A stretch of 64,000 bases of DNA from Nocardioides lijunqiniae. Lineage in GTDB: Bacteria > Actinomycetota > Actinomycetes > Propionibacteriales > Nocardioidaceae. Positions 1 to 64,000 of this stretch are shown piece after piece. The position numbers were made by a program, and so were the translations under genes. The stretch lies in contig NZ_JACJGM010000008.1 of the NCBI RefSeq assembly GCF_015024225.1, positions 62,001 to 126,000 on the forward strand. Direction: 5' to 3'. The notes beneath the pieces are model-generated. The model was not told the DNA's origin. It saw nothing but the letters and a program-made list of their open reading frames with translations, and did not search any database. Every line of letters starts with the position of its first letter. Within the stretch, counting starts at the first letter, position 1.

Positions 1-677
1 ACCTCCGGCTCGCTGAACGGCGCGGTCGTGTGCCAGTCGCCGCCGCCCTTGCCGTCGCCCGCCCAGATCACCGGCGGGTTCAGGCACTCCTCGATGGTGG
101 TCCACATCGAGAACGACGGCGCGAAGACCTCGTGGCCGTCGTCGTCGGTGACGACGAGGTTGGCGCCGTCGCGAGTGCCGAGCTCGTCGATCTCGCTGAA
201 GAGGTGGTCGGCGGCGTAGCGCGCGAACACGTCGGAGAGCCCCGGCTCGACGCCGATGCCCACGAGCGCCAGGCGCCCGGCCCGCTCCCAGGTGTCGGCC
301 ACCGCGAACTGCTCGTCGCCGAGCTTGACGCCGCACTGCTCGTACGGCGCCTCGGGATGCGGCTTGGAGAGCGACATGGCCATGTCGAGGTAGTCCGCGC
401 CGGCCTCGAAGGCCCCCTCGAACACCGGCATGTCGAAGACCGGGTCGACGGCGTTCATCACGTGGGTGATGCGGTGCTCGCGACACAGGGCCGTCACCGA
501 GGCCGCGTCGGAGGCGTCGATGCGCGCGGCGACGTAGCGGCCGTCGGTGGCGGCGGTGCGCTGCGCCTTCGCCTCGTCGTAGTCGGCGATGACGATCGTC
601 TCGAAGAAGTCGCGCCGCGCGGCGATCGCGGTGAACGCCGCCCCGACGCCGCCGGCGCCGACCAGGAGGATCCGCAC
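1..677 (-). CDS. Saccharopine dehydrogenase-family oxidoreductase (C-terminus beyond window)
   Basis: Only the first 225 residues are in the window. From the GTG start there is a Rossmann dinucleotide-binding stretch, RILLVGAGGVGAAF (residues 2-15), and later DYLDMAM and GIGVEPGLSD, which are typical of the saccharopine dehydrogenase NAD(P)-binding family. That family includes saccharopine, carboxynorspermidine and homospermidine-type enzymes that act on imines formed from amines. The start lies one base after the stop of the upstream aldehyde dehydrogenase, so the two are very likely cotranscribed and translationally coupled. A role in polyamine-derived metabolism is inferred from the surrounding transport and oxidation genes. 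The substrate cannot be read from the sequence. Confidence 0.8.
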   Translation of the reverse strand, partial: MRILLVGAGGVGAAFTAIAARRDFFETIVIADYDEAKAQRTAATDGRYVAARIDASDAASVTALCREHRITHVMNAVDPVFDMPVFEGAFEAGADYLDMAMSLSKPHPEAPYEQCGVKLGDEQFAVADTWERAGRLALVGIGVEPGLSDVFARYAADHLFSEIDELGTRDGANLVVTDDDGHEVFAPSFSMWTTIEECLNPPVIWAGDGKGGGDWHTTAPFSEPE

Positions 678-678
678 G

Positions 679-2115
679 TCAGTCCTGACCGATGTAGGAC
701 ATCACGTGCTTGATGCGGGTGTAGTCCTCGAGGCCGTACATGGAGAGGTCCTTGCCGTAGCCGGAGTGCTTGAAGCCGCCGTGCGGCATCTCGGAGATGA
801 AGGGGATGTGGGTGTTGATCCACACGACGCCGAAGTCCAGCCCCTTGGACATCCGCATCGCCCGGGCGTGGTCGCGGGTCCAGACGCTCGAGGACAGGCC
901 GTACTCGACGCCGTTGGCCCAGCGCAGGGCCTCGGCCTCGTCGGTGAACTTCTGCACGGTCATGACCGGCCCGAAGATCTCTTGCTGGACCTGCTCGTCG
1001 TCCTGCCGCAGGCCGGAGACCACGGTCGGCTCGTAGAAGTAGCCCGCGCTGCCCTGGCGCGCGCCTCCTGTCTGCAGCGTCGCGTGGTCGGGCAGCCGGT
1101 CGACCATGCCGCTCACGCGGGCGAGCTGGTCGGCGTTGTTGAGCGGGCCGTAGTAGGTGTCCTCGGCGTCGGGCATCCCGGTCCTCATCCCGCGGGCGGC
1201 CTCGGCCAGCGCGGCGACGAACTCGTCGTGGATGCCCGGCGCGACCAGCACGCGGGTGGCGGCGGTGCAGTCCTGGCCGCCGTTGAAGAGGCCGGCGCCG
1301 GCGATGCCCTCGGCCGCCTTCGCGATGTCGGCGTCGTCGAAGACGATGCAGGGCGCCTTGCCACCGAGCTCGAGGTGGACGCGCTTGAGGTCCTTGGCCG
1401 CGGAGGCGGCGACCTCCATGCCGGCGCGCACCGAGCCGGTGATCGCGACCATCTGCGGGGTCTGGTGCTCGACCAGCAGCCGCCCGGTGTCGCGGTCGCC
1501 GCAGACCACGTTGAGCACGCCCGCCGGCAGGAACTCCTGGGCCAGCTCGGCCAGCAGCGTCGAGCTCGCGGGCGTGGTGTCGCTGGGCTTGAGGACGATC
1601 GTGTTGCCGCCGGCGAGGGCCGGCGCGATCTTCCAGATCATCATCAGCAGCGGGTAGTTCCAGGGCGTCACCTGGCCGACCACCCCGACCGGCTCGCGGC
1701 GGACCCACGAGGTGTGGTCGGCCATGTACTCGCCCGCCGAGCGGCCCTCGAGCACGCGGGCGGCCCCGGCGAAGAACTTGAAGTGGTCCGAGGCGTACGG
1801 CATCTCCTCGTCCATGGTCAGCCCCAGCGGCTTGCCGGTGTCCTTGCACTCGACGGCGTTGATCTCCTCCACCCGCTCCTCGATGGCGGTGGCGATCCTC
1901 AGCAGCGCGTTGGAGCGGTCCTGCGGCGTCGCGCCGCCCCAGCCGGGGAACGCCTCGGCGGCAGCGGCATAGGCACGGTCGACGTCCTCGGCGCCCGAGC
2001 GGGGCGCCTGCGCGTAGACCTCCCCCGTGGTCGGGTCGACGATGTCGTAGGTCTCCCCGGAGACGCTGTCGACGAGCTCGCCGTTGATGACATTGCGGAA
2101 CGACTGGTCGGCCAT
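679..2115 (-). CDS. Aldehyde dehydrogenase, gamma-aminobutyraldehyde dehydrogenase type
   Basis: A 478-residue NAD(P)+-dependent aldehyde dehydrogenase of normal family length. The oxyanion-hole Asn is in PWNYP (N153), the cofactor Lys in LKPS (K176), the general base Glu in LELGG (E249) and the catalytic Cys in GGQDCTAA (C283). Overall it resembles PatD/Prr-type enzymes that oxidise 4-aminobutyraldehyde to GABA in putrescine breakdown; this specificity is inferred from resemblance and context. The ATG has no Shine-Dalgarno sequence, but TAGGCT lies exactly 6 bases upstream (2122-2127), which suggests a leaderless transcript. A putative operator (2137-2151) overlaps where the -35 element should be. 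It is the first gene of an operon with the saccharopine dehydrogenase-like gene. Confidence 0.88.
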   Translation of the reverse strand: MADQSFRNVINGELVDSVSGETYDIVDPTTGEVYAQAPRSGAEDVDRAYAAAAEAFPGWGGATPQDRSNALLRIATAIEERVEEINAVECKDTGKPLGLTMDEEMPYASDHFKFFAGAARVLEGRSAGEYMADHTSWVRREPVGVVGQVTPWNYPLLMMIWKIAPALAGGNTIVLKPSDTTPASSTLLAELAQEFLPAGVLNVVCGDRDTGRLLVEHQTPQMVAITGSVRAGMEVAASAAKDLKRVHLELGGKAPCIVFDDADIAKAAEGIAGAGLFNGGQDCTAATRVLVAPGIHDEFVAALAEAARGMRTGMPDAEDTYYGPLNNADQLARVSGMVDRLPDHATLQTGGARQGSAGYFYEPTVVSGLRQDDEQVQQEIFGPVMTVQKFTDEAEALRWANGVEYGLSSSVWTRDHARAMRMSKGLDFGVVWINTHIPFISEMPHGGFKHSGYGKDLSMYGLEDYTRIKHVMSYIGQD

Positions 2116-2136
2116 GCGGGGAGCCTAGTGACAGAA

Positions 2137-2151
2137 CAACGGAATCTGTAG
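2137..2151 (-). promoter_or_regulatory. Putative operator, copy A
   Basis: The plus-strand sequence CAACGGAATCTGTAG matches two other intergenic sites (3856-3870 and 13282-13296). It also sits inside a small inverted repeat, ACAGA...TCTGT. It lies about 10 bases upstream of the TAGGCT -10 box of the aldehyde dehydrogenase gene, so a bound protein would cover the -35 position, consistent with repression. The neighbouring Lrp/AsnC protein is the obvious candidate ligand, by inference. Confidence 0.5.
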
Positions 2152-2185
2152 GGGCACAGCACCCTTTCCCACGGATCTCGTCGAC

Positions 2186-3820
2186 TCAGGCCTCGTAGAC
2201 GGGTGTTCCGTCGATCCAGGTCGACACGACGCGAGCGGAGCCGATCTCGTCGGCCGGTCCGGCGAACGGGTCGCGGTCGAGCACGACCAGGTCGGCCACG
2301 GCCCCCGGTGCGAGCCGGCCGGCGTCGTCGCGGTGGTTCACCCAGGCGCTGCCGGAGGTGTAGGCGGCGAAGGCCGTCGCCAGGTCGAGCGCCTGGTGCG
2401 GCAGGAACGGCTCGTCGCCGGCGCGTCCGCTCTCGCCGTACGCCGTGCGCGTGACGGCCGTGTGGATCGCCTGGAGCGGGTCGGGCGTGCTCACCGGCCA
2501 GTCGCTGCCCGCGACCAGGCGGGCCCCGGCGCGGTGCAGGTCGCCGAACGGGTACTGCCACCCGGCGCGCTCCTCACCGAGGAACGGAAGCGTCAGCTCG
2601 ACCATCTGCTCGTCCAGGCAGGCCCAGAGCGCCTGGATGTTGGCGGCCACGCCGAGCCGGCCGAAGCGCGGCACGTCGTCGGGGTGCACCAGCTGGAGGT
2701 GGGCGACCTGGTGGCGCCGGTCGTGGGCCGGGTCGAGCCCCTCGAAGGCGTCCAGCGCCTCACGGACCCCGCGGTCGCCGATGCCGTGGACGTGCACCTG
2801 GAAGCCCTCCGCATCGAGCCGGGCGACGTGGCGGCGCAGGGCGGCGGGGTCGACGAAGGAGTGGCCGGTGCTGTCGGTGGCGTGCCCGCAGCGGTCGAGG
2901 TACGGCGTGAGCAGCGCCGCCGTGCCATTCTCCGCGACGCCGTCCTGCATGACCTTGACGCTGGTCGCCCGGAAGCGTCCGTGGGTGTAGGCCTCGCGCC
3001 GGGCGACGAGGTCGGCCACCTGCTCCTCACCACGCTCGCGGTCCCACCACAGCGCCCCGACGACGTGGGCGGTCAGGTCGCCGCGCCGGGCGGCGCGCAG
3101 GTAGGTGGGACCGGGGTCGTCCATCCCGGCGTAGGAGCCGACGATCGCGTCCTGCCAGCCGGTGACGCCGAGGCTGTGCAGGTAGGACTGGCCGGCGAGC
3201 AGCGCGCGGTAGTACTCCTCCTCGCTCGTCGCCGGGGCGTGCTGCGCCACGGCGTGCATCGCGCCCTCGTGCAGGGTGCCGGTGGGCCGGCCGTCGGCGT
3301 CGCGCTCGAAGCGGCCGTGAGGCGGGTCGGGGGTCGAGGCGTCGACGCCGGCGAGCTGGAGCGCGCGGGAGTTGACCCAGGCGCCGTGGTGGTCGCGGTT
3401 GGGCAGGAACACCGGCCGGTCGGGCACGACCCGGTCGAGGTCGGCCGCGGTGGGGTTGCCGCCCGGGAATGCCGACATCGCCCAGCCGCCGCCGAGGATC
3501 CACGGCAGCTCGGGGTGCTCACGGGCGTAGGCGCCGATGTGGGCGAGGTAGGCGTCGCGGTCGTCGAGCTCGGAGAGGTCGCAGCGGATCCGCTCCAGCC
3601 CGCCCTGCACCGCGTGCACGTGGGCGTCGACGAACCCCGGCGCGAGCAGCCCGCCGGCCAGGTCGACCCGCGCGGCGCCGGGCACGTCCGGCACGTCGTC
3701 GCCCAGGACGACGTCGGCGACCCGGCCGTCCCGCACGACGACGGCGCCGCGACCGGCGTACCCGGTGCCGGTGGAGGTACCGGTGAAGAGGGCGCCGCCG
3801 TGCAGGACCGTCGTCGTCAT
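2186..3820 (-). CDS. Amidohydrolase family protein (YtcJ-like)
   Basis: A 544-residue metal-dependent amidohydrolase of the YtcJ/exoenzyme-regulatory type. The first metal-binding motif HxH is at H67-V-H69 (VDAHVHA), preceded by the usual small N-terminal beta-sandwich and GGLLAPGFVDAHVH strand. Further conserved histidines occur in VHVHGIGDR and VAHLQLVHPDD, and the last metal-site Asp is in GSDWPV. Such enzymes hydrolyse amide or related C-N bonds, but individual substrates are rarely known. It is transcribed away from the aminotransferase gene, and the shared intergenic region holds the operator at 3856-3870. A weak -10 (TAGACA) 6 bases before ATG suggests leaderless expression. Its role in amine catabolism is inferred from location only. 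Confidence 0.82.
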   Translation of the reverse strand: MTTTVLHGGALFTGTSTGTGYAGRGAVVVRDGRVADVVLGDDVPDVPGAARVDLAGGLLAPGFVDAHVHAVQGGLERIRCDLSELDDRDAYLAHIGAYAREHPELPWILGGGWAMSAFPGGNPTAADLDRVVPDRPVFLPNRDHHGAWVNSRALQLAGVDASTPDPPHGRFERDADGRPTGTLHEGAMHAVAQHAPATSEEEYYRALLAGQSYLHSLGVTGWQDAIVGSYAGMDDPGPTYLRAARRGDLTAHVVGALWWDRERGEEQVADLVARREAYTHGRFRATSVKVMQDGVAENGTAALLTPYLDRCGHATDSTGHSFVDPAALRRHVARLDAEGFQVHVHGIGDRGVREALDAFEGLDPAHDRRHQVAHLQLVHPDDVPRFGRLGVAANIQALWACLDEQMVELTLPFLGEERAGWQYPFGDLHRAGARLVAGSDWPVSTPDPLQAIHTAVTRTAYGESGRAGDEPFLPHQALDLATAFAAYTSGSAWVNHRDDAGRLAPGAVADLVVLDRDPFAGPADEIGSARVVSTWIDGTPVYEA

Positions 3821-3855
3821 GCGGCATGTCTAGCAGGCTCCAGGACGGCTCGGAG

Positions 3856-3870
3856 CAACGGATTCCGTCG
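3856..3870 (+). promoter_or_regulatory. Putative operator, copy B
   Basis: The sequence CAACGGATTCCGTCG contains the 11-base near-perfect palindrome ACGGA-T-TCCGT. It lies between the divergent amidohydrolase and aminotransferase genes. It is identical at 13 of 15 positions to copy C beside the Lrp gene. Relative to the amidohydrolase -10 it lies just upstream of the expected -35, a position that would suit an activator. Confidence 0.55.
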
Positions 3871-3933
3871 AAATGAGCCCGCGTGACCCCGGATCCGCTT
3901 GCTCCTGGGGCGCGAGACGCGCACCATGGTCAC

Positions 3934-5322
3934 ATGAGCATGGACAACGAGCAGCTGCAGCGCGCCGCCAAGGACCACCTGTGGATGCACTTCACCCGGC
4001 ACGGCTCCTACGCGGAGGCCGACGTCCCGGTGATCGTGCGCGGCGAGGGCGCCTACATCTGGGACAGCAACGGCAAGCGCTACCTCGACGCGCTGGCCGG
4101 CCTGTTCGTCTCGCAGCTGGGCCACGGTCGCACCGAGCTGGTCGAGGCGGCCGCCAAGCAGGCCCAGGAGCTGGCGTTCATGCCGCTGTGGTCCTACGCC
4201 CACCCCAGTGCCATCGAGCTCGCCGACAAGGTGGCGTCGTACGCACCGGGCGACCTCAACCGCGTCTTCTTCACCAGCGGCGGCGGCGAGGCCGTCGAGA
4301 CCGCCTGGAAGCTCGCCAAGAACTACTTCAAGCTCACCGGCAAGCCGATGAAGCACAAGGTGATCAGCCGCTCCATCGCCTACCACGGCACCACCCAGGG
4401 CGCGCTCTCCATCACCGGCCTGCCGCTGCTCAAGCAGCAGTTCGAGCCGCTGGTGCCCTCGACGTTCCGGGTGCCCAACACCAACTCCTACCGCGCCGAC
4501 GAGATCACCGGCGGCTTCCTCGACGGCAGCGACCCCGAGGCCTTCGGCCGGTGGGCCGCCGACCAGATCGCCGTGGCCATCGAGGCCGAGGGACCCGACA
4601 CCGTCGCGGCCGTCTTCCTCGAGCCGGTGCAGAACGCCGGCGGCTGCTTCCCGCCGCCCCCGGGCTACTTCCAGCGGGTGCGCGAGATCTGCGACGAGTA
4701 CGACGTCCTGCTGGTCTCCGACGAGGTCATCTGCGCCTTCGGGCGGCTGGGCCACATGTTCGGCTCGGAGCGCTACGGCTACCAGCCCGACATGATCACC
4801 TGCGCCAAGGGCCTCACCTCCGGCTACGCCCCCCTCGGCGCGATGATCGCATCGGACAGGCTGATGGAGCCCTTCCTGGAGCCCGGCGCGATGTTCGCCC
4901 ACGGCTACACCTTCGGCGGCCACCCGGTCTCGACGGCGGTCGGCCTGCGCAACCTCGAGCTCTTCGAGGAGGAGAACGTCCTCGAGCACGTCCGCACGAA
5001 CGAGCCGAGCTTCCGCGCGACGCTCGAGCGCCTCAAGGACCTGCCGATCGTGGGCGACGTCCGCGGCGACGGGTACTTCTACGGCATCGAGCTCGTCAAG
5101 GACAAGGACACCAAGGAGACCTTCACCGCCGAGGAGTGCGAGCGCCTGCTGTTCGGCTTCGTCTCCAAGACGCTCTACCACGAGGGCCTCTACTGCCGCG
5201 CCGACGACCGCGGCGACCCGGTCGTCCAGCTCGCTCCCCCGCTCATCGCCGACCAGTCGCACTTCGACGAGATGGAGCAGATCCTGCGCGTCGTCCTCGA
5301 CAAGGCGTACACGCTGCTCTGA
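3934..5322 (+). CDS. Class III (aspartate family) PLP-dependent aminotransferase
   Basis: A 462-residue omega-aminotransferase. PLP contacts are visible as SGGGEA (about residues 115-120), YHGTT (150-154), the ring-nitrogen Asp in LVSDEV (D263) and the Schiff-base Lys in CAKGLTSGY (K292). The family includes putrescine-pyruvate, GABA and beta-alanine-pyruvate aminotransferases, and the neighbouring pot genes and aldehyde dehydrogenases fit a diamine or omega-amino acid substrate. I chose the ATG at 3934 over an upstream GTG at 3883. The family N-terminus (LWMHFTRHG) begins soon after it, and a -10-like CACCAT stands 6 bases before it. The product aldehyde could be passed to the dehydrogenases encoded nearby (inference). 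Confidence 0.88.
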   Translation: MSMDNEQLQRAAKDHLWMHFTRHGSYAEADVPVIVRGEGAYIWDSNGKRYLDALAGLFVSQLGHGRTELVEAAAKQAQELAFMPLWSYAHPSAIELADKVASYAPGDLNRVFFTSGGGEAVETAWKLAKNYFKLTGKPMKHKVISRSIAYHGTTQGALSITGLPLLKQQFEPLVPSTFRVPNTNSYRADEITGGFLDGSDPEAFGRWAADQIAVAIEAEGPDTVAAVFLEPVQNAGGCFPPPPGYFQRVREICDEYDVLLVSDEVICAFGRLGHMFGSERYGYQPDMITCAKGLTSGYAPLGAMIASDRLMEPFLEPGAMFAHGYTFGGHPVSTAVGLRNLELFEEENVLEHVRTNEPSFRATLERLKDLPIVGDVRGDGYFYGIELVKDKDTKETFTAEECERLLFGFVSKTLYHEGLYCRADDRGDPVVQLAPPLIADQSHFDEMEQILRVVLDKAYTLL

Positions 5323-5353
5323 GCGTGGGGCGGTCTCGTGGTTCCATGACGCG

Positions 5354-6139
5354 GTGACCGGCGACCAGAGCGACCTCGACCTCGCGGTGGCTGCCGCGCG
5401 GGCGGGCGCCGACGTGCTGACGGCGATGTACGGCTCCGTGCTCGCGCGTGAGCAGAAGAGCGCCACCGACTTCGCCACCGCCGCCGACCTCGCGTCCGAG
5501 CGCGCCATCCTGGACGTCATCCGCGCGGCCCGGCCCGGGGACGGCTTCGTCGGCGAGGAGATGGGCGAGGTCGGAACCGGCGACGCCGAGCGGGTGTGGC
5601 TGGTGGACCCGTTGTGCGGCACGCTCAACTTCGCCGCGGTGACCCCGGCCTTCTCCGTCAACGTCGCCCTGTCCCACGCCGGTTCGACGACGACTGCCGC
5701 CGTCAGCCATCCGCCGAGCGGCGAGGTCTACTGGGCCGGTGACGGCTCCTTCGGGATGCTCGGTCGGGACGGCGGGCAGGACCCCGGCCGCAACCAGCTC
5801 GTCGACATCAACGCTGACGGACCGCTCGACCGCCCGTTCGTCGGCGCCCAGCTCGCCGCCGACCCGGGCTTCCGCTCCCGGTTCAGCCCGCGGGTCGAGT
5901 CGACGACGCTCGCGCTGGCCTGGGTCGCGGCGGGCCAGCGTCTCGGCTACGTCACCGACGGCCGGCACCGCGACAGCGTGCACTTCGCGGCGGGCATCGC
6001 CCTCTGCCAGGCGGCCGGCTGCGTGGTCACGGACTTCGACGGCGAGGCGGTCCACACCGGCCCCGGCATCATCGCCGCGGCCGACACCGCCACTCACGCG
6101 GCGCTCCTCGAGCTCGTCGCGCGGCACCGGCCGGCCTGA
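5354..6139 (+). CDS. Inositol monophosphatase-fold protein with altered metal ligands
   Basis: A 261-residue protein of the IMPase/FIG superfamily, normal in length. The first metal Glu is kept in VGEEMG. The signature normally reads DPxDGTxNF but here is DPLCGTLNF, so the second metal Asp is Cys. The C-terminal WDxAAG motif reads VHFAAG, so its Asp is His. Both changes are clear in the codons (TGC and CAC). Canonical Mg2+-dependent phosphatase activity is therefore doubtful. The protein may have a different metal or substrate, or may only bind. The GTG start lies 31 bases after the aminotransferase stop, so the two probably share a transcript. Its place in the amine region is unexplained. 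Confidence 0.78.
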   Translation: MTGDQSDLDLAVAAARAGADVLTAMYGSVLAREQKSATDFATAADLASERAILDVIRAARPGDGFVGEEMGEVGTGDAERVWLVDPLCGTLNFAAVTPAFSVNVALSHAGSTTTAAVSHPPSGEVYWAGDGSFGMLGRDGGQDPGRNQLVDINADGPLDRPFVGAQLAADPGFRSRFSPRVESTTLALAWVAAGQRLGYVTDGRHRDSVHFAAGIALCQAAGCVVTDFDGEAVHTGPGIIAAADTATHAALLELVARHRPA

Positions 6140-6163
6140 GGGCCGCCGTACCCGGTGGGCGCG

Positions 6164-6259
6164 GGCAGTTTCCCCAAGGTATGTCCCTGGAGCGTCACTT
6201 CCCTCGGTCTGCAGCCCCGGGGAAGTGACGCTTCGCCTGCATGCCTTGGTGAAACTGCC
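6164..6259. repeat. 96-bp nested palindrome between convergent genes
   Basis: All arms share one centre, the CTGCAG at 6209-6214. The inner arms GCGTCACTTCCC (6192-6203) and GGGAAGTGACGC (6220-6231) pair perfectly. The outer arms GGCAGTTT (from 6164) and AAACTGCC (to 6259), with the adjoining CCAAGG blocks, also pair with few mismatches. It lies between two converging genes and may be a bidirectional terminator, but it is longer than needed and lacks a clear T-tract. A mobile palindromic repeat is the alternative. Confidence 0.7.
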
Positions 6260-6263
6260 GGCG

Positions 6264-7760
6264 CTACGTGTGCTGCGGGAAGCCGAGGTCGACCCCGGGC
6301 CGCGGCGCGTCCGGGGACGGCCAGCGCGAGGTGACGACCTTGCCGCGCGTGAAGAAGTGGACGCCCTCGGTGCCGTGGGCGTGGGTGTCGCCGAAGAGCG
6401 AGGACTTCCAGCCGCCGAAGGAGTAGTAGGCCATCGGCACGGGGATCGGGACGTTGATGCCGACCATCCCCACCTCGACCTCGCGCTGGAAGCGCCGGGC
6501 CGCACCGCCGTCGTGGGTGAAGATCGCGGTGCCGTTGCCATAGGGGTTGGCGTTGACGAGCGCCAGCGCGTCGTCGTACGTCGCCACCCGCACGACCGAC
6601 AGCACCGGGCCGAAGATCTCCTCGTCGTAGACCGCCATCCCGGGCTCGACCCGGTCGAAGAGCGTCGGCCCGAGCCAGAAGCCGCCGGGCTCGCCGGTCG
6701 GCACGACCTCGCGGCCGTCGACCACGAGCGACGCCCCGGCGGCGACGCCCGCCTCGACGTAGGAGGCCACCTTGTCGCGGTGCGCGCCGGTGACCAGTGG
6801 GCCCATGTCGCAGCCGCGGCGGCCGTCGCCGGTCACCAGCGCCGACATCCGCGAGGCGATGAGCGGCACCAGCGCGTCGGCCACCGGGTCGACGCAGACC
6901 AGCGCCGAGACGGCCATGCAGCGCTCACCGGCCGAGCCGAAGCCGGCGGAGACGGCCGCGTCGGCGGCGGACTCGAGGTCGGCGTCGGGGAGGACGACCA
7001 TGTGGTTCTTGGCGCCGCCGAGGGCCTGGACGCGCTTGCCGTGCGCCGTGCCGGTCTCGTAGACGTAGCGCGCGACCGGCGTCGACCCGACGAACGACAC
7101 CGCCTTGACGTCGGGGTGCGTGAGCAGGCCGTCGACCGCGACCTTGTCGCCCTGCAGCACGGAGAAGACGCCGGCGGGCAGTCCCGCCTCGGCCCACAGC
7201 TCGGCGAGCAGGAGCGAGGCCGAGGGGTCCTTCTCCGACGGCTTGAGCACCACGGCGTTGCCGCACGCGATCGCGACCGGCACGAACCACAGCGGCACCA
7301 TCGCCGGGAAGTTGAACGGCGAGACGACCCCGACGACCCCCAGCGGCTGCCGGATCGAGTAGACGTCGACGCCGGTGGACACGCCGTCGCTGAAGCCGCC
7401 CTTGAGCAGGTGCGGCGCCCCGCACGCGAACTCCACCACCTCCAGCCCGCGCTGCACCTCCCCCAGCGCGTCGTCGAGCACCTTGCCGTGCTCGGCGGTG
7501 ATCGCCTCCGCGACCTCGGAGCGACGTCGCGCCAGCACCTCGCGGAACGCGAAGAGGACCGACGTACGCCGCGACAGCGAGGCCGCCGCCCACTCCCGCC
7601 CGGCCTCGGCCGCGGCGGCCACGACCGACTCGACGTCCTCGGCCGAGGCCAGGGCGACCTGCCGGGCCACCTGCCCGGTGGCCGGGTCGTAGACGTCGCC
7701 GAGCCGCTCGCCGGTGCCGGCCCAGGGCTCGCCGGCCCGCCAGTGGGTGATCACGTCCAT
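6264..7760 (-). CDS. mmsA: Methylmalonate-semialdehyde dehydrogenase (CoA-acylating)
   Basis: A 498-residue aldehyde dehydrogenase with the MMSDH pattern: SPFNFP (N150), catalytic Cys in GERCMAV (C281), and ALGGAKNH in place of the usual LELGG, so the general-base Glu is absent as expected for a CoA-dependent enzyme. The family converts malonate or methylmalonate semialdehyde to acetyl- or propionyl-CoA. In this setting it could complete oxidation of beta-alanine formed from polyamines (inference). I chose ATG 7760 because GGGAG precedes it by about 8 bases. ATG 7775 overlaps the upstream stop as ATGA and is the alternative. It is the last gene of the potDABC operon. Confidence 0.9.
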   Translation of the reverse strand: MDVITHWRAGEPWAGTGERLGDVYDPATGQVARQVALASAEDVESVVAAAAEAGREWAAASLSRRTSVLFAFREVLARRRSEVAEAITAEHGKVLDDALGEVQRGLEVVEFACGAPHLLKGGFSDGVSTGVDVYSIRQPLGVVGVVSPFNFPAMVPLWFVPVAIACGNAVVLKPSEKDPSASLLLAELWAEAGLPAGVFSVLQGDKVAVDGLLTHPDVKAVSFVGSTPVARYVYETGTAHGKRVQALGGAKNHMVVLPDADLESAADAAVSAGFGSAGERCMAVSALVCVDPVADALVPLIASRMSALVTGDGRRGCDMGPLVTGAHRDKVASYVEAGVAAGASLVVDGREVVPTGEPGGFWLGPTLFDRVEPGMAVYDEEIFGPVLSVVRVATYDDALALVNANPYGNGTAIFTHDGGAARRFQREVEVGMVGINVPIPVPMAYYSFGGWKSSLFGDTHAHGTEGVHFFTRGKVVTSRWPSPDAPRPGVDLGFPQHT

Positions 7761-7771
7761 CGCTGTCTCCC

Positions 7772-9175
7772 TCATGAGTCGAATCCCAGCCCCGCCCTGT
7801 CGAGCCCGCGGAGCCACAGGTTGCGTCGTCCATCGTGACGGTCGGCCCGCTCCAGCGACCAGCGGGTCAGCTGCACGCCGGCATACCGCACCGGCTCCGG
7901 CGGGAACGGCAGCGGCCGCCGGCGCACCATCTCCAGCGACGTCCGCTCGGTCTCCTCGCCGGCCAGCAGGTCGAGCACGACGTCCGCCCCGAACCTCGTC
8001 GCCGCGACGCCGAGCCCGGTGTAGCCCAGCGCGTAGGCCACGCGCCCGCGACGGGCGGTGCCGAAGAACGCGGCGAAGCGGGTGCAGGTGTCGATCACGC
8101 CGCCCCAGCGGTGCGTGAACCGCAGGCCCTCGAGCTGGGGGAAGGCCTCGAAGAGCTGAGAGGCCAGCAGCGCGTGCGTGCGGTCGCTCTGCTCGAGCTC
8201 TCGCGCGATCCGGGAGCCGTAGTGGTAGACCGCGTCGTAGCCGCCCCACAGGATGCGGTCGTCGCGGGTGAGCCGGAAGTAGTGGAAGAGGTTGGCGCTG
8301 TCGCCGACTCCCTCGCGCCCGGCCCACCCGATCGAGGCGAGCTGCGCGGTGGACAGCGGCTCGGTCATCAGCACGTGGTCGTAGACCGGCACGGTCATCA
8401 GCCGGAGCCTGCGCAGCAGCGAGGGGAACGCGTTGGTCGCCAGCGCGACCTGCGCGGCGCGCACCGAGCCGCCGGGCGTGGTCAGCAGGACCCGCGCACC
8501 GTCGTCGTCGAGGCCGAGCGCACGGGTGCCCTCGAAGATCCGCACGCCCAGCTCGAGGCACACCCGGCGCAGCCCCCACGCGAGCCGCGCCGGCTCGACC
8601 AGCGCCGTGCCGTGGGGGTCGGCCAGCCCGCCGAGGTACGTCGGCGAGTCCAGCCGCGCTCGTACGGCGGTCCGGTCCAGCAGGGCGACCTCGTGACCCG
8701 CGGCCGTCATCGCATCGGCGAGCTCCTCGAGCTCGGCGAGCTGGTGGGGCGCGGCGGCCACCGAGAGCTCGCCGGTCTCCTCCCAATGGCAGTCGATGCC
8801 GTGGCGGGCGACGGTGTCGCCGATGTCGCGCAGGTTCTGGGCGCCCAGGCGGTCCAGCGTGGCCAGCTCAGCCGGCCAGCGCGCGAGCCCGTTGGCGAAG
8901 CCGTGGGTGAGGCTCGCGGAGGCGAAGCCCCCGTTGCGACCGCTGGCCTCCTGCCCACAGGCTCCTGCCTCCAGCACCACGACCGAGCGGCCGGGGTCGC
9001 GCTCGACGGCGCGCAGCGCGGTCCACAGGCCGGCGTACCCGCCCCCGACCACGACCAGGTCCGCCTCGACCCGCCCCGCCAGCGCCGGCAGCGGCTCCGG
9101 CCTCGCCGGGTCGTCGAGCCAGAAGACCGACCGCGCCGCGTGCGCCAGGGCCCGCGCGCCGACGTCGGGACTCAC
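7772..9175 (-). CDS. FAD-dependent oxidoreductase, DAO family (PuuB-like)
   Basis: A 467-residue flavoprotein with the ADP-binding fold near the N-terminus (LVVVGGGYAGLWTALRA) and the ASGRNGG motif of the D-amino-acid-oxidase/glycine-oxidase family. It resembles gamma-glutamylputrescine and related amine oxidases, which release an aldehyde and hydrogen peroxide. The GTG start overlaps the potC stop as GTGA, placing it firmly inside the polyamine-uptake operon and next to mmsA. The operon position supports oxidation of an imported polyamine or its derivative, but the substrate is inferred. A second, clearly related flavoprotein lies at 13810-15195. Confidence 0.82.
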   Translation of the reverse strand: MSPDVGARALAHAARSVFWLDDPARPEPLPALAGRVEADLVVVGGGYAGLWTALRAVERDPGRSVVVLEAGACGQEASGRNGGFASASLTHGFANGLARWPAELATLDRLGAQNLRDIGDTVARHGIDCHWEETGELSVAAAPHQLAELEELADAMTAAGHEVALLDRTAVRARLDSPTYLGGLADPHGTALVEPARLAWGLRRVCLELGVRIFEGTRALGLDDDGARVLLTTPGGSVRAAQVALATNAFPSLLRRLRLMTVPVYDHVLMTEPLSTAQLASIGWAGREGVGDSANLFHYFRLTRDDRILWGGYDAVYHYGSRIARELEQSDRTHALLASQLFEAFPQLEGLRFTHRWGGVIDTCTRFAAFFGTARRGRVAYALGYTGLGVAATRFGADVVLDLLAGEETERTSLEMVRRRPLPFPPEPVRYAGVQLTRWSLERADRHDGRRNLWLRGLDRAGLGFDS

Positions 9176-9963
9176 GCCGCGACGCGGCGCCGGTTGCGCA
9201 GCTCCATGCCGAGCACGATCGCGATGGACACCACGAACATCAGGGTCCCCACGACGTTGACCTGCATCGGCACGCCCACCCGCTCCTGGCCGTAGACGTA
9301 CATCGGGAACGTCGTGGTGTTCCCGGAGTTGAGGTTGGTGACGATGAAGTCGTCGAAGGACAGCGAGAAGCTGAGCAGCGCCGCACCGAGGATGCCGGGC
9401 AGGACCAGCGGGAAGGTCACCCGCCGGAAGGTCTGCACGGGCGTGGCGTAGAGGTCCATCGCGGCCTGCTCGAGGTCGTCGTCCATGCCGGCCAGCCGCG
9501 CGCGGACGGTGACGACCACGAACGACAGGCAGAACATCACGTGCGCGATCAGGATCGTCCAGAAGCCCAGCTGCCCGGCGAACCCCGACGCCACGAAGAG
9601 CGCCAGCAGCGAGGACCCGAGCACGATCTCGGGCGCCGCCATCGGCAGGAAGATGAGCAGGTTGGACGCGGAGCGCCCGGCGAAGTCGTGGCGCACCAGC
9701 GCGAACGCCGCCAGCGTGCCGAGCACCGTGGCGACCAGGGTCGCCAGCAGGCTGATCTGGATGCTCGTGAGCAGCGTGCTGCACAGGTCGTCGGGCCCGC
9801 ACGGGTCCTTCCAGTTGTCGAGCGTGAAGCTGCCGAACTGGTAGACGTTGCGCCCGCCGGGGTTGTTGAAGCTCATCCCCACGACCACGAAGATCGGCAC
9901 GAACGTGTAGACGAGCACCAGCAGCCCGAGGATCAGGACCAGTCGCTCCCTCAACCAGCGCAT
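9172..9963 (-). CDS. potC: Polyamine ABC transporter permease, PotC-like
   Basis: A 263-residue inner-membrane permease with about six hydrophobic segments, starting LVLILGLLVLVYTFVPIF. The cytoplasmic EAA-type loop, which docks onto the ATPase, reads LEQAAMDLYATP. With PotB it forms the channel of a spermidine/putrescine importer. The ATG start overlaps the PotB stop by one base (TGATG) and the 3' end overlaps the FAD oxidoreductase start by four. The order potD-A-B-C is complete, so a functional importer is likely. The exact polyamine is not determined. Confidence 0.88.
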   Translation of the reverse strand: MRWLRERLVLILGLLVLVYTFVPIFVVVGMSFNNPGGRNVYQFGSFTLDNWKDPCGPDDLCSTLLTSIQISLLATLVATVLGTLAAFALVRHDFAGRSASNLLIFLPMAAPEIVLGSSLLALFVASGFAGQLGFWTILIAHVMFCLSFVVVTVRARLAGMDDDLEQAAMDLYATPVQTFRRVTFPLVLPGILGAALLSFSLSFDDFIVTNLNSGNTTTFPMYVYGQERVGVPMQVNVVGTLMFVVSIAIVLGMELRNRRRVAA

Positions 9964-10823
9964 CAGAGAAGCTCCTCGGTCCCGGCGCGCCGCACGTAGA
10001 CCAGCACCATCGCCAGGATCAGCACCATCAGCAGCACCGACAGGGCGGAGGCGACCGGGTAGTTGTTGGCGTCGGTGAACTGCGACTGGATGACGTTGCC
10101 GATGACCCGCTCGTTGGTGCTGCCGAGGAACTGGGCGTTGATGTAGTCGCCCACCGCCGGGATGAACGTCAGCAGCGTCCCCGAGACCACGCCGGGCAGC
10201 GACAGCGGCCAGGTGACCTTGAAGAACCCGACGAACGGGTTGGCGTACAGGTCGCCGGACGCCTCGATGAGGCGGTGGTCGATCTTGTCGAGGCTGGCGT
10301 AGAGCGGCAGCACCATGAACGGCAGGAAGTTGTAGGTCAGCCCGGCCACGACCGCGACCGGCGTGGCCAGCAGCCGGCCGTCGTCGCCGAGGACCTGCAG
10401 CGCCTGCAGGGTGTTCACGACGAAGCCGTCGTCGGCGAGGATCAGCTTCCACGACAGGGTGCGCACCAGGAAGCTGGTGAAGAAGGGCGCGATGACGAGC
10501 ACCAGCAGGAGGTTCTTCCAGCGCCCGGCCTTGAAGGCGATCGCGTAGGCGAGCACGTAGCCGAGCACGAGGCAGAACATCGTCGCCAGCGCGCCGTACA
10601 GGAGCGAGCGGCCCAGCGGGCCGGCATAGTCGCGCACGACGTCGACGTAGTTGCCGAACGCGTAGTCCATCTCGTAGCCGCGGAAGTCCGAGCCCGCCGG
10701 GTCGAACAGGCTCGTCGCGACCAGCGAGTAGAACGGCACGACGAAGAAGAGCAGCAGCCACGCCGCGGCCGGGAGCAGGAGCAGGTAGCCGATCCGGCCC
10801 TTGCGCCGCACGGTCTCGCTCAC
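9963..10823 (-). CDS. potB: Polyamine ABC transporter permease, PotB-like
   Basis: A 286-residue membrane permease. The first membrane segment (YLLLLPAAAWLLLFFVVPFYSLV) follows a short basic N-terminus, and the EAA-like coupling motif LIEASGDLYANP is near the C-terminal third. The start is GTG at 10823, which overlaps the PotA stop as GTGA; an open frame upstream of it is only the complement of potA. It pairs with PotC as the transmembrane half of the importer. Confidence 0.88.
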   Translation of the reverse strand: MSETVRRKGRIGYLLLLPAAAWLLLFFVVPFYSLVATSLFDPAGSDFRGYEMDYAFGNYVDVVRDYAGPLGRSLLYGALATMFCLVLGYVLAYAIAFKAGRWKNLLLVLVIAPFFTSFLVRTLSWKLILADDGFVVNTLQALQVLGDDGRLLATPVAVVAGLTYNFLPFMVLPLYASLDKIDHRLIEASGDLYANPFVGFFKVTWPLSLPGVVSGTLLTFIPAVGDYINAQFLGSTNERVIGNVIQSQFTDANNYPVASALSVLLMVLILAMVLVYVRRAGTEELL

Positions 10824-12013
10824 TGCCCGTCCCGTTGGGCGCCGGCGGACGCGTCCTGCGCCTGGTCCAGCAGGAACGCGTACTCCGGGCGCCAGGACAG
10901 CTCGACCCGCTCCCCCGTGCGGAACATCCGGGTGCGACCGGTGTTCTGCGAGAAGACCTGGAGCTCCTGGCCCCACGGCATCCGCACGAGGTACTGGGTG
11001 CTGACCCCGACGAAGCTCACGTCGCTGATCACCCCGCCCGGGATGGTGTTGCCCGGTGCGTCCAGCTCGGCGCCCTCCTCGCCGATGAGCACCTTCTCGG
11101 GCCGGATCCCCACCCAGCCACGGTCGCCGTCGACGTGCGTGCGCCCGCTCGGAACGGACACCTGGATGCCGTGCATGTCGACCGTGGTGACGTCGGAGCT
11201 GCGCGACACGACGGTGCCGGAGATCAGGTTGGACTGGCCCAGGAAGTTGGCGACGAAGGTGCTGCGGGGGTTCTCGTAGAGCTCGGCCGGCGCGCCCATC
11301 TGCTCGATGACGCCGGCGTTCATCACCGCGACGGTGTCGGCCATGGTCATGGCCTCCTCCTGGTCGTGGGTGACGTGGATGAAGGTCTGGCGCACCTCGG
11401 TCTGGATGCGCTTGATCTCGATCTGCATCGCGCGCCGCAGCTTGAGGTCGAGCGCACCCAGCGGCTCGTCGAGCAGCAGCACCTCGGGCTCGTTGATGAG
11501 CGCTCGGGCCAGGGCGACGCGCTGCTGCTGACCGCCGGAGAGCTGGGCCGGCTTCTTGCGCGCCTGGCTGGTCAGCTCGACCAGGTCCAGCATCGCCTCG
11601 ACCTTCGCCTTGACCTCCTTGGCCCGGCGGCGGCGCAGCCCGAACGCGACGTTCTCGTAGATGTCGAGGTGCGGGAAGAGCGCGTAGCTCTGGAAGACCG
11701 TGTTGACCGGGCGCCGGTAGGGCTTGGCGAAGGTGATGTCCTGGCCCGACAGCGTGATCGAGCCGGACGTCGGCGTCTCCAGGCCCGCGACCATCCGCAG
11801 CGTCGTGGTCTTGCCGCAGCCCGAGGGGCCCAGCAGCGCGAAGAACGAGCCGCGCGGCACGTCCAGGTCGAGGGCGTCGACGGCGGTGAACCCGCTCCCG
11901 AACGACTTCGTCAGCCGCTGCAGCCGCAGCCCGTCGTACGACGGGTCGCTCGCGGCCGCGGTCGGCGCCTCGGCCGGCTCGCTGCTCGGGGCATCCTCAG
12001 CCAGCTGTGACAT
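10820..12013 (-). CDS. potA: Polyamine ABC transporter ATP-binding protein, PotA-like
   Basis: A 397-residue ABC ATPase with Walker A GPSGCGKT (62-69), Q-loop VFQSYALFPH, signature LSGGQ (157-161), Walker B LLLDEP (D181/E182) and H-loop HVTHDQ. The C-terminal third is a TOBE-type regulatory region (WVGIRPEKV). It powers uptake through PotB/PotC. The ATG lies inside the last 17 bases of potD, and no better start is visible because the ABC domain begins near residue 28. The Ala/Pro/Ser-rich first 26 residues are a nonconserved extension. Confidence 0.92.
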   Translation of the reverse strand: MSQLAEDAPSSEPAEAPTAAASDPSYDGLRLQRLTKSFGSGFTAVDALDLDVPRGSFFALLGPSGCGKTTTLRMVAGLETPTSGSITLSGQDITFAKPYRRPVNTVFQSYALFPHLDIYENVAFGLRRRRAKEVKAKVEAMLDLVELTSQARKKPAQLSGGQQQRVALARALINEPEVLLLDEPLGALDLKLRRAMQIEIKRIQTEVRQTFIHVTHDQEEAMTMADTVAVMNAGVIEQMGAPAELYENPRSTFVANFLGQSNLISGTVVSRSSDVTTVDMHGIQVSVPSGRTHVDGDRGWVGIRPEKVLIGEEGAELDAPGNTIPGGVISDVSFVGVSTQYLVRMPWGQELQVFSQNTGRTRMFRTGERVELSWRPEYAFLLDQAQDASAGAQRDGQ

Positions 12014-13190
12014 CGGCCCACTCCCTCTCGTACTGCGCGTTCTGGCGGTCGTCGAGATCCATGAAGTCGAAGGTGTTCGACAGGAAGTCGTCGTCGGGGA
12101 AGATCAGCGGGTTGTCCACGAGGGAGTCGTCGATCTTCTCCATCTCCTCGCGGGCGCCGGCGACGGGGCAGATGTAGTTGACCCACGAGGCGAGCTTCGC
12201 CGCGACCTCGGGGTCGTAGTAGTAGTCGATCCACCGCTCGGCGTTGGCCTGGTGGGTGGCCTGGTTGGGGACGAGCATGTTGTCGCTCCACAGCGACAGC
12301 CCCTCCTCCGGCACCACGAACTTGATGTCGGGGTTCTCGAACTGCGCCTGGATCACGTCACCCGACCAGGCCTCGCAGGCGACGACGTTGCCGCCGGAGA
12401 GCTCCTGCAGGTAGTTGTTGCCGGCGAAGCTGCGCAGCTGCTTGTCGGCGATCGCCTTCTTGAGCAGGTCCAGCGCGTCGTGCCACTGGTCCTCGGTGAA
12501 GTCGCCCGGGTCGGCCCCGGCCACCTTGAGCAGGAAGCCCATGGTGTCGCGCATCTCCGAGAGCAGCGTGATCTTGCCGTTGAGGTCGGGGCGGGTGATG
12601 AGCTCCTCGAAGCTCCTGATCTCGCCGGTGACCGCGGAGTTGTAGGCGATGCCCGTCAGGCCGCTCTGCCACGGCGCGTGGTGCTCCAGGCCGGGGTCCC
12701 AGGCCTTGTCGCGCAGCGAGTCGATGATGTTGGCGTGCAGGTTCGGGACGTTGGCCCGGTCGAGCGGCTGGATCCAGCCGAGCCCGATCATCCGGGCCGC
12801 CATCCAGTCGGTCATCACGATCAGGTCCCGGTCGATCGGGTCGCACGAGCCGAGCTGGTTCTTGACCTTGGCGTAGAACTCCGCGTTGTCGTTGACGTCG
12901 ACGTTGTAGTCGACCTTGATGCCGGTGGCCGCCCGGAAGCCCTTCCAGGTCGACTCGGGGTCCTTGCGCGGGTCGATGTAGCCGGTCCAGTTGGAGATGA
13001 CGAGCGCCAGCTCCTCCTCCGACACGTCACGGGCGCGGCAGGACGCGGGGTCCTGCTGGGCCCCGGGCACGGAGAAGAACGGCAGCTTCAGCGCGGCCAC
13101 GCTCACGCCCGCGAACGCGACGGCTCCCCCGCCCTTGAGCACCCCCCGGCGCGACAGCGTCGACCTGCGAGCGGGAACGTCCTGCGGCAT
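11997..13190 (-). CDS. potD: Polyamine-binding protein PotD-like, predicted Tat-exported
   Basis: A 397-residue periplasmic-type binding protein of the spermidine/putrescine family. The N-terminus has a twin-arginine signal: TLSRRGVLKGGG followed by a hydrophobic core (AVAFAGVSVAALK). Folded export by Tat is therefore predicted, and a lipobox is not evident. Body motifs such as VISNWTGYIDP and NYLQELSGGNVVACEAWSGD match PotD. The ATG at 13190 follows AGGGAG at short spacing; upstream in-frame starts would leave the signal peptide internal. It is the first gene of the six-gene operon and shares its control region, including the operator at 13282-13296, with the divergent Lrp gene. Confidence 0.9.
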   Translation of the reverse strand: MPQDVPARRSTLSRRGVLKGGGAVAFAGVSVAALKLPFFSVPGAQQDPASCRARDVSEEELALVISNWTGYIDPRKDPESTWKGFRAATGIKVDYNVDVNDNAEFYAKVKNQLGSCDPIDRDLIVMTDWMAARMIGLGWIQPLDRANVPNLHANIIDSLRDKAWDPGLEHHAPWQSGLTGIAYNSAVTGEIRSFEELITRPDLNGKITLLSEMRDTMGFLLKVAGADPGDFTEDQWHDALDLLKKAIADKQLRSFAGNNYLQELSGGNVVACEAWSGDVIQAQFENPDIKFVVPEEGLSLWSDNMLVPNQATHQANAERWIDYYYDPEVAAKLASWVNYICPVAGAREEMEKIDDSLVDNPLIFPDDDFLSNTFDFMDLDDRQNAQYEREWADVTAG

Positions 13191-13281
13191 GCGACTCCCT
13201 CGTGCTGGCGTCATCAACGATCGGATCGTGCCATGGGAAGGGGGGTCCGACAAGCGATCCGGTGGACAAGAAACCTCCTGG

Positions 13282-13296
13282 CAACGAATTCCCTCG
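13282..13296 (+). promoter_or_regulatory. Putative operator, copy C
   Basis: CAACGAATTCCCTCG matches copy B at 13 of 15 positions. It lies in the 161-base region between divergent potD and the Lrp/AsnC gene, about 90 bases from the potD start and 56 from the Lrp start. Lrp-family proteins commonly bind beside their own gene, so autoregulation together with control of the uptake operon is plausible. Confidence 0.5.
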
Positions 13297-13351
13297 TCGG
13301 CGACGCACGCCGGAAACGTGTAGGTCGGAGCCCTCCGGGTACGGTCCCGCC

Positions 13352-13825
13352 ATGACCCGCAAGCAGGAACGCCCCGCCGTCGTCCTGGACCAGGTGTCCA
13401 AGGCCATCGTCGAGCAGCTGCAGCAGGACGGCCGTCGCTCCTACGCCGCCATCGGCAAGGTCGTCGGCCTCTCCGAGGCCGCGGTCCGCCAGCGCGTGCA
13501 GCGCCTGGTCGAGGGCGGGGTGATGCAGGTGGTCGCGGTCACCGACCCGCTCCAGCTCGGCTTCGCGCGCCAGGCCATGATCGGCGTCAGCGTGCACGGA
13601 CCGCTGGAGTCGGTGTCCGACGCGCTCGCCGAGCTCGACGAGGTCGACTACGTCGTGGTGACCGCCGGGCGCTACGACCTCCTGGTCGAGGTGGTCTGCG
13701 AGACCGACGAGCACCTGCTGGAGCTGATCTCCTCCAAGATCCGCTCCCTGGAGGGCGTGGTCTCCACCGAGACCTTCATGTACCTCAAGCTGCGCAAGCA
13801 GACCTACTCGTGGGGCGTGCGCTGA
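13352..13825 (+). CDS. Lrp/AsnC family transcriptional regulator
   Basis: A 157-residue regulator of normal length. The N-terminal helix-turn-helix is about residues 24-50 (YAAIGKVVGLSEAAVRQRVQ), and the C-terminal half is the RAM ligand-binding and oligomerisation domain (DYVVVTAGRYDLLVEVVC). These proteins sense amino acids or related amines. A -10 box TACGGT ends exactly 6 bases before ATG, indicating a leaderless mRNA. It is divergent from potD and overlaps the next FAD oxidoreductase gene, so regulator and oxidoreductase are coexpressed. It is the likely reader of the three shared operator copies (inference). Confidence 0.9.
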   Translation: MTRKQERPAVVLDQVSKAIVEQLQQDGRRSYAAIGKVVGLSEAAVRQRVQRLVEGGVMQVVAVTDPLQLGFARQAMIGVSVHGPLESVSDALAELDEVDYVVVTAGRYDLLVEVVCETDEHLLELISSKIRSLEGVVSTETFMYLKLRKQTYSWGVR

Positions 13826-15195
13826 GCGGCTACGCCGGCCTGTCGCTCTGGCACGCCACCGCCGGGGGGTCCTGGGAGCCCCGCCCCCGGCTGGACGGCG
13901 ACACCGAGGCCGACGTCGCGATCGTGGGCGCCGGCTTCACCGGTCTGTGGACGGCCTACTACCTCGCCGAGGCCGACCCCACGCTGCGGGTGGTGGTGCT
14001 CGAGAGCGAGGTCGCCGGCTTCGGCGCCTCGGGCCGCAACGGCGGCTGGTGCTCGGCGCTGTTCCCCGCCTCGCTCGCCTCGCTGACCCGGCTCGGCGGG
14101 CGCGACGCCGCCCTGTCCCAGCACGCGGCGATGCGCGCCACCGTCGACGAGGTCGTGCGGGTCGCGGCCGCCGAGGGCATCGACGCCGACGTCGCCAAGG
14201 GCGGCACCCTCACACTCGCCCGCACCGCCCCGCAGTGGGCCAGGGCCCGCGCCGAGGTGGCCGAGGCGCGCTCGTGGGGCCGCGACGAGGACGACGTCGC
14301 CCTGTGGGACGCCGACACCGCCACCGCCCGGCTGCGCGCCACGCGCGTGCACGGTGCGACGTACACGCCGGACTGCGCGGTGATCCACCCGGCCAAGCTG
14401 GTCCGCGGCCTCGCGGAGGCCTGCGAGCGCCGCGGTGTGCGCATCCACGAGCGCACCCGCGTGACCGCGATCGAGCCTGGCCGGGCGGTGACCGCCCGGG
14501 GCACGGTGCGGGCGCGCCACGTCGTGCGGGCGACCGAGGGCTTCACCGCGCAGCTGCCGGGCTCGGCACGGGCGGTAGCTCCGGTCTACTCGCTGATGAT
14601 CGCGACCGAGCCGCTGCCCGAGACGGTGTGGGAGCGGATCGGCCTGCGTGAGCGGGAGACCTTCACCGACCACCGGCACCTGGTGATCTACGGCCAGCGC
14701 ACCGCCGACGGCCGGCTGGCGTTCGGCGGGCGCGGGGCGCCGTACCACCTCGGCTCTCGGGTGCGCCCCGACTTCGACCGGGTGCCGCGGGTCCACGCCG
14801 CCCTTTACGCCACGCTGCTCGACCTCCTGCCGGTGCTGCGCGGCACCCGGGTCACGCACGCGTGGGGCGGGCCGCTCGCGATCCCCCGCGACTGGTGCGC
14901 GTCGGTCGGCGTCGACGCCACCACCGGCCTCGCGTGGGCGGGCGGCTACGTCGGCGACGGGGTCGGCACGTCCAACCTCGCGGGCCGCACCCTGCGCGAC
15001 CTCCTGCTGCAGCGCGACACCCCACTCACCCGGCTCCCCTGGGTCGGGCACCGCTCGCGCCGCTGGGAGCCGGAGCCGCTGCGCTGGCTGGGCATCAACA
15101 CCGGCCTGCGCGCCATGACCCTCGCCGACGCCGAGGAGCGCCTGACCGGCCGCCGGAGCGTCCTGGCCCGCGCGGTCTCGCCGCTCCTCGGCTAA
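13810..15195 (+). CDS. FAD-dependent oxidoreductase, DAO family (second copy)
   Basis: A 461-residue flavoprotein with the dinucleotide-binding motif VAIVGAGFTGLWTAYYLAE near residue 36 and ASGRNGGW, as in the protein at 7772-9175. They share architecture but differ enough to suggest different substrates. The GTG start lies 16 bases inside the end of the Lrp gene, so expression follows the regulator. Oxidative deamination of a secondary amine or polyamine derivative is the likely reaction class; the substrate is inferred from location only. Confidence 0.8.
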   Translation: MGRALSGYAGLSLWHATAGGSWEPRPRLDGDTEADVAIVGAGFTGLWTAYYLAEADPTLRVVVLESEVAGFGASGRNGGWCSALFPASLASLTRLGGRDAALSQHAAMRATVDEVVRVAAAEGIDADVAKGGTLTLARTAPQWARARAEVAEARSWGRDEDDVALWDADTATARLRATRVHGATYTPDCAVIHPAKLVRGLAEACERRGVRIHERTRVTAIEPGRAVTARGTVRARHVVRATEGFTAQLPGSARAVAPVYSLMIATEPLPETVWERIGLRERETFTDHRHLVIYGQRTADGRLAFGGRGAPYHLGSRVRPDFDRVPRVHAALYATLLDLLPVLRGTRVTHAWGGPLAIPRDWCASVGVDATTGLAWAGGYVGDGVGTSNLAGRTLRDLLLQRDTPLTRLPWVGHRSRRWEPEPLRWLGINTGLRAMTLADAEERLTGRRSVLARAVSPLLG

Positions 15196-15275
15196 TTCGG
15201 TTGCCCGCCGGGGGCCGCCTCGGACACCCTGGTCCTGCCTGGCGACCCTGCCCGTGCCGTTCGAGAGGAGCTGAC

Positions 15276-15371
15276 ATGTCCACGACTGTCCTCGGCCTGT
15301 CCGCAGACCACTCCCCCTCGACGCATCGGAGCACCGACACCCATGTCCACCCAGGACGACTTCACCCCTGA
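15276..15371 (+). CDS. Possible 31-residue leader peptide upstream of RIO kinase
   Basis: The ATG at 15276 has a strong Shine-Dalgarno (GAGAGGAG, about 5 bases upstream), better than that of the next gene. The frame encodes MSTTVLGLSADHSPS and a His/Thr-rich tail, ending at 15371, 29 bases inside the RIO kinase gene in another frame. It could serve translational coupling or attenuation. It has no recognisable domain, so it may also be noncoding. Confidence 0.4.
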   Translation: MSTTVLGLSADHSPSTHRSTDTHVHPGRLHP

Positions 15372-16188
15372 CCCCTCGTTCGTCATCGACTTCACGGCCT
15401 ACGACGACCTCCACGACCCCGACAAGCGCTGGTCCACCTGGCTCTCGGTCGAGCCCTCGTGCCGCGGCCCGGAGCCCCGGCCCGACTGGCTGGTGACCTC
15501 GCAGGGCGCCGTCGACACCGACCTCGGCATCCTCAAGACCGGCAAGGAGGCCGACGTCTTCCTGCTGGAGCGCGCCGACCCCCACGATCCGGAGCGGGCG
15601 GTCGTGATGGCGGCCAAGCGCTACCGCGGCGAGGAGCACCGCACCTTCCACCGCTCGACGGCCTACCGGGAGGGCCGCCGGATGCGCAACACCCGCGACA
15701 CCCGGGCGCTCGCGCGCAAGAGCGCGCACGGCCGGGCGGTGGCCGCCGGTCAGTGGGCGTGGGCGGAGTGGGAGGCGCTCGTGCGCTTCCACGGCCTCGG
15801 CGTCCCGGTGCCCTACCCGGTGCAGATCGACGGGACCGAGATCCTCATGGAGTGGGTCACGGTCGACGGCGAGACCGCCCCTCGGCTGGCCCAGACGCGG
15901 CCCGAGCCCGCCCTGCTGGAGTCCTACTACGACCAGCTGCGTGACGCGCTCGCGCTGATGGCGCAGCATGGGGTGGTGCACGGCGACCTCTCGCCGTACA
16001 ACATCCTGGCGGCGGGCGAGCGGCTCGTGGTGATCGACCTGCCGCAGGTGGTCGACCTGGTCGCCAACCCGGCCGGCATGGACTTCCTGCTGCGCGACTG
16101 CACCAACGTCTGCACGTGGTTCCGCGCGCGCGGGCTGGCGGTGGACGAGCAGGACCTGTTCGGGGAGCTGATGGCGCACGCGTTCTGA
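15343..16188 (+). CDS. RIO-type serine protein kinase
   Basis: A 281-residue protein with the RIO1-like kinase fold. The nucleotide loop reads LKTGKEADVFL (about residues 65-75), the phosphate Lys is in MAAKRYRG, the catalytic loop is HGDLSPYN and the metal-binding loop is VIDLPQ. RIO kinases lack the activation and substrate-binding segments of classical kinases, and that is so here. Archaeal and eukaryotic relatives act in ribosome maturation; bacterial roles are poorly known. The ATG at 15343 lacks a strong ribosome-binding site and is overlapped by a short upstream frame with a strong one. Confidence 0.85.
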   Translation: MSTQDDFTPDPSFVIDFTAYDDLHDPDKRWSTWLSVEPSCRGPEPRPDWLVTSQGAVDTDLGILKTGKEADVFLLERADPHDPERAVVMAAKRYRGEEHRTFHRSTAYREGRRMRNTRDTRALARKSAHGRAVAAGQWAWAEWEALVRFHGLGVPVPYPVQIDGTEILMEWVTVDGETAPRLAQTRPEPALLESYYDQLRDALALMAQHGVVHGDLSPYNILAAGERLVVIDLPQVVDLVANPAGMDFLLRDCTNVCTWFRARGLAVDEQDLFGELMAHAF

Positions 16189-16219
16189 GCGGGACGGACC
16201 GGCCGGATAGGTTCGTGCC

Positions 16220-17302
16220 GTGAAGCGCACCCGGGGCCGCGGCGTCCAGATCTCGTCGCTCGACGACCTCGACCGGCGCCTGGCCCGGGGTGCGCAGCGC
16301 CTCTCCGGGTGGCGGCTGCACGGCCTCGACCTCACCGGGCGCGGCCCGGACCTGCTGGCGCGGCGGCTGTCGGGAGCGACGTTCCTCGGCTGCACGTTCG
16401 CCGCCGGCGACGCCGCGCGCGTGGAGGCGGCCGGCGCGCTGGTGCTGCCCGCGATCGGCGGCGTGCCCGTCGACGTCTACCGCGGACGGCTCTACGACGC
16501 CGACGAGCTGTACGACGCCACGCCCTACGCCGCCAGCACCGATGCCCGCGCCTACGCGTGGTCGCAGCAGGACGCGGGTGCCGACGACCTGCTGGCCCAG
16601 TCGCTGCACGACCACGCCGTGGACGAGGCGCTGACCGCCTGGTCGCGGGGCCGTGCGCTGGTGGGCGTGATGGGCGGGCACGCGCTGGTGCGCGGCGAGC
16701 AGACCTACGCCGACGCCGCCCGGCTGGGCGCGGGGCTGGGGGCCACCCACGTCGTGGCGACGGGCGGGGGCCCGGGCGCGATGGAGGCGGCCAACCTCGG
16801 CGCCCGGCTCGCGCGCCGCACGCCCGACGAGCTGGCCGAGGCGCTCGCGGTGCTCGCGCGGGCGCCGTCGTACCACCCGTCGGTCGACGCCTGGGTGGAC
16901 ACCGCGCGCGAGGTGCGCGCGCGGTTCGACGACCCCGTCGAGAGCCTGAGCATCCCCACCTGGCACTACGGCCACGAGCCGGCCAACCTCTTCGCCACGG
17001 CGATCGCCAAGTACTTCCGCAACTCCACCCGAGAGGCGACCCTGCTCGAGGTGTGTGGCGCCGGCATCGTCTTCCTGCCCGGCGCCGCGGGCACCGTCCA
17101 GGAGGTCTTCCAGGACGCCTGCGAGAACTACTACGCCGACGAGAGCTCCGTGGCCCCCATGGTCCTGGTGGGCGTGCGCCACTGGACCGAGACGGTGCCG
17201 GCCTGGCCGCTGCTCGAGGCGCTCGCCCGCGGTCGCGCCATGGAGCCGCACGTCCACCTCGTCGACACCGTCGACGAGGCCGTCGCGCTGGTGAGGGGCT
17301 GA
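16220..17302 (+). CDS. LOG family protein with N-terminal extension
   Basis: A 360-residue protein whose C-terminal two thirds is a Rossmann-like LOG/lysine-decarboxylase-like domain. The motifs TGGGPGAMEAAN and PGAAGTVQEVF correspond to GGGxxGxM and PGGxGTxxE. Classic LOG enzymes release free cytokinin bases from nucleotides, and bacterial ones often hydrolyse nucleoside monophosphates. The first 130 residues are extra relative to short LOG proteins and include a pentapeptide-like segment (LDLTG...LSGATFLGCTF). TAGGTT is exactly 6 bases before the GTG start, suggesting leaderless expression. Confidence 0.82.
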   Translation: MKRTRGRGVQISSLDDLDRRLARGAQRLSGWRLHGLDLTGRGPDLLARRLSGATFLGCTFAAGDAARVEAAGALVLPAIGGVPVDVYRGRLYDADELYDATPYAASTDARAYAWSQQDAGADDLLAQSLHDHAVDEALTAWSRGRALVGVMGGHALVRGEQTYADAARLGAGLGATHVVATGGGPGAMEAANLGARLARRTPDELAEALAVLARAPSYHPSVDAWVDTAREVRARFDDPVESLSIPTWHYGHEPANLFATAIAKYFRNSTREATLLEVCGAGIVFLPGAAGTVQEVFQDACENYYADESSVAPMVLVGVRHWTETVPAWPLLEALARGRAMEPHVHLVDTVDEAVALVRG

Positions 17303-17306
17303 GCCC

Positions 17307-18467
17307 TCACCCGGCGAGGGCGGCCCCCGCGCGGGCGGCGACCACCTCGCGGTAGTGCGTCACCAGCGCCGCGTTGACCGACGGCCAGCCGCGGTCGCGC
17401 ACGCTGCGACGGGCGGCCAGTCCCATCGTGCGGCGCAGGAGCCGGTGGCCGACCAGGCGGTCGACGTACCACGCCATGGCCCGCCCGTCGCCCGGCTCGT
17501 AGAGGAAGCCGGAGACGCCGTCGGCGACCACGTCGACCGGGCCGCCCGAGCGAGGGGCGACCACCGGCACGCCCGAGGCCAGCGCCTCCTGGGCGGCCTG
17601 GCAGTACGTCTCGTGGCGCCCGGTGTGCACGAAGACGTCGAGCGAGGCGTGCGCACGCCCCAGCTCCTCGCCGTGGAGGACGCCGAGGAAGGCGGCTCCC
17701 GGGAGCAGGGTGCGCAACCGCTGCTCCTCGGGGCCGCCCCCGACCACCACGAGGCGGACCCTCGGGTCGTCGGCGAGGTGGGTCAGCAGGTCGAGCTCCT
17801 TCTCGGCGGCCAGGCGGCCGACGTAGCCGACGAGGAGCCGGCCGTCGGGGGCGAGCTCGCGGCGCAGCCCGGCGTCGCGGTGCACCGGGTGGAAGGCCTG
17901 GAGGTCCACGCCGCGGGGCCACAGCTGCGTGCGCGGCACGCCGAGGTCGCGCAGCTGGGCGAGGCTGGCGGTGGACGGCGCCAGGGTGCGGTCGACGCGG
18001 GCGTGGACGCGCCGCGTGAGGGCGGCCATGGCCCGCGCGCTGCCCGGCACGTCGTAGCGCTCGGCGAAGCCGACCAGGTCGGTCTGGTAGACCGCCACGG
18101 TGGGGATGCCCAGGTCGGCTGCAGCCCTCGCGGCCTGGTGGCCCAGCGCCGCGGGCGAGGCGAGGTGCACGACGTCGGGGCGCACCTCGGACATGACCGC
18201 GCGCAGACGCCGTCGGGTGTCGAGCCCGATGCGGAAGTCCGGGTAGAGCCGTAGGTGCGTGCCGCGCGCGCGCCGCACCGGGAAGCCGGCGTACGTCGGC
18301 GGGCCGGTCGGCGCCACGAGCACCGCGTCGTGCCCCTCGGCGGCCAGGTGCTCCAGCACGCGGCGCACCGAGTTGGTGACGCCGTTGACCTGGGGCAGGA
18401 ACGACTCGGACACCACCAGGACGCGCAGCCGGTCCTCGGTGCGGGGCAGCGGCAGCAGCTCGGCCAT
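17307..18467 (-). CDS. GT4-family glycosyltransferase (mannosyltransferase-like)
   Basis: A 386-residue GT-B fold glycosyltransferase. The N-terminus carries VVSESFLPQVNGVTNSV, typical of actinobacterial alpha-mannosyltransferases for phosphatidylinositol mannosides or lipoglycans. The C-terminal sugar-nucleotide site shows GRLAAEKELDLL and the ETYCQAAQEALASGVPVVAP segment with its conserved Glu. It probably acts at the cytoplasmic face of the membrane with a GDP- or UDP-sugar. TAGCGT stands 7 bases before ATG. It converges on the LOG gene with only four bases between stops. Confidence 0.85.
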   Translation of the reverse strand: MAELLPLPRTEDRLRVLVVSESFLPQVNGVTNSVRRVLEHLAAEGHDAVLVAPTGPPTYAGFPVRRARGTHLRLYPDFRIGLDTRRRLRAVMSEVRPDVVHLASPAALGHQAARAAADLGIPTVAVYQTDLVGFAERYDVPGSARAMAALTRRVHARVDRTLAPSTASLAQLRDLGVPRTQLWPRGVDLQAFHPVHRDAGLRRELAPDGRLLVGYVGRLAAEKELDLLTHLADDPRVRLVVVGGGPEEQRLRTLLPGAAFLGVLHGEELGRAHASLDVFVHTGRHETYCQAAQEALASGVPVVAPRSGGPVDVVADGVSGFLYEPGDGRAMAWYVDRLVGHRLLRRTMGLAARRSVRDRGWPSVNAALVTHYREVVAARAGAALAG

Positions 18468-18707
18468 GGCGCCGACGCTAGGTGCTGCGGCGCAACGGCG
18501 GCACCCCTGGAGACCGGCGGGCAGGTGAACACCGGCCGTCGGTCTGCAGGCGGGCGGAAAATTCGTGGAGAAAGTTCCAAACCGCTCGGTCCGCGGCACC
18601 GAAGCACTCTGCGAGGGGTGCGGCTGGAGCAGGCCGCACCTCTCTCCGGGCCCCCGGGCCCGGGCCATCCACTCATCGACGCAGCACTCACCACAGGGAG
18701 CAAGATC

Positions 18708-19349
18708 ATGAGGAAGCTCAACCGCGCCGCCGCCGGCCTCGTCGCCACCGTCGCCGCCATGGCCACCAGCACCACGATGCTCGCGGCGCCGTCCGAGGCC
18801 GCCCCGGCCGCCTCGGGCAACAAGAGCCTGGCGAAGGTGCTGGCCGCCGACGGGACGAAGTTCGACAAGAAGTGGGGTGACTTCGACATCACCGAGGCCG
18901 CCGTCCTGGCCGTGCTCAAGGCGAAGCCGGACAGCCCGGTCGCCCTGCTCACCAAGGGCCGTCAGCGCGCCACCGCGTTCATCCCCACCGACCGCGCCTT
19001 CCGTCGCCTCGTCGGCGACCTGACCGGCTCGCGCCCCGCGACCGAGCGGGCGACGTTCAAGGCCGTGGCCACCCTCGGGGTCGACACGATCGAGACCGTC
19101 CTGCTCTACCACGTCGTGCCGGGCCGCACGCTCGGCTCCAAGAAGGTCGTCGCCTCCGCCGGCAAGGACGTCAAGACCGCCGCGGGCGTCACGTTCAAGG
19201 TCGTCGTCAAGCGCGGCCAGGTGATCCTGGTCGACCAGGACCGCAACGACCGCGACGCGCGCGCGATCCCGAAGCTGCTCGACATCAACAAGGGCAACAA
19301 GCAGATCGGGCACGGCATCAACCAGGTGCTGCGCCCCGCCGACCTCTGA
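18708..19349 (+). CDS. Secreted fasciclin-domain protein
   Basis: A 213-residue protein with a Sec signal peptide (KLNRAAAGLVATVAAMATS, predicted cleavage after about residue 31) and a single FAS1 domain. FAS1 motifs are TAFIPTDRAF and VLLYHVVPG. Such domains mediate adhesion or protein-protein contacts outside the cell. AGGGAG about 8 bases upstream supports ATG 18708. The 240-base gap upstream contains an unusually AT-rich patch (about 18555-18585), probably its promoter. A strong hairpin follows the stop. Confidence 0.87.
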   Translation: MRKLNRAAAGLVATVAAMATSTTMLAAPSEAAPAASGNKSLAKVLAADGTKFDKKWGDFDITEAAVLAVLKAKPDSPVALLTKGRQRATAFIPTDRAFRRLVGDLTGSRPATERATFKAVATLGVDTIETVLLYHVVPGRTLGSKKVVASAGKDVKTAAGVTFKVVVKRGQVILVDQDRNDRDARAIPKLLDINKGNKQIGHGINQVLRPADL

Positions 19350-19360
19350 CCGGCACCATC

Positions 19361-19394
19361 GGGGCGGCGGCGGACTCCTCTCCGCCGCCGCCCC
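19361..19394. terminator. Strong hairpin, likely bidirectional terminator
   Basis: GGGGCGGCGGCGGA (19361-19374) pairs perfectly with TCCGCCGCCGCCCC (19381-19394) around a 6-base loop. It lies between the stops of the converging fasciclin and GNAT genes. There is no T-tract, which is common for actinobacterial terminators. Confidence 0.75.
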
Positions 19395-19401
19395 GGCCTC
19401 G

Positions 19402-20178
19402 TCAGAGGCTCAGCACGAAGGACCGCTCCCGGCCGTACGTCGCGAAGCCGGCGCGCCGCAGGATCGGTCCGGAGGTCTCGACCCGCCCCTTGACCAGAGC
19501 CATCGTGGCCCCCTGCTCCACGCCGTAGCGCAGGCGCTCGTCGAGGACCGCCCGGTAGACGCCCCGACCGCGCTCCTGCTCCAGGACGCCGCCGCCCCAG
19601 AGGCGGGCCACGCCGTCGACGACGCTGAGCCCGCCGAAGCCGACGGGCCGCCCGTCGCGGTAGGCGACGACGATGCCGCCGTCGCCGCGGGCGACCGACA
19701 CCCGGTCGCGCTCGGCCGACCGAGCGAGCTCGTCGTCGGGCGGCACCGACCCGCCGAAGACGCCCACCGAGACCTCCTCGGCGTCGCGCACGACGTCCAG
19801 CTCGGTGGTCCACCGCAGGACCAGGTCCGCGTCCGGCGGGGCGATCTCCGGTGGACCCGGGCGCAGGTCGAGCGCGAGCACGTCCAGCTCCTCGTCGGCG
19901 ACTCCCCCGCGCTCCGTGACCAGCTCCTCGAGCGCCGGCGGGGTGCTCGCCCTCACCCACACCACGACGCGGTCGGCGCCGAGCTCGCGCGCGGTCCGAA
20001 GGACCTCGTCGAGCACCACGGCCGGCTCCCGCACGGGCTCGAAGCGCACCAGCGAGGCCGGGTGCTCGAACCACTCGGGGGAGCGGACGAGCAGGTACTC
20101 CTCGGTCTCCACCGGGGTGGCGGCCTCGTGCACCCAGACCCAGGCGTCGGCGGCCGCCGCGACCCGCTCCGGGCTCAC
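19402..20178 (-). CDS. GNAT family acetyltransferase
   Basis: A 258-residue protein. The C-terminal half is a GNAT domain with the acetyl-CoA pyrophosphate loop in EQERGRGVYRAVLDERL and preceding beta-strands GIVVAYRDGRPVGFGGLSVV. The N-terminal half (EEYLLVRSPEWFEHPA...) looks like a second, degenerate GNAT-like unit. The acceptor is unknown. It starts with GTG 7 bases after the rlmN stop, so it is the second gene of that transcript. Confidence 0.75.
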   Translation of the reverse strand: MSPERVAAAADAWVWVHEAATPVETEEYLLVRSPEWFEHPASLVRFEPVREPAVVLDEVLRTARELGADRVVVWVRASTPPALEELVTERGGVADEELDVLALDLRPGPPEIAPPDADLVLRWTTELDVVRDAEEVSVGVFGGSVPPDDELARSAERDRVSVARGDGGIVVAYRDGRPVGFGGLSVVDGVARLWGGGVLEQERGRGVYRAVLDERLRYGVEQGATMALVKGRVETSGPILRRAGFATYGRERSFVLSL

Positions 20179-20185
20179 GACGGCC

Positions 20186-21313
20186 TCAGACCTCGACGGC
20201 GGCCAGCTGCCCGCAGGCCCCGTCGATCTCGCTGCCGCGCGTGTCGCGGACGGTCGTCGGGATGCCCTTGGCCTCGAGGCGCCGCACGAACTCCCGCTCG
20301 TCGGCGGGGTCGGAGGCGGTCCACTTCGAGCCGGGCGTCGGGTTGAGCGGGATCAGGTTGACGTGCACCCAGCCCCAGTCGCCGTAGGAGTTGAGCACGT
20401 CGCCGAGCAGGTCGGCGCGGAAGGCCTGGTCGTTGATCCCACGCATCATGGCGTACTCGATGGACACGCGGCGCTTGGTGACGCGCGCGTAGTTCCAGGC
20501 GGCCTCGACGGTCTCGGCCACGGAGTAGCGGGTGTTGATCGGGACCAGCTCGTTGCGCAGCTCGTCGTCGGGGGCGTGCAGGCTCAGCGCGAGGGTGACC
20601 GGGATGCCCTCCTCGGTCAGCTGGTTGATGCGCGGCACGAGTCCCACGGTGGAGACGGTGACGCCGCGCGCGGACATCCCGAGCCCGTCGGGCGAGGGGT
20701 CCACGAGCCGGCGTACGGCGCCGATGACGGCCTTGTAGTTGGCGAGCGGCTCGCCCATGCCCATGAACACCACGTTGGAGACGCGGCCGGGACCGCCGGG
20801 CACCTCGTCGCGCGCGAGCGACCGTGCCCCCGCCACGACCTGCTCGACGATCTCGGCGGTCGACATGTTGCGCTGCAGGCCGCCCTGGCCGGTCGCGCAG
20901 AAGGGGCAGGCCATGCCGCAGCCGGCCTGGCTGGACACGCACATCGTGACCCGCCCGGGGTAGCGCATGAGCACCGACTCGACGAGCGCACCGTCGAAGA
21001 GGCGCCACAGCGTCTTGCGCGTGGTGCCCTTGTCGGCCTCCATGGTGCGCAGCGGCGTCATCAGCGTCGGCAGCAGGGCCTCGACGAGGTCGGCGCGCTG
21101 GCCGGCCGGGAGGTCGGTCATCTGCTCGGGGTCGTCGACCAGGCGGGAGAAGTAGTGCGTGGAGAGCTGCTTGGCGCGGAAGCCGGGCAGCCCCTTCTCC
21201 TCGAGCAGCGCCTTGCGCTCGGCGGCCGTGAGGTCGGCGAGGTGGCGCGGGGGCTTCTTGCGCCCGCGTGGCTCGTCGAAGACGAGAGGAAGGGTCTTGA
21301 TCGGCTCGGACAT
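20186..21313 (-). CDS. rlmN: Dual-specificity RNA methyltransferase RlmN
   Basis: A 375-residue radical SAM enzyme that methylates C2 of A2503 in 23S rRNA and A37 in some tRNAs. The [4Fe-4S] motif CxxxCxxC is CGMACPFC, followed by GQGGLQRN. The SAM-binding GEPLANY motif and the C-terminal methyl-carrier Cys in [11 protein letters not shown] (C367) are both present, so it should be active. In many actinobacteria rlmN lies next to cdsA; here a 5-kb membrane-protein cassette separates them. Confidence 0.95.
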
Positions 21314-21356
21314 CAGGTCACCAGTCTCCCACCGGGGCGGTGACCCGGCGAAAACG

Positions 21357-21785
21357 TCAGCCCTCGAGGCTCACCAGGAGCCACAGGACCAGCGCCGCGA
21401 CGCCGCCCACCACGAGCAGCGTGGTGACGATGCCGAGCACCATGTAGCGCCCGAACCGACGCGTCCTCGGCGCCACGAGCAGGCCGAGCGGGACCGCCAG
21501 CGTCAGCACCACGAAGGGGAACAGGTCCTCGGCGGTGCCGGTGTCGAAGAACGCGCTGAGGAGCGCCGCGAAGGTCCCGGGCACCACGATGATGAAGGCC
21601 AGGCCGGTGAAGAAGCCCGACAGCGCCGTGAACGTCGGGTGGTCGCGGTGCCACCAGCTGGGCGCGGCACCCGGCTCCCCGTCGTCGGTGTGGTCGGGAC
21701 CGACGTCGCCGTCGGCGTCCGGGGTGGCCTCGGGCTGCGGCTCGACCGGCTCGCGAGGGTCGTCGAGGGGGTGGCGGGCGGTCAT
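21357..21785 (-). CDS. Small membrane protein, unknown function
   Basis: A 142-residue protein with an acidic Pro/Asp/Glu-rich N-terminal cytoplasmic segment (about residues 1-50) and about three hydrophobic segments ([55 protein letters not shown]). No family is recognised. Its ATG overlaps the stop of the upstream membrane-protein gene as ATGA, so the two are cotranslated. Confidence 0.7.
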
Positions 21786-22255
21786 GCGGAGCCTTCCGAG
21801 AGTCCGGTGAGGATCGCGGCGCAGACGCCGGCCAGGGTGATCGAGGTGACGGCGACCCCGATGATCAGGCCCACGCCCCAGAAGCGGGTCGGCCGGAAGA
21901 ACAGCATCGGCACGGGGAACAGCATCGGCACCAGCACCGCGATCCAGAAGAGCGCCGTGCCGGACAGGTCGTCGTCCGAGCCCTGGCTGCCGACCACCAC
22001 GAGCACCACGAGGACGAGCAGGGCGCCGCCGACGACGAGACCGATCCCGGCGCCCGACATCACCTGGGCCCAGACCGGGATGCCTCCGGGAGGGCGCGGG
22101 GGCAGCTGCTGACCGGGACCCCACGGCCCCGGCGGTCCCCACTGGCCCGGCGGCGTGCCGCCGTAGGGCGGGCCTCCGCCGTAGGGCGGGCCGCCCTGGG
22201 GCGGGCCGCCGTAGTCGGGACCGCCCGGAGGCGGCGGTGGGGGCTCCTGGCTCAC
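21782..22255 (-). CDS. Pro/Gly/Tyr-rich membrane protein, unknown function
   Basis: A 157-residue protein. The first 60 residues are a low-complexity tail of PPGG and GGPPYGG repeats, followed by about three membrane segments. The last (GVGLIIGVAVTSITLAGVCA) resembles the C-terminus of the protein at 24971-25285 (GAGFLMGISIGFIAGAGVCA), so the two may be paralogues. TAGAGT lies 6 bases before the GTG start, suggesting a leaderless transcript. It is likely an anchored protein with an unstructured tail. Confidence 0.72.
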   Translation of the reverse strand: MSQEPPPPPPGGPDYGGPPQGGPPYGGGPPYGGTPPGQWGPPGPWGPGQQLPPRPPGGIPVWAQVMSGAGIGLVVGGALLVLVVLVVVGSQGSDDDLSGTALFWIAVLVPMLFPVPMLFFRPTRFWGVGLIIGVAVTSITLAGVCAAILTGLSEGSA

Positions 22256-22291
22256 CGTCTCACTCTAGGGCGGGAGCGCCGTGAAAGCCGG

Positions 22292-22606
22292 TCACCACAC
22301 CCACCAGCCGAGCCCGATCCCGACACCGCCGGCGGCCGCCACGACCGCGAGGTAGACGAGCACCAGCCGGGTGTCGCCGAGCTTGCAGCGCGAGCGGAGG
22401 AGACCGCCGCGACGCGCCTGCCAGTAGCCGACGAAGCCGACCAGGGCGAACACCACGACCGCCACCGGGCCGAGCAGCCAGCCGAGCAGCGCGACGGTTG
22501 CGAAGACGCACAGCCGCAGCGGGTCGTACGGCCCCTCGTGGCTGCCGTGACTGCCGTGACCGGGCTGCACGCGCTGCGGCTCCACCAGCCGCGGGTCACG
22601 GCTCAC
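22292..22606 (-). CDS. Small two-segment membrane protein in Tes-like/Lgt-like operon
   Basis: A 104-residue protein with a His/Gly-rich start (GHGSHGSHEG) and two membrane segments (VALLGWLLGPVAVVVFALVG and LVYLAVVAAAGGVGIGLGW) separated by a basic loop. No family is recognised. The GTG start overlaps the radical SAM gene stop as GTGA, so the products are made together. It may anchor or partner the cytosolic radical SAM protein (inference). Confidence 0.65.
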   Translation of the reverse strand: MSRDPRLVEPQRVQPGHGSHGSHEGPYDPLRLCVFATVALLGWLLGPVAVVVFALVGFVGYWQARRGGLLRSRCKLGDTRLVLVYLAVVAAAGGVGIGLGWWVW

Positions 22607-24186
22607 GTGCGCCCGCCCGTGGCGGTCGAGATGCGGGTGCGGCTGAGCGGCGCCCAGGCCTGGACGGCGCAGAACGGGGCACACTGGTGGCCGCCGGTCT
22701 CCTCGTGCACCGTCGCGACGTGGACGCAGCACTGCGTCAGGCGCTCCTCGATCATCGTGTCCATGTCCATGAACGGCTTGACCGTCACCCGGAGCACCCG
22801 CTCCCCCAGCATCCGCCGCAGCCGCTGGTGCTGGCCGGGCAGCTTGCTGGACGCCAGTGCCGTGAGGGTGCCGATGCCGATGTCGCAGTTCTGGCAGATG
22901 TCGCGCCAGATGGTGCTCATCGAGGGGTGAGACAGCGACGACTGCTCGGAGAGCAGGTCGAGCAGGGAGCCCTTGACGATCTGACGCATCGCGTCGGGGA
23001 TGGTGTCGTCGGCGATCCGGTTGGCGAGCAGGTCGGGCTCGAGGTCGAGCCACTCCTTGAGCCTGTCGTGGCCGATGAGCGCGGTCAGCGAGCGCCAGGA
23101 GCCGGAGTCGTCGCGCATCAGGTAGCCCACCGAGCAGCAGTGCGGGTGCGAGCACGGCAGGGCCGTCAGGTCGCGCCAGGTGACGACGCCGTTGGTCTGG
23201 GCCTCGAGCCGCGCCAGCACGCCGGTGTGGGTGAGCCGCTCCATGGGGTCGATGGCGCCGGAGCGACCGCTGCCGAAGACCGGCTGGATGGTGACCCCAC
23301 CGACGTACGGCGTGTCGAGGGCGCGCTTGAGCACGAACCCGATCTCGTCGTCGTTGACGCCCAGCGCGGCCGTCATGGTCAGCGTCGTGAAGATGCCGGC
23401 AGCCGACAGCCGCTCGATGGCGCGGTCCTTGAAGCGCCGGATGTCGGCGCCGCGGTGGTACGTCGACGCCTCGGCCGACCCGCCGTCGTACTGGAGGTAG
23501 ACCTCGACCCGCTCGCGGTGCCTGGTGAGCAGCGCCAGCAGGGCGTCGTCCTGGGCCACCATCAGGCCGTTGGTGTTGATCAGGATCCGGACGACCGGTC
23601 GCGCGACGACGGCCTCGAGCAGCTCGGCCAGCTGTGGGTAGAGGGTCGGCTCGCCGCCGGAGAGCATCAGCACGTCGATGCGGCCGTTCTCCCGCGACAG
23701 GCGCGCGTCGATGGAGGCCAGCACCTGCTCCAGCGGCGCGACCGACGCGAGCGCCGGGGACGACTCCGCGAAGCACGTCGGGCACTTCAGGTTGCAGTGG
23801 TCGAGGAGGTCCTCGAGCAGGATGCAGGTGTGCTGGGTCTGCATCTCCGGCAGCCCGTCCTCGTAGGCCGAGGGCACGGGCTTGAAGTTGCCGCGCAGGT
23901 CGGGCTCGTGGACCTTCGTCGGGGCGGTCCACTCCTCGAGGTAGCGCAGGATCTCGGGCGACTCGTCGTACATGGTGCGGACCAGGCCGTGGTCGGGGCA
24001 GCCGCGCTCGAGCCAGATCCGGTCGTCGCGCTCGACCAGCCAGCCGGACAGCCGTCGTACGTCGGCGAGCGCGCGGTCCGGCTTCTCTTCGTGGCACAGG
24101 GGGCAGAAGGCGTTGACGTAGCGGTGGATCCGGTCGCCGCGCAGCGGCATCCCGGGACCGCGCGTGACGCTGACGGGCGTGCTCAC
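22603..24186 (-). CDS. Radical SAM protein, tetraether-lipid-synthase (Tes/MJ0619)-like
   Basis: A 527-residue protein. The N-terminal rubredoxin-like cysteines are CPLC (C28, C31) and C63 in ERGCPDHG, as in the Tes/MJ0619 family. The radical SAM cluster motif is CNLKCPTC (C131, C135, C138), followed by LSGGEPT. Further Cys-rich segments occur in the C-terminal half (PCSHPHCC, CQNCDIG, QCCVHV, HQCAPFC), indicating extra clusters or metal sites. Archaeal Tes joins lipid chains through C-C bonds. In this bacterium the substrate is unknown, but the immediate Lgt-like and membrane neighbours suggest a lipid. The GTG start overlaps the Lgt-like stop as GTGA. Confidence 0.82.
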   Translation of the reverse strand: MSTPVSVTRGPGMPLRGDRIHRYVNAFCPLCHEEKPDRALADVRRLSGWLVERDDRIWLERGCPDHGLVRTMYDESPEILRYLEEWTAPTKVHEPDLRGNFKPVPSAYEDGLPEMQTQHTCILLEDLLDHCNLKCPTCFAESSPALASVAPLEQVLASIDARLSRENGRIDVLMLSGGEPTLYPQLAELLEAVVARPVVRILINTNGLMVAQDDALLALLTRHRERVEVYLQYDGGSAEASTYHRGADIRRFKDRAIERLSAAGIFTTLTMTAALGVNDDEIGFVLKRALDTPYVGGVTIQPVFGSGRSGAIDPMERLTHTGVLARLEAQTNGVVTWRDLTALPCSHPHCCSVGYLMRDDSGSWRSLTALIGHDRLKEWLDLEPDLLANRIADDTIPDAMRQIVKGSLLDLLSEQSSLSHPSMSTIWRDICQNCDIGIGTLTALASSKLPGQHQRLRRMLGERVLRVTVKPFMDMDTMIEERLTQCCVHVATVHEETGGHQCAPFCAVQAWAPLSRTRISTATGGRT

Positions 24187-24968
24187 GTGGGGACCTGCTC
24201 TCGAGGGGCGGGGTGGAGGACGTGGCGGTAGGCGCCGCGACGCACCTGGACGACGATGCGGAGCAGGACGAGCGGGATGGTCGCCATCAGGAACAGCTGG
24301 GGCCGGGTCAGGCCCTCCCAGGCGACGTCGTTGCCGCGGACGAACTCCACCAGGAAGCGGAACACACCGTAGGCGCCGACGTACCAGACGAACGACTCCC
24401 CGGGCGGCAGCGAGCGGTGCCGCAGCCAGCACCACAGCAGGACGAACGCCACCAGGTGGAAGGCGATCTCGTAGACGAACGACGGGTGCAGGCCGACGCC
24501 GGCCGGCGCACCGGTGCGCGCGGCGGCGGCGGCGTCGAGGGTGATCCCCCACCCGCCGGAGGTGGGCGTGCCCGGCGACTCGGTGAGCAGGCACCCGATC
24601 CGGCCGACCGCCATGCCCAGCGCGACGGCGGGAGCGAACAGGTCGCCGGTGCGGACGCGGTAGCCGACGGCGCGCTTGGCGACGTGGACGCCGAGCCACG
24701 CGCCCACCAGCCCGCCGAGGATCGAGCGGTTGCCGTAGAGCCACTGCTCGGCCAGCGAGGCGTTGTCGCGCAGGTCGACGTGCTGCAGCCAGGTCCCGAG
24801 CCGCATGAAGACCGCGCCGCCGACGACGGCGCCCAGGATGACGAACGCGAGCCGCTCGTCTGTCTGGCCGCGGCGCCGGGCCTCCAGGGCGAACACGACG
24901 CCGGCGGCCACGACGCCGAGCAGCACGAACAGCTCGTGCGTCGGGACGCGCCCGAGGGTGGGGTACAC
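24183..24968 (-). CDS. Divergent Lgt-like (prolipoprotein diacylglyceryl transferase family) membrane protein
   Basis: A 261-residue polytopic protein of the Lgt fold. It keeps GRIG with the conserved Arg, HPSFVYE, and GVFRFLVEF, which matches the Tyr/Arg/Glu signature. However, the normally essential histidine of FHGGLIG is replaced (SILGGLVG), and the GNFxNGE segment reads GCLLTES. Ordinary lipoprotein diacylglyceryl transfer is therefore doubtful; another phosphatidylglycerol-linked reaction is possible. The GTG start at 24968 has a GGGGGA ribosome-binding site and lies two bases after the preceding stop. It is coupled to the Tes-like gene. Confidence 0.8.
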   Translation of the reverse strand: MYPTLGRVPTHELFVLLGVVAAGVVFALEARRRGQTDERLAFVILGAVVGGAVFMRLGTWLQHVDLRDNASLAEQWLYGNRSILGGLVGAWLGVHVAKRAVGYRVRTGDLFAPAVALGMAVGRIGCLLTESPGTPTSGGWGITLDAAAAARTGAPAGVGLHPSFVYEIAFHLVAFVLLWCWLRHRSLPPGESFVWYVGAYGVFRFLVEFVRGNDVAWEGLTRPQLFLMATIPLVLLRIVVQVRRGAYRHVLHPAPREQVPT

Positions 24969-24970
24969 GC

Positions 24971-25285
24971 TCAGATTCCCCCGAAGGCGCCGGGAACGAA
25001 GAGCGAGGCGCACACGCCGGCGCCCGCGATGAAGCCGATCGAGATGCCCATCAGGAACCCGGCGCCCACCTGGCGGGTGCGCGGACGGACCAGCAGCACG
25101 ATGCCGACGACCACCGGCAGCGCCGCCAGCACGACGCCGAGGACGGCCGGGACGCCGGAGTCGTTGCCGTAGGCCACACCGAAGCCCACGATCAGCGAGA
25201 AGGCGATCCAGGCCCAGCACACCAGTGCGCCGAGGACGAGCCCGAGGACGATGAGGTGTCCGCGCAGCTGCCCCGGCTCCGTCAT
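24971..25285 (-). CDS. Small membrane protein, first gene of Tes-like/Lgt-like operon
   Basis: A 104-residue protein with three membrane segments (LIVLGLVLGALVCWAWIAFS, AVLGVVLAALPVVVGIVLLV, GFLMGISIGFIAGAGVCASL). No family is recognised, but its last segment resembles that of the protein at 21782-22255. CATGCT stands 6 bases before the ATG, suggesting a leaderless transcript for the whole operon. Position directly ahead of the Lgt-like gene suggests a shared membrane complex or coregulation. Confidence 0.65.
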   Translation of the reverse strand: MTEPGQLRGHLIVLGLVLGALVCWAWIAFSLIVGFGVAYGNDSGVPAVLGVVLAALPVVVGIVLLVRPRTRQVGAGFLMGISIGFIAGAGVCASLFVPGAFGGI

Positions 25286-25305
25286 GGCCTCAGCATGTCA
25301 CCTCG

Positions 25306-25821
25306 TCAGTCGTTACGGCGCGCGATCGAGGTGTTGAGGGCGGTCGCGAACCCGCACCACGCCGGATACGGCGCGAGCGCGGCGCCCAACGACGGATCGA
25401 CCTGGCCGACACGACGGGTCAGCGCGGCCGAGTGCACGGCCAGCAGCCCGCACCAGGCGGCCGCCGCCCAGGGCCGGCGCCCCCGCCAGAACAGCACGCT
25501 CCAGCCGGTGTTGAGCACCAGGTTGGTGGCAAGCACCCAGCGCAGGTGTGCGGCCTCCTCGTCGCGGCCCTCCTGCTCCAGCACGGTCAGCGCCGCGGCC
25601 GTGGTGACCGCGATGTCGGCGTAGAGCGGGGTCCACACGAGCGGGAAGGCGATGCTGGGCGGGTCCCACGGGGGCTTCTCGAGGCCGCGGTACCAGCGGG
25701 TGTCGGGGGCCGTCGCGGCGGCGCCGAGGCCGGCGCTCGCGACGGCGGCGGCAGCCGTGGCCGCGAGGTTGCGCAGTCCGGCACGGGTGCGCAGGGACTG
25801 CCAGGGCGACGTGCGGCTCAT
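25306..25821 (-). CDS. TspO/MBR family membrane protein
   Basis: A 171-residue five-helix membrane protein. Family signatures are WYRGLEKPPWDPP (about residues 43-55) and NLVLNTGWSVLFW. TspO proteins bind porphyrins and sterol-like ligands and are linked to tetrapyrrole and stress responses. The ATG overlaps the upstream histidine phosphatase stop as ATGA, so it is the last gene of the cdsA-phosphatase-tspO unit. Confidence 0.9.
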   Translation of the reverse strand: MSRTSPWQSLRTRAGLRNLAATAAAAVASAGLGAAATAPDTRWYRGLEKPPWDPPSIAFPLVWTPLYADIAVTTAAALTVLEQEGRDEEAAHLRWVLATNLVLNTGWSVLFWRGRRPWAAAAWCGLLAVHSAALTRRVGQVDPSLGAALAPYPAWCGFATALNTSIARRND

Positions 25822-26345
25822 GCCCCCAGCATGGCACCGGGCACCACGAGCACGTCCGGCATCGCCAGGCTCGCCCACCGGTCCAGGTCCGGGTCGGACC
25901 CGGTCAGCGCGGCGTCCACCAGGGTCCAGGCGGTGCCGTGCCCCACGAGCACGACGTCCTCCCCGCGGTGCACGTCGAGGATGCGGCGTACGGCGGGCAG
26001 GACGCGGTCGCGGCAGGCGGCCAGCGGCTCCCAGCCGAGGTGGGCCGACAGGTCCGGCTCGGCGAACGCCCGCCGTACGACGGCCCCGACGTCGTCGATC
26101 CAGTCGCCGCCGCGGACGTGCTCGCGCAGGTCGTCCAGGATGCCGACGTCGCCCTCGGTCAGCAGCTGGGCCGTGCCGACGGCCTTCGGCTCCGGCGAGC
26201 AGAACCACGCGGCACGCTCGGGCAGCCCGCCGGACTCCCGCAGCGCCCAGACGTCGTCGAAGCCGGCGGGGTCCAGCTCCCACTCGGCAGCCGGACGGCC
26301 CCGCTGCAGCAGCGGACGGCCGTGGCGGACCAGGAACAGGCTCAC
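25818..26345 (-). CDS. Histidine phosphatase family protein
   Basis: A 175-residue phosphoglycerate-mutase-like phosphatase. The N-terminal catalytic motif is LVRHGRP and the second catalytic His is in VLVGHGTA. The canonical RHGxT has Pro rather than Thr, as in some SixA- and CobC-like members. The substrate is unknown. The GTG start overlaps the cdsA stop as GTGA, and the 3' end overlaps tspO. Confidence 0.82.
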   Translation of the reverse strand: MSLFLVRHGRPLLQRGRPAAEWELDPAGFDDVWALRESGGLPERAAWFCSPEPKAVGTAQLLTEGDVGILDDLREHVRGGDWIDDVGAVVRRAFAEPDLSAHLGWEPLAACRDRVLPAVRRILDVHRGEDVVLVGHGTAWTLVDAALTGSDPDLDRWASLAMPDVLVVPGAMLGA

Positions 26346-27217
26346 GTGAAGACGAGGTAGTGCAGCAGCAGCCAGATCGGGGCGATCGTGGCGAGCAGCG
26401 AGTCGAGCCGGTCCATGAGCCCGCCGTGGCCGGGGATGACCTGGCTCATGTCCTTGATGCCGAGGTCGCGCTTCATGACCGACTCGCACAGGTCGCCCAG
26501 CGTCGCCATGACCGCGACGATCACGCCGAGGCAGGCGCCCACCCACCAGTCGCCGTCGAGGAGGTAGACGACCAGGACGACGCCGGCGCCGGTCGTCGCC
26601 AGCACCGACCCGGCGAAGCCCTCCCAGGACTTCTTCGGCGAGATGACCGGCGCCATGGGGTGCTTGCCGAACAGCACGCCGGCGATGTAGCCGCCGGTGT
26701 CGGAGCAGACGGTGATCAGGATGAACGTGATGATGCCGGCGACGCCGTCGTCGTCGAGCCCCGCGCCGCCCAGACCGCCCTCGGAGAGCAGCAGCGCCAC
26801 GAAGGAGCCGAGGAACGGCACGTAGACGAGGGTGAAGACCGACGCGCTGGCGTTCTTCACGTAGCCGTCGATGCCGCGCCGCAGCAGCCACAGCATCGTG
26901 ACCAGGGCCGTCACCGCGGTCGCGGTGACCAGCGCCGGGGCGCCGTACAGGTAGGCGACGACGACCATCACGGCCCCGCCGACCATGAGGGGTTCCTCGG
27001 GGATGTCGATCCCCTTGGCCGAGAGGCCGCGTCGCAGCTCCCAGATCGCCACCACGACGGCGACCACCACGATCACCATGAACGCGGGCTTCCAGAAGGA
27101 CAGCGACGCCGCGATCGCGCCCAGCAGCACCACGGCGGAGCCCACCGCGGCCTTCAGGTCACGACCGGCACGGCCGTGGTCCTTCTGCGGCGCGGGAGTG
27201 GGCGAGGTGGAGGTCAT
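26342..27217 (-). CDS. cdsA: Phosphatidate cytidylyltransferase
   Basis: A 291-residue multi-spanning membrane enzyme that makes CDP-diacylglycerol from phosphatidic acid and CTP, the entry point to phosphatidylglycerol and phosphatidylinositol. The family signature is seen as SPKKSWEG and DLCESVMKRDLGIKDMS...GHGGLMDRLDS near the C-terminus. It follows frr by 21 bases, the standard rpsB-tsf-pyrH-frr-cdsA order. It directly precedes the phosphatase and TspO genes. Confidence 0.95.
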   Translation of the reverse strand: MTSTSPTPAPQKDHGRAGRDLKAAVGSAVVLLGAIAASLSFWKPAFMVIVVVAVVVAIWELRRGLSAKGIDIPEEPLMVGGAVMVVVAYLYGAPALVTATAVTALVTMLWLLRRGIDGYVKNASASVFTLVYVPFLGSFVALLLSEGGLGGAGLDDDGVAGIITFILITVCSDTGGYIAGVLFGKHPMAPVISPKKSWEGFAGSVLATTGAGVVLVVYLLDGDWWVGACLGVIVAVMATLGDLCESVMKRDLGIKDMSQVIPGHGGLMDRLDSLLATIAPIWLLLHYLVFT

Positions 27218-27238
27218 GGAGTGGGGGTGCGGGGGTCC

Positions 27239-27796
27239 TCAGACCTCGAGCAGCTCGGCTTCCTTGTTCTTGAGCATCTCGTCGATGGCGTCGGTGTGCT
27301 TCTTGGTCGCGCCGTCGAGCCGCTTCTCCGCACCGGTGACGTCGTCCTTGCCGACCTCGCCGTCCTTCTCGAGCTTCTCGAGGTTCTGCTTGGCCGTGCG
27401 CCGCAGGTTGCGGATCGCGACGCGCCCGTCCTCGGCCTTGGCCTTGGCGATCTTGATGTACTCCTTGCGGCGCTCCTCGGTGAGCTCGGGGAACACGCAG
27501 CGCAGCAGCTTGCCGTCGTTGGACGGGTTGACGCCGAGGTCGGAGTCGCGGATCGCCCGCTCGATGGCCGGCATCGCCCCGATGTCGAAGGGCTGGACCA
27601 GGATGATGCGCGCCTCGGGGGCCGTGAACGACGCCAGCTGCTGCAGCGGGGTCTGGGTGCCGTAGTAGTCGACGGTGATCTTGCTGAACATGCTGGGCTG
27701 CGCGCGGCCGGCCCGGATCGCGGCGAACTCCTCGCGCGTGGCCTCGACGGACTTGTCCATCTTGGAGTCCGCCTCGTTGAGGATGTCGTTGATCAC
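27239..27796 (-). CDS. frr: Ribosome recycling factor
   Basis: A 185-residue protein of exact family length. It begins INDILNEADSKMDKS, contains the conserved RAGRAQPSMFSKITVDYYGT segment and ends in the long helical hairpin typical of RRF. It separates ribosomal subunits after termination, with EF-G. The start is GTG, 42 bases downstream of pyrH. Confidence 0.97.
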   Translation of the reverse strand: MINDILNEADSKMDKSVEATREEFAAIRAGRAQPSMFSKITVDYYGTQTPLQQLASFTAPEARIILVQPFDIGAMPAIERAIRDSDLGVNPSNDGKLLRCVFPELTEERRKEYIKIAKAKAEDGRVAIRNLRRTAKQNLEKLEKDGEVGKDDVTGAEKRLDGATKKHTDAIDEMLKNKEAELLEV

Positions 27797-27838
27797 GTGT
27801 TGCTCCCTAGCTGGTGGTGGATGCTGCGCGCGGTCGGC

Positions 27839-28552
27839 TCAGTCGCGCGAGACCGTGGTGCCGATCTTCTCACCGCTGACCGCGCGGCCGATGGTGCCGG
27901 GCGTGGAGAGGTTGAAGAAGACCATGTCGAGGTTGTTGTCGCGGGCCAGGCTCACCGACGTGGCGTCGGCGACCTTGAGGCCGCGCGCCAGGAACTCGTC
28001 GTAGGTGAGGGTGTCGAACTTGACCGCCGCGGGGTTCTGGTTCGGGTCGGAGTCGTAGACGCCGTCAACGCCCTGCTTGCCCATGAGGATGACCTCGCAC
28101 CGGGTCTCGAGGGCGCGCTGGGCGGCCACGGTGTCGGTGGAGAAGAACGGCATGCCGGCGCCGGCGCCGAAGATCACGACGCGCCCCTTCTCGAGGTGGC
28201 GGATCGCGCGGCGCGGGATGTAGGGCTCGGCGACCTGGCCCATCGTGATGGCCGTCTGGACGCGGGTCTCGACGCCGTGCTGCTCGATCAGGTCCTGCAG
28301 GGCCAGGCAGTTCATGACGGTGCCGAGCATGCCCATGTAGTCGGCGCGGGCGCGCTCCATGCCCCGCTGCTGGAGCTCGGCGCCGCGGAAGAAGTTGCCC
28401 CCGCCGACGACGATCGCGACCTGGACCCCGGACCGGGCCACGTCGGCGATCTCCTTGGCGATGGCGTTGATGACGTCGAGGTCGAGCCCGACCTGCCCGC
28501 CGCCGAACACCTCGCCGGAGAGCTTGAGGAGGACACGCTGGTAGGCGGTCAC
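27839..28552 (-). CDS. pyrH: Uridylate kinase
   Basis: A 237-residue UMP kinase of the amino-acid-kinase fold. It shows [11 protein letters not shown] at the N-terminus, the phosphate loop [10 protein letters not shown], and [12 protein letters not shown] in the ATP-binding half. It phosphorylates UMP to UDP and is a hexamer in known cases. The start is GTG. A hairpin (28589-28638) lies between it and the upstream tsf gene. Confidence 0.96.
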
Positions 28553-28588
28553 GCGGGATCCCTTCGTGCGTCGCGGCTGGGGACGTGC

Positions 28589-28638
28589 GAGAAGGCCGGT
28601 CCGATGCTCCAGATCTGGGTCATCGAACCGGCCTCCTC
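28589..28638 (-). terminator. Hairpin between tsf and pyrH
   Basis: Two 18-base arms (28589-28606 and 28621-28638) are complementary at 16 positions around a 14-base loop containing AGATCT. It is read after tsf and before pyrH. There is no T-tract, so it may be a partial terminator or an mRNA-processing element. Confidence 0.5.
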
Positions 28639-28668
28639 GTCGAACACGTCAGGTATGAACCTACGTGG

Positions 28669-29481
28669 TCAGGCGCCGACCTCGAAGCGGGCGAACCGCT
28701 TCAGGGTGGTGCCGGACTCGTCGAGGACGGTCTTGACGTTCTTCTTGTTCTCGGTCACCGACGGCTGCTCCAGCAGGACGACGTCCTTGAAGAAGCCGTT
28801 GAGGCGGCCCTCGGTGATCTTGGCGATCGCCTGCTCGGGCTTGCCCTCCTCGCGGGAGGTCGCCTCGGCGATCTCGCGCTCCTTGGCGACGACGTCGGCG
28901 GGGACCTCGTCGCGGGTGAGGTACTGCGGGCGCATCGCGGCGACCTGCATGGCGGCCGCGCGAGCGGCGTCGGCGTCACCGTCGTACTCGACGAGCACGC
29001 CGACGGCCGGCGGGAGGTCGGCCGCACGCTTGTGCATGTAGACGACCGTGGGGCCCTCGAAGTAGGCCACGCGGCCGAGCTCGATCTTCTCGCCGATGGA
29101 GACGGCGAGCTCGTCGACGACCTCGCCGACGGTCTTGTCACCGAGCTGGACGGCCTTGAGGGCCTCCGCGTCGGCGGCCTTGGCGGCGTCGGCCGCGTCG
29201 GCGATCTGCTGGGCCGCCTCAACGAACTGGTCGCCCTTGGCGACGAAGTCGGTCTCGCAGCGCAGCTCGACCAGGGCACCACCGGAGGTGGCGACCAGGC
29301 CGTTGGAGGCCTCGCGCTCGGCGGCGCGCTCGGCCATCTTCTTGCCGCCCTTGATGCGGAGGATCTCGACGGCCTTGTCGAAGTCGCCGTCGGCCTCGGT
29401 GAGGGCCTTCTTGCAGTCCATCATGCCGGCGCCGGTGAGCTCGCGGAGCTTCTTGACGTCGGCGGCGGAGATGTTCGCCAT
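28669..29481 (-). CDS. tsf: Elongation factor Ts
   Basis: A 270-residue EF-Tu nucleotide-exchange factor. The N-terminal UBA-like domain has [19 protein letters not shown] and the exchange signature is [11 protein letters not shown]. Length is normal for Actinobacteria. GGGAGA before ATG is a good ribosome-binding site. It is downstream of rpsB, separated by a strong hairpin. Confidence 0.97.
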
Positions 29482-29543
29482 GTGGGTCTCCCTCGGAGTG
29501 GCTCGGAACGTGTCAGGGGGTGGTGCGCGTCGCCGTCACCGGC

Positions 29544-29574
29544 GCGGTGGCGCGTACGTCGTACGCGCCACCGC
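29544..29574 (-). terminator. Perfect 14-bp hairpin between rpsB and tsf
   Basis: GCGGTGGCGCGTAC pairs perfectly with GTACGCGCCACCGC around the loop GTC. It follows the rpsB stop by 12 bases. It probably attenuates read-through into tsf or stabilises the rpsB mRNA end. Confidence 0.65.
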
Positions 29575-29586
29575 GGTCGGGGACGA

Positions 29587-30633
29587 TCAGGCCTTCGCCT
29601 CGTCGGTCGCCGGCTCGGCGTCCTTCTCGGCGGCGGCGGTGTCGACGGACTCCGCCTCGACGGCGGCGGCGTCGACGTCGGCAGCGACCTCGTCGGTCGT
29701 CGCGTCGGCACTGCCGACCTCGGGGGCGGCCTCGGGGGCCGGGGTGGCCTCGGTCGCGGCGTCCGCGACATCGGCGGCAGCGGCGCCCTCGGACGAGGCA
29801 CCCGTCGCCTCGGAGGCCGGGGCCTCGGCGTCGGCGGCGGTGGCCTTCTCGGCCGCCTTCTCCGCGTCACCCGCCAGGAGCTCGCGCTCCCAGTCGGCGA
29901 GCGGCTCGGCCGCGCCGGGAGCGGTGCTCTCGGTCTTGGCGCCCGAGCGGGCGATGAGGCCCTCGGCGACGGCGTCGGCGACCACGCGGGTCAGCAGGCC
30001 GACCGCGCGGATGGCGTCGTCGTTGCCCGGGATCGGGAAGTCGACGACGTCGGGGTCGCAGTTGGAGTCCAGGATGCCGATGATCGGGATCTTCAGCTTG
30101 CGGGCCTCCTCGACGGCGAGGTGCTCCTTGTTGGTGTCGACGATCCACACCGCGTTGGGCGTGCGGCTCATCTCGCGGATGCCACCGAGCGACTTGTTCA
30201 GCTTGTCGCGCTCGCGACGCATCTGCAGCAGCTCCTTCTTGGTGCGGCTGCTGCCGGCGACGTCGTCGAAGTCGACCTCGTCGAGCTCCTTGAGACGGTT
30301 GATCCGCTGGTGCACGGTCTGGAAGTTGGTGAGCATGCCGCCCAGCCAGCGCTGGTTGACGTAGGGCATGCCGACGCGGGTCGCCTGCTCGGCGATCGCC
30401 TCCTGGGCCTGCTTCTTGGTGCCCACGAACATCACGGTGCCGCCGCGGGCGACGGTCTCCTTGACGAAGGCGAAGGAGCGGTCGATGTAGGCCAGCGACT
30501 GCTGCAGGTCGATGATGTAGATGCCGTTGCGCTCGGTCATGATGAAGCGCTTCATCTTGGGGTTCCAGCGACGGGTCTGGTGCCCGAAGTGGACGCCGCT
30601 CTCGAGGAGCTGGCGCATGGTGACAACTGCCAT
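29587..30633 (-). CDS. rpsB: 30S ribosomal protein S2 with long acidic C-terminal tail
   Basis: A 348-residue protein. Residues 1 to about 255 are standard S2: [32 protein letters not shown] and [10 protein letters not shown] are all present. The last roughly 90 residues are an Ala/Glu/Asp/Thr-rich, probably disordered extension ([15 protein letters not shown] at the end), longer than in most S2 proteins. AGGAG about 11 bases upstream supports ATG 30633. It heads the rpsB-tsf-pyrH-frr group. Confidence 0.96.
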
Positions 30634-30904
30634 GGTGGTTCGTATCTCCTGGTGCGGAGCAGCGCCGTGCGCACACCCTTGAGTCAGGGCGTACCGGGGC
30701 CGGCTCCGATAGTTTTCAGTTTCCCCACGACCGGCGGGAGCCGCTCGTGCCTGACGCTCGCGCGCGGCCCCACCTGCTCGACCCGAGGGTCGTGCGGGAC
30801 TGAGGACCGTCGCCCACGGGCGGTCGAGACCCGGAGGTCTCGTCGTGGTCGGCGAGCATGCGAATTTCGGACCGCGGTCGAGACCACGGGCCGATGGAAA
30901 CAGA
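30634..30904 (-). promoter_or_regulatory. rpsB upstream region, no gene seen
   Basis: This is the leader and promoter region of rpsB. On the minus strand TGAAAACTAT (near 30710-30720) is the most AT-rich, -10-like segment. Two copies of GCGGTCGAGACC (30820-30831 and 30874-30885) form a direct repeat of unknown meaning. I see no RNA gene. Confidence 0.35.
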
Positions 30905-31060
30905 CTAGTCGAGCGCGGCGGCACGCCGCGAATCGCCCGGACGGCGCCGTTCGCGCCGCACCCGCCGCAGGATCGCGCGGCGGTCGCGGCCCTGCCACAC
31001 GTGCAGGGCGATCACGACCCACGCGGCGACGGTGAGCGCGACGGCGGCTGGTTCGTCCAT
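30905..31060 (-). CDS. Possible 51-residue membrane protein
   Basis: The frame encodes [20 protein letters not shown], one hydrophobic segment, followed by a very basic tail rich in Arg. Third-position GC is high, as in real genes here, but the ribosome-binding GGAGG is too close to ATG. It sits alone between rpsB and the divergent Mrp operon. Either a small basic membrane protein or a chance frame. Confidence 0.35.
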
Positions 31061-31160
31061 GCCTCCAGCCAAGGAGGCGCCGGGCGCGGGCCCTATGGGG
31101 TCCACCACCCATCTTCGCCCGCAGGCCCCTCGGAGCGTGGGGTCCGCCCGCTCGGACTTG

Positions 31161-31166
31161 TAGGAT
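31161..31166 (+). promoter_or_regulatory. Possible -10 box for the Mrp operon
   Basis: TAGGAT stands 47 bases before the GTG of the fused mrpA gene and matches the TAnnnT pattern seen at other starts here. A clear -35 element is not visible. Confidence 0.4.
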
Positions 31167-31213
31167 CGGCGGAGACATTCGAGAACAGCGAGGACAGCGA
31201 GGGACCCCGACCA

Positions 31214-34090
31214 GTGCTGGTGCTCATCGCCGCCGTCCTCACCGCTGCGGTGCTGTCGCCCTGGGTCCTGCTCCGCGTCGGCCGTCGCGGCTTCCCGCTG
31301 GTCGCCCTCGTGCCGCTCGCCGGCACCGCCTGGGTCGCCGCCCAGGGCCCGGACGTGGTCGACGGCGACCCCCTCGTGGAGGTGCACCGCTGGGTCCCGA
31401 GCATCGACATGGAGCTCGCCTTCGCGATGGGCCCCCTCCAGTGGGTGATGGCCCTCATCGTGCTCGGCATCGGCGTGCTCGTGCTCGGCTACTGCGCGTG
31501 GTACTTCAGCGACGACGAGGCCGGCGTGCCGCGCTTCGCGGGCGTCCTCGTCGCCTTCATGGGGGCCATGCTCGGGCTGGTCCTGGCCGACGACCTGCTG
31601 GTCCTCTACGTGTTCTGGGAGCTGACCACGGTCTTCTCCTTCCTCCTCATCGGCCACGACCCCGGGCGCCGCGCCAGTCGCCGCGCGGCCGTCCAGGCGC
31701 TCGTCGTCACGACGCTCGGCGGTCTGGTCCTCCTGGTGGGGGTGCTCGTCGTGGGCGACCAGGCCGGGACCTACCGGATCTCCGAGATCCTGGCCGACCC
31801 GCCCACCGGCACCGCGGTGACGGTGGGGGTGCACCTGATGCTCGTCGGCGCCATCAGCAAGTCCGCGCTCCTGCCCTTCCACTTCTGGCTGCCCTCGGCC
31901 ATGGCGGCCCCGACCCCCGTCAGCGCCTACCTGCACGCCGCCTCCATGGTGAAGGCGGGCGTCTACCTCGTGGCGCTGCTGGCCCCGGCCTTCGCCGGCG
32001 TGCCCGGGTGGCGGGCAGTGCTGCTCACCCTCGGCGTCGCGACGATGGTGCTCGGCGGTGTCCGGGCCCTTCGCCAGCACGACCTGAAGCTGCTCCTCGC
32101 CTACGGCACGGTGAGCCAGCTGGGCTTCCTCGTGCTCGTGCTCGGCGTGGGCACCCGCAGCGCCATGCTGGCCGGGCTCGCGCTCCTGGTCGCCCACGCG
32201 CTCTTCAAGGCGACCCTGTTCCTGACCGTGGGCGTCATCGACCACAGCACGGGCACCCGGGACCTGCGCCGGCTCACCGGGCTCGGCCGACGGATGCCGG
32301 TCCTGGCGGTCGCCGCCACCCTGGCCGCCGCCTCGATGGCCGGGCTGCCGCCGCTGCTGGGCTACGTCGCCAAGGAGAGCGTCCTGGTGGCGCTGCTCGA
32401 CGTGGCCCGCGAGGGCGACGGCACCGGCCTGGCCGGGCTCGGCGGCTGGCTCCTCGTGGCCGGCGTCGTCCTCGGCTCGGTGCTGACGGCGGCGTACTCG
32501 GCACGCTTCGTGTGGGGCGCGTTCGCCGGCCGAGACGTGGCGGAGCCGCTCTCCGTGCACCGCCCGGCACCGGCGTTCGTCGCGGCGCCGGTCGTCCTGG
32601 CGGCCCTGTCGCTGGTGCTCGGGCTGACGGGCGGTCCGCTCACCAGCGTGCTCGGTGCGCACGCGGACACCCTGCCGCCCGGGGTCCACCACGCCGAGCT
32701 GACCCTCTGGCACGGCGTGGGGCTCCCGCTGCTGCTCACCGCCACGACGCTCGGCGTCGGCGCGCTCCTCTTCCTCCTGCGCGAGCCCGTGTCGCGCCTC
32801 CAGACGCGGCTGGCCCACGACTGGAGCCTCGAGCGGTCCTACCGCGCCGGGATGCGGCTGCTCGACCGGGTGGCCGTCGAGGTCACCGGTGTCGTGCAGC
32901 GCGGGTCCGCGGCGGCGTACCTCGGGGTCATCCTGCTGGTCGTGGTGCTGCTGCCCGGCGCGACGCTCCTGGACGGTCGCCACGACCTGCGGGTGCAGGC
33001 CTGGGACACCCCGGTGCAGGCGGTCGTCGGCGTCGTCACCGCGATCGCCGCGGTGATGACCGCCCGCTCGCGCCGCCGGATCCGTGCGGTGCTGCTCGTG
33101 GGGGTCACCGGCTACGGCACGGCGCTGCTGTTCGTCGTGCACGGCGCCCCGGACCTGGCGCTCACGCAGGTCCTGGTGGAGACGCTCACCGTGGTGGTCT
33201 TCGTCCTGGCGCTGCGTCGCCTGCCCGAGTACTTCACCGACCGGCCGCTGAGCCGGCAGCGCTACGTGCGCGCCGCGATCGGCCTCGCGGTCGGGGTCGT
33301 GACCGCCGGCTTCCTGCTGGTCGCAGGCGCCGCTCGCACGGCCGACCCGGTCTCGCTCGCGCTGCCGAAGGAGGCGCTCGACTACGGCGGCGGCGGCAAC
33401 ATCGTCAACGTGATCCTGGTCGACACCCGGGCGTGGGACACCCTCGGGGAGATCGCCGTGCTGGTCGCCGCCGCCACCGGGGTCGCCAGCCTGGTCTTCG
33501 TCCACGCCCGAGGCGCCGACATCCGTCGCGTGCACGACATCCCCTACCCGGCCGGCGTCCAGAAGATCGCGACGCGTCCGGGGCGCCGCGCCTGGCTCCC
33601 CGGCTCGCGCACCCTGTCCCCCGACAAGCGCTCGATCATCTTCGAGGTGATCGTGCGGCTGATCTTCCACACGCTGGTCGTCATCTCGATCTACCTCCTC
33701 CTCGCCGGCCACAACGCGCCCGGCGGCGGGTTCGCGGCGGGGATGACCACCGGGCTGGCGCTCGTCGTGCGCTACCTCGCCGGCGGCCGCTACGAGCTCG
33801 ACGAGGCGGCGCCGGTGGACGCCGGTCGCCTGATCGGGTCCGGGCTCGCGATCGCCGCCCTGGCGGCCCTGCTCCCGATGGCCTTCGGCGGCGAGGTGCT
33901 GCAGTCGGCGGTGGTCGACGTGCCGCTGCTGTTCCTCGGCGAGCTGCACCTGGTGACCTCGGTGCTCTTCGACGTCGGCGTCTACCTCGTGGTCGTCGGG
34001 CTGGTGCTCGACCTGCTGCGCGCCCTCGGCTCCCACATCGACCGCGACATCCAGCGCGCACGGCGCCGGGCGGAGGCGCAGGCCACGTGA
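31214..34090 (+). CDS. mrpA: Na+/H+ antiporter subunit A fused to subunit B domain
   Basis: A 958-residue polytopic protein. The N-terminal half is an NADH-dehydrogenase ND5-like proton channel (FHFWLPSAMAAPTPVSAYLH, KATLFLTVGVIDHSTGTRDL). It is followed by an MbhE/DUF4040-like region with VHGAPDLALTQVLVETLTVV. The last roughly 140 residues (FHTLVVISIYLLLAGHNAPG onwards) are the MrpB domain, so subunits A and B are one polypeptide, as in many actinobacteria. The GTG start has GAGGGA about 10 bases upstream. It is the first of six overlapping genes encoding a complete Mrp complex for sodium and pH homeostasis. Confidence 0.93.
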   Translation: MLVLIAAVLTAAVLSPWVLLRVGRRGFPLVALVPLAGTAWVAAQGPDVVDGDPLVEVHRWVPSIDMELAFAMGPLQWVMALIVLGIGVLVLGYCAWYFSDDEAGVPRFAGVLVAFMGAMLGLVLADDLLVLYVFWELTTVFSFLLIGHDPGRRASRRAAVQALVVTTLGGLVLLVGVLVVGDQAGTYRISEILADPPTGTAVTVGVHLMLVGAISKSALLPFHFWLPSAMAAPTPVSAYLHAASMVKAGVYLVALLAPAFAGVPGWRAVLLTLGVATMVLGGVRALRQHDLKLLLAYGTVSQLGFLVLVLGVGTRSAMLAGLALLVAHALFKATLFLTVGVIDHSTGTRDLRRLTGLGRRMPVLAVAATLAAASMAGLPPLLGYVAKESVLVALLDVAREGDGTGLAGLGGWLLVAGVVLGSVLTAAYSARFVWGAFAGRDVAEPLSVHRPAPAFVAAPVVLAALSLVLGLTGGPLTSVLGAHADTLPPGVHHAELTLWHGVGLPLLLTATTLGVGALLFLLREPVSRLQTRLAHDWSLERSYRAGMRLLDRVAVEVTGVVQRGSAAAYLGVILLVVVLLPGATLLDGRHDLRVQAWDTPVQAVVGVVTAIAAVMTARSRRRIRAVLLVGVTGYGTALLFVVHGAPDLALTQVLVETLTVVVFVLALRRLPEYFTDRPLSRQRYVRAAIGLAVGVVTAGFLLVAGAARTADPVSLALPKEALDYGGGGNIVNVILVDTRAWDTLGEIAVLVAAATGVASLVFVHARGADIRRVHDIPYPAGVQKIATRPGRRAWLPGSRTLSPDKRSIIFEVIVRLIFHTLVVISIYLLLAGHNAPGGGFAAGMTTGLALVVRYLAGGRYELDEAAPVDAGRLIGSGLAIAALAALLPMAFGGEVLQSAVVDVPLLFLGELHLVTSVLFDVGVYLVVVGLVLDLLRALGSHIDRDIQRARRRAEAQAT

Positions 34091-34581
34091 ACGTCAACCT
34101 CACCCTCGTCCTCACCGCCGCCGTCCTGATGGGCTGTGGCGTCTACCTCCTGCTCGAGCGCAGCCTGTCCCGGGTCCTGGTCGGGCTGGTGATGATGGGC
34201 AACGGCGTCAGCCTGTCCTTCCTCGTCGCCGGCGGCCCCGCCGGGCGGGCGCCCATCGTCGACAAGGACGGCGACGTGACGGGGCTCTCCGACCCGCTGC
34301 CGCAGGCGATGGTCCTCACCGCCATCGTCATCACCCTGGCGACCACGGCGTTCGTGCTGGCGATGGCCTACCGCAGCTGGCAGCTCAACGGCCACGACGA
34401 CGTCCAGGACGACGTCGAGGACGCCACGATCCGCAGGCTCGCGGTCAACGACGTCACGTCCGAGGCCTACGACGCGACCACCTCGCACTACCCCGGCGAC
34501 GACTCCAGCGGCGACCCCGGCCAAGGGCCTGACGACGACCCGCTCGTGGCCGACGCGGCCGAGATCAGGGACCGCTCGTGA
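34087..34581 (+). CDS. mrpC: Na+/H+ antiporter subunit C
   Basis: A 164-residue NuoK-like subunit. It has three membrane segments (LTLVLTAAVLMGCGVYLLLE, VLVGLVMMGNGVSLSFLVAG, AMVLTAIVITLATTAFVLAM) and the conserved DPLPQAMVLTAIVI. The last 55 residues are a hydrophilic acidic tail not found in short MrpC proteins. The GTG overlaps the mrpA stop as GTGA. Confidence 0.93.
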   Translation: MNVNLTLVLTAAVLMGCGVYLLLERSLSRVLVGLVMMGNGVSLSFLVAGGPAGRAPIVDKDGDVTGLSDPLPQAMVLTAIVITLATTAFVLAMAYRSWQLNGHDDVQDDVEDATIRRLAVNDVTSEAYDATTSHYPGDDSSGDPGQGPDDDPLVADAAEIRDRS

Positions 34582-36269
34582 ACGGCCTGGTCCCGCTCCC
34601 GGTCCTGCTCCCGATCCTCGGCGCGGGCGTATCGCTGGCGCTGCTGCACCACCCCCGGATCCAGCGCTGGCTGAGCCTCGCGGTCCTCGCCGCCGTGGTG
34701 GCGATCGCGGCCGTCCTCCTGGTGCAGGCCGACCGCCACGGGCCGCAGACGGTGTGGATCGGAGCGTGGCCCGAGACCCTCGGCATCGTGCTCGTCGCCG
34801 ACCGGCTGGCCGCGCTGATGCTGCTCGTGAGCGCCCTGGTGACGCTGGCAGTGCTGGCGTACTCGGTCGGGCAGGGCATGACCGAGGACGAGGAGGGCGC
34901 GCCGATCTCGATCTACCACCCGACGTTCCTCGTGCTCGTGGCCGGCGTGGCCAACGCCTTCCTCGCCGGTGACCTGTTCAACCTCTTCGTCAGCTTCGAG
35001 ATGCTGTTGTTCGCCAGCTACGTGCTGCTCACGCTCGGCGGCACTGCGACCCGGATCCGTGCAGGCACGATCTACGTGCTCGTCAACCTGCTCTCCTCGA
35101 CGCTGTTCCTCATCAGCCTGGCCGTCACCTACGCCGCCACCGGCACGCTCACGCTGGCCCACCTGGCCGAGCGCCTGGCGGCGCTGCCTGACCACGTGTC
35201 GCTGATGATCCAGCTGCTGCTCCTCACCACCTTCGCCATCAAGGCGGCAGTGTTCCCGCTGTCGTTCTGGCTCCCCGACAGCTACCCGACCGCTCCGGCG
35301 CCGGTGACCGCGGTCTTCGCGGGCCTGCTGACCAAGGTGGGCGTCTACGCCATCCTGCGGATCCAGACGCTGCTCTTCCCGGACAGCCCGCTGACCGACC
35401 TCCTGCTGTGGGCGGCGCTGCTCACGATGGTCGTCGGCATCCTGGGCGCCGTCGCGCAGTCCGACATCAAGCGGATGCTCTCGTTCACGCTCGTGAGCCA
35501 CATCGGCTACCTCGTGCTCGGCATCGCCCTCGACAGCCGGGCCGGCACCTCCGGGACGATCTTCTACGTCGTGCACCACATCACCATCCAGACGGCGCTG
35601 TTCCTCGTGCTCGGCCTCGTCGAGCGCCGCGCCGGCAGCACGGCGCTGCTGCGCATCGGCGGGCTGGCGCGGATCGCGCCGCTGCTGGCCGTGCTGTTCT
35701 TCGTGCCGGCGATGAACCTCGCCGGCATCCCGCCGTTCTCCGGCTTCATCGGCAAGGTGGGCCTCTTCCAGGCCGCCCAGCAGGACGGCGGCTGGCTGGC
35801 GTGGACGCTCGTCGGCGGCGGTGCCCTGACCAGCCTCCTGACCCTGTACGCCGTCGCCAAGACGTGGGCGGTCGCGTTCTGGCGCACCCCGCGGGAGGCC
35901 CACGAGGCGCTCGAGGCCATCGGCGGAGGAGGCGACCCGGTGCCGGGTCACGACACGGGCGTCGTCCACGAGCACCGTGGCCACGTGCACACCGGGGGCG
36001 GCGTCGTGTCCAAGCAGGACATCGAGGACGCCCGCCGGCTCGGTGACGACGACCTACCCGACCGCGACTTCTACTCCCTCATCCAGGCCGGCGAGGACAG
36101 CCGCCACTCCCCCGCCGGGATGCTGGTCCCGGCCGCGGGGCTGGTCACCCTCAGCGTGCTCCTGACCGTGGTCGCGGGCCCGCTCTTCGCGTTCAGCGAC
36201 CGCGCCGCGAGCGACCTCCACGAGCGCGACCCCTACCTGTCCTCCGTCCTCACCGAGGACCGTCGATGA
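34578..36269 (+). CDS. mrpD: Na+/H+ antiporter subunit D
   Basis: A 563-residue NuoN/M-like channel subunit with about 14 membrane segments. Conserved elements include FVSFEMLLFASYVLL, KAAVFPLSFWLPDSYPTAPAPVTAVFAGLLTKVGVYAI (partly shown) and DIKRMLSFTLVSHIGYLV. A cytoplasmic loop near residues 455-515 is His-rich (GHDTGVVHEHRGHVH) and specific to this relative. The GTG overlaps the mrpC stop. Confidence 0.93.
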   Translation: MNGLVPLPVLLPILGAGVSLALLHHPRIQRWLSLAVLAAVVAIAAVLLVQADRHGPQTVWIGAWPETLGIVLVADRLAALMLLVSALVTLAVLAYSVGQGMTEDEEGAPISIYHPTFLVLVAGVANAFLAGDLFNLFVSFEMLLFASYVLLTLGGTATRIRAGTIYVLVNLLSSTLFLISLAVTYAATGTLTLAHLAERLAALPDHVSLMIQLLLLTTFAIKAAVFPLSFWLPDSYPTAPAPVTAVFAGLLTKVGVYAILRIQTLLFPDSPLTDLLLWAALLTMVVGILGAVAQSDIKRMLSFTLVSHIGYLVLGIALDSRAGTSGTIFYVVHHITIQTALFLVLGLVERRAGSTALLRIGGLARIAPLLAVLFFVPAMNLAGIPPFSGFIGKVGLFQAAQQDGGWLAWTLVGGGALTSLLTLYAVAKTWAVAFWRTPREAHEALEAIGGGGDPVPGHDTGVVHEHRGHVHTGGGVVSKQDIEDARRLGDDDLPDRDFYSLIQAGEDSRHSPAGMLVPAAGLVTLSVLLTVVAGPLFAFSDRAASDLHERDPYLSSVLTEDRR

Positions 36270-36826
36270 GCCCGGTGATGCGCACCCGGCGCGACGGCAC
36301 GACGAAGCTCGCGCGTCACCGCGCCGTCCAGCCGTTCGCAGTCGTCTGGCTCACGCTGGTGTGGCTGGCGCTGTGGGGCGAGGTGACGCCGCTGCTGCTC
36401 GTGGGCGGCGTCCTGGTCGCGGTGCTGGTGTGCGTCGTCTTCCCGCTGCCGCCCATCGACCTCGTCTCGGGCGCCCGGCCGCTGCTCCTGCTGGCGGTGC
36501 TGGCGCGCTTCCTGGTCGACGTCGTCCGGGCGAGCGTCCAGGTCGCCGCGGTGGTGCTGCGTCGCCGCCCGGTGCGCAACGCCGTGGTCGCCGTCGACCT
36601 CGAGAGCTCCTCCGACTTCGTCCTCACCCTCGTCGCGGCGATGCTGTCGCTGATCCCGGGATCGGTCGTCGTCGAGGCCCGGCGCTCCACGCACACCCTG
36701 TACCTCCACGTCCTCGACGTGGAGGACGCCGAGGCGGCCGAGGCGTTCCGCCGTGACGCCCTCGCACTCGAGCAGCGGGTGCTCCGCGCGCTCCCCCCAC
36801 GACCCGTCGAGGAGGACGCGACATGA
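36266..36826 (+). CDS. mrpE: Na+/H+ antiporter subunit E
   Basis: A 186-residue protein with two N-terminal membrane segments and the MrpE core: FLVDVVRASVQVA, then SLIPGSVVVE and HVLDV near the C-terminus. The ATG overlaps the mrpD stop as ATGA and its own stop overlaps mrpF. It completes the hydrophobic arm of the Mrp complex. Confidence 0.92.
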   Translation: MSPVMRTRRDGTTKLARHRAVQPFAVVWLTLVWLALWGEVTPLLLVGGVLVAVLVCVVFPLPPIDLVSGARPLLLLAVLARFLVDVVRASVQVAAVVLRRRPVRNAVVAVDLESSSDFVLTLVAAMLSLIPGSVVVEARRSTHTLYLHVLDVEDAEAAEAFRRDALALEQRVLRALPPRPVEEDAT

Positions 36827-37149
36827 CCGTGGTGCTCGTGGTGGCAGGGCTGCTCCTGCTCCTGGCCGCGCTCCTGCTGGTGGTCCGCACGACCATCGGC
36901 CCGACGATCCTCGACCGCAGCGTCGCGCTCGACGTGCTGGTCGCGGTGACGGTCTGCGCCGTCGGGCTGCACACCGTCCACACCGGCGACACCTTCGCAC
37001 TGCCGGCGCTCGTGGTGCTGGCCGGCTGCGGCTTCGTCGGCGCCGTCAGCGTCGCCCGCTACGCCAGCCGCAGCAGCGACCTTCGCGCCGACGGCGACGG
37101 CGAGGGCGGCACCGGGCGGGACGCCGGCGACCGGGACGGTGCCCGATGA
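36823..37149 (+). CDS. mrpF: Na+/H+ antiporter subunit F
   Basis: A 108-residue protein with three membrane segments and the family motif RTTIGPTILDRSVALDVL. The C-terminus is a charged tail rich in Asp and Gly. It overlaps mrpE and mrpG by four bases each. Confidence 0.92.
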   Translation: MTVVLVVAGLLLLLAALLLVVRTTIGPTILDRSVALDVLVAVTVCAVGLHTVHTGDTFALPALVVLAGCGFVGAVSVARYASRSSDLRADGDGEGGTGRDAGDRDGAR

Positions 37150-37511
37150 GCTGGACCACCGTCGCCGACGTCGCCGCCGCGGTCTGCCTGCTGCTGGGCT
37201 CCGTGCTGGCGCTGCTCGCCGCGGTCGGGGTGCTGCGGATGCCCGACCTGCTCAGCCGGATGCACGCCGCCACCAAGCCGCAGGTGCTCGGGACCGTGCT
37301 CGTCATGGCCGGGGTGGGCCTGCGGCTGCGCGACCCCGGCATCGTCGGGCTGCTGATGCTGGTCGTGCTGCTGCAGATGGCCGCCAGCGTCGTCTCCAGC
37401 CACATGATCGGCCGCGCGTCGTTCCGCGCCGGACAGGTCCGCCACGACCTGCTGGTCGTCGACGAGCTCAGCGAGGTCCGCGAGCACGACGAGCCCCGCG
37501 GCGCCCCCTGA
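37146..37511 (+). CDS. mrpG: Na+/H+ antiporter subunit G
   Basis: A 121-residue protein with three membrane segments and the MrpG motif GVLRMPDLLSRMHAATKPQVLG. It is the last gene of the operon. The following 136 bases hold GC-rich imperfect repeats but no clear terminator hairpin with a T-tract. Confidence 0.93.
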   Translation: MSWTTVADVAAAVCLLLGSVLALLAAVGVLRMPDLLSRMHAATKPQVLGTVLVMAGVGLRLRDPGIVGLLMLVVLLQMAASVVSSHMIGRASFRAGQVRHDLLVVDELSEVREHDEPRGAP

Positions 37512-37647
37512 CCTGACCGCCCCGCCCTGACCTGACCTGCCGATCCGCGGGCCACCTGTCGTCCACAGGACGCCCCGCGGCGCCCGTCCTCCCCAGGACG
37601 GGCCCGAGCCCGGCCCGGCCGTCCCCACGCCGGAGCAGTCTCGACGC

Positions 37648-38253
37648 ATGGTCTCCGTCCTCCCGATCCGGGTCCCCGGGCTCGTCACCGTCGTCCTGGG
37701 CGTCGCGCTCTCCCTGCTGGGGGGCAGCGCGGCCTCCGGCGAGCCCGGGGACCCACTGCCCGTCGGCGTCTGGCCACTCCGGCCGACGCCCGAGGTCGTC
37801 GCCGACTTCGACCCGCCGGCCGACCCCTACGGGCCCGGACACCGCGGGGTCGACCTCGCCGGCAGCGTGGGTCAGCCGGTGCGCTCCGCCCTGCCCGGGC
37901 GCGTCCTCTACGCCGGTCCGCTGGCCGGCCGGGGCGTGGTCGTCGTCGGCCACGGACCCACCCGCACCACCTACGAGCCGGTCGTCGCCCAGGTGGGCGT
38001 CGGCGACGTGGTCGCCGCCGGCGACCGTCTCGGCAGCCTGCAGCTCCCGCGGTCCCACTGCTTCCCCCGGGCCTGCCTCCACTGGGGCTGGATCGAGGGC
38101 GAGACCTACCTCGACCCCCTCCTGCTCGTCGGGGGCGGCCCCGTGCGTCTGCTCCCGCTGTGGTCGCACTCCCCGGCGGTCACGCCGGCGCGGCCCACCA
38201 CGGTCGGGCGGGCGGCCGGGCCGGGCGGCGACGCGATCGACCGGGGCCCGTGA
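37648..38253 (+). CDS. M23 family peptidase-like protein, HxH motif degenerate
   Basis: A 201-residue exported protein with an N-terminal hydrophobic signal (LVTVVLGVALSLLGGSAAS) and a LytM/M23 fold. The zinc HxxxD motif is GHRGVDLAG. The second motif, normally HxH, reads CLHWG, so the first His is Cys; a similar pattern occurs in actinobacterial relatives next to rpsB, as I recall. Peptidoglycan endopeptidase activity is thus uncertain. CAGTCT lies 6 bases before ATG. It converges with xerC. Confidence 0.82.
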   Translation: MVSVLPIRVPGLVTVVLGVALSLLGGSAASGEPGDPLPVGVWPLRPTPEVVADFDPPADPYGPGHRGVDLAGSVGQPVRSALPGRVLYAGPLAGRGVVVVGHGPTRTTYEPVVAQVGVGDVVAAGDRLGSLQLPRSHCFPRACLHWGWIEGETYLDPLLLVGGGPVRLLPLWSHSPAVTPARPTTVGRAAGPGGDAIDRGP

Positions 38254-38264
38254 TGCGCTCGGCG

Positions 38265-39218
38265 TCAGGCGCGGGGGTGGGCCTGCTGGTAGGCCCGCCG
38301 CAGCCGGTCGGTCGTGACGTGCGTGTAGAGCTGGGTGGTCGCCAGCGACGCGTGCCCCAGCAGCTCCTGCACCGAGCGCAGGTCGGCGCCGCCCTCCAGC
38401 AGGTGCGTGGCCGCGGTGTGGCGCAGGCCGTGCGGCCCGATGTCGGGAGCGCCCGGCACCGCCGCGATCCGCTGGTGCACCAGGGTCCGCACCGCCCGGG
38501 GGTCGATCCGCCGACCGCGCGCGCCCAGGAAGAGCGCCGGCCCGGAGCCCGCCACGAGGAGCTGCGGGCGGCCCTGGCGCTGCCAGAAGTCCAGCGCCCG
38601 TGCCGCGGGCCTCCCGAACGGCACCGACCGCTCCTTGCGGCCCTTGCCGAACACCCGCACGACGTTGCGGTCGCGGTCGACGTCGTCCAGGTCGAGCCCC
38701 ACGAGCTCGCCGACCCGGATGCCGGTGGCGTAGAGCAGCTCGAGCATCGCGACGTCGCGCAGCCCGACGGCGCTGCCGTCGTCGGCGATCGCGGCCGCGG
38801 CGGCGATGAGGTCCTCGGCCTCGTCGGCGCGCAGGACCGGGGGCAGCGACTTGTGCGGCTTCGGGGAGCCGAGCGAGGCACCCACGTCGGCCGGCGCGCG
38901 ACCGGTGCGGGCCAGCCAGGCGGTGAACACCCGGGCGGCCGTCGCGCGGCGCGCCAGCGTCGTGCGCGACAGGCCCATGGTCTGCTGCTTGGCCAGCCAG
39001 CTGCGCAGGGTGCGGAGGTCGAGCTCGCCGACGCCGGTGCAGCCGAGGCGGGTGGCGTGCTCCAGGAGGCCTGCGATGTCGGCGGAGTAGGCCCGCACGG
39101 TGTGCGCGGTGAGGTCGCGCTCGGAGACCAGGTGCCGCTCGTACTCGCCCAGGACCCGCGCCATCTGCTCGGGCAGCAGCCCCGCGTCGGCGGCGGCGTC
39201 GGGGGTCTCGGGGCTCAC
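38265..39218 (-). CDS. xerC: Tyrosine recombinase XerC
   Basis: A 317-residue tyrosine recombinase. All catalytic residues are visible: R168 (ATGIRVGEL), K192 (GKGRKE), H263 and R266 (HGLRHTAATH), H289 (LGHASL) and the nucleophile Y298 (TQLYTH). The N-terminal SAM-like core-binding domain occupies about residues 15-105. Its position near dprA marks it as the housekeeping chromosome-dimer resolvase rather than a phage integrase. TACGCT lies 6 bases before GTG 39218, supporting that start. Confidence 0.93.
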   Translation of the reverse strand: MSPETPDAAADAGLLPEQMARVLGEYERHLVSERDLTAHTVRAYSADIAGLLEHATRLGCTGVGELDLRTLRSWLAKQQTMGLSRTTLARRATAARVFTAWLARTGRAPADVGASLGSPKPHKSLPPVLRADEAEDLIAAAAAIADDGSAVGLRDVAMLELLYATGIRVGELVGLDLDDVDRDRNVVRVFGKGRKERSVPFGRPAARALDFWQRQGRPQLLVAGSGPALFLGARGRRIDPRAVRTLVHQRIAAVPGAPDIGPHGLRHTAATHLLEGGADLRSVQELLGHASLATTQLYTHVTTDRLRRAYQQAHPRA

Positions 39219-39333
39219 CGTCCCAGCGTAGGAGCGCGCGCCCCGGGCGTCGGCGTCCCGCGCCGAGGCGGGCAGTGGCGGCGCCGTGGGAGGGCGCGCG
39301 GTCGGGGCTTTCCGCGGGAGGGATGATGTCCCG

Positions 39334-40572
39334 GTGCTGACGAACTGGTCCGGTAACCACCGCTTCGCGGCCGCGCGGGTCCACCGCCCCACCACCGTGG
39401 AGGAGCTGCAGGCGGTCGTCGCCGGCGCCGAGCGGGTCCACGCCCTCGGGTCGCGGCACTCCTTCACCGACGTCGCCGACACCGCCGGCGACCTGGTCGT
39501 GACGGCCGACCTGCCCGCGGAGATCGCCGTCGACGCCGAGCGCCGCCAGGTGCGGGTGTCGGGCGGGGTCACCTACGGGCGGCTGGCGGCCGAGCTGCAC
39601 GCCCAGGGCTGGGCGCTGGCGACCATGGCCTCGCTCCCCCACATCTCGGTGGCGGGAGCCGTGGCCACCGGGACGCACGGCTCGGGCGACCGCATCGGCT
39701 CGCTCGCCGCGGCCGTCGCGGGGCTGGACCTGGTGAGCGCCGACGGGACCCTGCGGTCCGTCCGTCGCGGCGACCCCGACTTCGACGGGCACGTCGTCGC
39801 CCTCGGCGCCCTCGGCGTCGCGACCCACGTGACGCTCGACGTCGAGCCCACCTACGACGTGCGCCAGGACCTCTACACCGACCTGCCGTGGGGCGTCGCG
39901 CTGGAGCGCTTCGACGAGCTCACCGCCAGCGCCGGAAGCGTCAGCCTGTTCACCGACTGGGCCGGCGCCGACGTCGCCCAGGTGTGGCTCAAGAGCCGCG
40001 ACACCACGCCGCCGACGGACCTGTTCGGCGCGCCGGCGGCGGTCGGCACGCTGCACATGCTCACGGGCGCCGACCTGGAGGCCGTCACCGACCAAGGGGG
40101 CGTCCCGGGCCCGTGGCACGAGCGGCTGCCGCACTTCCGGATGGCGTTCACCCCGAGCCGGGGCGAGGAGCTGCAGAGCGAGTACCTCGTGCCGCGCGCA
40201 CGCGCCCTCGAGGCGGTCGCCGCGCTGCGCTCGCTGGCGGGCCGGTTCGGCCCGCTGCTGCAGGTCAGCGAGGTGCGCACCGTCGCCGCCGACCGGCTCT
40301 GGCTCAGCGGCGCCTACGACGTCGACGCCGTGGCGCTGCACTTCACCTGGGTCCGCGACGTGCCGGCCGTCTACGCCGTCCTGCCCGCGATCGAGGAGGC
40401 GTTGCTGCCGCTGGGCGCCCGGCCCCACTGGGGCAAGTGCTTCGTCGCGGGTGCCGACGAGCTGCGGCCCCTCTACCCGCGGTTCGAGGACTTCCGCGCG
40501 CTGGCCCAGCGGGTCGACCCGGACGGCGTGTTCCGCAGCGACTTCCTCGCTCGCACGCTCGACCTCGACTGA
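39334..40572 (+). CDS. Alditol oxidase-like FAD-linked oxidase (AldO family)
   Basis: A 412-residue vanillyl-alcohol-oxidase-fold flavoprotein. The His expected to bind FAD covalently is in ALGSRHSF (H42). MASLPHISVAGAVATGTHGSG closely resembles Streptomyces AldO. Substrate-site residues of AldO are kept: Glu and Arg in SEVRTV and Lys in HWGKCF. AldO oxidises xylitol and sorbitol at C1 and yields hydrogen peroxide. Annotation as arabinono-lactone oxidase is the common but less specific alternative. The GTG start is 6 bases after GATGAT. It lies between xerC and dprA, outside the usual synteny. Confidence 0.86.
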   Translation: MLTNWSGNHRFAAARVHRPTTVEELQAVVAGAERVHALGSRHSFTDVADTAGDLVVTADLPAEIAVDAERRQVRVSGGVTYGRLAAELHAQGWALATMASLPHISVAGAVATGTHGSGDRIGSLAAAVAGLDLVSADGTLRSVRRGDPDFDGHVVALGALGVATHVTLDVEPTYDVRQDLYTDLPWGVALERFDELTASAGSVSLFTDWAGADVAQVWLKSRDTTPPTDLFGAPAAVGTLHMLTGADLEAVTDQGGVPGPWHERLPHFRMAFTPSRGEELQSEYLVPRARALEAVAALRSLAGRFGPLLQVSEVRTVAADRLWLSGAYDVDAVALHFTWVRDVPAVYAVLPAIEEALLPLGARPHWGKCFVAGADELRPLYPRFEDFRALAQRVDPDGVFRSDFLARTLDLD

Positions 40573-40578
40573 CGCCCC

Positions 40579-41214
40579 TCAGGCGCGCCAGGTCGGCGCG
40601 ACCTCCCGGCGGTAGCGGCGTCCGAGCACGCGGGTGAGCACGAAGGTCACCGGCCGCGGCACGCTCTGCCGCAGGAACGCGCGGTGCTCGGGCTCCATTC
40701 CGTCCTGCAGCCACGCGAAGAACTCCCCCGCCACCCGCGGCGGCGCGGAGCGCAGCTTCTTCTCCGTCTCGTGCCACTCGGGGGTGTCCAGGTAGGGCAG
40801 GAGCACCGGCTCCAGGTCGTTCTCCTCGTGGGTGAGGTGCTGGTCGATCACCTCGCGGGCGTCGGCGACACGCACCCGCGCCATGGCGGCCCGCTCCGCG
40901 CTGGGGTCGCCCGCGAGGGCGTCGACGGCCGTGGTCACCGACGTCAGGGACTCGGCCATCGCGTGGTGCTCGGACTCCATCGCGGACAGCAGCCCCGCGT
41001 CGACACCGAACCCGGCCAGCATCGGCCAGATGTGGGTGTCCTCGCCGACGTGGTGGTGGTGCAGCTGATGTCGGAGCTCGCCGTAGGCACGCTGCAGGGC
41101 CGCCGCCCGGGCCGCGTCCCCCGCCGGGAAGTCCGCCAGCGCCGACTCCAACCGGTCGAGGTCGCGCCGCACGGCCGCGTGGATCACACGGTTCATGGTC
41201 ATCGTCGTGCCCAT
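40579..41214 (-). CDS. Hemerythrin HHE domain protein
   Basis: A 211-residue protein. The four-helix hemerythrin domain carries iron ligands in HHHHVGEDTHIW, ESEHHAM and HLTHEENDLEP. The C-terminal 70 residues form a separate basic region (RRYRREVAPTWRA). Such proteins bind di-iron and sense or react with oxygen, nitric oxide or peroxide. ATG 41214 is supported by TAGTGT 6 bases upstream; ATGs at residues 5 and 7 are alternatives. Its stop lies 6 bases from that of the peroxide-producing oxidase it converges with. Confidence 0.87.
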   Translation of the reverse strand: MGTTMTMNRVIHAAVRRDLDRLESALADFPAGDAARAAALQRAYGELRHQLHHHHVGEDTHIWPMLAGFGVDAGLLSAMESEHHAMAESLTSVTTAVDALAGDPSAERAAMARVRVADAREVIDQHLTHEENDLEPVLLPYLDTPEWHETEKKLRSAPPRVAGEFFAWLQDGMEPEHRAFLRQSVPRPVTFVLTRVLGRRYRREVAPTWRA

Positions 41215-41284
41215 CTGGGGACACTAGGGCTCGCTTCGCCGCCCCGCCAGCCCGGTTCAGACCTGCCTCGGCCACCTCCCCCGT

Positions 41285-42418
41285 TCACGTCTGGGCCAGG
41301 GCGGCGAGGCGCCAGCCGTCGTCGTCCTGCACCACCAGTCCGGTCCTGAGGAGGTAGGACAGGGCCGAGCGCACCTCGACGACCCCGAGCCCGGCGGTGC
41401 GGGCGACCGAGTCGGTGGGGGCGGCGTGAGCGACCGGCACCGCGTCGAGCACCTGCCGGTGCCGCGAGCTCAGCCGGTCGCGGGCCCGGGTCTCCCCGCG
41501 CGGCTCGGCGGCCAGGCCGGCTCCCGACTCCCCGACCATCTCGAGCACCTCCTGCCCGGACGTGACCAGGCTCGCCGCTCCCTGCCGCAGCAGGTGGTGC
41601 ACCCCCTGGGAGAGCGGGCTGGTCACCGGGCCGGGCACGCCGAGGACCAGCCGGTTGAGTCGAGCCGCCCAGCCGGCGGTGTTGAGCGCCCCGCTGCGCG
41701 CCGCCGCCTCCACCACGACCGTCCCTCGGGAGAGGGCCGCGATGAGCCGGTTGCGGGCGAGGAAGCGGATCCGCGTGGGCGCGCACCCCGGCGGCGCCTC
41801 GGACACGACCGCCCCGGTCGTGGCGATGTGCTCGATCAGCTGCTGGTGGGCGGCGGGGTAGACGCGGTCGGCGCCGCAGGCCAGGACCGCGACCGTCGGG
41901 GCGTCCATGGCGATCGCGCCGCGGTGGGCCGCCTGGTCGATCCCGAAAGCCGCCCCCGAGATGACGGGCCGACCCGAGCGCGCCGTCACCGCGGCCAGCT
42001 CGCCCGCGACCTGGGTGCCGTAGCCGGTGGCCGAGCGGGCGCCCACGATGGCCACCGAGCCGCGCAGCGAGTCGAGCCGGAGAGGGCCGCGCACCCAGAG
42101 CCCGATCGGCGGCCCGCCTCGTTCGTGCATCGTCCCGGCGAGGACGAGGTCGCCCACCTGGCCGGGCCACTCCTCGTCGGAGGGGATCACGAAGCGCAGC
42201 CCGAGCCGTCGCGCCCGGTCGAGCTCCCGCTCGGGGTCGCTGGAGGCCAGGCGGGCGGCGACGTCGGTGAGCATCCCGCCGGGGTCGCGCTCCCGCACCA
42301 GGAGCTCGTGCAGCCGGGGCGCGCCGAGCTCGGCGACGAGCCCGGTCAGGCGGGGGTCGCCCGGCTCGGCCAGCCGGCTCAGGGCGGCCCGGGCCAGCCG
42401 CTCGGCGTCGTCGCTCAT
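41285..42418 (-). CDS. dprA: DNA-processing protein DprA
   Basis: A 377-residue protein with the Rossmann-like DprA core: VAIVGARSATGYG, ISGAAFGIDQAAHRGA, and GTVVVEAAARSGALNTA. The C-terminal winged-helix DML1-like domain is about residues 310-375. DprA loads RecA on incoming single-stranded DNA in transformable bacteria; its role here is unknown because no other competence genes are in view. The start overlaps the yifB stop. Confidence 0.92.
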   Translation of the reverse strand: MSDDAERLARAALSRLAEPGDPRLTGLVAELGAPRLHELLVRERDPGGMLTDVAARLASSDPERELDRARRLGLRFVIPSDEEWPGQVGDLVLAGTMHERGGPPIGLWVRGPLRLDSLRGSVAIVGARSATGYGTQVAGELAAVTARSGRPVISGAAFGIDQAAHRGAIAMDAPTVAVLACGADRVYPAAHQQLIEHIATTGAVVSEAPPGCAPTRIRFLARNRLIAALSRGTVVVEAAARSGALNTAGWAARLNRLVLGVPGPVTSPLSQGVHHLLRQGAASLVTSGQEVLEMVGESGAGLAAEPRGETRARDRLSSRHRQVLDAVPVAHAAPTDSVARTAGLGVVEVRSALSYLLRTGLVVQDDDGWRLAALAQT

Positions 42419-44019
42419 CCCGCCCTCACCTCCAGCCGTCGGTGGGGCAACGGCTCGGCCGTCCGCAGGAGCAGCGCCGTCTGCACCTCCTCGACGCCGG
42501 GCGTCACCGCCTCACCGCTGCGGACGGCGGTCAGGTCGGCCACCGTCCACGCGACCCGGTGGACCCGGACGGCGCCGCGGCTGCTGAGCCGGCCGGAGAA
42601 CAGCTCGTCGTCGAGCAGGCGCTGCGCCTCGGGCTCGAGCGGCCAGGCCTCGCGCAGCACCGGCCCGGGCGCGTGGGCGTTGAGCCGCCAGCTGCGCTCG
42701 GCGTAGCGCTCGGCCTGGAGCAGGCGCGCGGCCGCGACGCGCGCCCGCACCACCGCCGACGGCTCGACGATCGCGAACCGGTCGGCCTGCTCGTGCGGGG
42801 CCACGGGCTCGACGTGGCGCACGATGTCGATCCGGTCGGCCAAGGGGCCGGTGATCTTGGCGCGGTAGTCGCGACGGACGCGCTCCGCGCACGTGCAGCG
42901 GTTGTTGCTCGCCCGGGGGTGGTACTCCCCACAGGGACAGGGGTTGCTGGCCAGCACGAGCATCCCGCGCGCGGGCAGCGTCACCAGCTCCTCGCGCCGC
43001 GCGATGGTGACGTCGCCGCTCTCGAGGGGCTGGCGCAGCGCCTCGATGACGTCGGCCCGGAACAGCGGGAACTCGTCGAGGAACAGGACCCCGCAGTGGG
43101 CCCGGCTGATCTCGCCGGGGCGGATGTGGCCGCTGCCGCCGCCGATCAGCGCCGCCTTGCTCGCGTCGTGGTGGGGAGCGGCGTAGGGCGCTGCGGTGAG
43201 GAGCCCGTCGCCCGGGTCGAGGGTGCCGGCGAGCGAGTGGATCGCCGTCAGCTCGAGGGCCTCCTCGGTCGTGAGCGGCGGCAGGATCGTCGGGATCCGC
43301 TCGGCGATACTGGTCTTGCCGCTGCCCTTGGGGCCCGAGAGCAGCAGGTGGTGGCCGCCCGCCGCGGCCACCTCGACGGCGTACTTGGCGTCGGCCATCC
43401 CCCGCAGGTCGGCCAGGTCGACCTCCTCGAGCCGCTCGGCGCCGCGCCACGCGAGCAGCTGGCTGCCGGACATCGGCGGCACGGGCGGCGCCTCGGGGAC
43501 GTCCTCGCCCTGGAGCTCCGCCACGACCTGGGCCAGCGAGCGCATCCCGAACACGTCCATGCCGGGGACCATGGAGGCCTCGCGGGCCAGCGGCTCGGGC
43601 ACGAACACCCGCGCGATCCCCCGCTCCGCGGCCGCCAGCACCATCGGCAGCACCCCCGGCACGCAGCGCAGCCCGCCGTCGAGGGTCAGCTCGCCGATGA
43701 AGCCGGTGGCCTGCAGCTGCGCGACCGGCAGCCGGCCGTCGGCCGCCACCACCGCGACCGCGATGGCCAGGTCGAAGTGGCTCCCGCGCTTGAGCAGGTC
43801 GGCGGGCGAGAGCAGGATCGTGATCCGCTTGGTGCTCGGCCAGCCGAGCTCGCTGTTGATCACCGCCATCCGGCACCGGTCGCGGGCCTCGCTCAGCGAG
43901 GCGTCGGGCCGCCCCACCAGGGTCGTGCCGACCTGTCCGGGCGACACGTCGGCCTGGACGTCGACGAGGTGCCCCATCGCGCCGTGCAGGGACACGGTGT
44001 GCGTGGTCGCGAACGGCAT
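42415..44019 (-). CDS. YifB-family Mg-chelatase-like AAA ATPase
   Basis: A 534-residue ComM/YifB protein. It has the N-terminal Lon-like ChlI domain (SLSEARDRCRMAVINSELGW), the Walker A motif SGPKGSGKTS, Walker B GVLFLDEFP and the C-terminal zinc-finger-like ASNPCPCGEYH...CTCAERVRRDY. Despite the name it has no known chlorophyll role. E. coli ComM is a helicase active in branch migration. The ATG overlaps the yraN stop as TGATG, and it is coupled to dprA downstream. Confidence 0.92.
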   Translation of the reverse strand: MPFATTHTVSLHGAMGHLVDVQADVSPGQVGTTLVGRPDASLSEARDRCRMAVINSELGWPSTKRITILLSPADLLKRGSHFDLAIAVAVVAADGRLPVAQLQATGFIGELTLDGGLRCVPGVLPMVLAAAERGIARVFVPEPLAREASMVPGMDVFGMRSLAQVVAELQGEDVPEAPPVPPMSGSQLLAWRGAERLEEVDLADLRGMADAKYAVEVAAAGGHHLLLSGPKGSGKTSIAERIPTILPPLTTEEALELTAIHSLAGTLDPGDGLLTAAPYAAPHHDASKAALIGGGSGHIRPGEISRAHCGVLFLDEFPLFRADVIEALRQPLESGDVTIARREELVTLPARGMLVLASNPCPCGEYHPRASNNRCTCAERVRRDYRAKITGPLADRIDIVRHVEPVAPHEQADRFAIVEPSAVVRARVAAARLLQAERYAERSWRLNAHAPGPVLREAWPLEPEAQRLLDDELFSGRLSSRGAVRVHRVAWTVADLTAVRSGEAVTPGVEEVQTALLLRTAEPLPHRRLEVRAG

Positions 44020-44387
44020 CAGCCGATCCCCCGCACGTGCTCGACGAGCGCCGCCCCGCGCGGCGGCCGCAGCACCGCGACCAGGTCGATGCGGGTCTCC
44101 GGCGGCCGCACCCCGTGGTCGTCGGCCCACCGCTGCGCCAACCGGTGCAGCCGGTCGAGCTTGGCCCGCGAGATCGCCTCGTGCGGCGAGCCGCACACGT
44201 CGCTGGTGCGGGTCTTGACCTCGCACACCACCAGCACCGCGCCCTCCCGCAGCACCAGGTCGACCTCGCCCTCCTCGCACCGCCAGTTGCGGTCGAGCAG
44301 GCTCAACCCCGCCGCGACCAGGTGACGCGCGGCCACCGTCTCTCCGTAGGCACCCAGGGCCTGCTTGCTCGCTGCTGTCGTCGTCAT
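44019..44387 (-). CDS. YraN/UPF0102 family nuclease-like protein
   Basis: A 122-residue protein with a PD-(D/E)XK-like fold: GAYGETVAARHL, then WRCEEGEVDLVLREGAVLVVCEVKTR, which contains the E-x-D and E-V-K metal-site residues. GAGGAGG 6 bases before ATG 44387 decides this start. It is the first gene of the yraN-yifB-dprA group and is probably a Holliday-junction-type resolvase-like protein, though its activity is not established. Confidence 0.9.
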   Translation of the reverse strand: MTTTAASKQALGAYGETVAARHLVAAGLSLLDRNWRCEEGEVDLVLREGAVLVVCEVKTRTSDVCGSPHEAISRAKLDRLHRLAQRWADDHGVRPPETRIDLVAVLRPPRGAALVEHVRGIG

Positions 44388-44546
44388 CGCCGACCTCCTC
44401 GCAGGACAGCCTCGACCGGAGGCAGGACAGTCGGCCCCCGCGCGCTCGGGCCCTGGGGACGAACCCCACGGCAGGACCCGGCTGTGGACGGAAGGTGGCC
44501 CGGACGGGGTCTTCCCGGATCGGCGAGCGGCCGTCATCCTGGCCAG

Positions 44547-45026
44547 ATGAGCGGAAGCAGTCCCTGGCAGGAGGTGCCGTTCCTCGAGCGCCCCCCCGAC
44601 GCCGCCGCGCACGGGGAGGCCTGGCACGAGGTGGACGAGTACGGCCTCGCCGTCCTCGCGCTCTGGTGCCTGCGCCGCGACCGGGCCGCGAGCTCACCGG
44701 CCGGGGACCCGCCGCTGGCGCGGGTCACGCGGGAGCAGTCGGGGACGCAGGACACCTGGACCCGACCCCGCACACCGCAGGAGCAGGCGGACGTCGACGA
44801 CGACCTGGACCACCTGCTCGCCGACGCCGGCGTGCCTGCCCGGCCGCGCGGCAGGCGCTGGTACCTGCGGCTGCCTCCAGGGCAGGGGCTCGAGGAGTCG
44901 GTCCGCGAGTGGTGGTGGGAGATCAACCAGCGGCTCGAGGGCACGGACCAGACGCCGGCCGACGAGCTCGGTGTCCTCGAGGAGATCCTCGCCCGGGAGG
45001 GCCTGCGGAGCCCGCGGAGCGGCTAG
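44547..45026 (+). CDS. Hypothetical protein
   Basis: A 159-residue soluble protein with no recognised family. It is rich in Trp (REWWWEINQRLEG near the C-terminus) and Arg, with predicted short helices. CATCCT stands 6 bases before ATG, suggesting leaderless expression. It converges on the DUF2469 gene, with which it overlaps by four bases at the 3' ends. The upstream 159-base gap to yraN contains two copies of GCAGGACAG. Confidence 0.65.
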   Translation: MSGSSPWQEVPFLERPPDAAAHGEAWHEVDEYGLAVLALWCLRRDRAASSPAGDPPLARVTREQSGTQDTWTRPRTPQEQADVDDDLDHLLADAGVPARPRGRRWYLRLPPGQGLEESVREWWWEINQRLEGTDQTPADELGVLEEILAREGLRSPRSG

Positions 45027-45331
45027 CCCTTGGGCGGGTCGATCTCCGAGGTGTTGAGCTCCTCGACGTTCACGTCCTTGAAGGTCAGGACCTTGACGTT
45101 CTTGGCGAAGCGGGCCGGGCGGTACATGTCCCAGACCCACGCGTCGGTCATCGAGACCTCGAAGAAGACGTCACCGGCCTCGGTGCGGGCCTTCACGTCG
45201 ACCTGGTTGCACAGGTAGAAGCGGCGGTCGGTCTCGACGACGTACTTGAAGATGCCGACGACGTCGCGGTACTCGCGGTAGAGGGTGAGCTCCTGCTCGG
45301 TCTCGTACTTCTCGAGCTCCTCGGCGCTCAT
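45023..45331 (-). CDS. DUF2469 family protein
   Basis: A 102-residue protein almost universal in Actinobacteria. It begins SAEELEKYETEQELTLYREY and contains FYLCNQVDVK and DAWVWDMYRPARF. It is always found near rnhB and lepB. Function is unknown. AGGAG 5 bases before ATG supports the start. Confidence 0.93.
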   Translation of the reverse strand: MSAEELEKYETEQELTLYREYRDVVGIFKYVVETDRRFYLCNQVDVKARTEAGDVFFEVSMTDAWVWDMYRPARFAKNVKVLTFKDVNVEELNTSEIDPPKG

Positions 45332-45400
45332 CTGCACTCCTGCGGGTCGTCGTCGGGTCGCGCGCGGTCCGGATGCCCACCGCACTGGCATCGTAGACGT

Positions 45401-46177
45401 GTGGCCACAGCCGGGAGCGACGGGACGCGGTCGACACCGCAGGAGATCGTCGACCAGGGGCCGCCGCTGCCGACGCGGCAGATCATGCACCAGTGGTGGC
45501 GCGACATCACGTTCCTGCACTGGAGGGCCGATCCGGCCGTCGTGGCGCCGCTGATGCCGCCGGGCGTGCGCCCGGACGTGCACGACGGCAGCACCTGGGT
45601 GGGGCTGATCCCGTTCCGCATGGTCGGGGCCGGACTGGGCGACACCCGGGCGGTGCCGTGGCTGGGCGACTTCCTCGAGACCAACGTCCGGCTGTACGGC
45701 GTCGACGACGCCGGGCGTCGCGGCGTGGTGTTCGCCTCGCTCGAGGCGGAGCGGGCCGTGGTGTCGGCGGCCGCCGTCGCGTCGTTCGGGGTGCCCTACA
45801 AGTGGGCTCGGATGTCGGGGACCCCCCTGCTCGCGGGCGACCCGACGGGCGCCTGGGTGTCCTACGAGTCGCGCCGGCGCACCGGACGTCGGCCGCGCAC
45901 CCGCATCGAGGTCGTGGTGGGCGAGCCGGTGGCGGAGCCGACCGGGCTGCACCTCTTCCTGACCGCCCGGTTCGGGCTGCACACCCGTGCGCTCGGGCGC
46001 ACCTGGTGGGTGCCCAACACCCACGGGCCGTGGCCCCTGCACCAGGCACGGCTGACCCACCTCGACGACCAGCTCGTCGCCGACGCCGGGCTGCCGGGCC
46101 TCACCGACGGACCGCCCGACTCGGTGCTGTTCTCACCCGGCGTGCGCACGACCTTCGGGCTGCCCCAGCGGATCTGA
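45401..46177 (+). CDS. DUF2071 (YqjF-like) family protein
   Basis: A 258-residue protein of the DUF2071/acetoacetate-decarboxylase-like superfamily. It has MHQWWRDITFLHW, VGLIPFRM, FLETNVRLYGVD and FGVPYKWARM. Function is unknown; the fold resembles lipocalin-like ligand-binding barrels. CATCGT 6 bases before the GTG suggests a leaderless start. Its last 45 bases overlap the convergent RNase HII gene, and this gene interrupts the usual DUF2469-rnhB order. Confidence 0.85.
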   Translation: MATAGSDGTRSTPQEIVDQGPPLPTRQIMHQWWRDITFLHWRADPAVVAPLMPPGVRPDVHDGSTWVGLIPFRMVGAGLGDTRAVPWLGDFLETNVRLYGVDDAGRRGVVFASLEAERAVVSAAAVASFGVPYKWARMSGTPLLAGDPTGAWVSYESRRRTGRRPRTRIEVVVGEPVAEPTGLHLFLTARFGLHTRALGRTWWVPNTHGPWPLHQARLTHLDDQLVADAGLPGLTDGPPDSVLFSPGVRTTFGLPQRI

Positions 46178-46852
46178 GAGGGGCTCCCCGAGGGCCGGCT
46201 CCAGGCCGGCCGCTCGCCGTACGTTGACGAAGCGCATCCGGTGGACCGGCGAGGGGCCGTGCTCCTCCAGGGCCGCGGAGTGCACCTCGGTGATGTAGCC
46301 CTTGTGGGTCTTGAAGTCGTAGGCCGGCCACTCGCGGTCGAGCTCGGTCATCAGCCGGTCGCGGGTCACCTTGGCCAGCACCGACGCCGCCGCGATGCAG
46401 GCCGCGACCTGGTCGCCCTTCCAGACCGCCAGGCCCGGCACGCCGAGTCCGTCGACGGGGAACCCGTCGGTCAGGACGTACGCCGGCGGCAGGTCCAGCA
46501 GCGCCACGGCCCGGCGCAGCGCCTCGACGTTCGCGACGTGCATGCCGAGCCGGTCGCACTCCTCGTGGCTGACCACGACGACCGCCCACGCGGACGCGCG
46601 ACGTACGACCTGCTCGTAGCAGCGCTCGCGAGCCTTCTCGGTGAGCAGCTTGGAGTCGGCAAGGCCCGGGATGATGCCGGCCTTGCCGGCGGGCAGGATC
46701 GCCGCGCCGGCCACCAGCGGGCCCGCGCAGGCGCCACGACCGGCCTCGTCGACGCCCGCGATGGGCTCGATCCCGTGGCGGCGCAGCGCCCGCTCGTAGC
46801 CGTAGAGACCGGCGTCGCGACGGACCGTCAGGCCCCGTGGCAGCTGGCTCAC
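46133..46852 (-). CDS. rnhB: Ribonuclease HII
   Basis: A 239-residue enzyme that removes RNA from RNA/DNA hybrids. The active-site DE is in AGVDEAGRGACAGP, further acidic residues in LADSKLLTEKARE and YVLTDGFPVDGL, and the GKGR-like loop in KTHKGYITEVH. The start is GTG, 4 bases after lepB. The last residues form an extension that runs over the end of the opposing DUF2071 gene. Confidence 0.95.
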   Translation of the reverse strand: MSQLPRGLTVRRDAGLYGYERALRRHGIEPIAGVDEAGRGACAGPLVAGAAILPAGKAGIIPGLADSKLLTEKARERCYEQVVRRASAWAVVVVSHEECDRLGMHVANVEALRRAVALLDLPPAYVLTDGFPVDGLGVPGLAVWKGDQVAACIAAASVLAKVTRDRLMTELDREWPAYDFKTHKGYITEVHSAALEEHGPSPVHRMRFVNVRRAAGLEPALGEPLSDPLGQPEGRAHAG

Positions 46853-46856
46853 GACG

Positions 46857-47696
46857 TCACTTCGTCGACGTGGTGGGCGCCGGGACGTCGGAGAAGGTCT
46901 CGGGCCGGTCGAGCCAGTCGAAGCGGTCGCGCGGCCACGCGAGCACGAAGACCTTGCCGACCACGAGGTCGGCGTCGACGTAGGGGTTGAGGGTGCAGTC
47001 GGTCATGCTGGCGGTGCACAGGTGGGCCGAGGAGTCGCTGGAGTGGTTGCGGTTGTCGCCCATCACGAACAGCTGCCCCTCGGGGATCGGGCCGACCTTC
47101 CAGTCGCACCCCGGCATGGGGCCGCGGCACTCGACGCCCTGCTCGGCCTGGACGTAGTCGTCCTCCTCGAGCGGCTTGCCGTTGAGCAGCAGCCGACCCT
47201 CGTCGTCGCAGCACTCGAGGGTGTCGCCGGCGACGCCGATGACCCGCTTCACGAGGTGGCCGCCGGAGGGGTACAGGCCGATCTTCTCCATGGCCTTGCC
47301 GACGACGTTGGTCGGGCCGGCGCTGTCGGCGGCGTCGAGCCAGCCGCCCGGATCCTCGAAGACGACGACGTCGCCGCGCGACGGGGAGCCTCCGAACCAG
47401 TAGGAGACCTTCTGGACCAGGATCCGGTCGTTCTCGACCAGGCCGGGCTCCATCGACTCCGACGGGATGTAGAACGCCTGGACGAACAGCGCCTTGATGA
47501 CGATCGCGAGCACCACCGCGACGCCCAGCAGCAGGATGGTCTCCTGCCAGATGGGGAGCCGGCGACGGCGCTCGGGAGCCTCGGCGTCGCCGTGCGCGTC
47601 GTCGGCCTCGGAGAGGTCGTTCTCGCGCACGGCGACGCCATCGGTCCGGTCGTCGGGCCCGTCGAGGTCGAGGGGCTCGTCCCGGTCGTGGCTCAC
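46857..47696 (-). CDS. lepB: Signal peptidase I
   Basis: A 279-residue membrane protease. An acidic cytoplasmic N-terminus (residues 1-46) precedes one membrane segment (about 51-73). The catalytic Ser is in PSESMEP (S81) and the Lys base in LVKRVIG (K150); box E is FVMGDNRNHSSDS. It cleaves Sec signal peptides at the outer face. TAGACT 6 bases before GTG 47696 suggests leaderless expression separate from rplS. Confidence 0.95.
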   Translation of the reverse strand: MSHDRDEPLDLDGPDDRTDGVAVRENDLSEADDAHGDAEAPERRRRLPIWQETILLLGVAVVLAIVIKALFVQAFYIPSESMEPGLVENDRILVQKVSYWFGGSPSRGDVVVFEDPGGWLDAADSAGPTNVVGKAMEKIGLYPSGGHLVKRVIGVAGDTLECCDDEGRLLLNGKPLEEDDYVQAEQGVECRGPMPGCDWKVGPIPEGQLFVMGDNRNHSSDSSAHLCTASMTDCTLNPYVDADLVVGKVFVLAWPRDRFDWLDRPETFSDVPAPTTSTK

Positions 47697-47735
47697 GCGC
47701 AGAGTCTAGAGAGGAGTTCCGAGAGGAACGCCGGC

Positions 47736-48086
47736 TCAGACGTCGCGGCGCTCCTTGATCTTGGCGGCCTTGCCGCGCAGGTTGCGCAGGTAGTAGAGCT
47801 TCGCGCGACGCACGTCACCGCGGGTGACGACCTCGACCTCCTCGAAGATCGGGGAGTGCAGCGGGAAGGTGCGCTCGACGCCGACGCCGAAGGAGACCTT
47901 GCGGACGGTGAAGGTGCGGCCGATGCCGGAGCCCTGGACGCGGATGACGACGCCCTGGAAGATCTGGACACGCGAGCGGCTGCCCTCGACGACCTTGACG
48001 TGGACCTTGATGGTGTCGCCGGCCCGGAAGGCGGGGACGTCGTCGCGCTTGCTGGCGTTGGCCAGGTCGGTGATGAGGTTGGTCAT
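47736..48086 (-). CDS. rplS: 50S ribosomal protein L19
   Basis: A 116-residue protein of family length. It shows [36 protein letters not shown] and [22 protein letters not shown] 48086 is chosen because AGGAG lies 5 bases before it. Its promoter (48252-48286) closely matches that of rpsP. Bases 48087-48251 are the untranslated leader; no known riboregulator is recognised. Confidence 0.97.
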
Positions 48087-48251
48087 GATTCTCCTCGCGA
48101 GTGCCACAGGTCAGCCGCGGTATCGGATGGGTCGAACGGTGTGGTCAAGCCGTGCTGGCCGGCGGCGCGAGGCTCCCCCTGTGGCAGGAGCCCGACGCGG
48201 TCCCTCCGGGTGTGCTTCGGAGCGGACCTTCGGCCGACTTGGACCGAGGGT

Positions 48252-48286
48252 CGAGTCTGCCACAACGCCGGCCCGCGCTGGAAATC
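48252..48286 (-). promoter_or_regulatory. rplS promoter, twin of the rpsP promoter
   Basis: On the minus strand GATTTCC is followed after 17 bases by TGGCAGACTCG, an extended -10 (CAGACT). The rpsP promoter has the same two blocks at the same spacing with only one base different. It would produce a leader of roughly 160 bases. Confidence 0.65.
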
Positions 48287-48319
48287 GGCCGGCCCTCACC
48301 GCAGCCCCCACCGGAGCCC

Positions 48320-49489
48320 TCAGCGCGGCCGCGGCCGTGGCTTGGTGAGCACCACCGCGAGCGGGGGCGCGGGGAGGTCGGTCCGCAGCCGGAACCCGGC
48401 CTTCTTGTACATCCGCAGGTTGACGGTGCTGCGGGCCCCGGTGAACAGCACGTACGACGTCGCCTCGGCCGGCGCGACCGCCTGGATGTGCTCCAGCAGC
48501 ACCCGCCCGAGGCCGCGGCCCTGCAGGTCCGGAGCGACCATGACCCGCCCGATGTCCCAGGCGGCGCCCTCCATCCTCCCGCGCACGGCACCGACGAGGC
48601 GACCGCCCACGCGGACCACGAAGGTCGTCCACTCGGCGATGCCCGACACGACGTCGTCGTAGGACTCGTGCAGCGCCGGGATGCCGCTCACGCTCTCGTT
48701 GGCGACCGCCTCCTGCAGCCAGCAGGCGCGCTGCAGGGTCAGCAGCTCCCCCGCGTCGCCGCGGGTGGCCGGGACGATCTCCCACTCCCCCACGACCGTG
48801 CTCGGGCTGAGCAGGTCGGGCCGGCGCTGCGCCGTACGCCGCTCCGCCTGGTCCCGCCGCCAGCGGGCGATGCGCCCGTGGTCGCCGGACAGCAGGACGT
48901 CGGGGACGTCGAGGCCGCGCCAGGAGACGGGCTTGGTGTAGACGGGGTACTCCAGCAGGCCGTCCTCGTGGGACTCCTCGGTGAGCGACGCGGCGTTGCC
49001 CATGAAGCCCGGAAGCAGCCGCACCACCGCCTCGGTCACGGCCAGCGCGGCCACCTCGCCGCCGTTGAGGACGTAGTCGCCGACGGAGACCTCGCGCACC
49101 TCGACCCGGGTGGCGGCGTGGTCGAGCACCCGCTGGTCGATGCCCTCGTAGCGCCCGCACGCGAAGACCAAGCGCTCGCGTGTCGCGAGCTCGCGCGCCA
49201 CCGCCTGGGTGAAGGGCGCGCCGGAGGGCGTGAGCACGACGAGCGTGACGCCGTCCGACCCGTCAAGGTCGAGAGCGTCGAGCGCCTCTCCCCAGGGCTC
49301 GGGCTTCATCACCATGCCGGCCCCGCCACCGTAGGGGGTGTCGTCGACGGTGTGGTGACGATCGTGCGCCCACTGCCGGAGGTCGTGGACGTGCACGTCG
49401 AGCAGGCCGCTGTCGCGTGCCTTGCCGGGCAGCGAGAGCGCCAGCGGGGCGAAGTAGTCGGGGAAGATCGTGAGGTAGTCGAGCCTCAC
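48320..49489 (-). CDS. trmD: tRNA (guanine37-N1)-methyltransferase TrmD fused to GNAT acetyltransferase
   Basis: A 389-residue fusion. Residues 1 to about 232 are a complete TrmD SPOUT methyltransferase: [33 protein letters not shown], and the knot [17 protein letters not shown]. From about residue 237 a GNAT domain follows, with the acetyl-CoA loop in [18 protein letters not shown]. The linker [20 protein letters not shown] joins them with no stop or frameshift. TrmD protects reading frame by methylating G37; the acetyl acceptor is unknown. The GTG overlaps the rimM stop as GTGA. Confidence 0.93.
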
Positions 49490-50034
49490 GCGTCGTCCTC
49501 CAGGGGCGTCACGAGCCCGGGGCGGTCGGCGACGACCAGCCGGCCGGCCGCGATGTCGACCTCGGGCACCAGCGCCTTGACGAACGGCACCAGGCCCTCG
49601 TGGCCGTCGGGCGTGGTGACGGTCAGCAGGTCCTGCGCACCGCCGTGGGCGATCGCGGTGACGACGCCGAGCTCGCGCCCGTCGACGTCGTACGCCGCCA
49701 GGCCGACGATCTGGTGGTCGTAGTACTCGTCGGGGTCCTCGGGCGTCTCGTCCGGGTCGACGCTGGCCACGAGCATGACCCCGCGCGCCGCCTCGGCGTC
49801 GTTGCGGGTCGTGAGCTCCTCGAACGTCGCCAGCAGCCGGGTCTGGTGCCAGCGCGTGCGGGTCACCGTGAGCGTGCGGTGCGGGAACGCAGACCCCGTC
49901 GGCTTCTGCAGCTCGAGCGTGGCGCCCGCGGCGAAGCGTCGCTCCGGCTCGTCGGTGCGCAGGTCGAGGGTGACCTCACCGCGGATGCCGTGCGGCTTGC
50001 CGATGCGGCCGACGACGACGTCGATGGTGCTCAC
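49486..50034 (-). CDS. rimM: Ribosome maturation factor RimM
   Basis: A 182-residue 16S rRNA processing protein. The N-terminal RimM barrel has [15 protein letters not shown] and the PRC-barrel half has [18 protein letters not shown] and [13 protein letters not shown]. It assists 30S head assembly with S19. AGGAGGAG about 6 bases upstream supports GTG 50034. A perfect hairpin separates it from khpA. Confidence 0.95.
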
Positions 50035-50057
50035 GAATCTCCTCCTGGACGCAGAAC

Positions 50058-50083
50058 GGGTGCCGTCCCGGAGGACGGCACCC
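50058..50083 (-). terminator. Perfect 11-bp hairpin between khpA and rimM
   Basis: GGGTGCCGTCC pairs with GGACGGCACCC around a 4-base loop. It stands 20 bases after the khpA stop and 24 before the rimM start. It may attenuate transcription or mark an mRNA processing site within the rpsP-khpA-rimM-trmD operon. Confidence 0.6.
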
Positions 50084-50103
50084 ATTCAAGCGGTTCGAGC
50101 GGT

Positions 50104-50346
50104 TCAGCGACGCCGGTCGACGTCCACGAAGTCGATCCGCGCGCCGGCCTTGCCCGCGAGGGCGGAGACGACGGTGCGGAACGCGGACGCCGTACGACCG
50201 CCGCGGCCGATGACCTTGCCGAGGTCGTCGGGGTGCACCCGGACCTCGAGGATCGAGCCGCGACGCAGCTGCTTGTCGCGCACGGACACGTCGTCGGGGT
50301 TGTCGACGACACCCCGGACGAGGTGCTCGAGCGCGTCGGCGAGCAT
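50104..50346 (-). CDS. khpA: KH-domain RNA-binding protein KhpA
   Basis: An 80-residue protein consisting of one KH domain, with the GxxG loop in GKVIGRGGRTASAFR. In other bacteria KhpA works with KhpB/Jag in RNA binding and cell-size control. It follows rpsP by five bases, the standard arrangement. Confidence 0.93.
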   Translation of the reverse strand: MLADALEHLVRGVVDNPDDVSVRDKQLRRGSILEVRVHPDDLGKVIGRGGRTASAFRTVVSALAGKAGARIDFVDVDRRR

Positions 50347-50351
50347 GGCGC

Positions 50352-50864
50352 TCAGGCCTTCGTCTCGGTGGCCTCGGCCTCAGCGGCCGCGCCCTCCGGG
50401 GTCTCAGCAGCGGGGGCCTCGTCGGCGGCAGGCGCCTCGGTGGTCTCCTCGGCCGGCTCGGCCTTCTTCTCGGACTTCTTCTCGGCCTTCTTCTTGGTGG
50501 TCGCCTCGGCCTTCGGCTCGTTGGCCGACTCCTTCAGCGCCTCGTTGAAGATCTCCTGCTTGTCCCGCTTGGGCTCGGCCACCTTGAGGGTGCCCTCGGT
50601 GCCGGAGATGCCCTTGTGGGACTGCCAGTCGCCGGTGATCTTGAGGATCTTGGCCACGGCCTCGGTCGGCTGCGCGCCGACACCCAGCCAGTACGCCGCC
50701 CGGTCGGACACGACGCTGATGTAGCTCGGGTCCTCCTTGGGGTGGTACTTGCCGATCTCCTCGATCACCTTGCCGTCGCGCTTCTTGCGCGAGTCGACGA
50801 CGACGATGCGGTACTGCGGCACCCGGACCTTGCCCAGGCGCTTCAAACGGATCTTGACGGCCAC
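50352..50864 (-). CDS. rpsP: 30S ribosomal protein S16 with Lys/Ala/Glu-rich tail
   Basis: A 170-residue protein. Residues 1-80 are standard S16 ([33 protein letters not shown]). Residues from about 100 are a low-complexity tail with a basic block ([13 protein letters not shown]) then an acidic block ending TETKA. Such tails are common in actinobacterial S16. GTG 50864 is chosen by alignment to the family start AVKIRL. It is transcribed from the promoter at 50996-51030. Confidence 0.95.
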
Positions 50865-50995
50865 GGTTGTGGTGTCTCCTTGAGGTTCGTGGTGGGTGAA
50901 GATGGCAGCTCCGGGTGGGGAACACACGGGGCCGCAGCTTCGAAGGGCTCTGCGGCGTCCGGGTGAGAGGGACCGGGCGCGCAGGACTCAGCGGC

Positions 50996-51030
50996 CGATT
51001 CTGCCAGAGGTGCGCGAGCCAGAGGAAATC
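50996..51030 (-). promoter_or_regulatory. rpsP promoter, twin of the rplS promoter
   Basis: On the minus strand GATTTCC, a 17-base spacer and TGGCAGAATCG form an extended -10 promoter (CAGAAT). The blocks and spacing match the rplS promoter. The leader to the rpsP start would be about 125 bases. Confidence 0.65.
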
Positions 51031-51045
51031 GGGCAGGCTGAGCCG

Positions 51046-51609
51046 GTGACCCCGCCACCGCACCCACCGTACGGACCCGCGCCGGTGGCGCGCCGCCGAC
51101 GCCCGAGCACATGGTGGTTCGTGGTCGGCGCCGCGCTCCTCGTCGCCGCTGTCGTGGCGGGCGTGAGCCTCTTCGTGTGGACCCTCGGCGGGTTCCTGGA
51201 CTCCGACGCCACCGTGCGCGCCGACGGACGGACGGCCACCGTGAGCCTCGAGGGCGACGAGCGCCGGATGCTGTGGACCGACGACGCCTACGCCCAGGAG
51301 TGCGAGGTCGTCGACCCCGAGACGGGCGACGCCGTCCCCACCCGCCCCGTCACCGGCAACTTCACCCGCTCCGAGGGTGGAGACGACTGGACCGGCCAGG
51401 CCACCTTCGACGCCGGCTCCGGCACCGTCGAGGTCACCTGCACCGGCGACGGCACCGTCATCGTCGGCCCCGCCCCCGCCATCGACAGCTTCGTCCTCGG
51501 CCTCCTCGCCACCATCTTCGTCCCGCTCTTCCTCGGTGGCGGCGGCCTCGTCGTCCTCATCGTCACCACCGTCCTCTTCGCCTCCGGCCGCCCCCGCTCC
51601 GAGGCCTGA
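51046..51609 (+). CDS. Membrane protein of unknown function
   Basis: A 187-residue protein with a Pro-rich cytoplasmic start (TPPPHPPYGPAP), a first membrane segment (WWFVVGAALLVAAVVAGVSL), an extracytoplasmic domain of about 90 residues that is rich in Asp, Glu and Thr, and a second membrane segment (LLATIFVPLFLGGGGLVVLI). The outer domain has two Cys (QECEVV and VTCTGDG) that could form a disulfide. No family is recognised. It is divergent from rpsP, and GTG 51046 lies right beside the rpsP promoter. Confidence 0.7.
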   Translation: MTPPPHPPYGPAPVARRRRPSTWWFVVGAALLVAAVVAGVSLFVWTLGGFLDSDATVRADGRTATVSLEGDERRMLWTDDAYAQECEVVDPETGDAVPTRPVTGNFTRSEGGDDWTGQATFDAGSGTVEVTCTGDGTVIVGPAPAIDSFVLGLLATIFVPLFLGGGGLVVLIVTTVLFASGRPRSEA

Positions 51610-51646
51610 CCTCCGTCGGGAGCCGGCGCCCCGAACGCCAAGCTCC

Positions 51647-51737
51647 GGTGGTTGAGGTGCGAGCGCAGCGAGCCTCGAAACCACCCAACCGGTGGTCGAG
51701 CAGCGAGGAGCGCGAGCGACGAGCGCCCGTCGAGACC
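51647..51737 (-). repeat. Inverted copy of the dispersed X/Y palindromic repeat
   Basis: A 39-base X unit (51647-51685, starting GGTGGTTGAGGTGCGAGC) and a 47-base Y unit (51691-51737, starting GGTGGTCGAGCAGCGAGG) are present in the orientation opposite to the array at 52083-52577. X begins GGTGGTT and ends AACCACC, so each unit can fold. It follows the stop of the upstream membrane-protein gene. Confidence 0.85.
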
Positions 51738-51770
51738 CCCGCACCTCTGGCTATCTCCTCGGGGCCGGAC

Positions 51771-52073
51771 CGGGGCTGGTGTGACTGGTGGTGCGACAAC
51801 CGACACTCAGCGTCGGCAGTTGGTCACCAGCCCGGGCCAGCTGAGCGTGAAGACCTCCGCCCGGAGCTCGAACTGCCGACGTAGGTGACCGATTAGCGGG
51901 GCCCGCGCTGTTTGCGGGCGGCGCGGCGAAGCCGTCGCCGCCCGTGCGCCGTCCCAGCAGCCCGGGAGAGGCTCGGAGTCAAGGACGGCCGTAGGCCGCC
52001 GCGAAGCGGGCGCCGAAGGCGATCCTTGACGCCGAGACCCGGGCTGCTAGCGCGCGGGCCAACACCAGCCCCG
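51771..52073. repeat. About 300-bp structured element with 12-bp terminal inverted repeats
   Basis: CGGGGCTGGTGT (51771-51782) and its exact complement (52062-52073) bound the stretch. Inside are three strong inverted pairs: CGTCGGCAGTT/AACTGCCGACG (51811/51871), CGGGCGGCG/CGCCGCCCG (51915/51936), and AGCAGCCCGGG/CCCGGGCTGCT (51956/52038), the last enclosing a further 13-of-14 pair, CTCGGAGTCAAGGA/TCCTTGACGCCGAG. No open frame looks coding. It may be a miniature transposon-like element or a structured RNA. Confidence 0.5.
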
Positions 52074-52082
52074 CACACATCA

Positions 52083-52577
52083 GGTGGTTTCGAGGCTCGC
52101 TGCGCTCGCACCTCAACCACCGTGGGGTCGGCTCGGCGGTCGGGTCACGGGGTCTCGACGGGCGCTCGACCACCGGTGGTGTGGTTTCGAGGCTCGCTGC
52201 GCTCGCACCTCAACCACCGTGGGTCGCCGCTGGGCGTGCGGCTCACGGGGTCTCGACGGGCGCTCGTCGCTGGCGCTCCTCGCTGCTCGACCACCGGTTG
52301 GGCGGTTTCGAGGCTCGCTGCGCTCGCACCTCAACCACCGTGGGTCAGCTCGGCGGTCGGCTCACGGGGTCTCGACGGACGCTCGTCGCTGGCGCTCCTC
52401 ACTGCTCGACCACCGGTTGGGCGGTTTCGAGGCTCGCTGCGCTCGCACCTCAACCACCGTAGGGTCGGTCCGCGGTCGGCTCACCGGGTCTCGACGGACG
52501 CTCGTCGCTGGCGCTCCTCGCTGCTCGACCACCGGAGGTGTGGTTTCGAGGCTCGCTGCGCTCGCACCTCAACCACC
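52083..52577 (+). repeat. Tandem array of about 119-bp X-spacer-Y units
   Basis: Five X units (52083, 52180, 52301, 52420 and 52539; 39 bases each) alternate with Y units (47 bases at 52249, 52368 and 52487; a 24-base internally deleted one at 52151). The spacers also resemble one another (for example GTGGGTC...GGCTCACGG). Period is 119-121 bases, shorter where Y is deleted. X reads GGTTTCGAGGCTCGCTGC onward and folds through GGTGGTT/AACCACC ends. There is no gene in 51610-52599. Confidence 0.9.
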
Positions 52578-52599
52578 GGCGGTAGACCGGCGGAGGCTT

Positions 52600-53670
52600 C
52601 TAGGCGACGACGGTGCCGCGGAGCACGACGCGGTGGGGGTCGTGGAGGGCGGTGAGGTCGGTGAGGGGGTCGCGGTCGTAGACGACGAAGTCGGCCGACG
52701 CGCCCTCCTCGAGGCCGTCGAAGCCGAGCCACTCGCGTCCGCGCCAGGAGGCGGCGCCGAGGGCGTACTCCGCGGGGAGGCCGAGCTCGGCCATCGCCAG
52801 GACCTCGCCGGCGAGGTTGCCGTGGCGGGCCACGCCGCCACCGTCGGAGCCGGCGTAGAGGCTGACGCCGGCCTCGTAGGCGGTCATGATCGTGTCGCGG
52901 CGGCGGGCGAAGAGGTCGGTCATCGTCGCGGAGTAGTCGGGGAAGCGCTCGGCGCCGGCCTCGGCGTACTCCGGGAACTTGTCGAGCTGCATCACCGTCG
53001 GCACCAGCGCGATGCCGCGCTCGGCCATCGCCACCACGAGCTCGGTGGACAGGCCGGTGCCGTGCTCGATGCAGTCGATGCCGGCCTCGACCAGTCCCGG
53101 CAGCACGCCCTGCCCGAAGCAGTGCGCGGTCACCTTGGCGCCGTGCTCGTGCGCGGCGGCGATCGCCGCGGCGAAGGCCTCGGCCGGGAACGACGGCGCC
53201 AGGTCGCCCTCCTCGCGGGAGATCCAGTCGCCGACCAGCTTGACCCAGCCGTCGCCGCGCTTCGCCTCCCGCACGACGTACGCCGTGAGGTCCTCCGGCT
53301 CGACCTCGTGGGCGTAGTTGCGGATGTAGCGCCGCGTGCGGGCGATGTGGCGTCCGGCGCGGACCAGGCGGGGCAGGTCCTCGCGGCCGTGGATCCAGGC
53401 GGTGTCGGCCGCCGAGCCGCAGTCGCGGATCAGCAGGGCGCCGGCGTCGCGGTCGGCGACGGCCTGCTCCTCGGTGGTGGCCTCGCCGACGGCCCCGTGG
53501 TCGTCGAGGCCGAGGTGGCAGTGCGCGTCGACCAGTCCCGGGACGATCCAGCCCTCGGCCACGGTGTCGGCACCGGGGTGGGCCTCGTAGGTGATGCGGC
53601 CGTCGACCACGTACAGGTCGCGCGCCTCGCCGTCGGGCAGCACCGGACCCCGGAACCTCGTCACCGTCAT
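52600..53670 (-). CDS. Amidohydrolase family protein
   Basis: A 356-residue metal-dependent hydrolase. HxH is VDAHCHLG (near residue 50), later ligands are in VKLVGDW (possible carbamylated Lys), VTAHCFGQG and CIEHGTG, and the final Asp is in YAGSDGGG. This arrangement resembles imidazolonepropionase- and prolidase-like amidohydrolases. The substrate is unknown. TAGCGT lies 7 bases before ATG. It is not closely related to the amidohydrolase at 2186-3820. Confidence 0.82.
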   Translation of the reverse strand: MTVTRFRGPVLPDGEARDLYVVDGRITYEAHPGADTVAEGWIVPGLVDAHCHLGLDDHGAVGEATTEEQAVADRDAGALLIRDCGSAADTAWIHGREDLPRLVRAGRHIARTRRYIRNYAHEVEPEDLTAYVVREAKRGDGWVKLVGDWISREEGDLAPSFPAEAFAAAIAAAHEHGAKVTAHCFGQGVLPGLVEAGIDCIEHGTGLSTELVVAMAERGIALVPTVMQLDKFPEYAEAGAERFPDYSATMTDLFARRRDTIMTAYEAGVSLYAGSDGGGVARHGNLAGEVLAMAELGLPAEYALGAASWRGREWLGFDGLEEGASADFVVYDRDPLTDLTALHDPHRVVLRGTVVA

Positions 53671-53713
53671 GCCCCGGACGCTACCGGCGTCCGGGGCACG
53701 ACGGGCAGGGACC

Positions 53714-55729
53714 TCAGCGACGCGTCCGCAGACCCCAGCCGAACGGGTAGAGCGGGTCGTAGTCGGCGTCCCCGACGTTGATCGGCTCCTGCGCTACCGA
53801 CCGCGGCCAGGTGACGGGCAGCCTGCCGGTGAAGGGCTTGCGGCCGAAGAGCACGTCGGCGACGCCGCCGCCCTCTCCCCCGGGCAGCCACGACGCGACG
53901 AGCGCGTCGACCTGCGTGAGCAGCGGCCGCGGGATCACCATCGGGCGCCCGGACACCACCAGCACGGTGCAGCTCGCCGCCCGGGCGCAGACGGTGCGGA
54001 TCGCCTTCTTGTCCGCCTTCGACAGGAGCATCGTCTGCTCCGGCCGCGGCACCCCGTTGTCGCCGGGGTCGTAGGCCCACTCGGGTCCCCCGACGTCGCC
54101 GAAGCCCTCGGCGTACGGCGTCTCGCCGACCACGACGACGCCCGCGGCGCCACGCGGCACCGGCCTCGACGCCGTCTCGCTGAAGCGGACGGGCGCGTCC
54201 GTGGCGTCCTGGATCCCCTCGAGGATCGTCTGCCCGGGGATCACGTTCGTCGAGCCGCCCTGCCAGGTGAGGGTCCAGCCGCCCGCCTGGTTGCCGATGT
54301 TGTCGGCGTTGCTGCCGGCGACGTAGACCGGCTGGCGGCGGGGCCTCAGCGGCAGCGTGCGCTGCTTGTTGCGCAGCAGCACCTGCGACTGCGCGACCGC
54401 CTGGCGTGCGACACGACGGTGCGCCGCGCTGCCGATCGTCCGGATGTTGGTGCGGTCCGTCATCGGCCTCTCGAAGAGCCCGAGCTCGAACTTCGCCGTC
54501 AGGATCCGCGAGACCGCGTCGTCGATGCGGCTCATCGGCACCGCACCGCTCTCCACGGCGGCGGTCAGCGTGGTGACGAACTGCTGGTAGCGACCGGGCT
54601 CCATGAACATGTCGACACCGGCGTTGACGGACGCCGCGACCTGCTCGGCGTAGGTGCCGGGGAGCTGGCCGATGGCCAGCCAGTCGGAGATCACCAGGCC
54701 GTCGAACCCGAGGTCGCCCTTGAGCACGTCGGTGAGGAGCTCGCGGTTGGCGTGCATCTTGACCGGGTTGCCGAGACCGTCCTCGGTCCAGTCGACCGAG
54801 GAGAACGACGGCATCACCGAGCCGACGTGGTGGCGCCGGACCGCCGGGCGGTACGGCGAGAGGGCGAGCCGGCGGAACTCCTGGCGCGACACGCGGTTGA
54901 TGCCCTGGTCGAGGGTGTAGTCGCCCTCGCCGGTGTCCCAGTCGGTCAGCCCGTCGCCGGCGTAGTGCTTGGCGGTGGCGAGCACGCGGTCGCGCCGGTG
55001 CAGCTGACCGGGCCGCCCCTGCAGGCCGTCGATGACGGTCTCCAGGCGCTTGACCAGCCGCGGGTCCTCGCCGAACGACTCGTAGGTGCGGCCCCACCTG
55101 TCGTCGCGGGCCACGCACACGCAGGGCGCGAAGTTCCACTGCGGGCCGGACGCGCGGGTCTCGATCGCGGTGATGTGGCCGATCCTCTCCAGCAGCCGCG
55201 GGTTGCGTGTGGCGCCCAGCCCGATGTTGTGGGGGAAGACGGTGGCGCCCTGGAGGTTGCCGTGGCCGTGCACCGCGTCGACGCCGTAGAGCAGCGGGAT
55301 GCCGAGCGGGGTGTCGAGCGCGGCGCGCTGCAGGGTGTCGACGGTGTCGGCCCACGCCTGCGGGGTGTTCTGCGCCGGCACCGAGCCGCCGCCGGACAGC
55401 ACGCTGCCGAGCGCGTACGTCGTCACCAGGCTGGGGTCGGCGATCACGTCGGCGCGCTCGGCCTGGGTCATCTGGCCGACCTTCTCCGCGAGCGTCATCC
55501 GGCCGAGGAGGTCGGCCACGCGGCGCGGGGTGGACAGGCGGGGGTTCTGGTACGGCAGCCGCTCGGCGCCCGATGCGGACGGCGGTGCCGAGGACGGAAC
55601 GGGTGCCTCGGCGTCGGCCGTCGGCGCCGACAGCAGCGAGGTGGTGACAGCGGCGGCGACCAGGGCGCCGCACGCGGCCCGGCGCCGCGGCGTACGGCGG
55701 GTGCGTGGTGGAGAGAGGTGCGTTGACAT
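53714..55729 (-). CDS. Secreted glycoside hydrolase family 3 beta-glucosidase/glucanase
   Basis: A 671-residue secreted enzyme. The signal peptide ends near TADA-EA (residue 40). The (beta/alpha)8 domain contains GVDAVHGHGN, the KHY motif (K254-H255) and the catalytic nucleophile Asp in LVISDW (D349). The C-terminal alpha/beta sandwich has VSGRPMVIP and the final PFGWGL. It likely cleaves beta-1,3/1,4-linked glucans or oligosaccharides outside the cell. AAGGAG supports ATG 55729. It is divergent from a ROK regulator that probably controls it. Confidence 0.9.
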   Translation of the reverse strand: MSTHLSPPRTRRTPRRRAACGALVAAAVTTSLLSAPTADAEAPVPSSAPPSASGAERLPYQNPRLSTPRRVADLLGRMTLAEKVGQMTQAERADVIADPSLVTTYALGSVLSGGGSVPAQNTPQAWADTVDTLQRAALDTPLGIPLLYGVDAVHGHGNLQGATVFPHNIGLGATRNPRLLERIGHITAIETRASGPQWNFAPCVCVARDDRWGRTYESFGEDPRLVKRLETVIDGLQGRPGQLHRRDRVLATAKHYAGDGLTDWDTGEGDYTLDQGINRVSRQEFRRLALSPYRPAVRRHHVGSVMPSFSSVDWTEDGLGNPVKMHANRELLTDVLKGDLGFDGLVISDWLAIGQLPGTYAEQVAASVNAGVDMFMEPGRYQQFVTTLTAAVESGAVPMSRIDDAVSRILTAKFELGLFERPMTDRTNIRTIGSAAHRRVARQAVAQSQVLLRNKQRTLPLRPRRQPVYVAGSNADNIGNQAGGWTLTWQGGSTNVIPGQTILEGIQDATDAPVRFSETASRPVPRGAAGVVVVGETPYAEGFGDVGGPEWAYDPGDNGVPRPEQTMLLSKADKKAIRTVCARAASCTVLVVSGRPMVIPRPLLTQVDALVASWLPGGEGGGVADVLFGRKPFTGRLPVTWPRSVAQEPINVGDADYDPLYPFGWGLRTRR

Positions 55730-55836
55730 TCGATGCTCCTTGCCCGAGTTCAGGAGACCCGAGGGTCCCGAGACCCGCCGGGCGCGCCCCCGAGGGCGCA
55801 TCGCCAACGTAGGAACGGGCAATCGGCCGAGTCAAT

Positions 55837-55853
55837 GCGTAAAGATCGCGTAA
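55837..55853. promoter_or_regulatory. Direct repeat GCGTAA in GH3/ROK control region
   Basis: GCGTAA occurs at 55837-55842 and 55848-55853, 11 bases apart start to start, i.e. about one helical turn. The surrounding patch is the most AT-rich in the 176-base intergenic region and includes TTTTTAG. It is a candidate regulator-binding site or promoter. Confidence 0.4.
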
Positions 55854-55905
55854 CAGTCGGTTTTTAGTGCGCTCTCCGGACGAAAGGTGCCTAGGCTCTT
55901 CCGGC

Positions 55906-57075
55906 ATGACCGCCCCCAGCACCGGGTCGCTCGAGCGACTGCGCACGGCCAACCGCCGCGCGGTCACCTCGCTGCTCTCCGGGGGCCCGATGAGCCGCGC
56001 CGACCTGGCGCGCGGCACCGGCCTGTCGCGCACCACCGTCTCCAGCCTGGTGGCCGAGCTGATCGACGGCGGCCTGGTCACCGAGACCACCGACAAGGCG
56101 CGCCCGCACAAGGGCGGCAGCGGGCGGCCCCCGGTGCTGGTCACGCTGAGCGCCCCCAGCGGCGGCGTGGTCGGGGTCGACGTCGGCCACCGGCACGTGC
56201 GCGTGGCCGTGGCCAACCGCACCGGCCACGTCCTGGTCGAGGACTGCGCCGCCGTCGACGTCGACACCCACGGGGCCGACACGCTCGACCGCACGGCCGC
56301 GATGGTGCGCGCGGCGCTGCGCACCGCCGGCCTCGAGCGCTCGGAGGTGCACGCCGCCGGCATGTGCGTGCCGGCGCCGCTCGATCGTCGCTCGGCCCGG
56401 GTCAGCACCGGCATCCTGCCCGGCTGGCGCGAGCTCTCCCCCGGTGAGGAGCTGCAGCGCCGCCTCGGGCTGCCGGTCTACGTCGACAACGACGCCAACC
56501 TGGGCGCCCTCGCCGAGGTCGAGCGCGGCGCCGCCCGCGGGCTCGCCGACGTCCTCTACGTCAAGGTCGCGAGCGGTGTCGGCGCCGGCATCGTGCTGGG
56601 GGGCCGCCTCCACCGCGGCACCAGCGGCATCGCCGGCGAGCTCGGGCACGTGCAGGTCGGCGAGGACGGGCCGATCTGCCGCTGCGGCAACCGGGGCTGC
56701 CTCGAGACCCTCGTCTCCGCGCCGCGCCTGCTGCACGTGCTCCAGCCGGCGTACGACGAGGAGCTGGACGTCGAGCGCGTGCTGGAGCTCGACGACGACG
56801 GGGACGCCGGCGTACGCCGGGTGCTCAGCGACGCCGGCCGCACGGTCGGGCGCGCGCTGGCAGACCTGTGCAACGCCCTCAACCCGGAGATGGTGCTCCT
56901 CGGCGGCTCGCTCGGCACGTCGTCGTCGCTGGCGGTCGGGATCCGCGCCTCGATCGACCGCTACGCCCAGCCCGACACCGCCGCCGCGGTCCGCGTTGCC
57001 GCGGGGCGGCTCGGCGACCGCGCCGAGATCGTCGGCGCCGTCTCCCTGGCCATCGCCCGGGTCGCCGCGGGCTGA
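55906..57075 (+). CDS. ROK family transcriptional regulator
   Basis: A 389-residue NagC/XylR-type protein. The N-terminal winged helix is about residues 14-65 (MSRADLARGTGLSRTTVSSL). The ROK sugar-kinase-like domain follows, with VYVDNDANLGALAE, the ROK signature GTSGIAGELGHVQV and the zinc motif CRCGNRGCLE. It binds a sugar or sugar phosphate; a kinase role is unlikely with the DNA-binding domain present. It is divergent from the GH3 gene, and a sugar released by GH3 may be the inducer (inference). Confidence 0.9.
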   Translation: MTAPSTGSLERLRTANRRAVTSLLSGGPMSRADLARGTGLSRTTVSSLVAELIDGGLVTETTDKARPHKGGSGRPPVLVTLSAPSGGVVGVDVGHRHVRVAVANRTGHVLVEDCAAVDVDTHGADTLDRTAAMVRAALRTAGLERSEVHAAGMCVPAPLDRRSARVSTGILPGWRELSPGEELQRRLGLPVYVDNDANLGALAEVERGAARGLADVLYVKVASGVGAGIVLGGRLHRGTSGIAGELGHVQVGEDGPICRCGNRGCLETLVSAPRLLHVLQPAYDEELDVERVLELDDDGDAGVRRVLSDAGRTVGRALADLCNALNPEMVLLGGSLGTSSSLAVGIRASIDRYAQPDTAAAVRVAAGRLGDRAEIVGAVSLAIARVAAG

Positions 57076-57158
57076 GCCGGGACGGCGGCCACGGCCGGCA
57101 CAGCGCATGATGGACGGCTGGACCGCGACTCGGCGGTGGGGACGAGAGGGGGACGTCG

Positions 57159-59180
57159 GTGGAGCAGTCGATCGGCCGCTACCGGATCGACGCCGTCCTG
57201 GGCTCGGGTGCGATGGGCGTGGTCTACGCGGCGACCGACACGACGCTGGGTCGCGTCGTGGCCATGAAGGTGATGTCGGGAGCCCTGGCCGCCTCCCCCG
57301 AGTTCCGCGCCAGGTTCCGCCGGGAGGCCGAGGTGCTGGCTCGGCTGGACTCGCCGCACGTGGTCTCCATCTACGACCACGGCGAGTCCGACGGCCTCCC
57401 CTACCTGATCACCCAGCTCGTGGCCGGTGGCGACCTCGGCGTCCTGCTGAGCGCCCGAGGGCCCTTGCCGCCACGGCTGGCGCTCCGCGTCTGTGCCCAG
57501 GTGGCGGAGGCGCTCTCCGCGGCGCACGCGGTCGGTGTGGTGCACCGCGACGTCAAGCCGTCCAACGTGCTCCTGCGCGACCCCGACGCCGCCGACCTGC
57601 ACGCCTACCTGTGTGACTTCGGGATCGCGCAGACCGACGCCGGCGACGCCACGGCGCTCACCCAGGCCGGCGGCGTGGCCGGCACCTGGGGCTACCTCGC
57701 CCCCGAGCGCGGTCGCGGCGCCCCGGCGACCCCCGCCAGCGACGTCTACGCGCTGGGCTGCGTGCTCTGGGCCGCCCTGAGCGGCGCTCCGCCGTACACC
57801 GGGTCCGACGTCGAGATCGCGCTGGCCCACGAGCGCGGACCGGTGCCGCGACTCGCGTCGGACTCCGCGCTCGCCCGCGGCCTGAACCGCCTCCTGGCCC
57901 GGGCGCTGGCCAAGGACCCGGCGCGGCGCCCGGACGCTGCCACGCTGCGCGCCGAGCTCCTGGCACTGGACGCCCTCGACGCACGGGACGGGCAGTCGAC
58001 GGTCGTCGCGGACCATCGGCACCCGGCGCGACGCCGCCGTACGGTCGTGGCGGCGGGGGTCACCGGGCTGATCCTGGTCGCCGGCACGGCCACGGCCGTC
58101 GTGGTCGGCCGAGACCAGGACCCGTCGGCGGCACCCCGGGCCGCGGCCGGCGCACCCTCGGGCACGCCGTCGGGCCGGGAGGGGCCCGTGCGCGGCGACC
58201 TGGACGGCGACGGTCTGGGGGACGTGGCCGTGACCATGAACCGCTACGAGCCCGAGCCCGCGGTGCGCAGTCTCGAGATCCTTCGCTCCACCGGCACGTC
58301 CCTCGACGGTCCCGAGCAGTGGGGGCAGTCGCGCGAGGTCGACGACCTCAGCACGATCCTGACGGGTGACTTCGACGGCGACGGTGCCGACGAGGTCGTG
58401 GGCCTCGCCTCGTCCGGCGACTCCGAGAGCACCAGGCTCCTGTGGGCCGACGGGAGCCGTACCGAGACGCTGCCGCTGCTGGGTCTGCCGGTCGTGGGCG
58501 ACTTCGACGGTGACGGACGCGACGACATCGCCTCCATCGGCGGCAGCGACGGCGACCTCGCGATCACGTTCCTCGGCTTCCGCGAGGGCTACGTGGCCGA
58601 TCCCGAGACGTGGCTCACCGCCTCGGACTGGGACGACGACCAGGCCGTCGTCGCCGGCGACTTCGACGGAGACGGACGCGACGACCTCGTGTTCCAGAAG
58701 ACCGGACCGCCCATGGCCGAGGCCACCCGGCGGGACTCCCGGCTACGGCTGGCGTTGTCGACCGGCAGCCGCTTCACCGCACCGGGCCGCCCTCAGCGCT
58801 ATTCCGACGGCGGCGGCACCCACCCCCGGGCCGGCGACTTCGACGGCGACGGCGCCGACGAGGTCGCGCTCGTGCCCCAGTGGTACGACCGAGCCGTGCT
58901 CGTGGTGGACGTCGACGGGTCCCGGCTCGCCCCTCAGGCCCGTCCCGCGCCACCTCCGGAGAATCCCGACCTCAGCATGCTCCAGTCGCTGGGGGTCAGC
59001 GACGTCGACGGCGACGGCACGGACGACCTGGTGGTCCTGCTGCAGGACGCCGGAGGCCACGCCCCGCTCCGCGTCGCCCTCGGCAGCCCCGACGGACTCG
59101 CTGCGGACGAGGAGTGGGCAGACCTGCGAGGCAGCACCACCCTCTTCGAGATCGCGGACACCGTCCCCTTCGACCGGTGA
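57159..59180 (+). CDS. Receptor-like Ser/Thr protein kinase with extracellular FG-GAP repeats
   Basis: A 673-residue PknB-type kinase. The kinase domain (about residues 7-270) has GSGAMGVVY, K37, the catalytic HRDVKPSN (D131), CDFG (D153) and LAPERG. One membrane segment spans about 295-317. Outside, PASTA domains are absent; instead six calcium-loop motifs of the DxDGDGxxD type (first near residue 347) mark a beta-propeller of FG-GAP/VCBS repeats. The protein could sense an extracellular ligand or matrix. The GTG start has GAGAGGGGG upstream. Confidence 0.9.
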   Translation: MEQSIGRYRIDAVLGSGAMGVVYAATDTTLGRVVAMKVMSGALAASPEFRARFRREAEVLARLDSPHVVSIYDHGESDGLPYLITQLVAGGDLGVLLSARGPLPPRLALRVCAQVAEALSAAHAVGVVHRDVKPSNVLLRDPDAADLHAYLCDFGIAQTDAGDATALTQAGGVAGTWGYLAPERGRGAPATPASDVYALGCVLWAALSGAPPYTGSDVEIALAHERGPVPRLASDSALARGLNRLLARALAKDPARRPDAATLRAELLALDALDARDGQSTVVADHRHPARRRRTVVAAGVTGLILVAGTATAVVVGRDQDPSAAPRAAAGAPSGTPSGREGPVRGDLDGDGLGDVAVTMNRYEPEPAVRSLEILRSTGTSLDGPEQWGQSREVDDLSTILTGDFDGDGADEVVGLASSGDSESTRLLWADGSRTETLPLLGLPVVGDFDGDGRDDIASIGGSDGDLAITFLGFREGYVADPETWLTASDWDDDQAVVAGDFDGDGRDDLVFQKTGPPMAEATRRDSRLRLALSTGSRFTAPGRPQRYSDGGGTHPRAGDFDGDGADEVALVPQWYDRAVLVVDVDGSRLAPQARPAPPPENPDLSMLQSLGVSDVDGDGTDDLVVLLQDAGGHAPLRVALGSPDGLAADEEWADLRGSTTLFEIADTVPFDR

Positions 59181-59188
59181 GCCGGCGC

Positions 59189-59566
59189 TCAGAGGTGGTC
59201 GAGCAGCCAGGTCGGGCTGAGGATCATCGCGCCGTGGTGCTCGACGCGGCCCATCAGGATCCGGTCGGCCGTGACGACGGTGACCCGGTCGCCGCGCTCG
59301 GCAGCCCGCTTGGCCTCGGCCACGATCGCGTCGTCGCCGTTGCCCTTGGCGTGCACGGTGGTGACGTGGGCGTCGCGGCCGGCGCGCACGCCGCCCTTGG
59401 CCGCGCCCTCGAGCACCAGCACCACCCGGTCCTGAGGCACGTCGGCCACCATCAGCTGGGCGTGCAGCCGGGCCGCGGCTCCCGCGCGGTCCTTCCACCA
59501 GCCGTCGGGCCGGGCACCGACGACGTTGGCGCCGTCGACGACGAGGGTGGTCGTCACTCCCGCCAC
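59189..59566 (-). CDS. NYN/PIN-like domain protein
   Basis: A 125-residue protein with the NYN/PIN nuclease-like fold. The metal-site Asp is in LVVDGANVVG, further acidic residues in GNGDDAIV and VVTADRILMGRV. Such proteins are single-strand RNA nucleases or RNA-processing factors, though activity here is unproven. The start may be GTG 59566 or GTG 59557. It lies downstream of ffh on the same strand, 22 bases away. Confidence 0.8.
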   Translation of the reverse strand: MAGVTTTLVVDGANVVGARPDGWWKDRAGAAARLHAQLMVADVPQDRVVLVLEGAAKGGVRAGRDAHVTTVHAKGNGDDAIVAEAKRAAERGDRVTVVTADRILMGRVEHHGAMILSPTWLLDHL

Positions 59567-59588
59567 ACCGCCTGTTCGACCCGGCCCG

Positions 59589-61175
59589 TCACTTCAGGAA
59601 CTTGGAGAAGTCCTGGGGCAGGTTGAGGTTGGCGGCGGCCTGCTCGTAGTCGACGGGCTCGGCGTCGGGGTTGCCGAAGGGGTTGGCAGCCGCGGCGGCC
59701 GCCTTCTCCTTGGCGGCGGCGGCCTCCTGCGCGGCCTTGGCGGGGTTGCCGGAGCGCTTGGCGCCCTTGCCCTTCTTGGCCTGGGCCTTCTGCTTGCCGC
59801 GCTTGCCGCCCGCCCCGGGCAGGCCGGGCATCCCCGGCATGCCGGGCATCCCGCCACCGCGCGCCATCTGCATCATGACCTTGCGCGCCTCGAAGAAGCG
59901 GTCGACGAGCTGGTTGACGTCGGAGACCATGCGGCCCGAGCCCTTGGCGATGCGCGCGCGGCGCGAGCCGTCGATCATCTTCGGGTTGGCTCGCTCGGCC
60001 GGGGTCATCGACTGGATGATCGCCTGGATCCGGTCGATCTCGCGCTCGTCGAAGTTCTCGAGCTGCTCGCGGAACTGGCCCATCCCGGGGAGCATCCCCA
60101 TGATCTTCGACATCGAGCCGAGCTTGCGGACCTGCTGCATCTGCTCGAGGAAGTCGTCGAGGGTGAACTCCCCGCCCTGGCCGCTCAGCTTGGCCGCGGC
60201 CTTCATGGCCTGCTCGGAGTCGAAGCTCTTCTCGGCCTGCTCGATCAGGGTGAGCATGTCGCCCATGTCGAGGATGCGCGAGGCCATGCGGTCGGGGTGG
60301 AACAGGTCGAAGTCGGTCAGCTTCTCGCCGTTGGAGGCGAACATGACCGGGCGCCCGGTGAGCGAGGCGATCGACAGCGCGGCACCACCGCGCGCGTCGC
60401 CGTCGAGCTTCGTGAGCACGACGCCGTCGTAGCCGACGCCGTCGAGGAACGCCTGGGCCGTGACCACCGCGTCCTGGCCGATCATCGCGTCGACGACGAA
60501 GAGCACCTCGTCGGGGCGCACGGCGTCGCGGATGTCGGAGGCCTGCTGCATGAGCTCGGCGTCCACGCCGAGGCGGCCGGCGGTGTCGACGATGACGACG
60601 TCGTAGAGCTTGCGCTTCGCCTCCTCGATCGACTCCCGGGCGACGCGCACGGGGTCGCCACCGTGCTCGACCCCTTGGGCGTTGCCGGGCTCGGGCGCGA
60701 AGACGGGGACGCCGGCGCGCTCGCCGTTGACCTGGAGCTGCTTGACGGCGTTGGGGCGCTGGAGGTCGCACGCGACCAGCACCGGGGACTTGCCCTGCTC
60801 CTTGAGCCACAGCGCCAGCTTGGCCGCGAGCGTGGTCTTGCCGGCGCCCTGGAGGCCCGCGAGCATGATGACCGTCGGGCCGGTCTTGGCGTAGCGCAGC
60901 CGCCGGGTCTCGCCGCCGAGGATCGCGACGAGCTCCTCGTTGACGATCTTGATGATCTGCTGGGCGGGGTTCAGCGCACCGCTGACCTCCTCGCCGCGTG
61001 CCCGCTCCTTGACGGCGCCCACGAACTCCTTGACGACCGGCAGCGCGACGTCGGCCTCGAGCAGCGCGATGCGGATCTCGCGCGCGGTGGCGTCGATGTC
61101 GGCTTCGGAGAGCCGGCCCTTGCCGCGGAGGTTCTTGAAGGTGTCGGCAAGCCGGTCGGAGAGGGTGGCAAACAC
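59589..61175 (-). CDS. ffh: Signal recognition particle protein Ffh
   Basis: A 528-residue SRP GTPase. The N domain precedes the G domain with GLQGAGKTT (107-115), DTAGRLG and TKLDGDARGG. The methionine-rich M domain runs about residues 330-440 (MSKIMGMLPGMGQ). The C-terminus continues with a low-complexity GMPGMPGMPG and Lys/Ala-rich extension to residue 528. It targets nascent membrane proteins. TAGGCT at 61225-61230 (minus strand) is a probable -10 that includes the glnD stop. GTG start with AAGGACG upstream. Confidence 0.96.
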   Translation of the reverse strand: MFATLSDRLADTFKNLRGKGRLSEADIDATAREIRIALLEADVALPVVKEFVGAVKERARGEEVSGALNPAQQIIKIVNEELVAILGGETRRLRYAKTGPTVIMLAGLQGAGKTTLAAKLALWLKEQGKSPVLVACDLQRPNAVKQLQVNGERAGVPVFAPEPGNAQGVEHGGDPVRVARESIEEAKRKLYDVVIVDTAGRLGVDAELMQQASDIRDAVRPDEVLFVVDAMIGQDAVVTAQAFLDGVGYDGVVLTKLDGDARGGAALSIASLTGRPVMFASNGEKLTDFDLFHPDRMASRILDMGDMLTLIEQAEKSFDSEQAMKAAAKLSGQGGEFTLDDFLEQMQQVRKLGSMSKIMGMLPGMGQFREQLENFDEREIDRIQAIIQSMTPAERANPKMIDGSRRARIAKGSGRMVSDVNQLVDRFFEARKVMMQMARGGGMPGMPGMPGLPGAGGKRGKQKAQAKKGKGAKRSGNPAKAAQEAAAAKEKAAAAAANPFGNPDAEPVDYEQAAANLNLPQDFSKFLK

Positions 61176-61227
61176 AGGTGTGGCGTCCTTGGGCAGGCGA
61201 AGTAGGGGGGTTCTGGCGAGGTCCAGC

Positions 61228-63468
61228 CTAACCCGCGGGGGTCGCCCGACCCTCCGGCCCCGTGAGCGCAGCCCGTACGGCGTGAGCCGCGTCCGCCGCG
61301 CGGGTCTCCGACAGCGCGCCGGCCGACGGCTCGACCACGTAGAACACGTCCACCGCCTGCGGGCCGAGGGTGTCGACGTGGGCCGAGCGCACCTCGACGT
61401 CGAGCCGCGCCAGCGCGGCGCACACGAGGTAGACCACCCCGGGGCGATCGGCGGTGCGCACCTCCAGCACCGTGGCGTGCTCGCTCGCCTCGGGCCGCAC
61501 CACCACCGTGGGGGCCAGCGGGCCGCTGCCCCCGGGCCGCAGCCGCGCGGACGGGTCGACCCGACCGTCGACGATCGCGTCGAACTTCTGCCGCAGGATC
61601 GCGGGCTCCAGGTCCTCCCCCGCGACCTCCCACACCGACACGCCGTACTCCCCCTGCGACCAGACGCGCGCAGCCCGCACCGGCGTGCGCTGCAGCGCGA
61701 ACATCGCGGCGAAGTCGGCGAGGAGCCCGACCCGGTCGACAGCGATGACCGTGACCCGCGAGCCGTCGGGCACCGGCTCGACCGAGATGAACACCGCGTC
61801 GCCGCGCAGGCCGTCCGGCACGGGCACGTCGTCGCTGCTGATCGGGGGCAGCGCGGCGCCCGTGTCGAGCGCGGCGTGCGCCCGGCGGGCGAGGTCGAGG
61901 ACCAGTCCGGAGCGCCACGACGACCACGCCTTGGGGGACGTGGCCTTGGCGTCGGCCTCGGTGAGCGCCCCGAGCAGGGCGACGGCCTCGACGGTGCGCA
62001 GCCGGGACGTGACCAGCTCGACGGTGGCCGGGTCGTCGGGGTCGCGGGTCGTGGCGGTCTGGGCGAGCAGCAGGTGCCAGCGCACCAGCAGCGCGACGAG
62101 GTCGACGCAGTCGGGGGCGAAGCCCATGCGGGTGGCGATCGCCCGGGCGATCGGCTCCCCCGCCACGCTGTGCTCGGTGAGCCCGCCCTTGCCGATGTCG
62201 TGCAGGAGCGCGGCCACCATCAGCACGTCGGGCCGCGCGACGCCGCGGATCAGCGTCGAGGCCTCGATGCAGGTCTCGATGACGTGCCGGTCGACGGTGA
62301 AGCGGTGGATGACCGAGGCGTGCGGCAGCGACCGCACCCGCTCCCACTCCGGGAGGAAGCCGCTGAGCGCCTGCGTCTCCTCCAGCGTCTCCCACACCCC
62401 GAGCAGGCTGCGGCCCGAGGCGAGCAGCCGCACCAGCAGCTGCCGGGCCTCGGCCGGCCACGGGTCGGGAAGCGGCGGACACTCGCGGACCAGCCGGGCG
62501 GCCGTGGCGGGCGCCAGGACGACGTCCCGCTCGGCGGCGGCCGTGGCCGCGCGCAGCAGCAGCGCCGGGTCGTCGGCCGGGCGGGCCCTGCGGTCCAGCA
62601 CGATCTCCCCCGACGACAGCGCGACGCCCGGGGCCACGGGCTCCAGCGAAGGACGGCGCGCGCCCTTCACCGACACCGGCCGCGCCAGGACGGCGTCGAC
62701 GCGACGCCACGCCAGCCGCGACAGGTGGGTGATCCGACGCCCGAGGTCGCGCACGTGCACCTGGGCCGCCAGGTCGTCCGCGAGCCCGAGCGCGGCGGCC
62801 AGGTCCGACCACGCCTCGGGCGTGATCCGGTCGGTGGCGCGACCCGCGTTGGCGTGCACCAGGTCGCGCACGTCGAGCAGCGCCTGACGGCTGCGCTCGA
62901 GGTCGACGTGCGGAACGTCCACGAGCCACGTGGCGACGAGCCCCCGCAGGACCGTGGCGTCGCGCAGGCCGCCCTCGGCCTCCTTCACGTCGGGCACCGA
63001 CAGGTGCGCGAGCTCCCCCACCAGGTCGTGCCTGGCGCGCACCAGGTCGTGCAGCGCGGGCAGCCGCGCGCGGGCGCCGCGGCGCCACTCGGCGAGCATC
63101 GTGGTGCGCAGGCGCAGCGTGAGGTTGGGGTCGCCGGCCAGGTGGCGCAGGTCGAGCAGCCCTGAGGCCACGCGCAGGTCCGCGGCGGCCGCGGACAGCA
63201 TCTCGGGCATCGAGCGCACGGAGTGGTCGAGCTTGCTGCCGCTGTCCCACAGCGGGTACCAGACCTTCTCGGCCAGCGGCCCGACGTCGACGCCCTCGTC
63301 GGAGACGAGCACGACGTCCAGGTCGGAGTACGGCGCCAGCTCGCCTCGGCCGTAGCCGCCGACCGCCACGAGGGCGGCGCCGGCCTCCAGGCCGCCGCAG
63401 TCCTCGTACGCGGAGACGCACAGGGCGTCGGCCGCGGCGGTCCGCTGGGCCCGTTCGCTGGCGGTCAT
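61228..63468 (-). CDS. glnD: PII-modifying nucleotidyltransferase GlnD
   Basis: A 746-residue protein. The nucleotidyltransferase motif is GGYGRGELAPYSDLDVVLV, the HD domain is HRFTVDRHV...LLHDIGKGG and two C-terminal ACT domains follow (VIAVDRVGLLADF, VRTADRPGVVYLV). In actinobacteria GlnD generally adenylylates PII; uridylylation is the enterobacterial form. All catalytic residues are intact. It lies 4 bases after glnB on the same strand, the usual nitrogen-regulation arrangement. Confidence 0.94.
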   Translation of the reverse strand: MTASERAQRTAAADALCVSAYEDCGGLEAGAALVAVGGYGRGELAPYSDLDVVLVSDEGVDVGPLAEKVWYPLWDSGSKLDHSVRSMPEMLSAAAADLRVASGLLDLRHLAGDPNLTLRLRTTMLAEWRRGARARLPALHDLVRARHDLVGELAHLSVPDVKEAEGGLRDATVLRGLVATWLVDVPHVDLERSRQALLDVRDLVHANAGRATDRITPEAWSDLAAALGLADDLAAQVHVRDLGRRITHLSRLAWRRVDAVLARPVSVKGARRPSLEPVAPGVALSSGEIVLDRRARPADDPALLLRAATAAAERDVVLAPATAARLVRECPPLPDPWPAEARQLLVRLLASGRSLLGVWETLEETQALSGFLPEWERVRSLPHASVIHRFTVDRHVIETCIEASTLIRGVARPDVLMVAALLHDIGKGGLTEHSVAGEPIARAIATRMGFAPDCVDLVALLVRWHLLLAQTATTRDPDDPATVELVTSRLRTVEAVALLGALTEADAKATSPKAWSSWRSGLVLDLARRAHAALDTGAALPPISSDDVPVPDGLRGDAVFISVEPVPDGSRVTVIAVDRVGLLADFAAMFALQRTPVRAARVWSQGEYGVSVWEVAGEDLEPAILRQKFDAIVDGRVDPSARLRPGGSGPLAPTVVVRPEASEHATVLEVRTADRPGVVYLVCAALARLDVEVRSAHVDTLGPQAVDVFYVVEPSAGALSETRAADAAHAVRAALTGPEGRATPAG

Positions 63469-63472
63469 CGGG

Positions 63473-63913
<441 letters not shown>

Positions 63914-64000
63914 CTAGAGCGCCGCCCCGTCCTTGTCGCCGGTGCGGACCCGGATGACGGTGTCGACCGGGCTCACCCAGACCTTGCCGTCGCCGATCCG
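63914..64000 (-). CDS. Second PII protein (GlnK-like), N-terminus beyond window
   Basis: Only the last 28 residues and TAG stop are in the window: [18 protein letters not shown] followed by RTGDKDGAAL. The segment matches the PII C-terminal signature and is closely similar to the end of the adjacent glnB product. It is therefore a tandem PII paralogue, most likely paired with an ammonium transporter gene further right (inference from usual gene order). Confidence 0.85.
   Translation of the reverse strand, partial: RIGDGKVWVSPVDTVIRVRTGDKDGAAL

Follow-up and report, generated by a model that had tools for sequence, protein, structure and literature searches.

Background

In canonical bacterial lipoproteins an N-terminal signal is followed by a lipobox, [LVI][ASTVI][GAS]C, and the fold of the diacylglyceryl transferase Lgt is, to our knowledge, associated solely with transfer to Cys. 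Many radical SAM enzymes mature peptides, and the radical SAM protein TrsS is paired with methyltransferases of the DVU_1556/TrsM type.

In the account of E. coli Lgt, R143, E151, E202, Y235, R239, E243 and R246 are described as essential or catalytic-network residues and the Y26A/F/Q substitutions as inactive (PMC4728403). Tes (MJ0619, GDGT-MAS), a lipid-coupling radical SAM enzyme, has a rubredoxin-type site, C9X2C12...C33X2H36, and an N-terminal cluster, [Fe4S4]N, with the ligands C73, C77 and C80, and its active site is described as also binding bacterial phospholipids (PMC9433317). Met439 and Tyr459 of Tes are reported to be completely conserved among 1000 archaeal homologues. In bacteria, tail coupling is ascribed to the radical SAM enzyme Mss (membrane-spanning lipid synthase), with which the present proteins are likened by description only and homologues of which have been counted in Actinobacteriota MAGs (PMC11868695). 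A literature search for systems combining a diacylglyceryl transferase with a radical SAM enzyme, the coverage of which left out most subscription journals and preprints, returned no such system. A gene cassette of Nocardioides lijunqiniae, in which relatives of Lgt and Tes are encoded side by side, is analysed here.

Data and search methods

The window is the whole stretch of DNA analysed, 64,000 nucleotides in length. Related loci were collected with six peptide patterns and the best 80 of 241 were kept, a sample biased to near relatives, with flanks of up to 6 kb and with some loci cut by the contig; these and the window are the 81 loci referred to below. A separate check used draws from the phylum (396 actinobacterial genomes), in which species overlap with the 80 loci is possible. 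In this draw 17 genomes matched the radical SAM protein at E 1e-40, of which 10 scoring above 400 bits, the window's own included, were counted as carrying orthologues and the other 7 (186-229 bits) were excluded as a different subfamily. Cassette members were counted by profile searches of all frames, since small genes were fused or overlooked when genes were called from base composition.

Organisation of the cassette

A run of six genes was identified on the minus strand, from 25285 to 21357, in the order MPC1, Lgt-like, radical SAM, MP2, MPC2 and MPC3. These genes and two neighbours are as follows.

24971..25285, minus strand: MPC1, membrane protein of 104 aa (sequence and family membership)
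24183..24968, minus strand: Lgt-like protein, 261 aa, Lgt fold (Pfam LGT, structure match, residue tables)
22603..24186, minus strand: Tes/TrsS-related radical SAM protein, 527 aa (Cys layout, sequence and fold match)
22292..22606, minus strand: MP2, small membrane protein of 104 aa (profile search of loci)
21782..22255, minus strand: MPC2, 157 aa (profile search of loci)
21357..21785, minus strand: MPC3, Cys-less MPC paralogue of 142 aa (profile search of loci)
26342..27217, minus strand: cdsA, phosphatidate cytidylyltransferase (CTP_transf_1), neighbour outside the cassette
20186..21313, minus strand: rlmN (NCBIfam TIGR00048 over cut-off), downstream neighbour only

An earlier sequence-only reading of this DNA had described four overlapping or abutting ORFs, the coordinates and strand of which hold: with the starts as assumed, MPC1 (24971-25285) and the Lgt-like gene (24183-24968) abut with a 2-base gap, and overlaps of 4 bases join the Lgt-like gene to the radical SAM gene (22603-24186) and the latter to MP2 (22292-22606). 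The unit is nevertheless 21357-25285, because the two further genes downstream (21782-22255 and 21357-21785), which overlap each other by 4 bases, belong to the family of MPC1. The two small membrane proteins of that reading are both real genes and belong to different families, MPC and MP2. The cassette genes can be taken as real because radical SAM proteins 69-99% identical to that of the window recur in the 80 actinobacterial loci kept (best 80 of 241). The proximity of cdsA, which had been offered as support for a lipid theme, loses its force, as cdsA lies near 11 of the 80 loci, all with Nocardioidaceae-type titles; tspO, a phosphatase gene and rlmN (near 1, 6 and 13 of the 80 loci, respectively) are likewise excluded as parts of the cassette.

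Distribution and co-occurrence

In 78 of the 81 loci the radical SAM gene has the Lgt-like gene on its own strand and no more than 1.1 kb away, a juxtaposition that is partly by construction since the loci were found via the radical SAM gene; the three loci without it are contig ends. MPC was detected by profile in 76 of the 81 loci (96 copies, one to three per cassette) and MP2 in 70, so that the co-occurrence across actinobacteria proposed earlier as a check is borne out in this sample. The 11 loci without MP2 include one contig end. Non-pathogenic carriers among the 80 loci include Pimelobacter simplex 3E (L088) and Microbacterium oleivorans (L059/L060). Among the five loci missed by the MPC profile, three leave the contig (L047, L067, L086); of the others, L073 encodes a protein with a G-I-C tail by motif scan, and in L048 no MPC was found by profile.

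In the 396-genome draw the Lgt-like partner accompanies the radical SAM orthologue in 10/10 genomes, in one of them split over two contigs. MP2 matched eight of the 396 genomes, seven of them among the ten with orthologues and the eighth by a weak match of 32 residues; it was not found in three of the ten (G382, G418, G095). The MPC profile matched five of the ten orthologue loci, two more (G219, G392) add the motif only, and no MPC was found in the remaining three (G160, G310, G181), which belong to one family and of which G181 was scanned with short flanks only. Over 61 loci, the pairwise distances of the radical SAM and Lgt-like proteins are correlated (r 0.89, a value reached in 0/500 permutations and with host relatedness left in).

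The two enzymes are also found paired on plasmids, of mycobacteria and, in one case, of a member of the Bacteroidota, and a search seeded with an Lgt-like protein gave four plasmid records with a radical SAM gene adjoining in each. Neither MPC nor MP2 is in view beside the Persicobacter pair. A phage origin was rejected, as viral contigs gave 27 pattern matches from two patterns, none of them confirmed, and a search of 50,697 phage records (E 1e-15) gave no cassette relative.

The two enzymes

The Lgt-like protein scores 104.8 bits with Pfam LGT (PF01790; cut-off 24.9), as against 228 bits for the canonical Lgt of the same genome, and 68.0 bits with the Lgt equivalog TIGR00544, below the cut-off of 118.9. 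PDB 5azb (Lgt) is the sole Foldseek match with E <= 0.001 for its AF2 model (mean pLDDT 86; E 8e-6), and the Lgt-like partner claimed from the sequence is thereby upheld. Equivalents of R143, E151, E202, Y235, R239, E243 and R246 are kept in 21/21 aligned members, with the reservation that a second alignment pairs the Glu equivalent to E151 with G150 instead. Fold and charged catalytic network are thus common to Lgt and the Lgt-like protein, whereas the latter has Cys for N146 and His for Y26 (21/21 members each) and a radical SAM neighbour. N149 is replaced by T in 20/21 members and H103 by L in 20/21 and by I in 1/21; loss of H103 was discarded as a hallmark of the group, Trp being present at this position in the canonical Lgt of this genome.

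The radical SAM protein has a rubredoxin-type site (C28/C31/C63/H66), CX3CX2C at 131-138 and Cys groups towards the C-terminus (345/350, 434, 486/487 and 502/506); CPLC, C63-x2-H66, CNLKCPTC and the C-terminal Cys groups are invariant in 20 orthologues. To this extent the Tes layout ascribed to it stands, but the N-terminal cluster of Tes is without Cys ligands here, there being zero Cys between C63 and C121. Kinship with Tes is evident from a near whole-length match with PDB 7tol (E 2e-31) and from the top Foldseek matches, 7tom/7tol, followed by SkfB in third place; since the predicted structure has a mean pLDDT of 65 (from 20 sequences), only the overall fold match was used. Membership in Tes is another matter. 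The score of the 527-residue protein with the Tes/GDGT-MAS model NF045702 is 148.0 bits against a cut-off of 450 (134-151 bits for four further orthologues), the best-scoring NCBIfam model being that of TrsS (NF045646) with 189.1 bits against a cut-off of 490. In pairwise alignment Met439 and Tyr459 of Tes correspond to Lys470 and Val490, both invariant in the 20 orthologues. The protein shares with Tes the overall fold, the CX2C...CX2H site, CX3CX2C, CC-x-H and the C-terminal P-F-C region, and differs from it in the absent N-cluster Cys, Met439 and Tyr459 and in its bacterial cassette partners. By sequence, it is related to Tes, membership of Tes proper being unsupported, and C-C coupling of lipid chains cannot be assumed for it because Met439/Tyr459 and the N-cluster are lost.

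Unlike the cassette protein, the actinobacterial proteins of TrsS type that were scanned (326-355 bits) keep the N-cluster Cys. Several of their genes adjoin one for a DVU_1556-like methyltransferase (L155, L158 and L162, by eye); in L166 the adjoining methyltransferase scores 136 bits with its NCBIfam model (cut-off 155), and tblastn with it against the 80 loci gave 0 matches at E 1e-5.

The small membrane proteins

MP2 has the conserved core DPLRLC...GP...FA..G..GY..ARR.GL.RS[KR]C.L.DTR.V..Y, and its C33 and C74 are both present in 70/70 loci bearing MP2; we infer that these lie at the cytoplasmic face. Neither MP2 nor two relatives score above the cut-off of any Pfam or NCBIfam model.

MPC1 has about three TM helices by eye, an R-P-R-T-R loop, a last helix with G-V-C92 and a tail of 12 residues. 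MPC2 combines a Pro-rich N-terminus with the TM region of the family, L-A-G-V-C and a 12-residue tail, and in MPC3 the Cys is replaced by Ala. No Pfam or NCBIfam model reached its cut-off with the MPC members scanned. The NCBIfam name 'lipo-invert' (NF058595) was ruled out for the family, the MPC members scanned being unmatched; in 149 genomes that model matched 106 at E 0.001, one of them over cut-off. The genome of the window encodes no MPC beyond the three of the cassette (74.4, 74.2 and 15.7 bits), the next profile match being at 13.0 bits (E 0.53).

The Cys is present in 88 of the 96 copies (92%), the other eight being of the MPC3 type, and 76/76 MPC-bearing cassettes hold at least one Cys copy. 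Mean pairwise identity is 0.26 for MPC, as compared with 0.64 for the Lgt-like protein, 0.66 for MP2 and 0.76 for the radical SAM protein; the constant feature of this fast-changing membrane-protein family is the single C-terminal G-x-Cys, 5-22 residues from the C-terminus, after which no conservation is seen. A plain motif search for a TM helix with G-x-C near the C-terminus gave 80 sites in 72 of the 81 cassettes and three in all flanks. Enrichment per base in the cassettes was 83 for Cys, 116 for Ile and 75 for Gly, other residues being enriched because the cassette helices themselves are, and it is the locus count alone, 72 for Cys against at most 22 for other residues, that sets Cys apart. 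This tail is also attached to other N-termini in two distant genomes, where it belongs to a DUF2510 protein (L152) and to a short ORF of about 32 aa when read from its Met (L151).

The retention of the Cys amid drift at the other positions makes MPC look like an acceptor for the Lgt-like enzyme. By the positive-inside rule, the basic residues before the last helix would place the Cys on the side of the Lgt active site. In its basic residues, hydrophobic helix, small residue with Cys and predicted outer side MPC resembles the N-terminal-lipobox lipoproteins, but its Cys is close to the C-terminus, the protein mostly has several TM helices, and G/A/S is absent from position -1 in most copies (G or A stands there in 21 of the 88 Cys copies); the site thus departs from the canonical lipobox.

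Proposed function and alternatives

The gene association, the folds, the kept and lost residues and the conserved Cys are observed, and from them we infer all the reactions proposed here. The best explanation, put forward tentatively, is a dedicated lipid-on-protein system formed by the Lgt-like enzyme, the Tes-like radical SAM protein, MPC and MP2. The Lgt-like enzyme would transfer diacylglyceryl, most likely from phosphatidylglycerol, to the C-terminal Cys of MPC where the last TM helix reaches the outer face; the site would resemble a lipobox, but one located at the C-terminus rather than behind an N-terminal signal. From the cytoplasmic face of the membrane, the radical SAM enzyme may activate unreactive C-H bonds of the acyl chains, whether in phosphatidylglycerol prior to its use as donor or in a chain that the enzyme reaches once transfer is complete. 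The tail would become coupled, branched or changed in some other way, with MP2 as the putative membrane partner or redox helper of the radical SAM enzyme. Co-occurrence, the distance correlation, the kept Lgt network, the constant MPC Cys and the tail on other N-termini suggest this explanation. It is weakened by the non-canonical -1 position, the Cys-less copies, the loci without MPC or MP2, the Cys and His at N146 and Y26 of Lgt and the loss of Met439, Tyr459 and the N-cluster of Tes; moreover, the radical SAM domain and the outer-face Cys of MPC would sit on opposite sides of the membrane.

Tes, the nearest relative of known function, couples lipids, its active site is described as taking bacterial phospholipids (PMC9433317), and no MPC is in view at the Persicobacter pair and at two distant actinobacterial loci (G160, G310). 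Both enzymes might accordingly build a free modified or membrane-spanning phospholipid, with MPC and MP2 as scaffolds or flippase-like helpers and their Cys serving packing or disulfide formation. We consider this somewhat unlikely in view of the absence of Met439, Tyr459 and the N-cluster Cys from the cassette protein, the acceptor-like drift of MPC around one retained Cys and the Lgt fold being known to us for transfer to Cys only.

Alternatively, the radical SAM protein could alter the MP2 or MPC polypeptide, for instance by a thioether at an invariant Cys, the lipidated C-terminal segment being a lipopeptide signal or antimicrobial. SkfB as third structural match, the two invariant Cys of MP2 and the one to three MPC copies with short tails (5-22 residues) agree with such peptide maturation; it is nonetheless quite improbable, for Pfam finds no SPASM or RRE-type domain in the radical SAM protein, the MPC tails past the Cys are not conserved and, by rough gene calls, no extra gene recurs in at least eight loci besides the cassette members and housekeeping-like neighbours. 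A redox or sensing module, in which the Lgt-like protein binds lipid without transferase activity and the radical SAM protein is served by a thiol relay in the membrane made up of the MP2 and MPC Cys, would suit the invariant Cys and His at N146 and Y26, the inactivity of E. coli Y26A/F/Q (PMC4728403) and the invariant or near-invariant Cys of three protein types, but is very unlikely, since a charged network kept in 21/21 members is not expected in a dead enzyme and the changed positions do not prove lost activity when the canonical Lgt of this genome itself has Trp in place of H103, a residue that E. coli Lgt requires.

Conclusions

The lipid-modifying theme of the sequence-only reading survives in the Tes and Lgt relatives, and its proposed target shifts from a free membrane-spanning lipid towards lipid on protein. 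A bolder form of the lipid-on-protein explanation, unlikely as it stands, is a new lipidation class in which C-terminal-Cys proteins would receive diacylglyceryl with chains altered or joined by the radical SAM enzyme, leaving the protein with a lipid that is coupled or spans the membrane, and with a two-enzyme core that is plasmid-borne and extends to Bacteroidota.

With the Tes hallmarks lost and partner genes that point elsewhere, this group of radical SAM proteins should not be counted in favour of ether lipids that span the membrane. Under the lipid-on-protein explanation, the role of a part of the Tes-like proteins tallied in bacterial genomes becomes testable, and the cassette supplies candidate substrates (MPC) and a candidate helper (MP2) from families without a Pfam or NCBIfam match above cut-off among the members scanned. 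If true, this explanation would add to the classical lipoprotein pathway a second route of lipidation, one directed to a membrane-embedded Cys at the C-terminus, and a Tes-family radical SAM protein would, as far as we know, be linked to a lipid transferase for the first time.

Organisation of the cassette

The Lgt-like and radical SAM genes lie in a minus-strand run bounded by cdsA and rlmN. The sequence-only reading had described an operon of four genes; these are present, and two further genes, MPC2 and MPC3, extend the run to six. The names MPC and MP2, denoting two different families of small membrane proteins, were coined in this analysis. Four junctions in the cassette are 2-base gaps or 4-base overlaps, while MPC2 is preceded by a 36-base gap.

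Genes of the cassette and its flanks
26342-27217, minus: cdsA, one flank
between cdsA and the cassette: a phosphatase-like gene and a tspO gene
24971-25285, minus: MPC1
24183-24968, minus: Lgt-like gene
22603-24186, minus: radical SAM gene
22292-22606, minus: MP2
21782-22255, minus: MPC2
21357-21785, minus: MPC3
20186-21313, minus: rlmN, other flank

The source genome comprises 4.8 Mb in 75 contigs, and its radical SAM protein shares 99% identity with the one from Nocardioides sp. 503. Proximity to cdsA had been taken as support for a lipid theme and cannot serve as such: cdsA is found near only 11 of the 80 related loci and rlmN near 13, so that their adjacency is one of position, not function.

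Distribution in the Actinobacteria

A pattern-based scan of 84,980 species genomes gave 241 radical SAM relatives. The best 80 of the 241 loci were kept (69-99% radical SAM identity, all actinobacterial by title), from genera including Nocardioides, Microbacterium, Agromyces, Leucobacter, Janibacter, Dactylosporangium, Microbispora, Nocardia and Mycobacterium, and partners were counted in these and the window by profile searches in every reading frame. The Lgt-like gene occurs in 78 of the 81 loci, always on the radical SAM strand and at most 1,070 bases away (between matched parts); the three loci lacking it (L032, L086, L105) are each truncated by a contig end. It lies upstream of the radical SAM gene in 53/78 and downstream, behind MP2, in 25/78, mostly Microbacterium, Agromyces and Leucobacter; with gene order so variable, the linkage has been maintained despite rearrangement. 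MP2 is present in 70/81 loci, downstream of the radical SAM gene in all 70, and MPC in 76/81 (96 copies, 1-3 per locus). The radical SAM gene of Phycicoccus sp. HDW14 (L097:6001-7556) is split over two frames by a frameshift or sequencing error.

A separate set of 396 genomes was drawn from across the phylum; radical SAM orthologues (matches above 400 bits) were identified in 10 of them, including the window's own, and an Lgt-like gene adjoins all ten, one pair being divided between two contigs. An independent search found MP2 in 8/396 genomes, seven of them among these ten and the eighth a weak match of 32 residues; it was not found in the orthologue genomes G382, G418 and G095. Within the window's genus the cassette is patchy (2/36 further genomes). 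A DUF6855 gene adjoins MP2 in G160 (L149:6241-6648), and G310 has a counterpart of this gene at 87% identity.

The radical SAM protein

The radical SAM protein is well conserved (mean column identity 78% in 20 orthologues), and its PDB match, over nearly the whole length, is Tes (GDGT-MAS); 7tom and 7tol also rank first for its weak AlphaFold model (mean pLDDT 65). It falls below the NCBIfam cut-offs for both TrsS (189 bits against 490) and Tes (148 against 450), and four other orthologues score 175-201 and 134-151 bits, respectively. The Tes rubredoxin ligands C9, C12, C33 and H36, as described in the available text of PMC9433317, correspond to invariant C28, C31, C63 and H66. However, the [Fe4S4]N ligands C73, C77 and C80 described there have no counterpart, since the C63-C121 interval is devoid of Cys, and Met439 and Tyr459, described in the same text as completely conserved among archaeal Tes homologues, align with Lys470 and Val490. 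The relationship to Tes first proposed thus stands, and the rubredoxin site is retained, whereas the N-cluster Cys residues, Met439/Tyr459 and a score above the Tes cut-off are lacking. On these model scores, ligands and residues, the protein is not a Tes but belongs to a group of its own, the third alongside Tes and TrsS.

Other actinobacterial Tes/TrsS-type proteins (L155-L161, L166; e.g. L166:4959-7327) retain the N-terminal cluster Cys, the seven scanned scoring 326-355 bits with the TrsS model. Several of their genes adjoin a gene for a DVU_1556/ArsM-like methyltransferase, so that the superfamily has a second partnership distinct from the one described here. In the G219 orthologue (L152, within 6999-9686), whose open frame spans about 900 aa, about 200 extra in-frame bases separate the two matched parts of the protein.

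The Lgt-like protein

The Lgt-like protein matches Pfam LGT at 105 bits, and its AlphaFold model (mean pLDDT 86), for which 5azb is the sole Foldseek match with E ≤ 0.001, has the Lgt fold. As a canonical Lgt (228 bits) is encoded elsewhere in the source genome, it is an extra enzyme. Among the catalytic-network residues of E. coli Lgt taken from the available text of PMC4728403, R143, E151, E202, Y235, R239, E243 and R246 are retained in 21/21 aligned members, though a second alignment pairs the Glu with G150 rather than E151. In contrast, Y26 is replaced by His and N146 by Cys in 21/21. His103 is replaced by Leu or Ile, a weakly informative loss since the genome's canonical Lgt itself has Trp there. 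The protein is therefore read as a transferase that is probably still active but whose acceptor or donor site has changed.

The small membrane proteins

MP2 is short and highly conserved, with two Cys invariant in 70/70, one ahead of the first hydrophobic stretch and the other within a loop so strongly basic that it is probably cytoplasmic. MPC is variable (mean pairwise identity 26%, best copy per locus), with a Pro-rich region upstream of the helices (up to 50 open-frame residues, median 26% Pro), roughly three hydrophobic segments judged by eye, basic residues commonly including T-R, a last helix and G-x-Cys, 5 to 22 residues from the C-terminal end. The Cys is present in 88/96 copies, the eight exceptions (7 Ala, 1 Ser) being MPC3-like, and each of the 76 MPC-containing loci has at least one Cys-bearing copy.

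A plain motif scan found 80 TM-GxC tails in 72/81 cassettes versus 3 across all flanking DNA. Controls with, for example, Gly (31 in 22 loci versus 1 outside), Ile (16 in 14 versus 0) or Ala (22 in 20 versus 6) at the Cys position are also enriched, because the scan covers the same helices, and no non-Cys residue occurs there in more than 22/81 loci. Two genomes of the 396-genome draw also carry such tails on unrelated products encoded beside the Lgt-like gene: in L152 on a DUF2510 protein, and in L151 on a short ORF of about 32 residues from Met. A lone conserved Cys on otherwise variable proteins looks like an acceptor pattern.

Plasmid-borne cassettes

The cassette occurs on plasmids of Mycobacterium branderi (pJCM12687) and Mycobacterium avium (pS2b, typed mobilizable), annotated only as 'prolipoprotein diacylglyceryl transferase family protein', 'radical SAM protein' and two hypothetical proteins that the profile assigns to MPC; MP2 is absent from these cassettes. 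Two DUF3558 genes lie directly upstream in M. branderi (L163:3237-4294). On plasmid pPP1 of Persicobacter psychrovividus (Bacteroidota; L165:5238-7392), an Lgt-like gene with G-R-I-G-C overlaps a Tes/TrsS-family radical SAM gene, the pair being unannotated in the plasmid table. At E 1e-10, a reverse search with this Lgt-like protein matched 4/72,556 plasmid records: besides its own plasmid, three from actinobacteria, in each of which the radical SAM gene adjoins the match.

Proposed function

In the best reading, the Lgt-like enzyme would transfer diacylglyceryl to the MPC Cys, while the Tes-related radical SAM enzyme, assisted by MP2, would work on the lipid chains; lipidation of a membrane Cys is a known kind of process. 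The positive-inside rule suggests that this Cys lies at the outer side of the membrane; for the active site of Lgt, the available text of PMC4728403 gives the periplasmic side as the presumed orientation. Several observations run counter to lipidation: position -1 fits a lipobox in only 21/88 Cys-bearing MPC copies; MPC matches by profile in only 5/10 orthologue loci of the draw, with two more by motif, and was seen by neither in G160, G310 and G181; neither MPC nor MP2 was seen near the Persicobacter pair; and MP2 is not universal. With Met439/Tyr459 and one cluster missing, Tes-type chemistry should not simply be assumed.

Bulk reports of bacterial Tes homologues exist (PMC8941075, available text), as does a report of Mss homologues from Actinobacteriota MAGs (PMC11868695, available text); no publication linking Lgt-like and Tes-like radical SAM enzymes was found in the literature searched.
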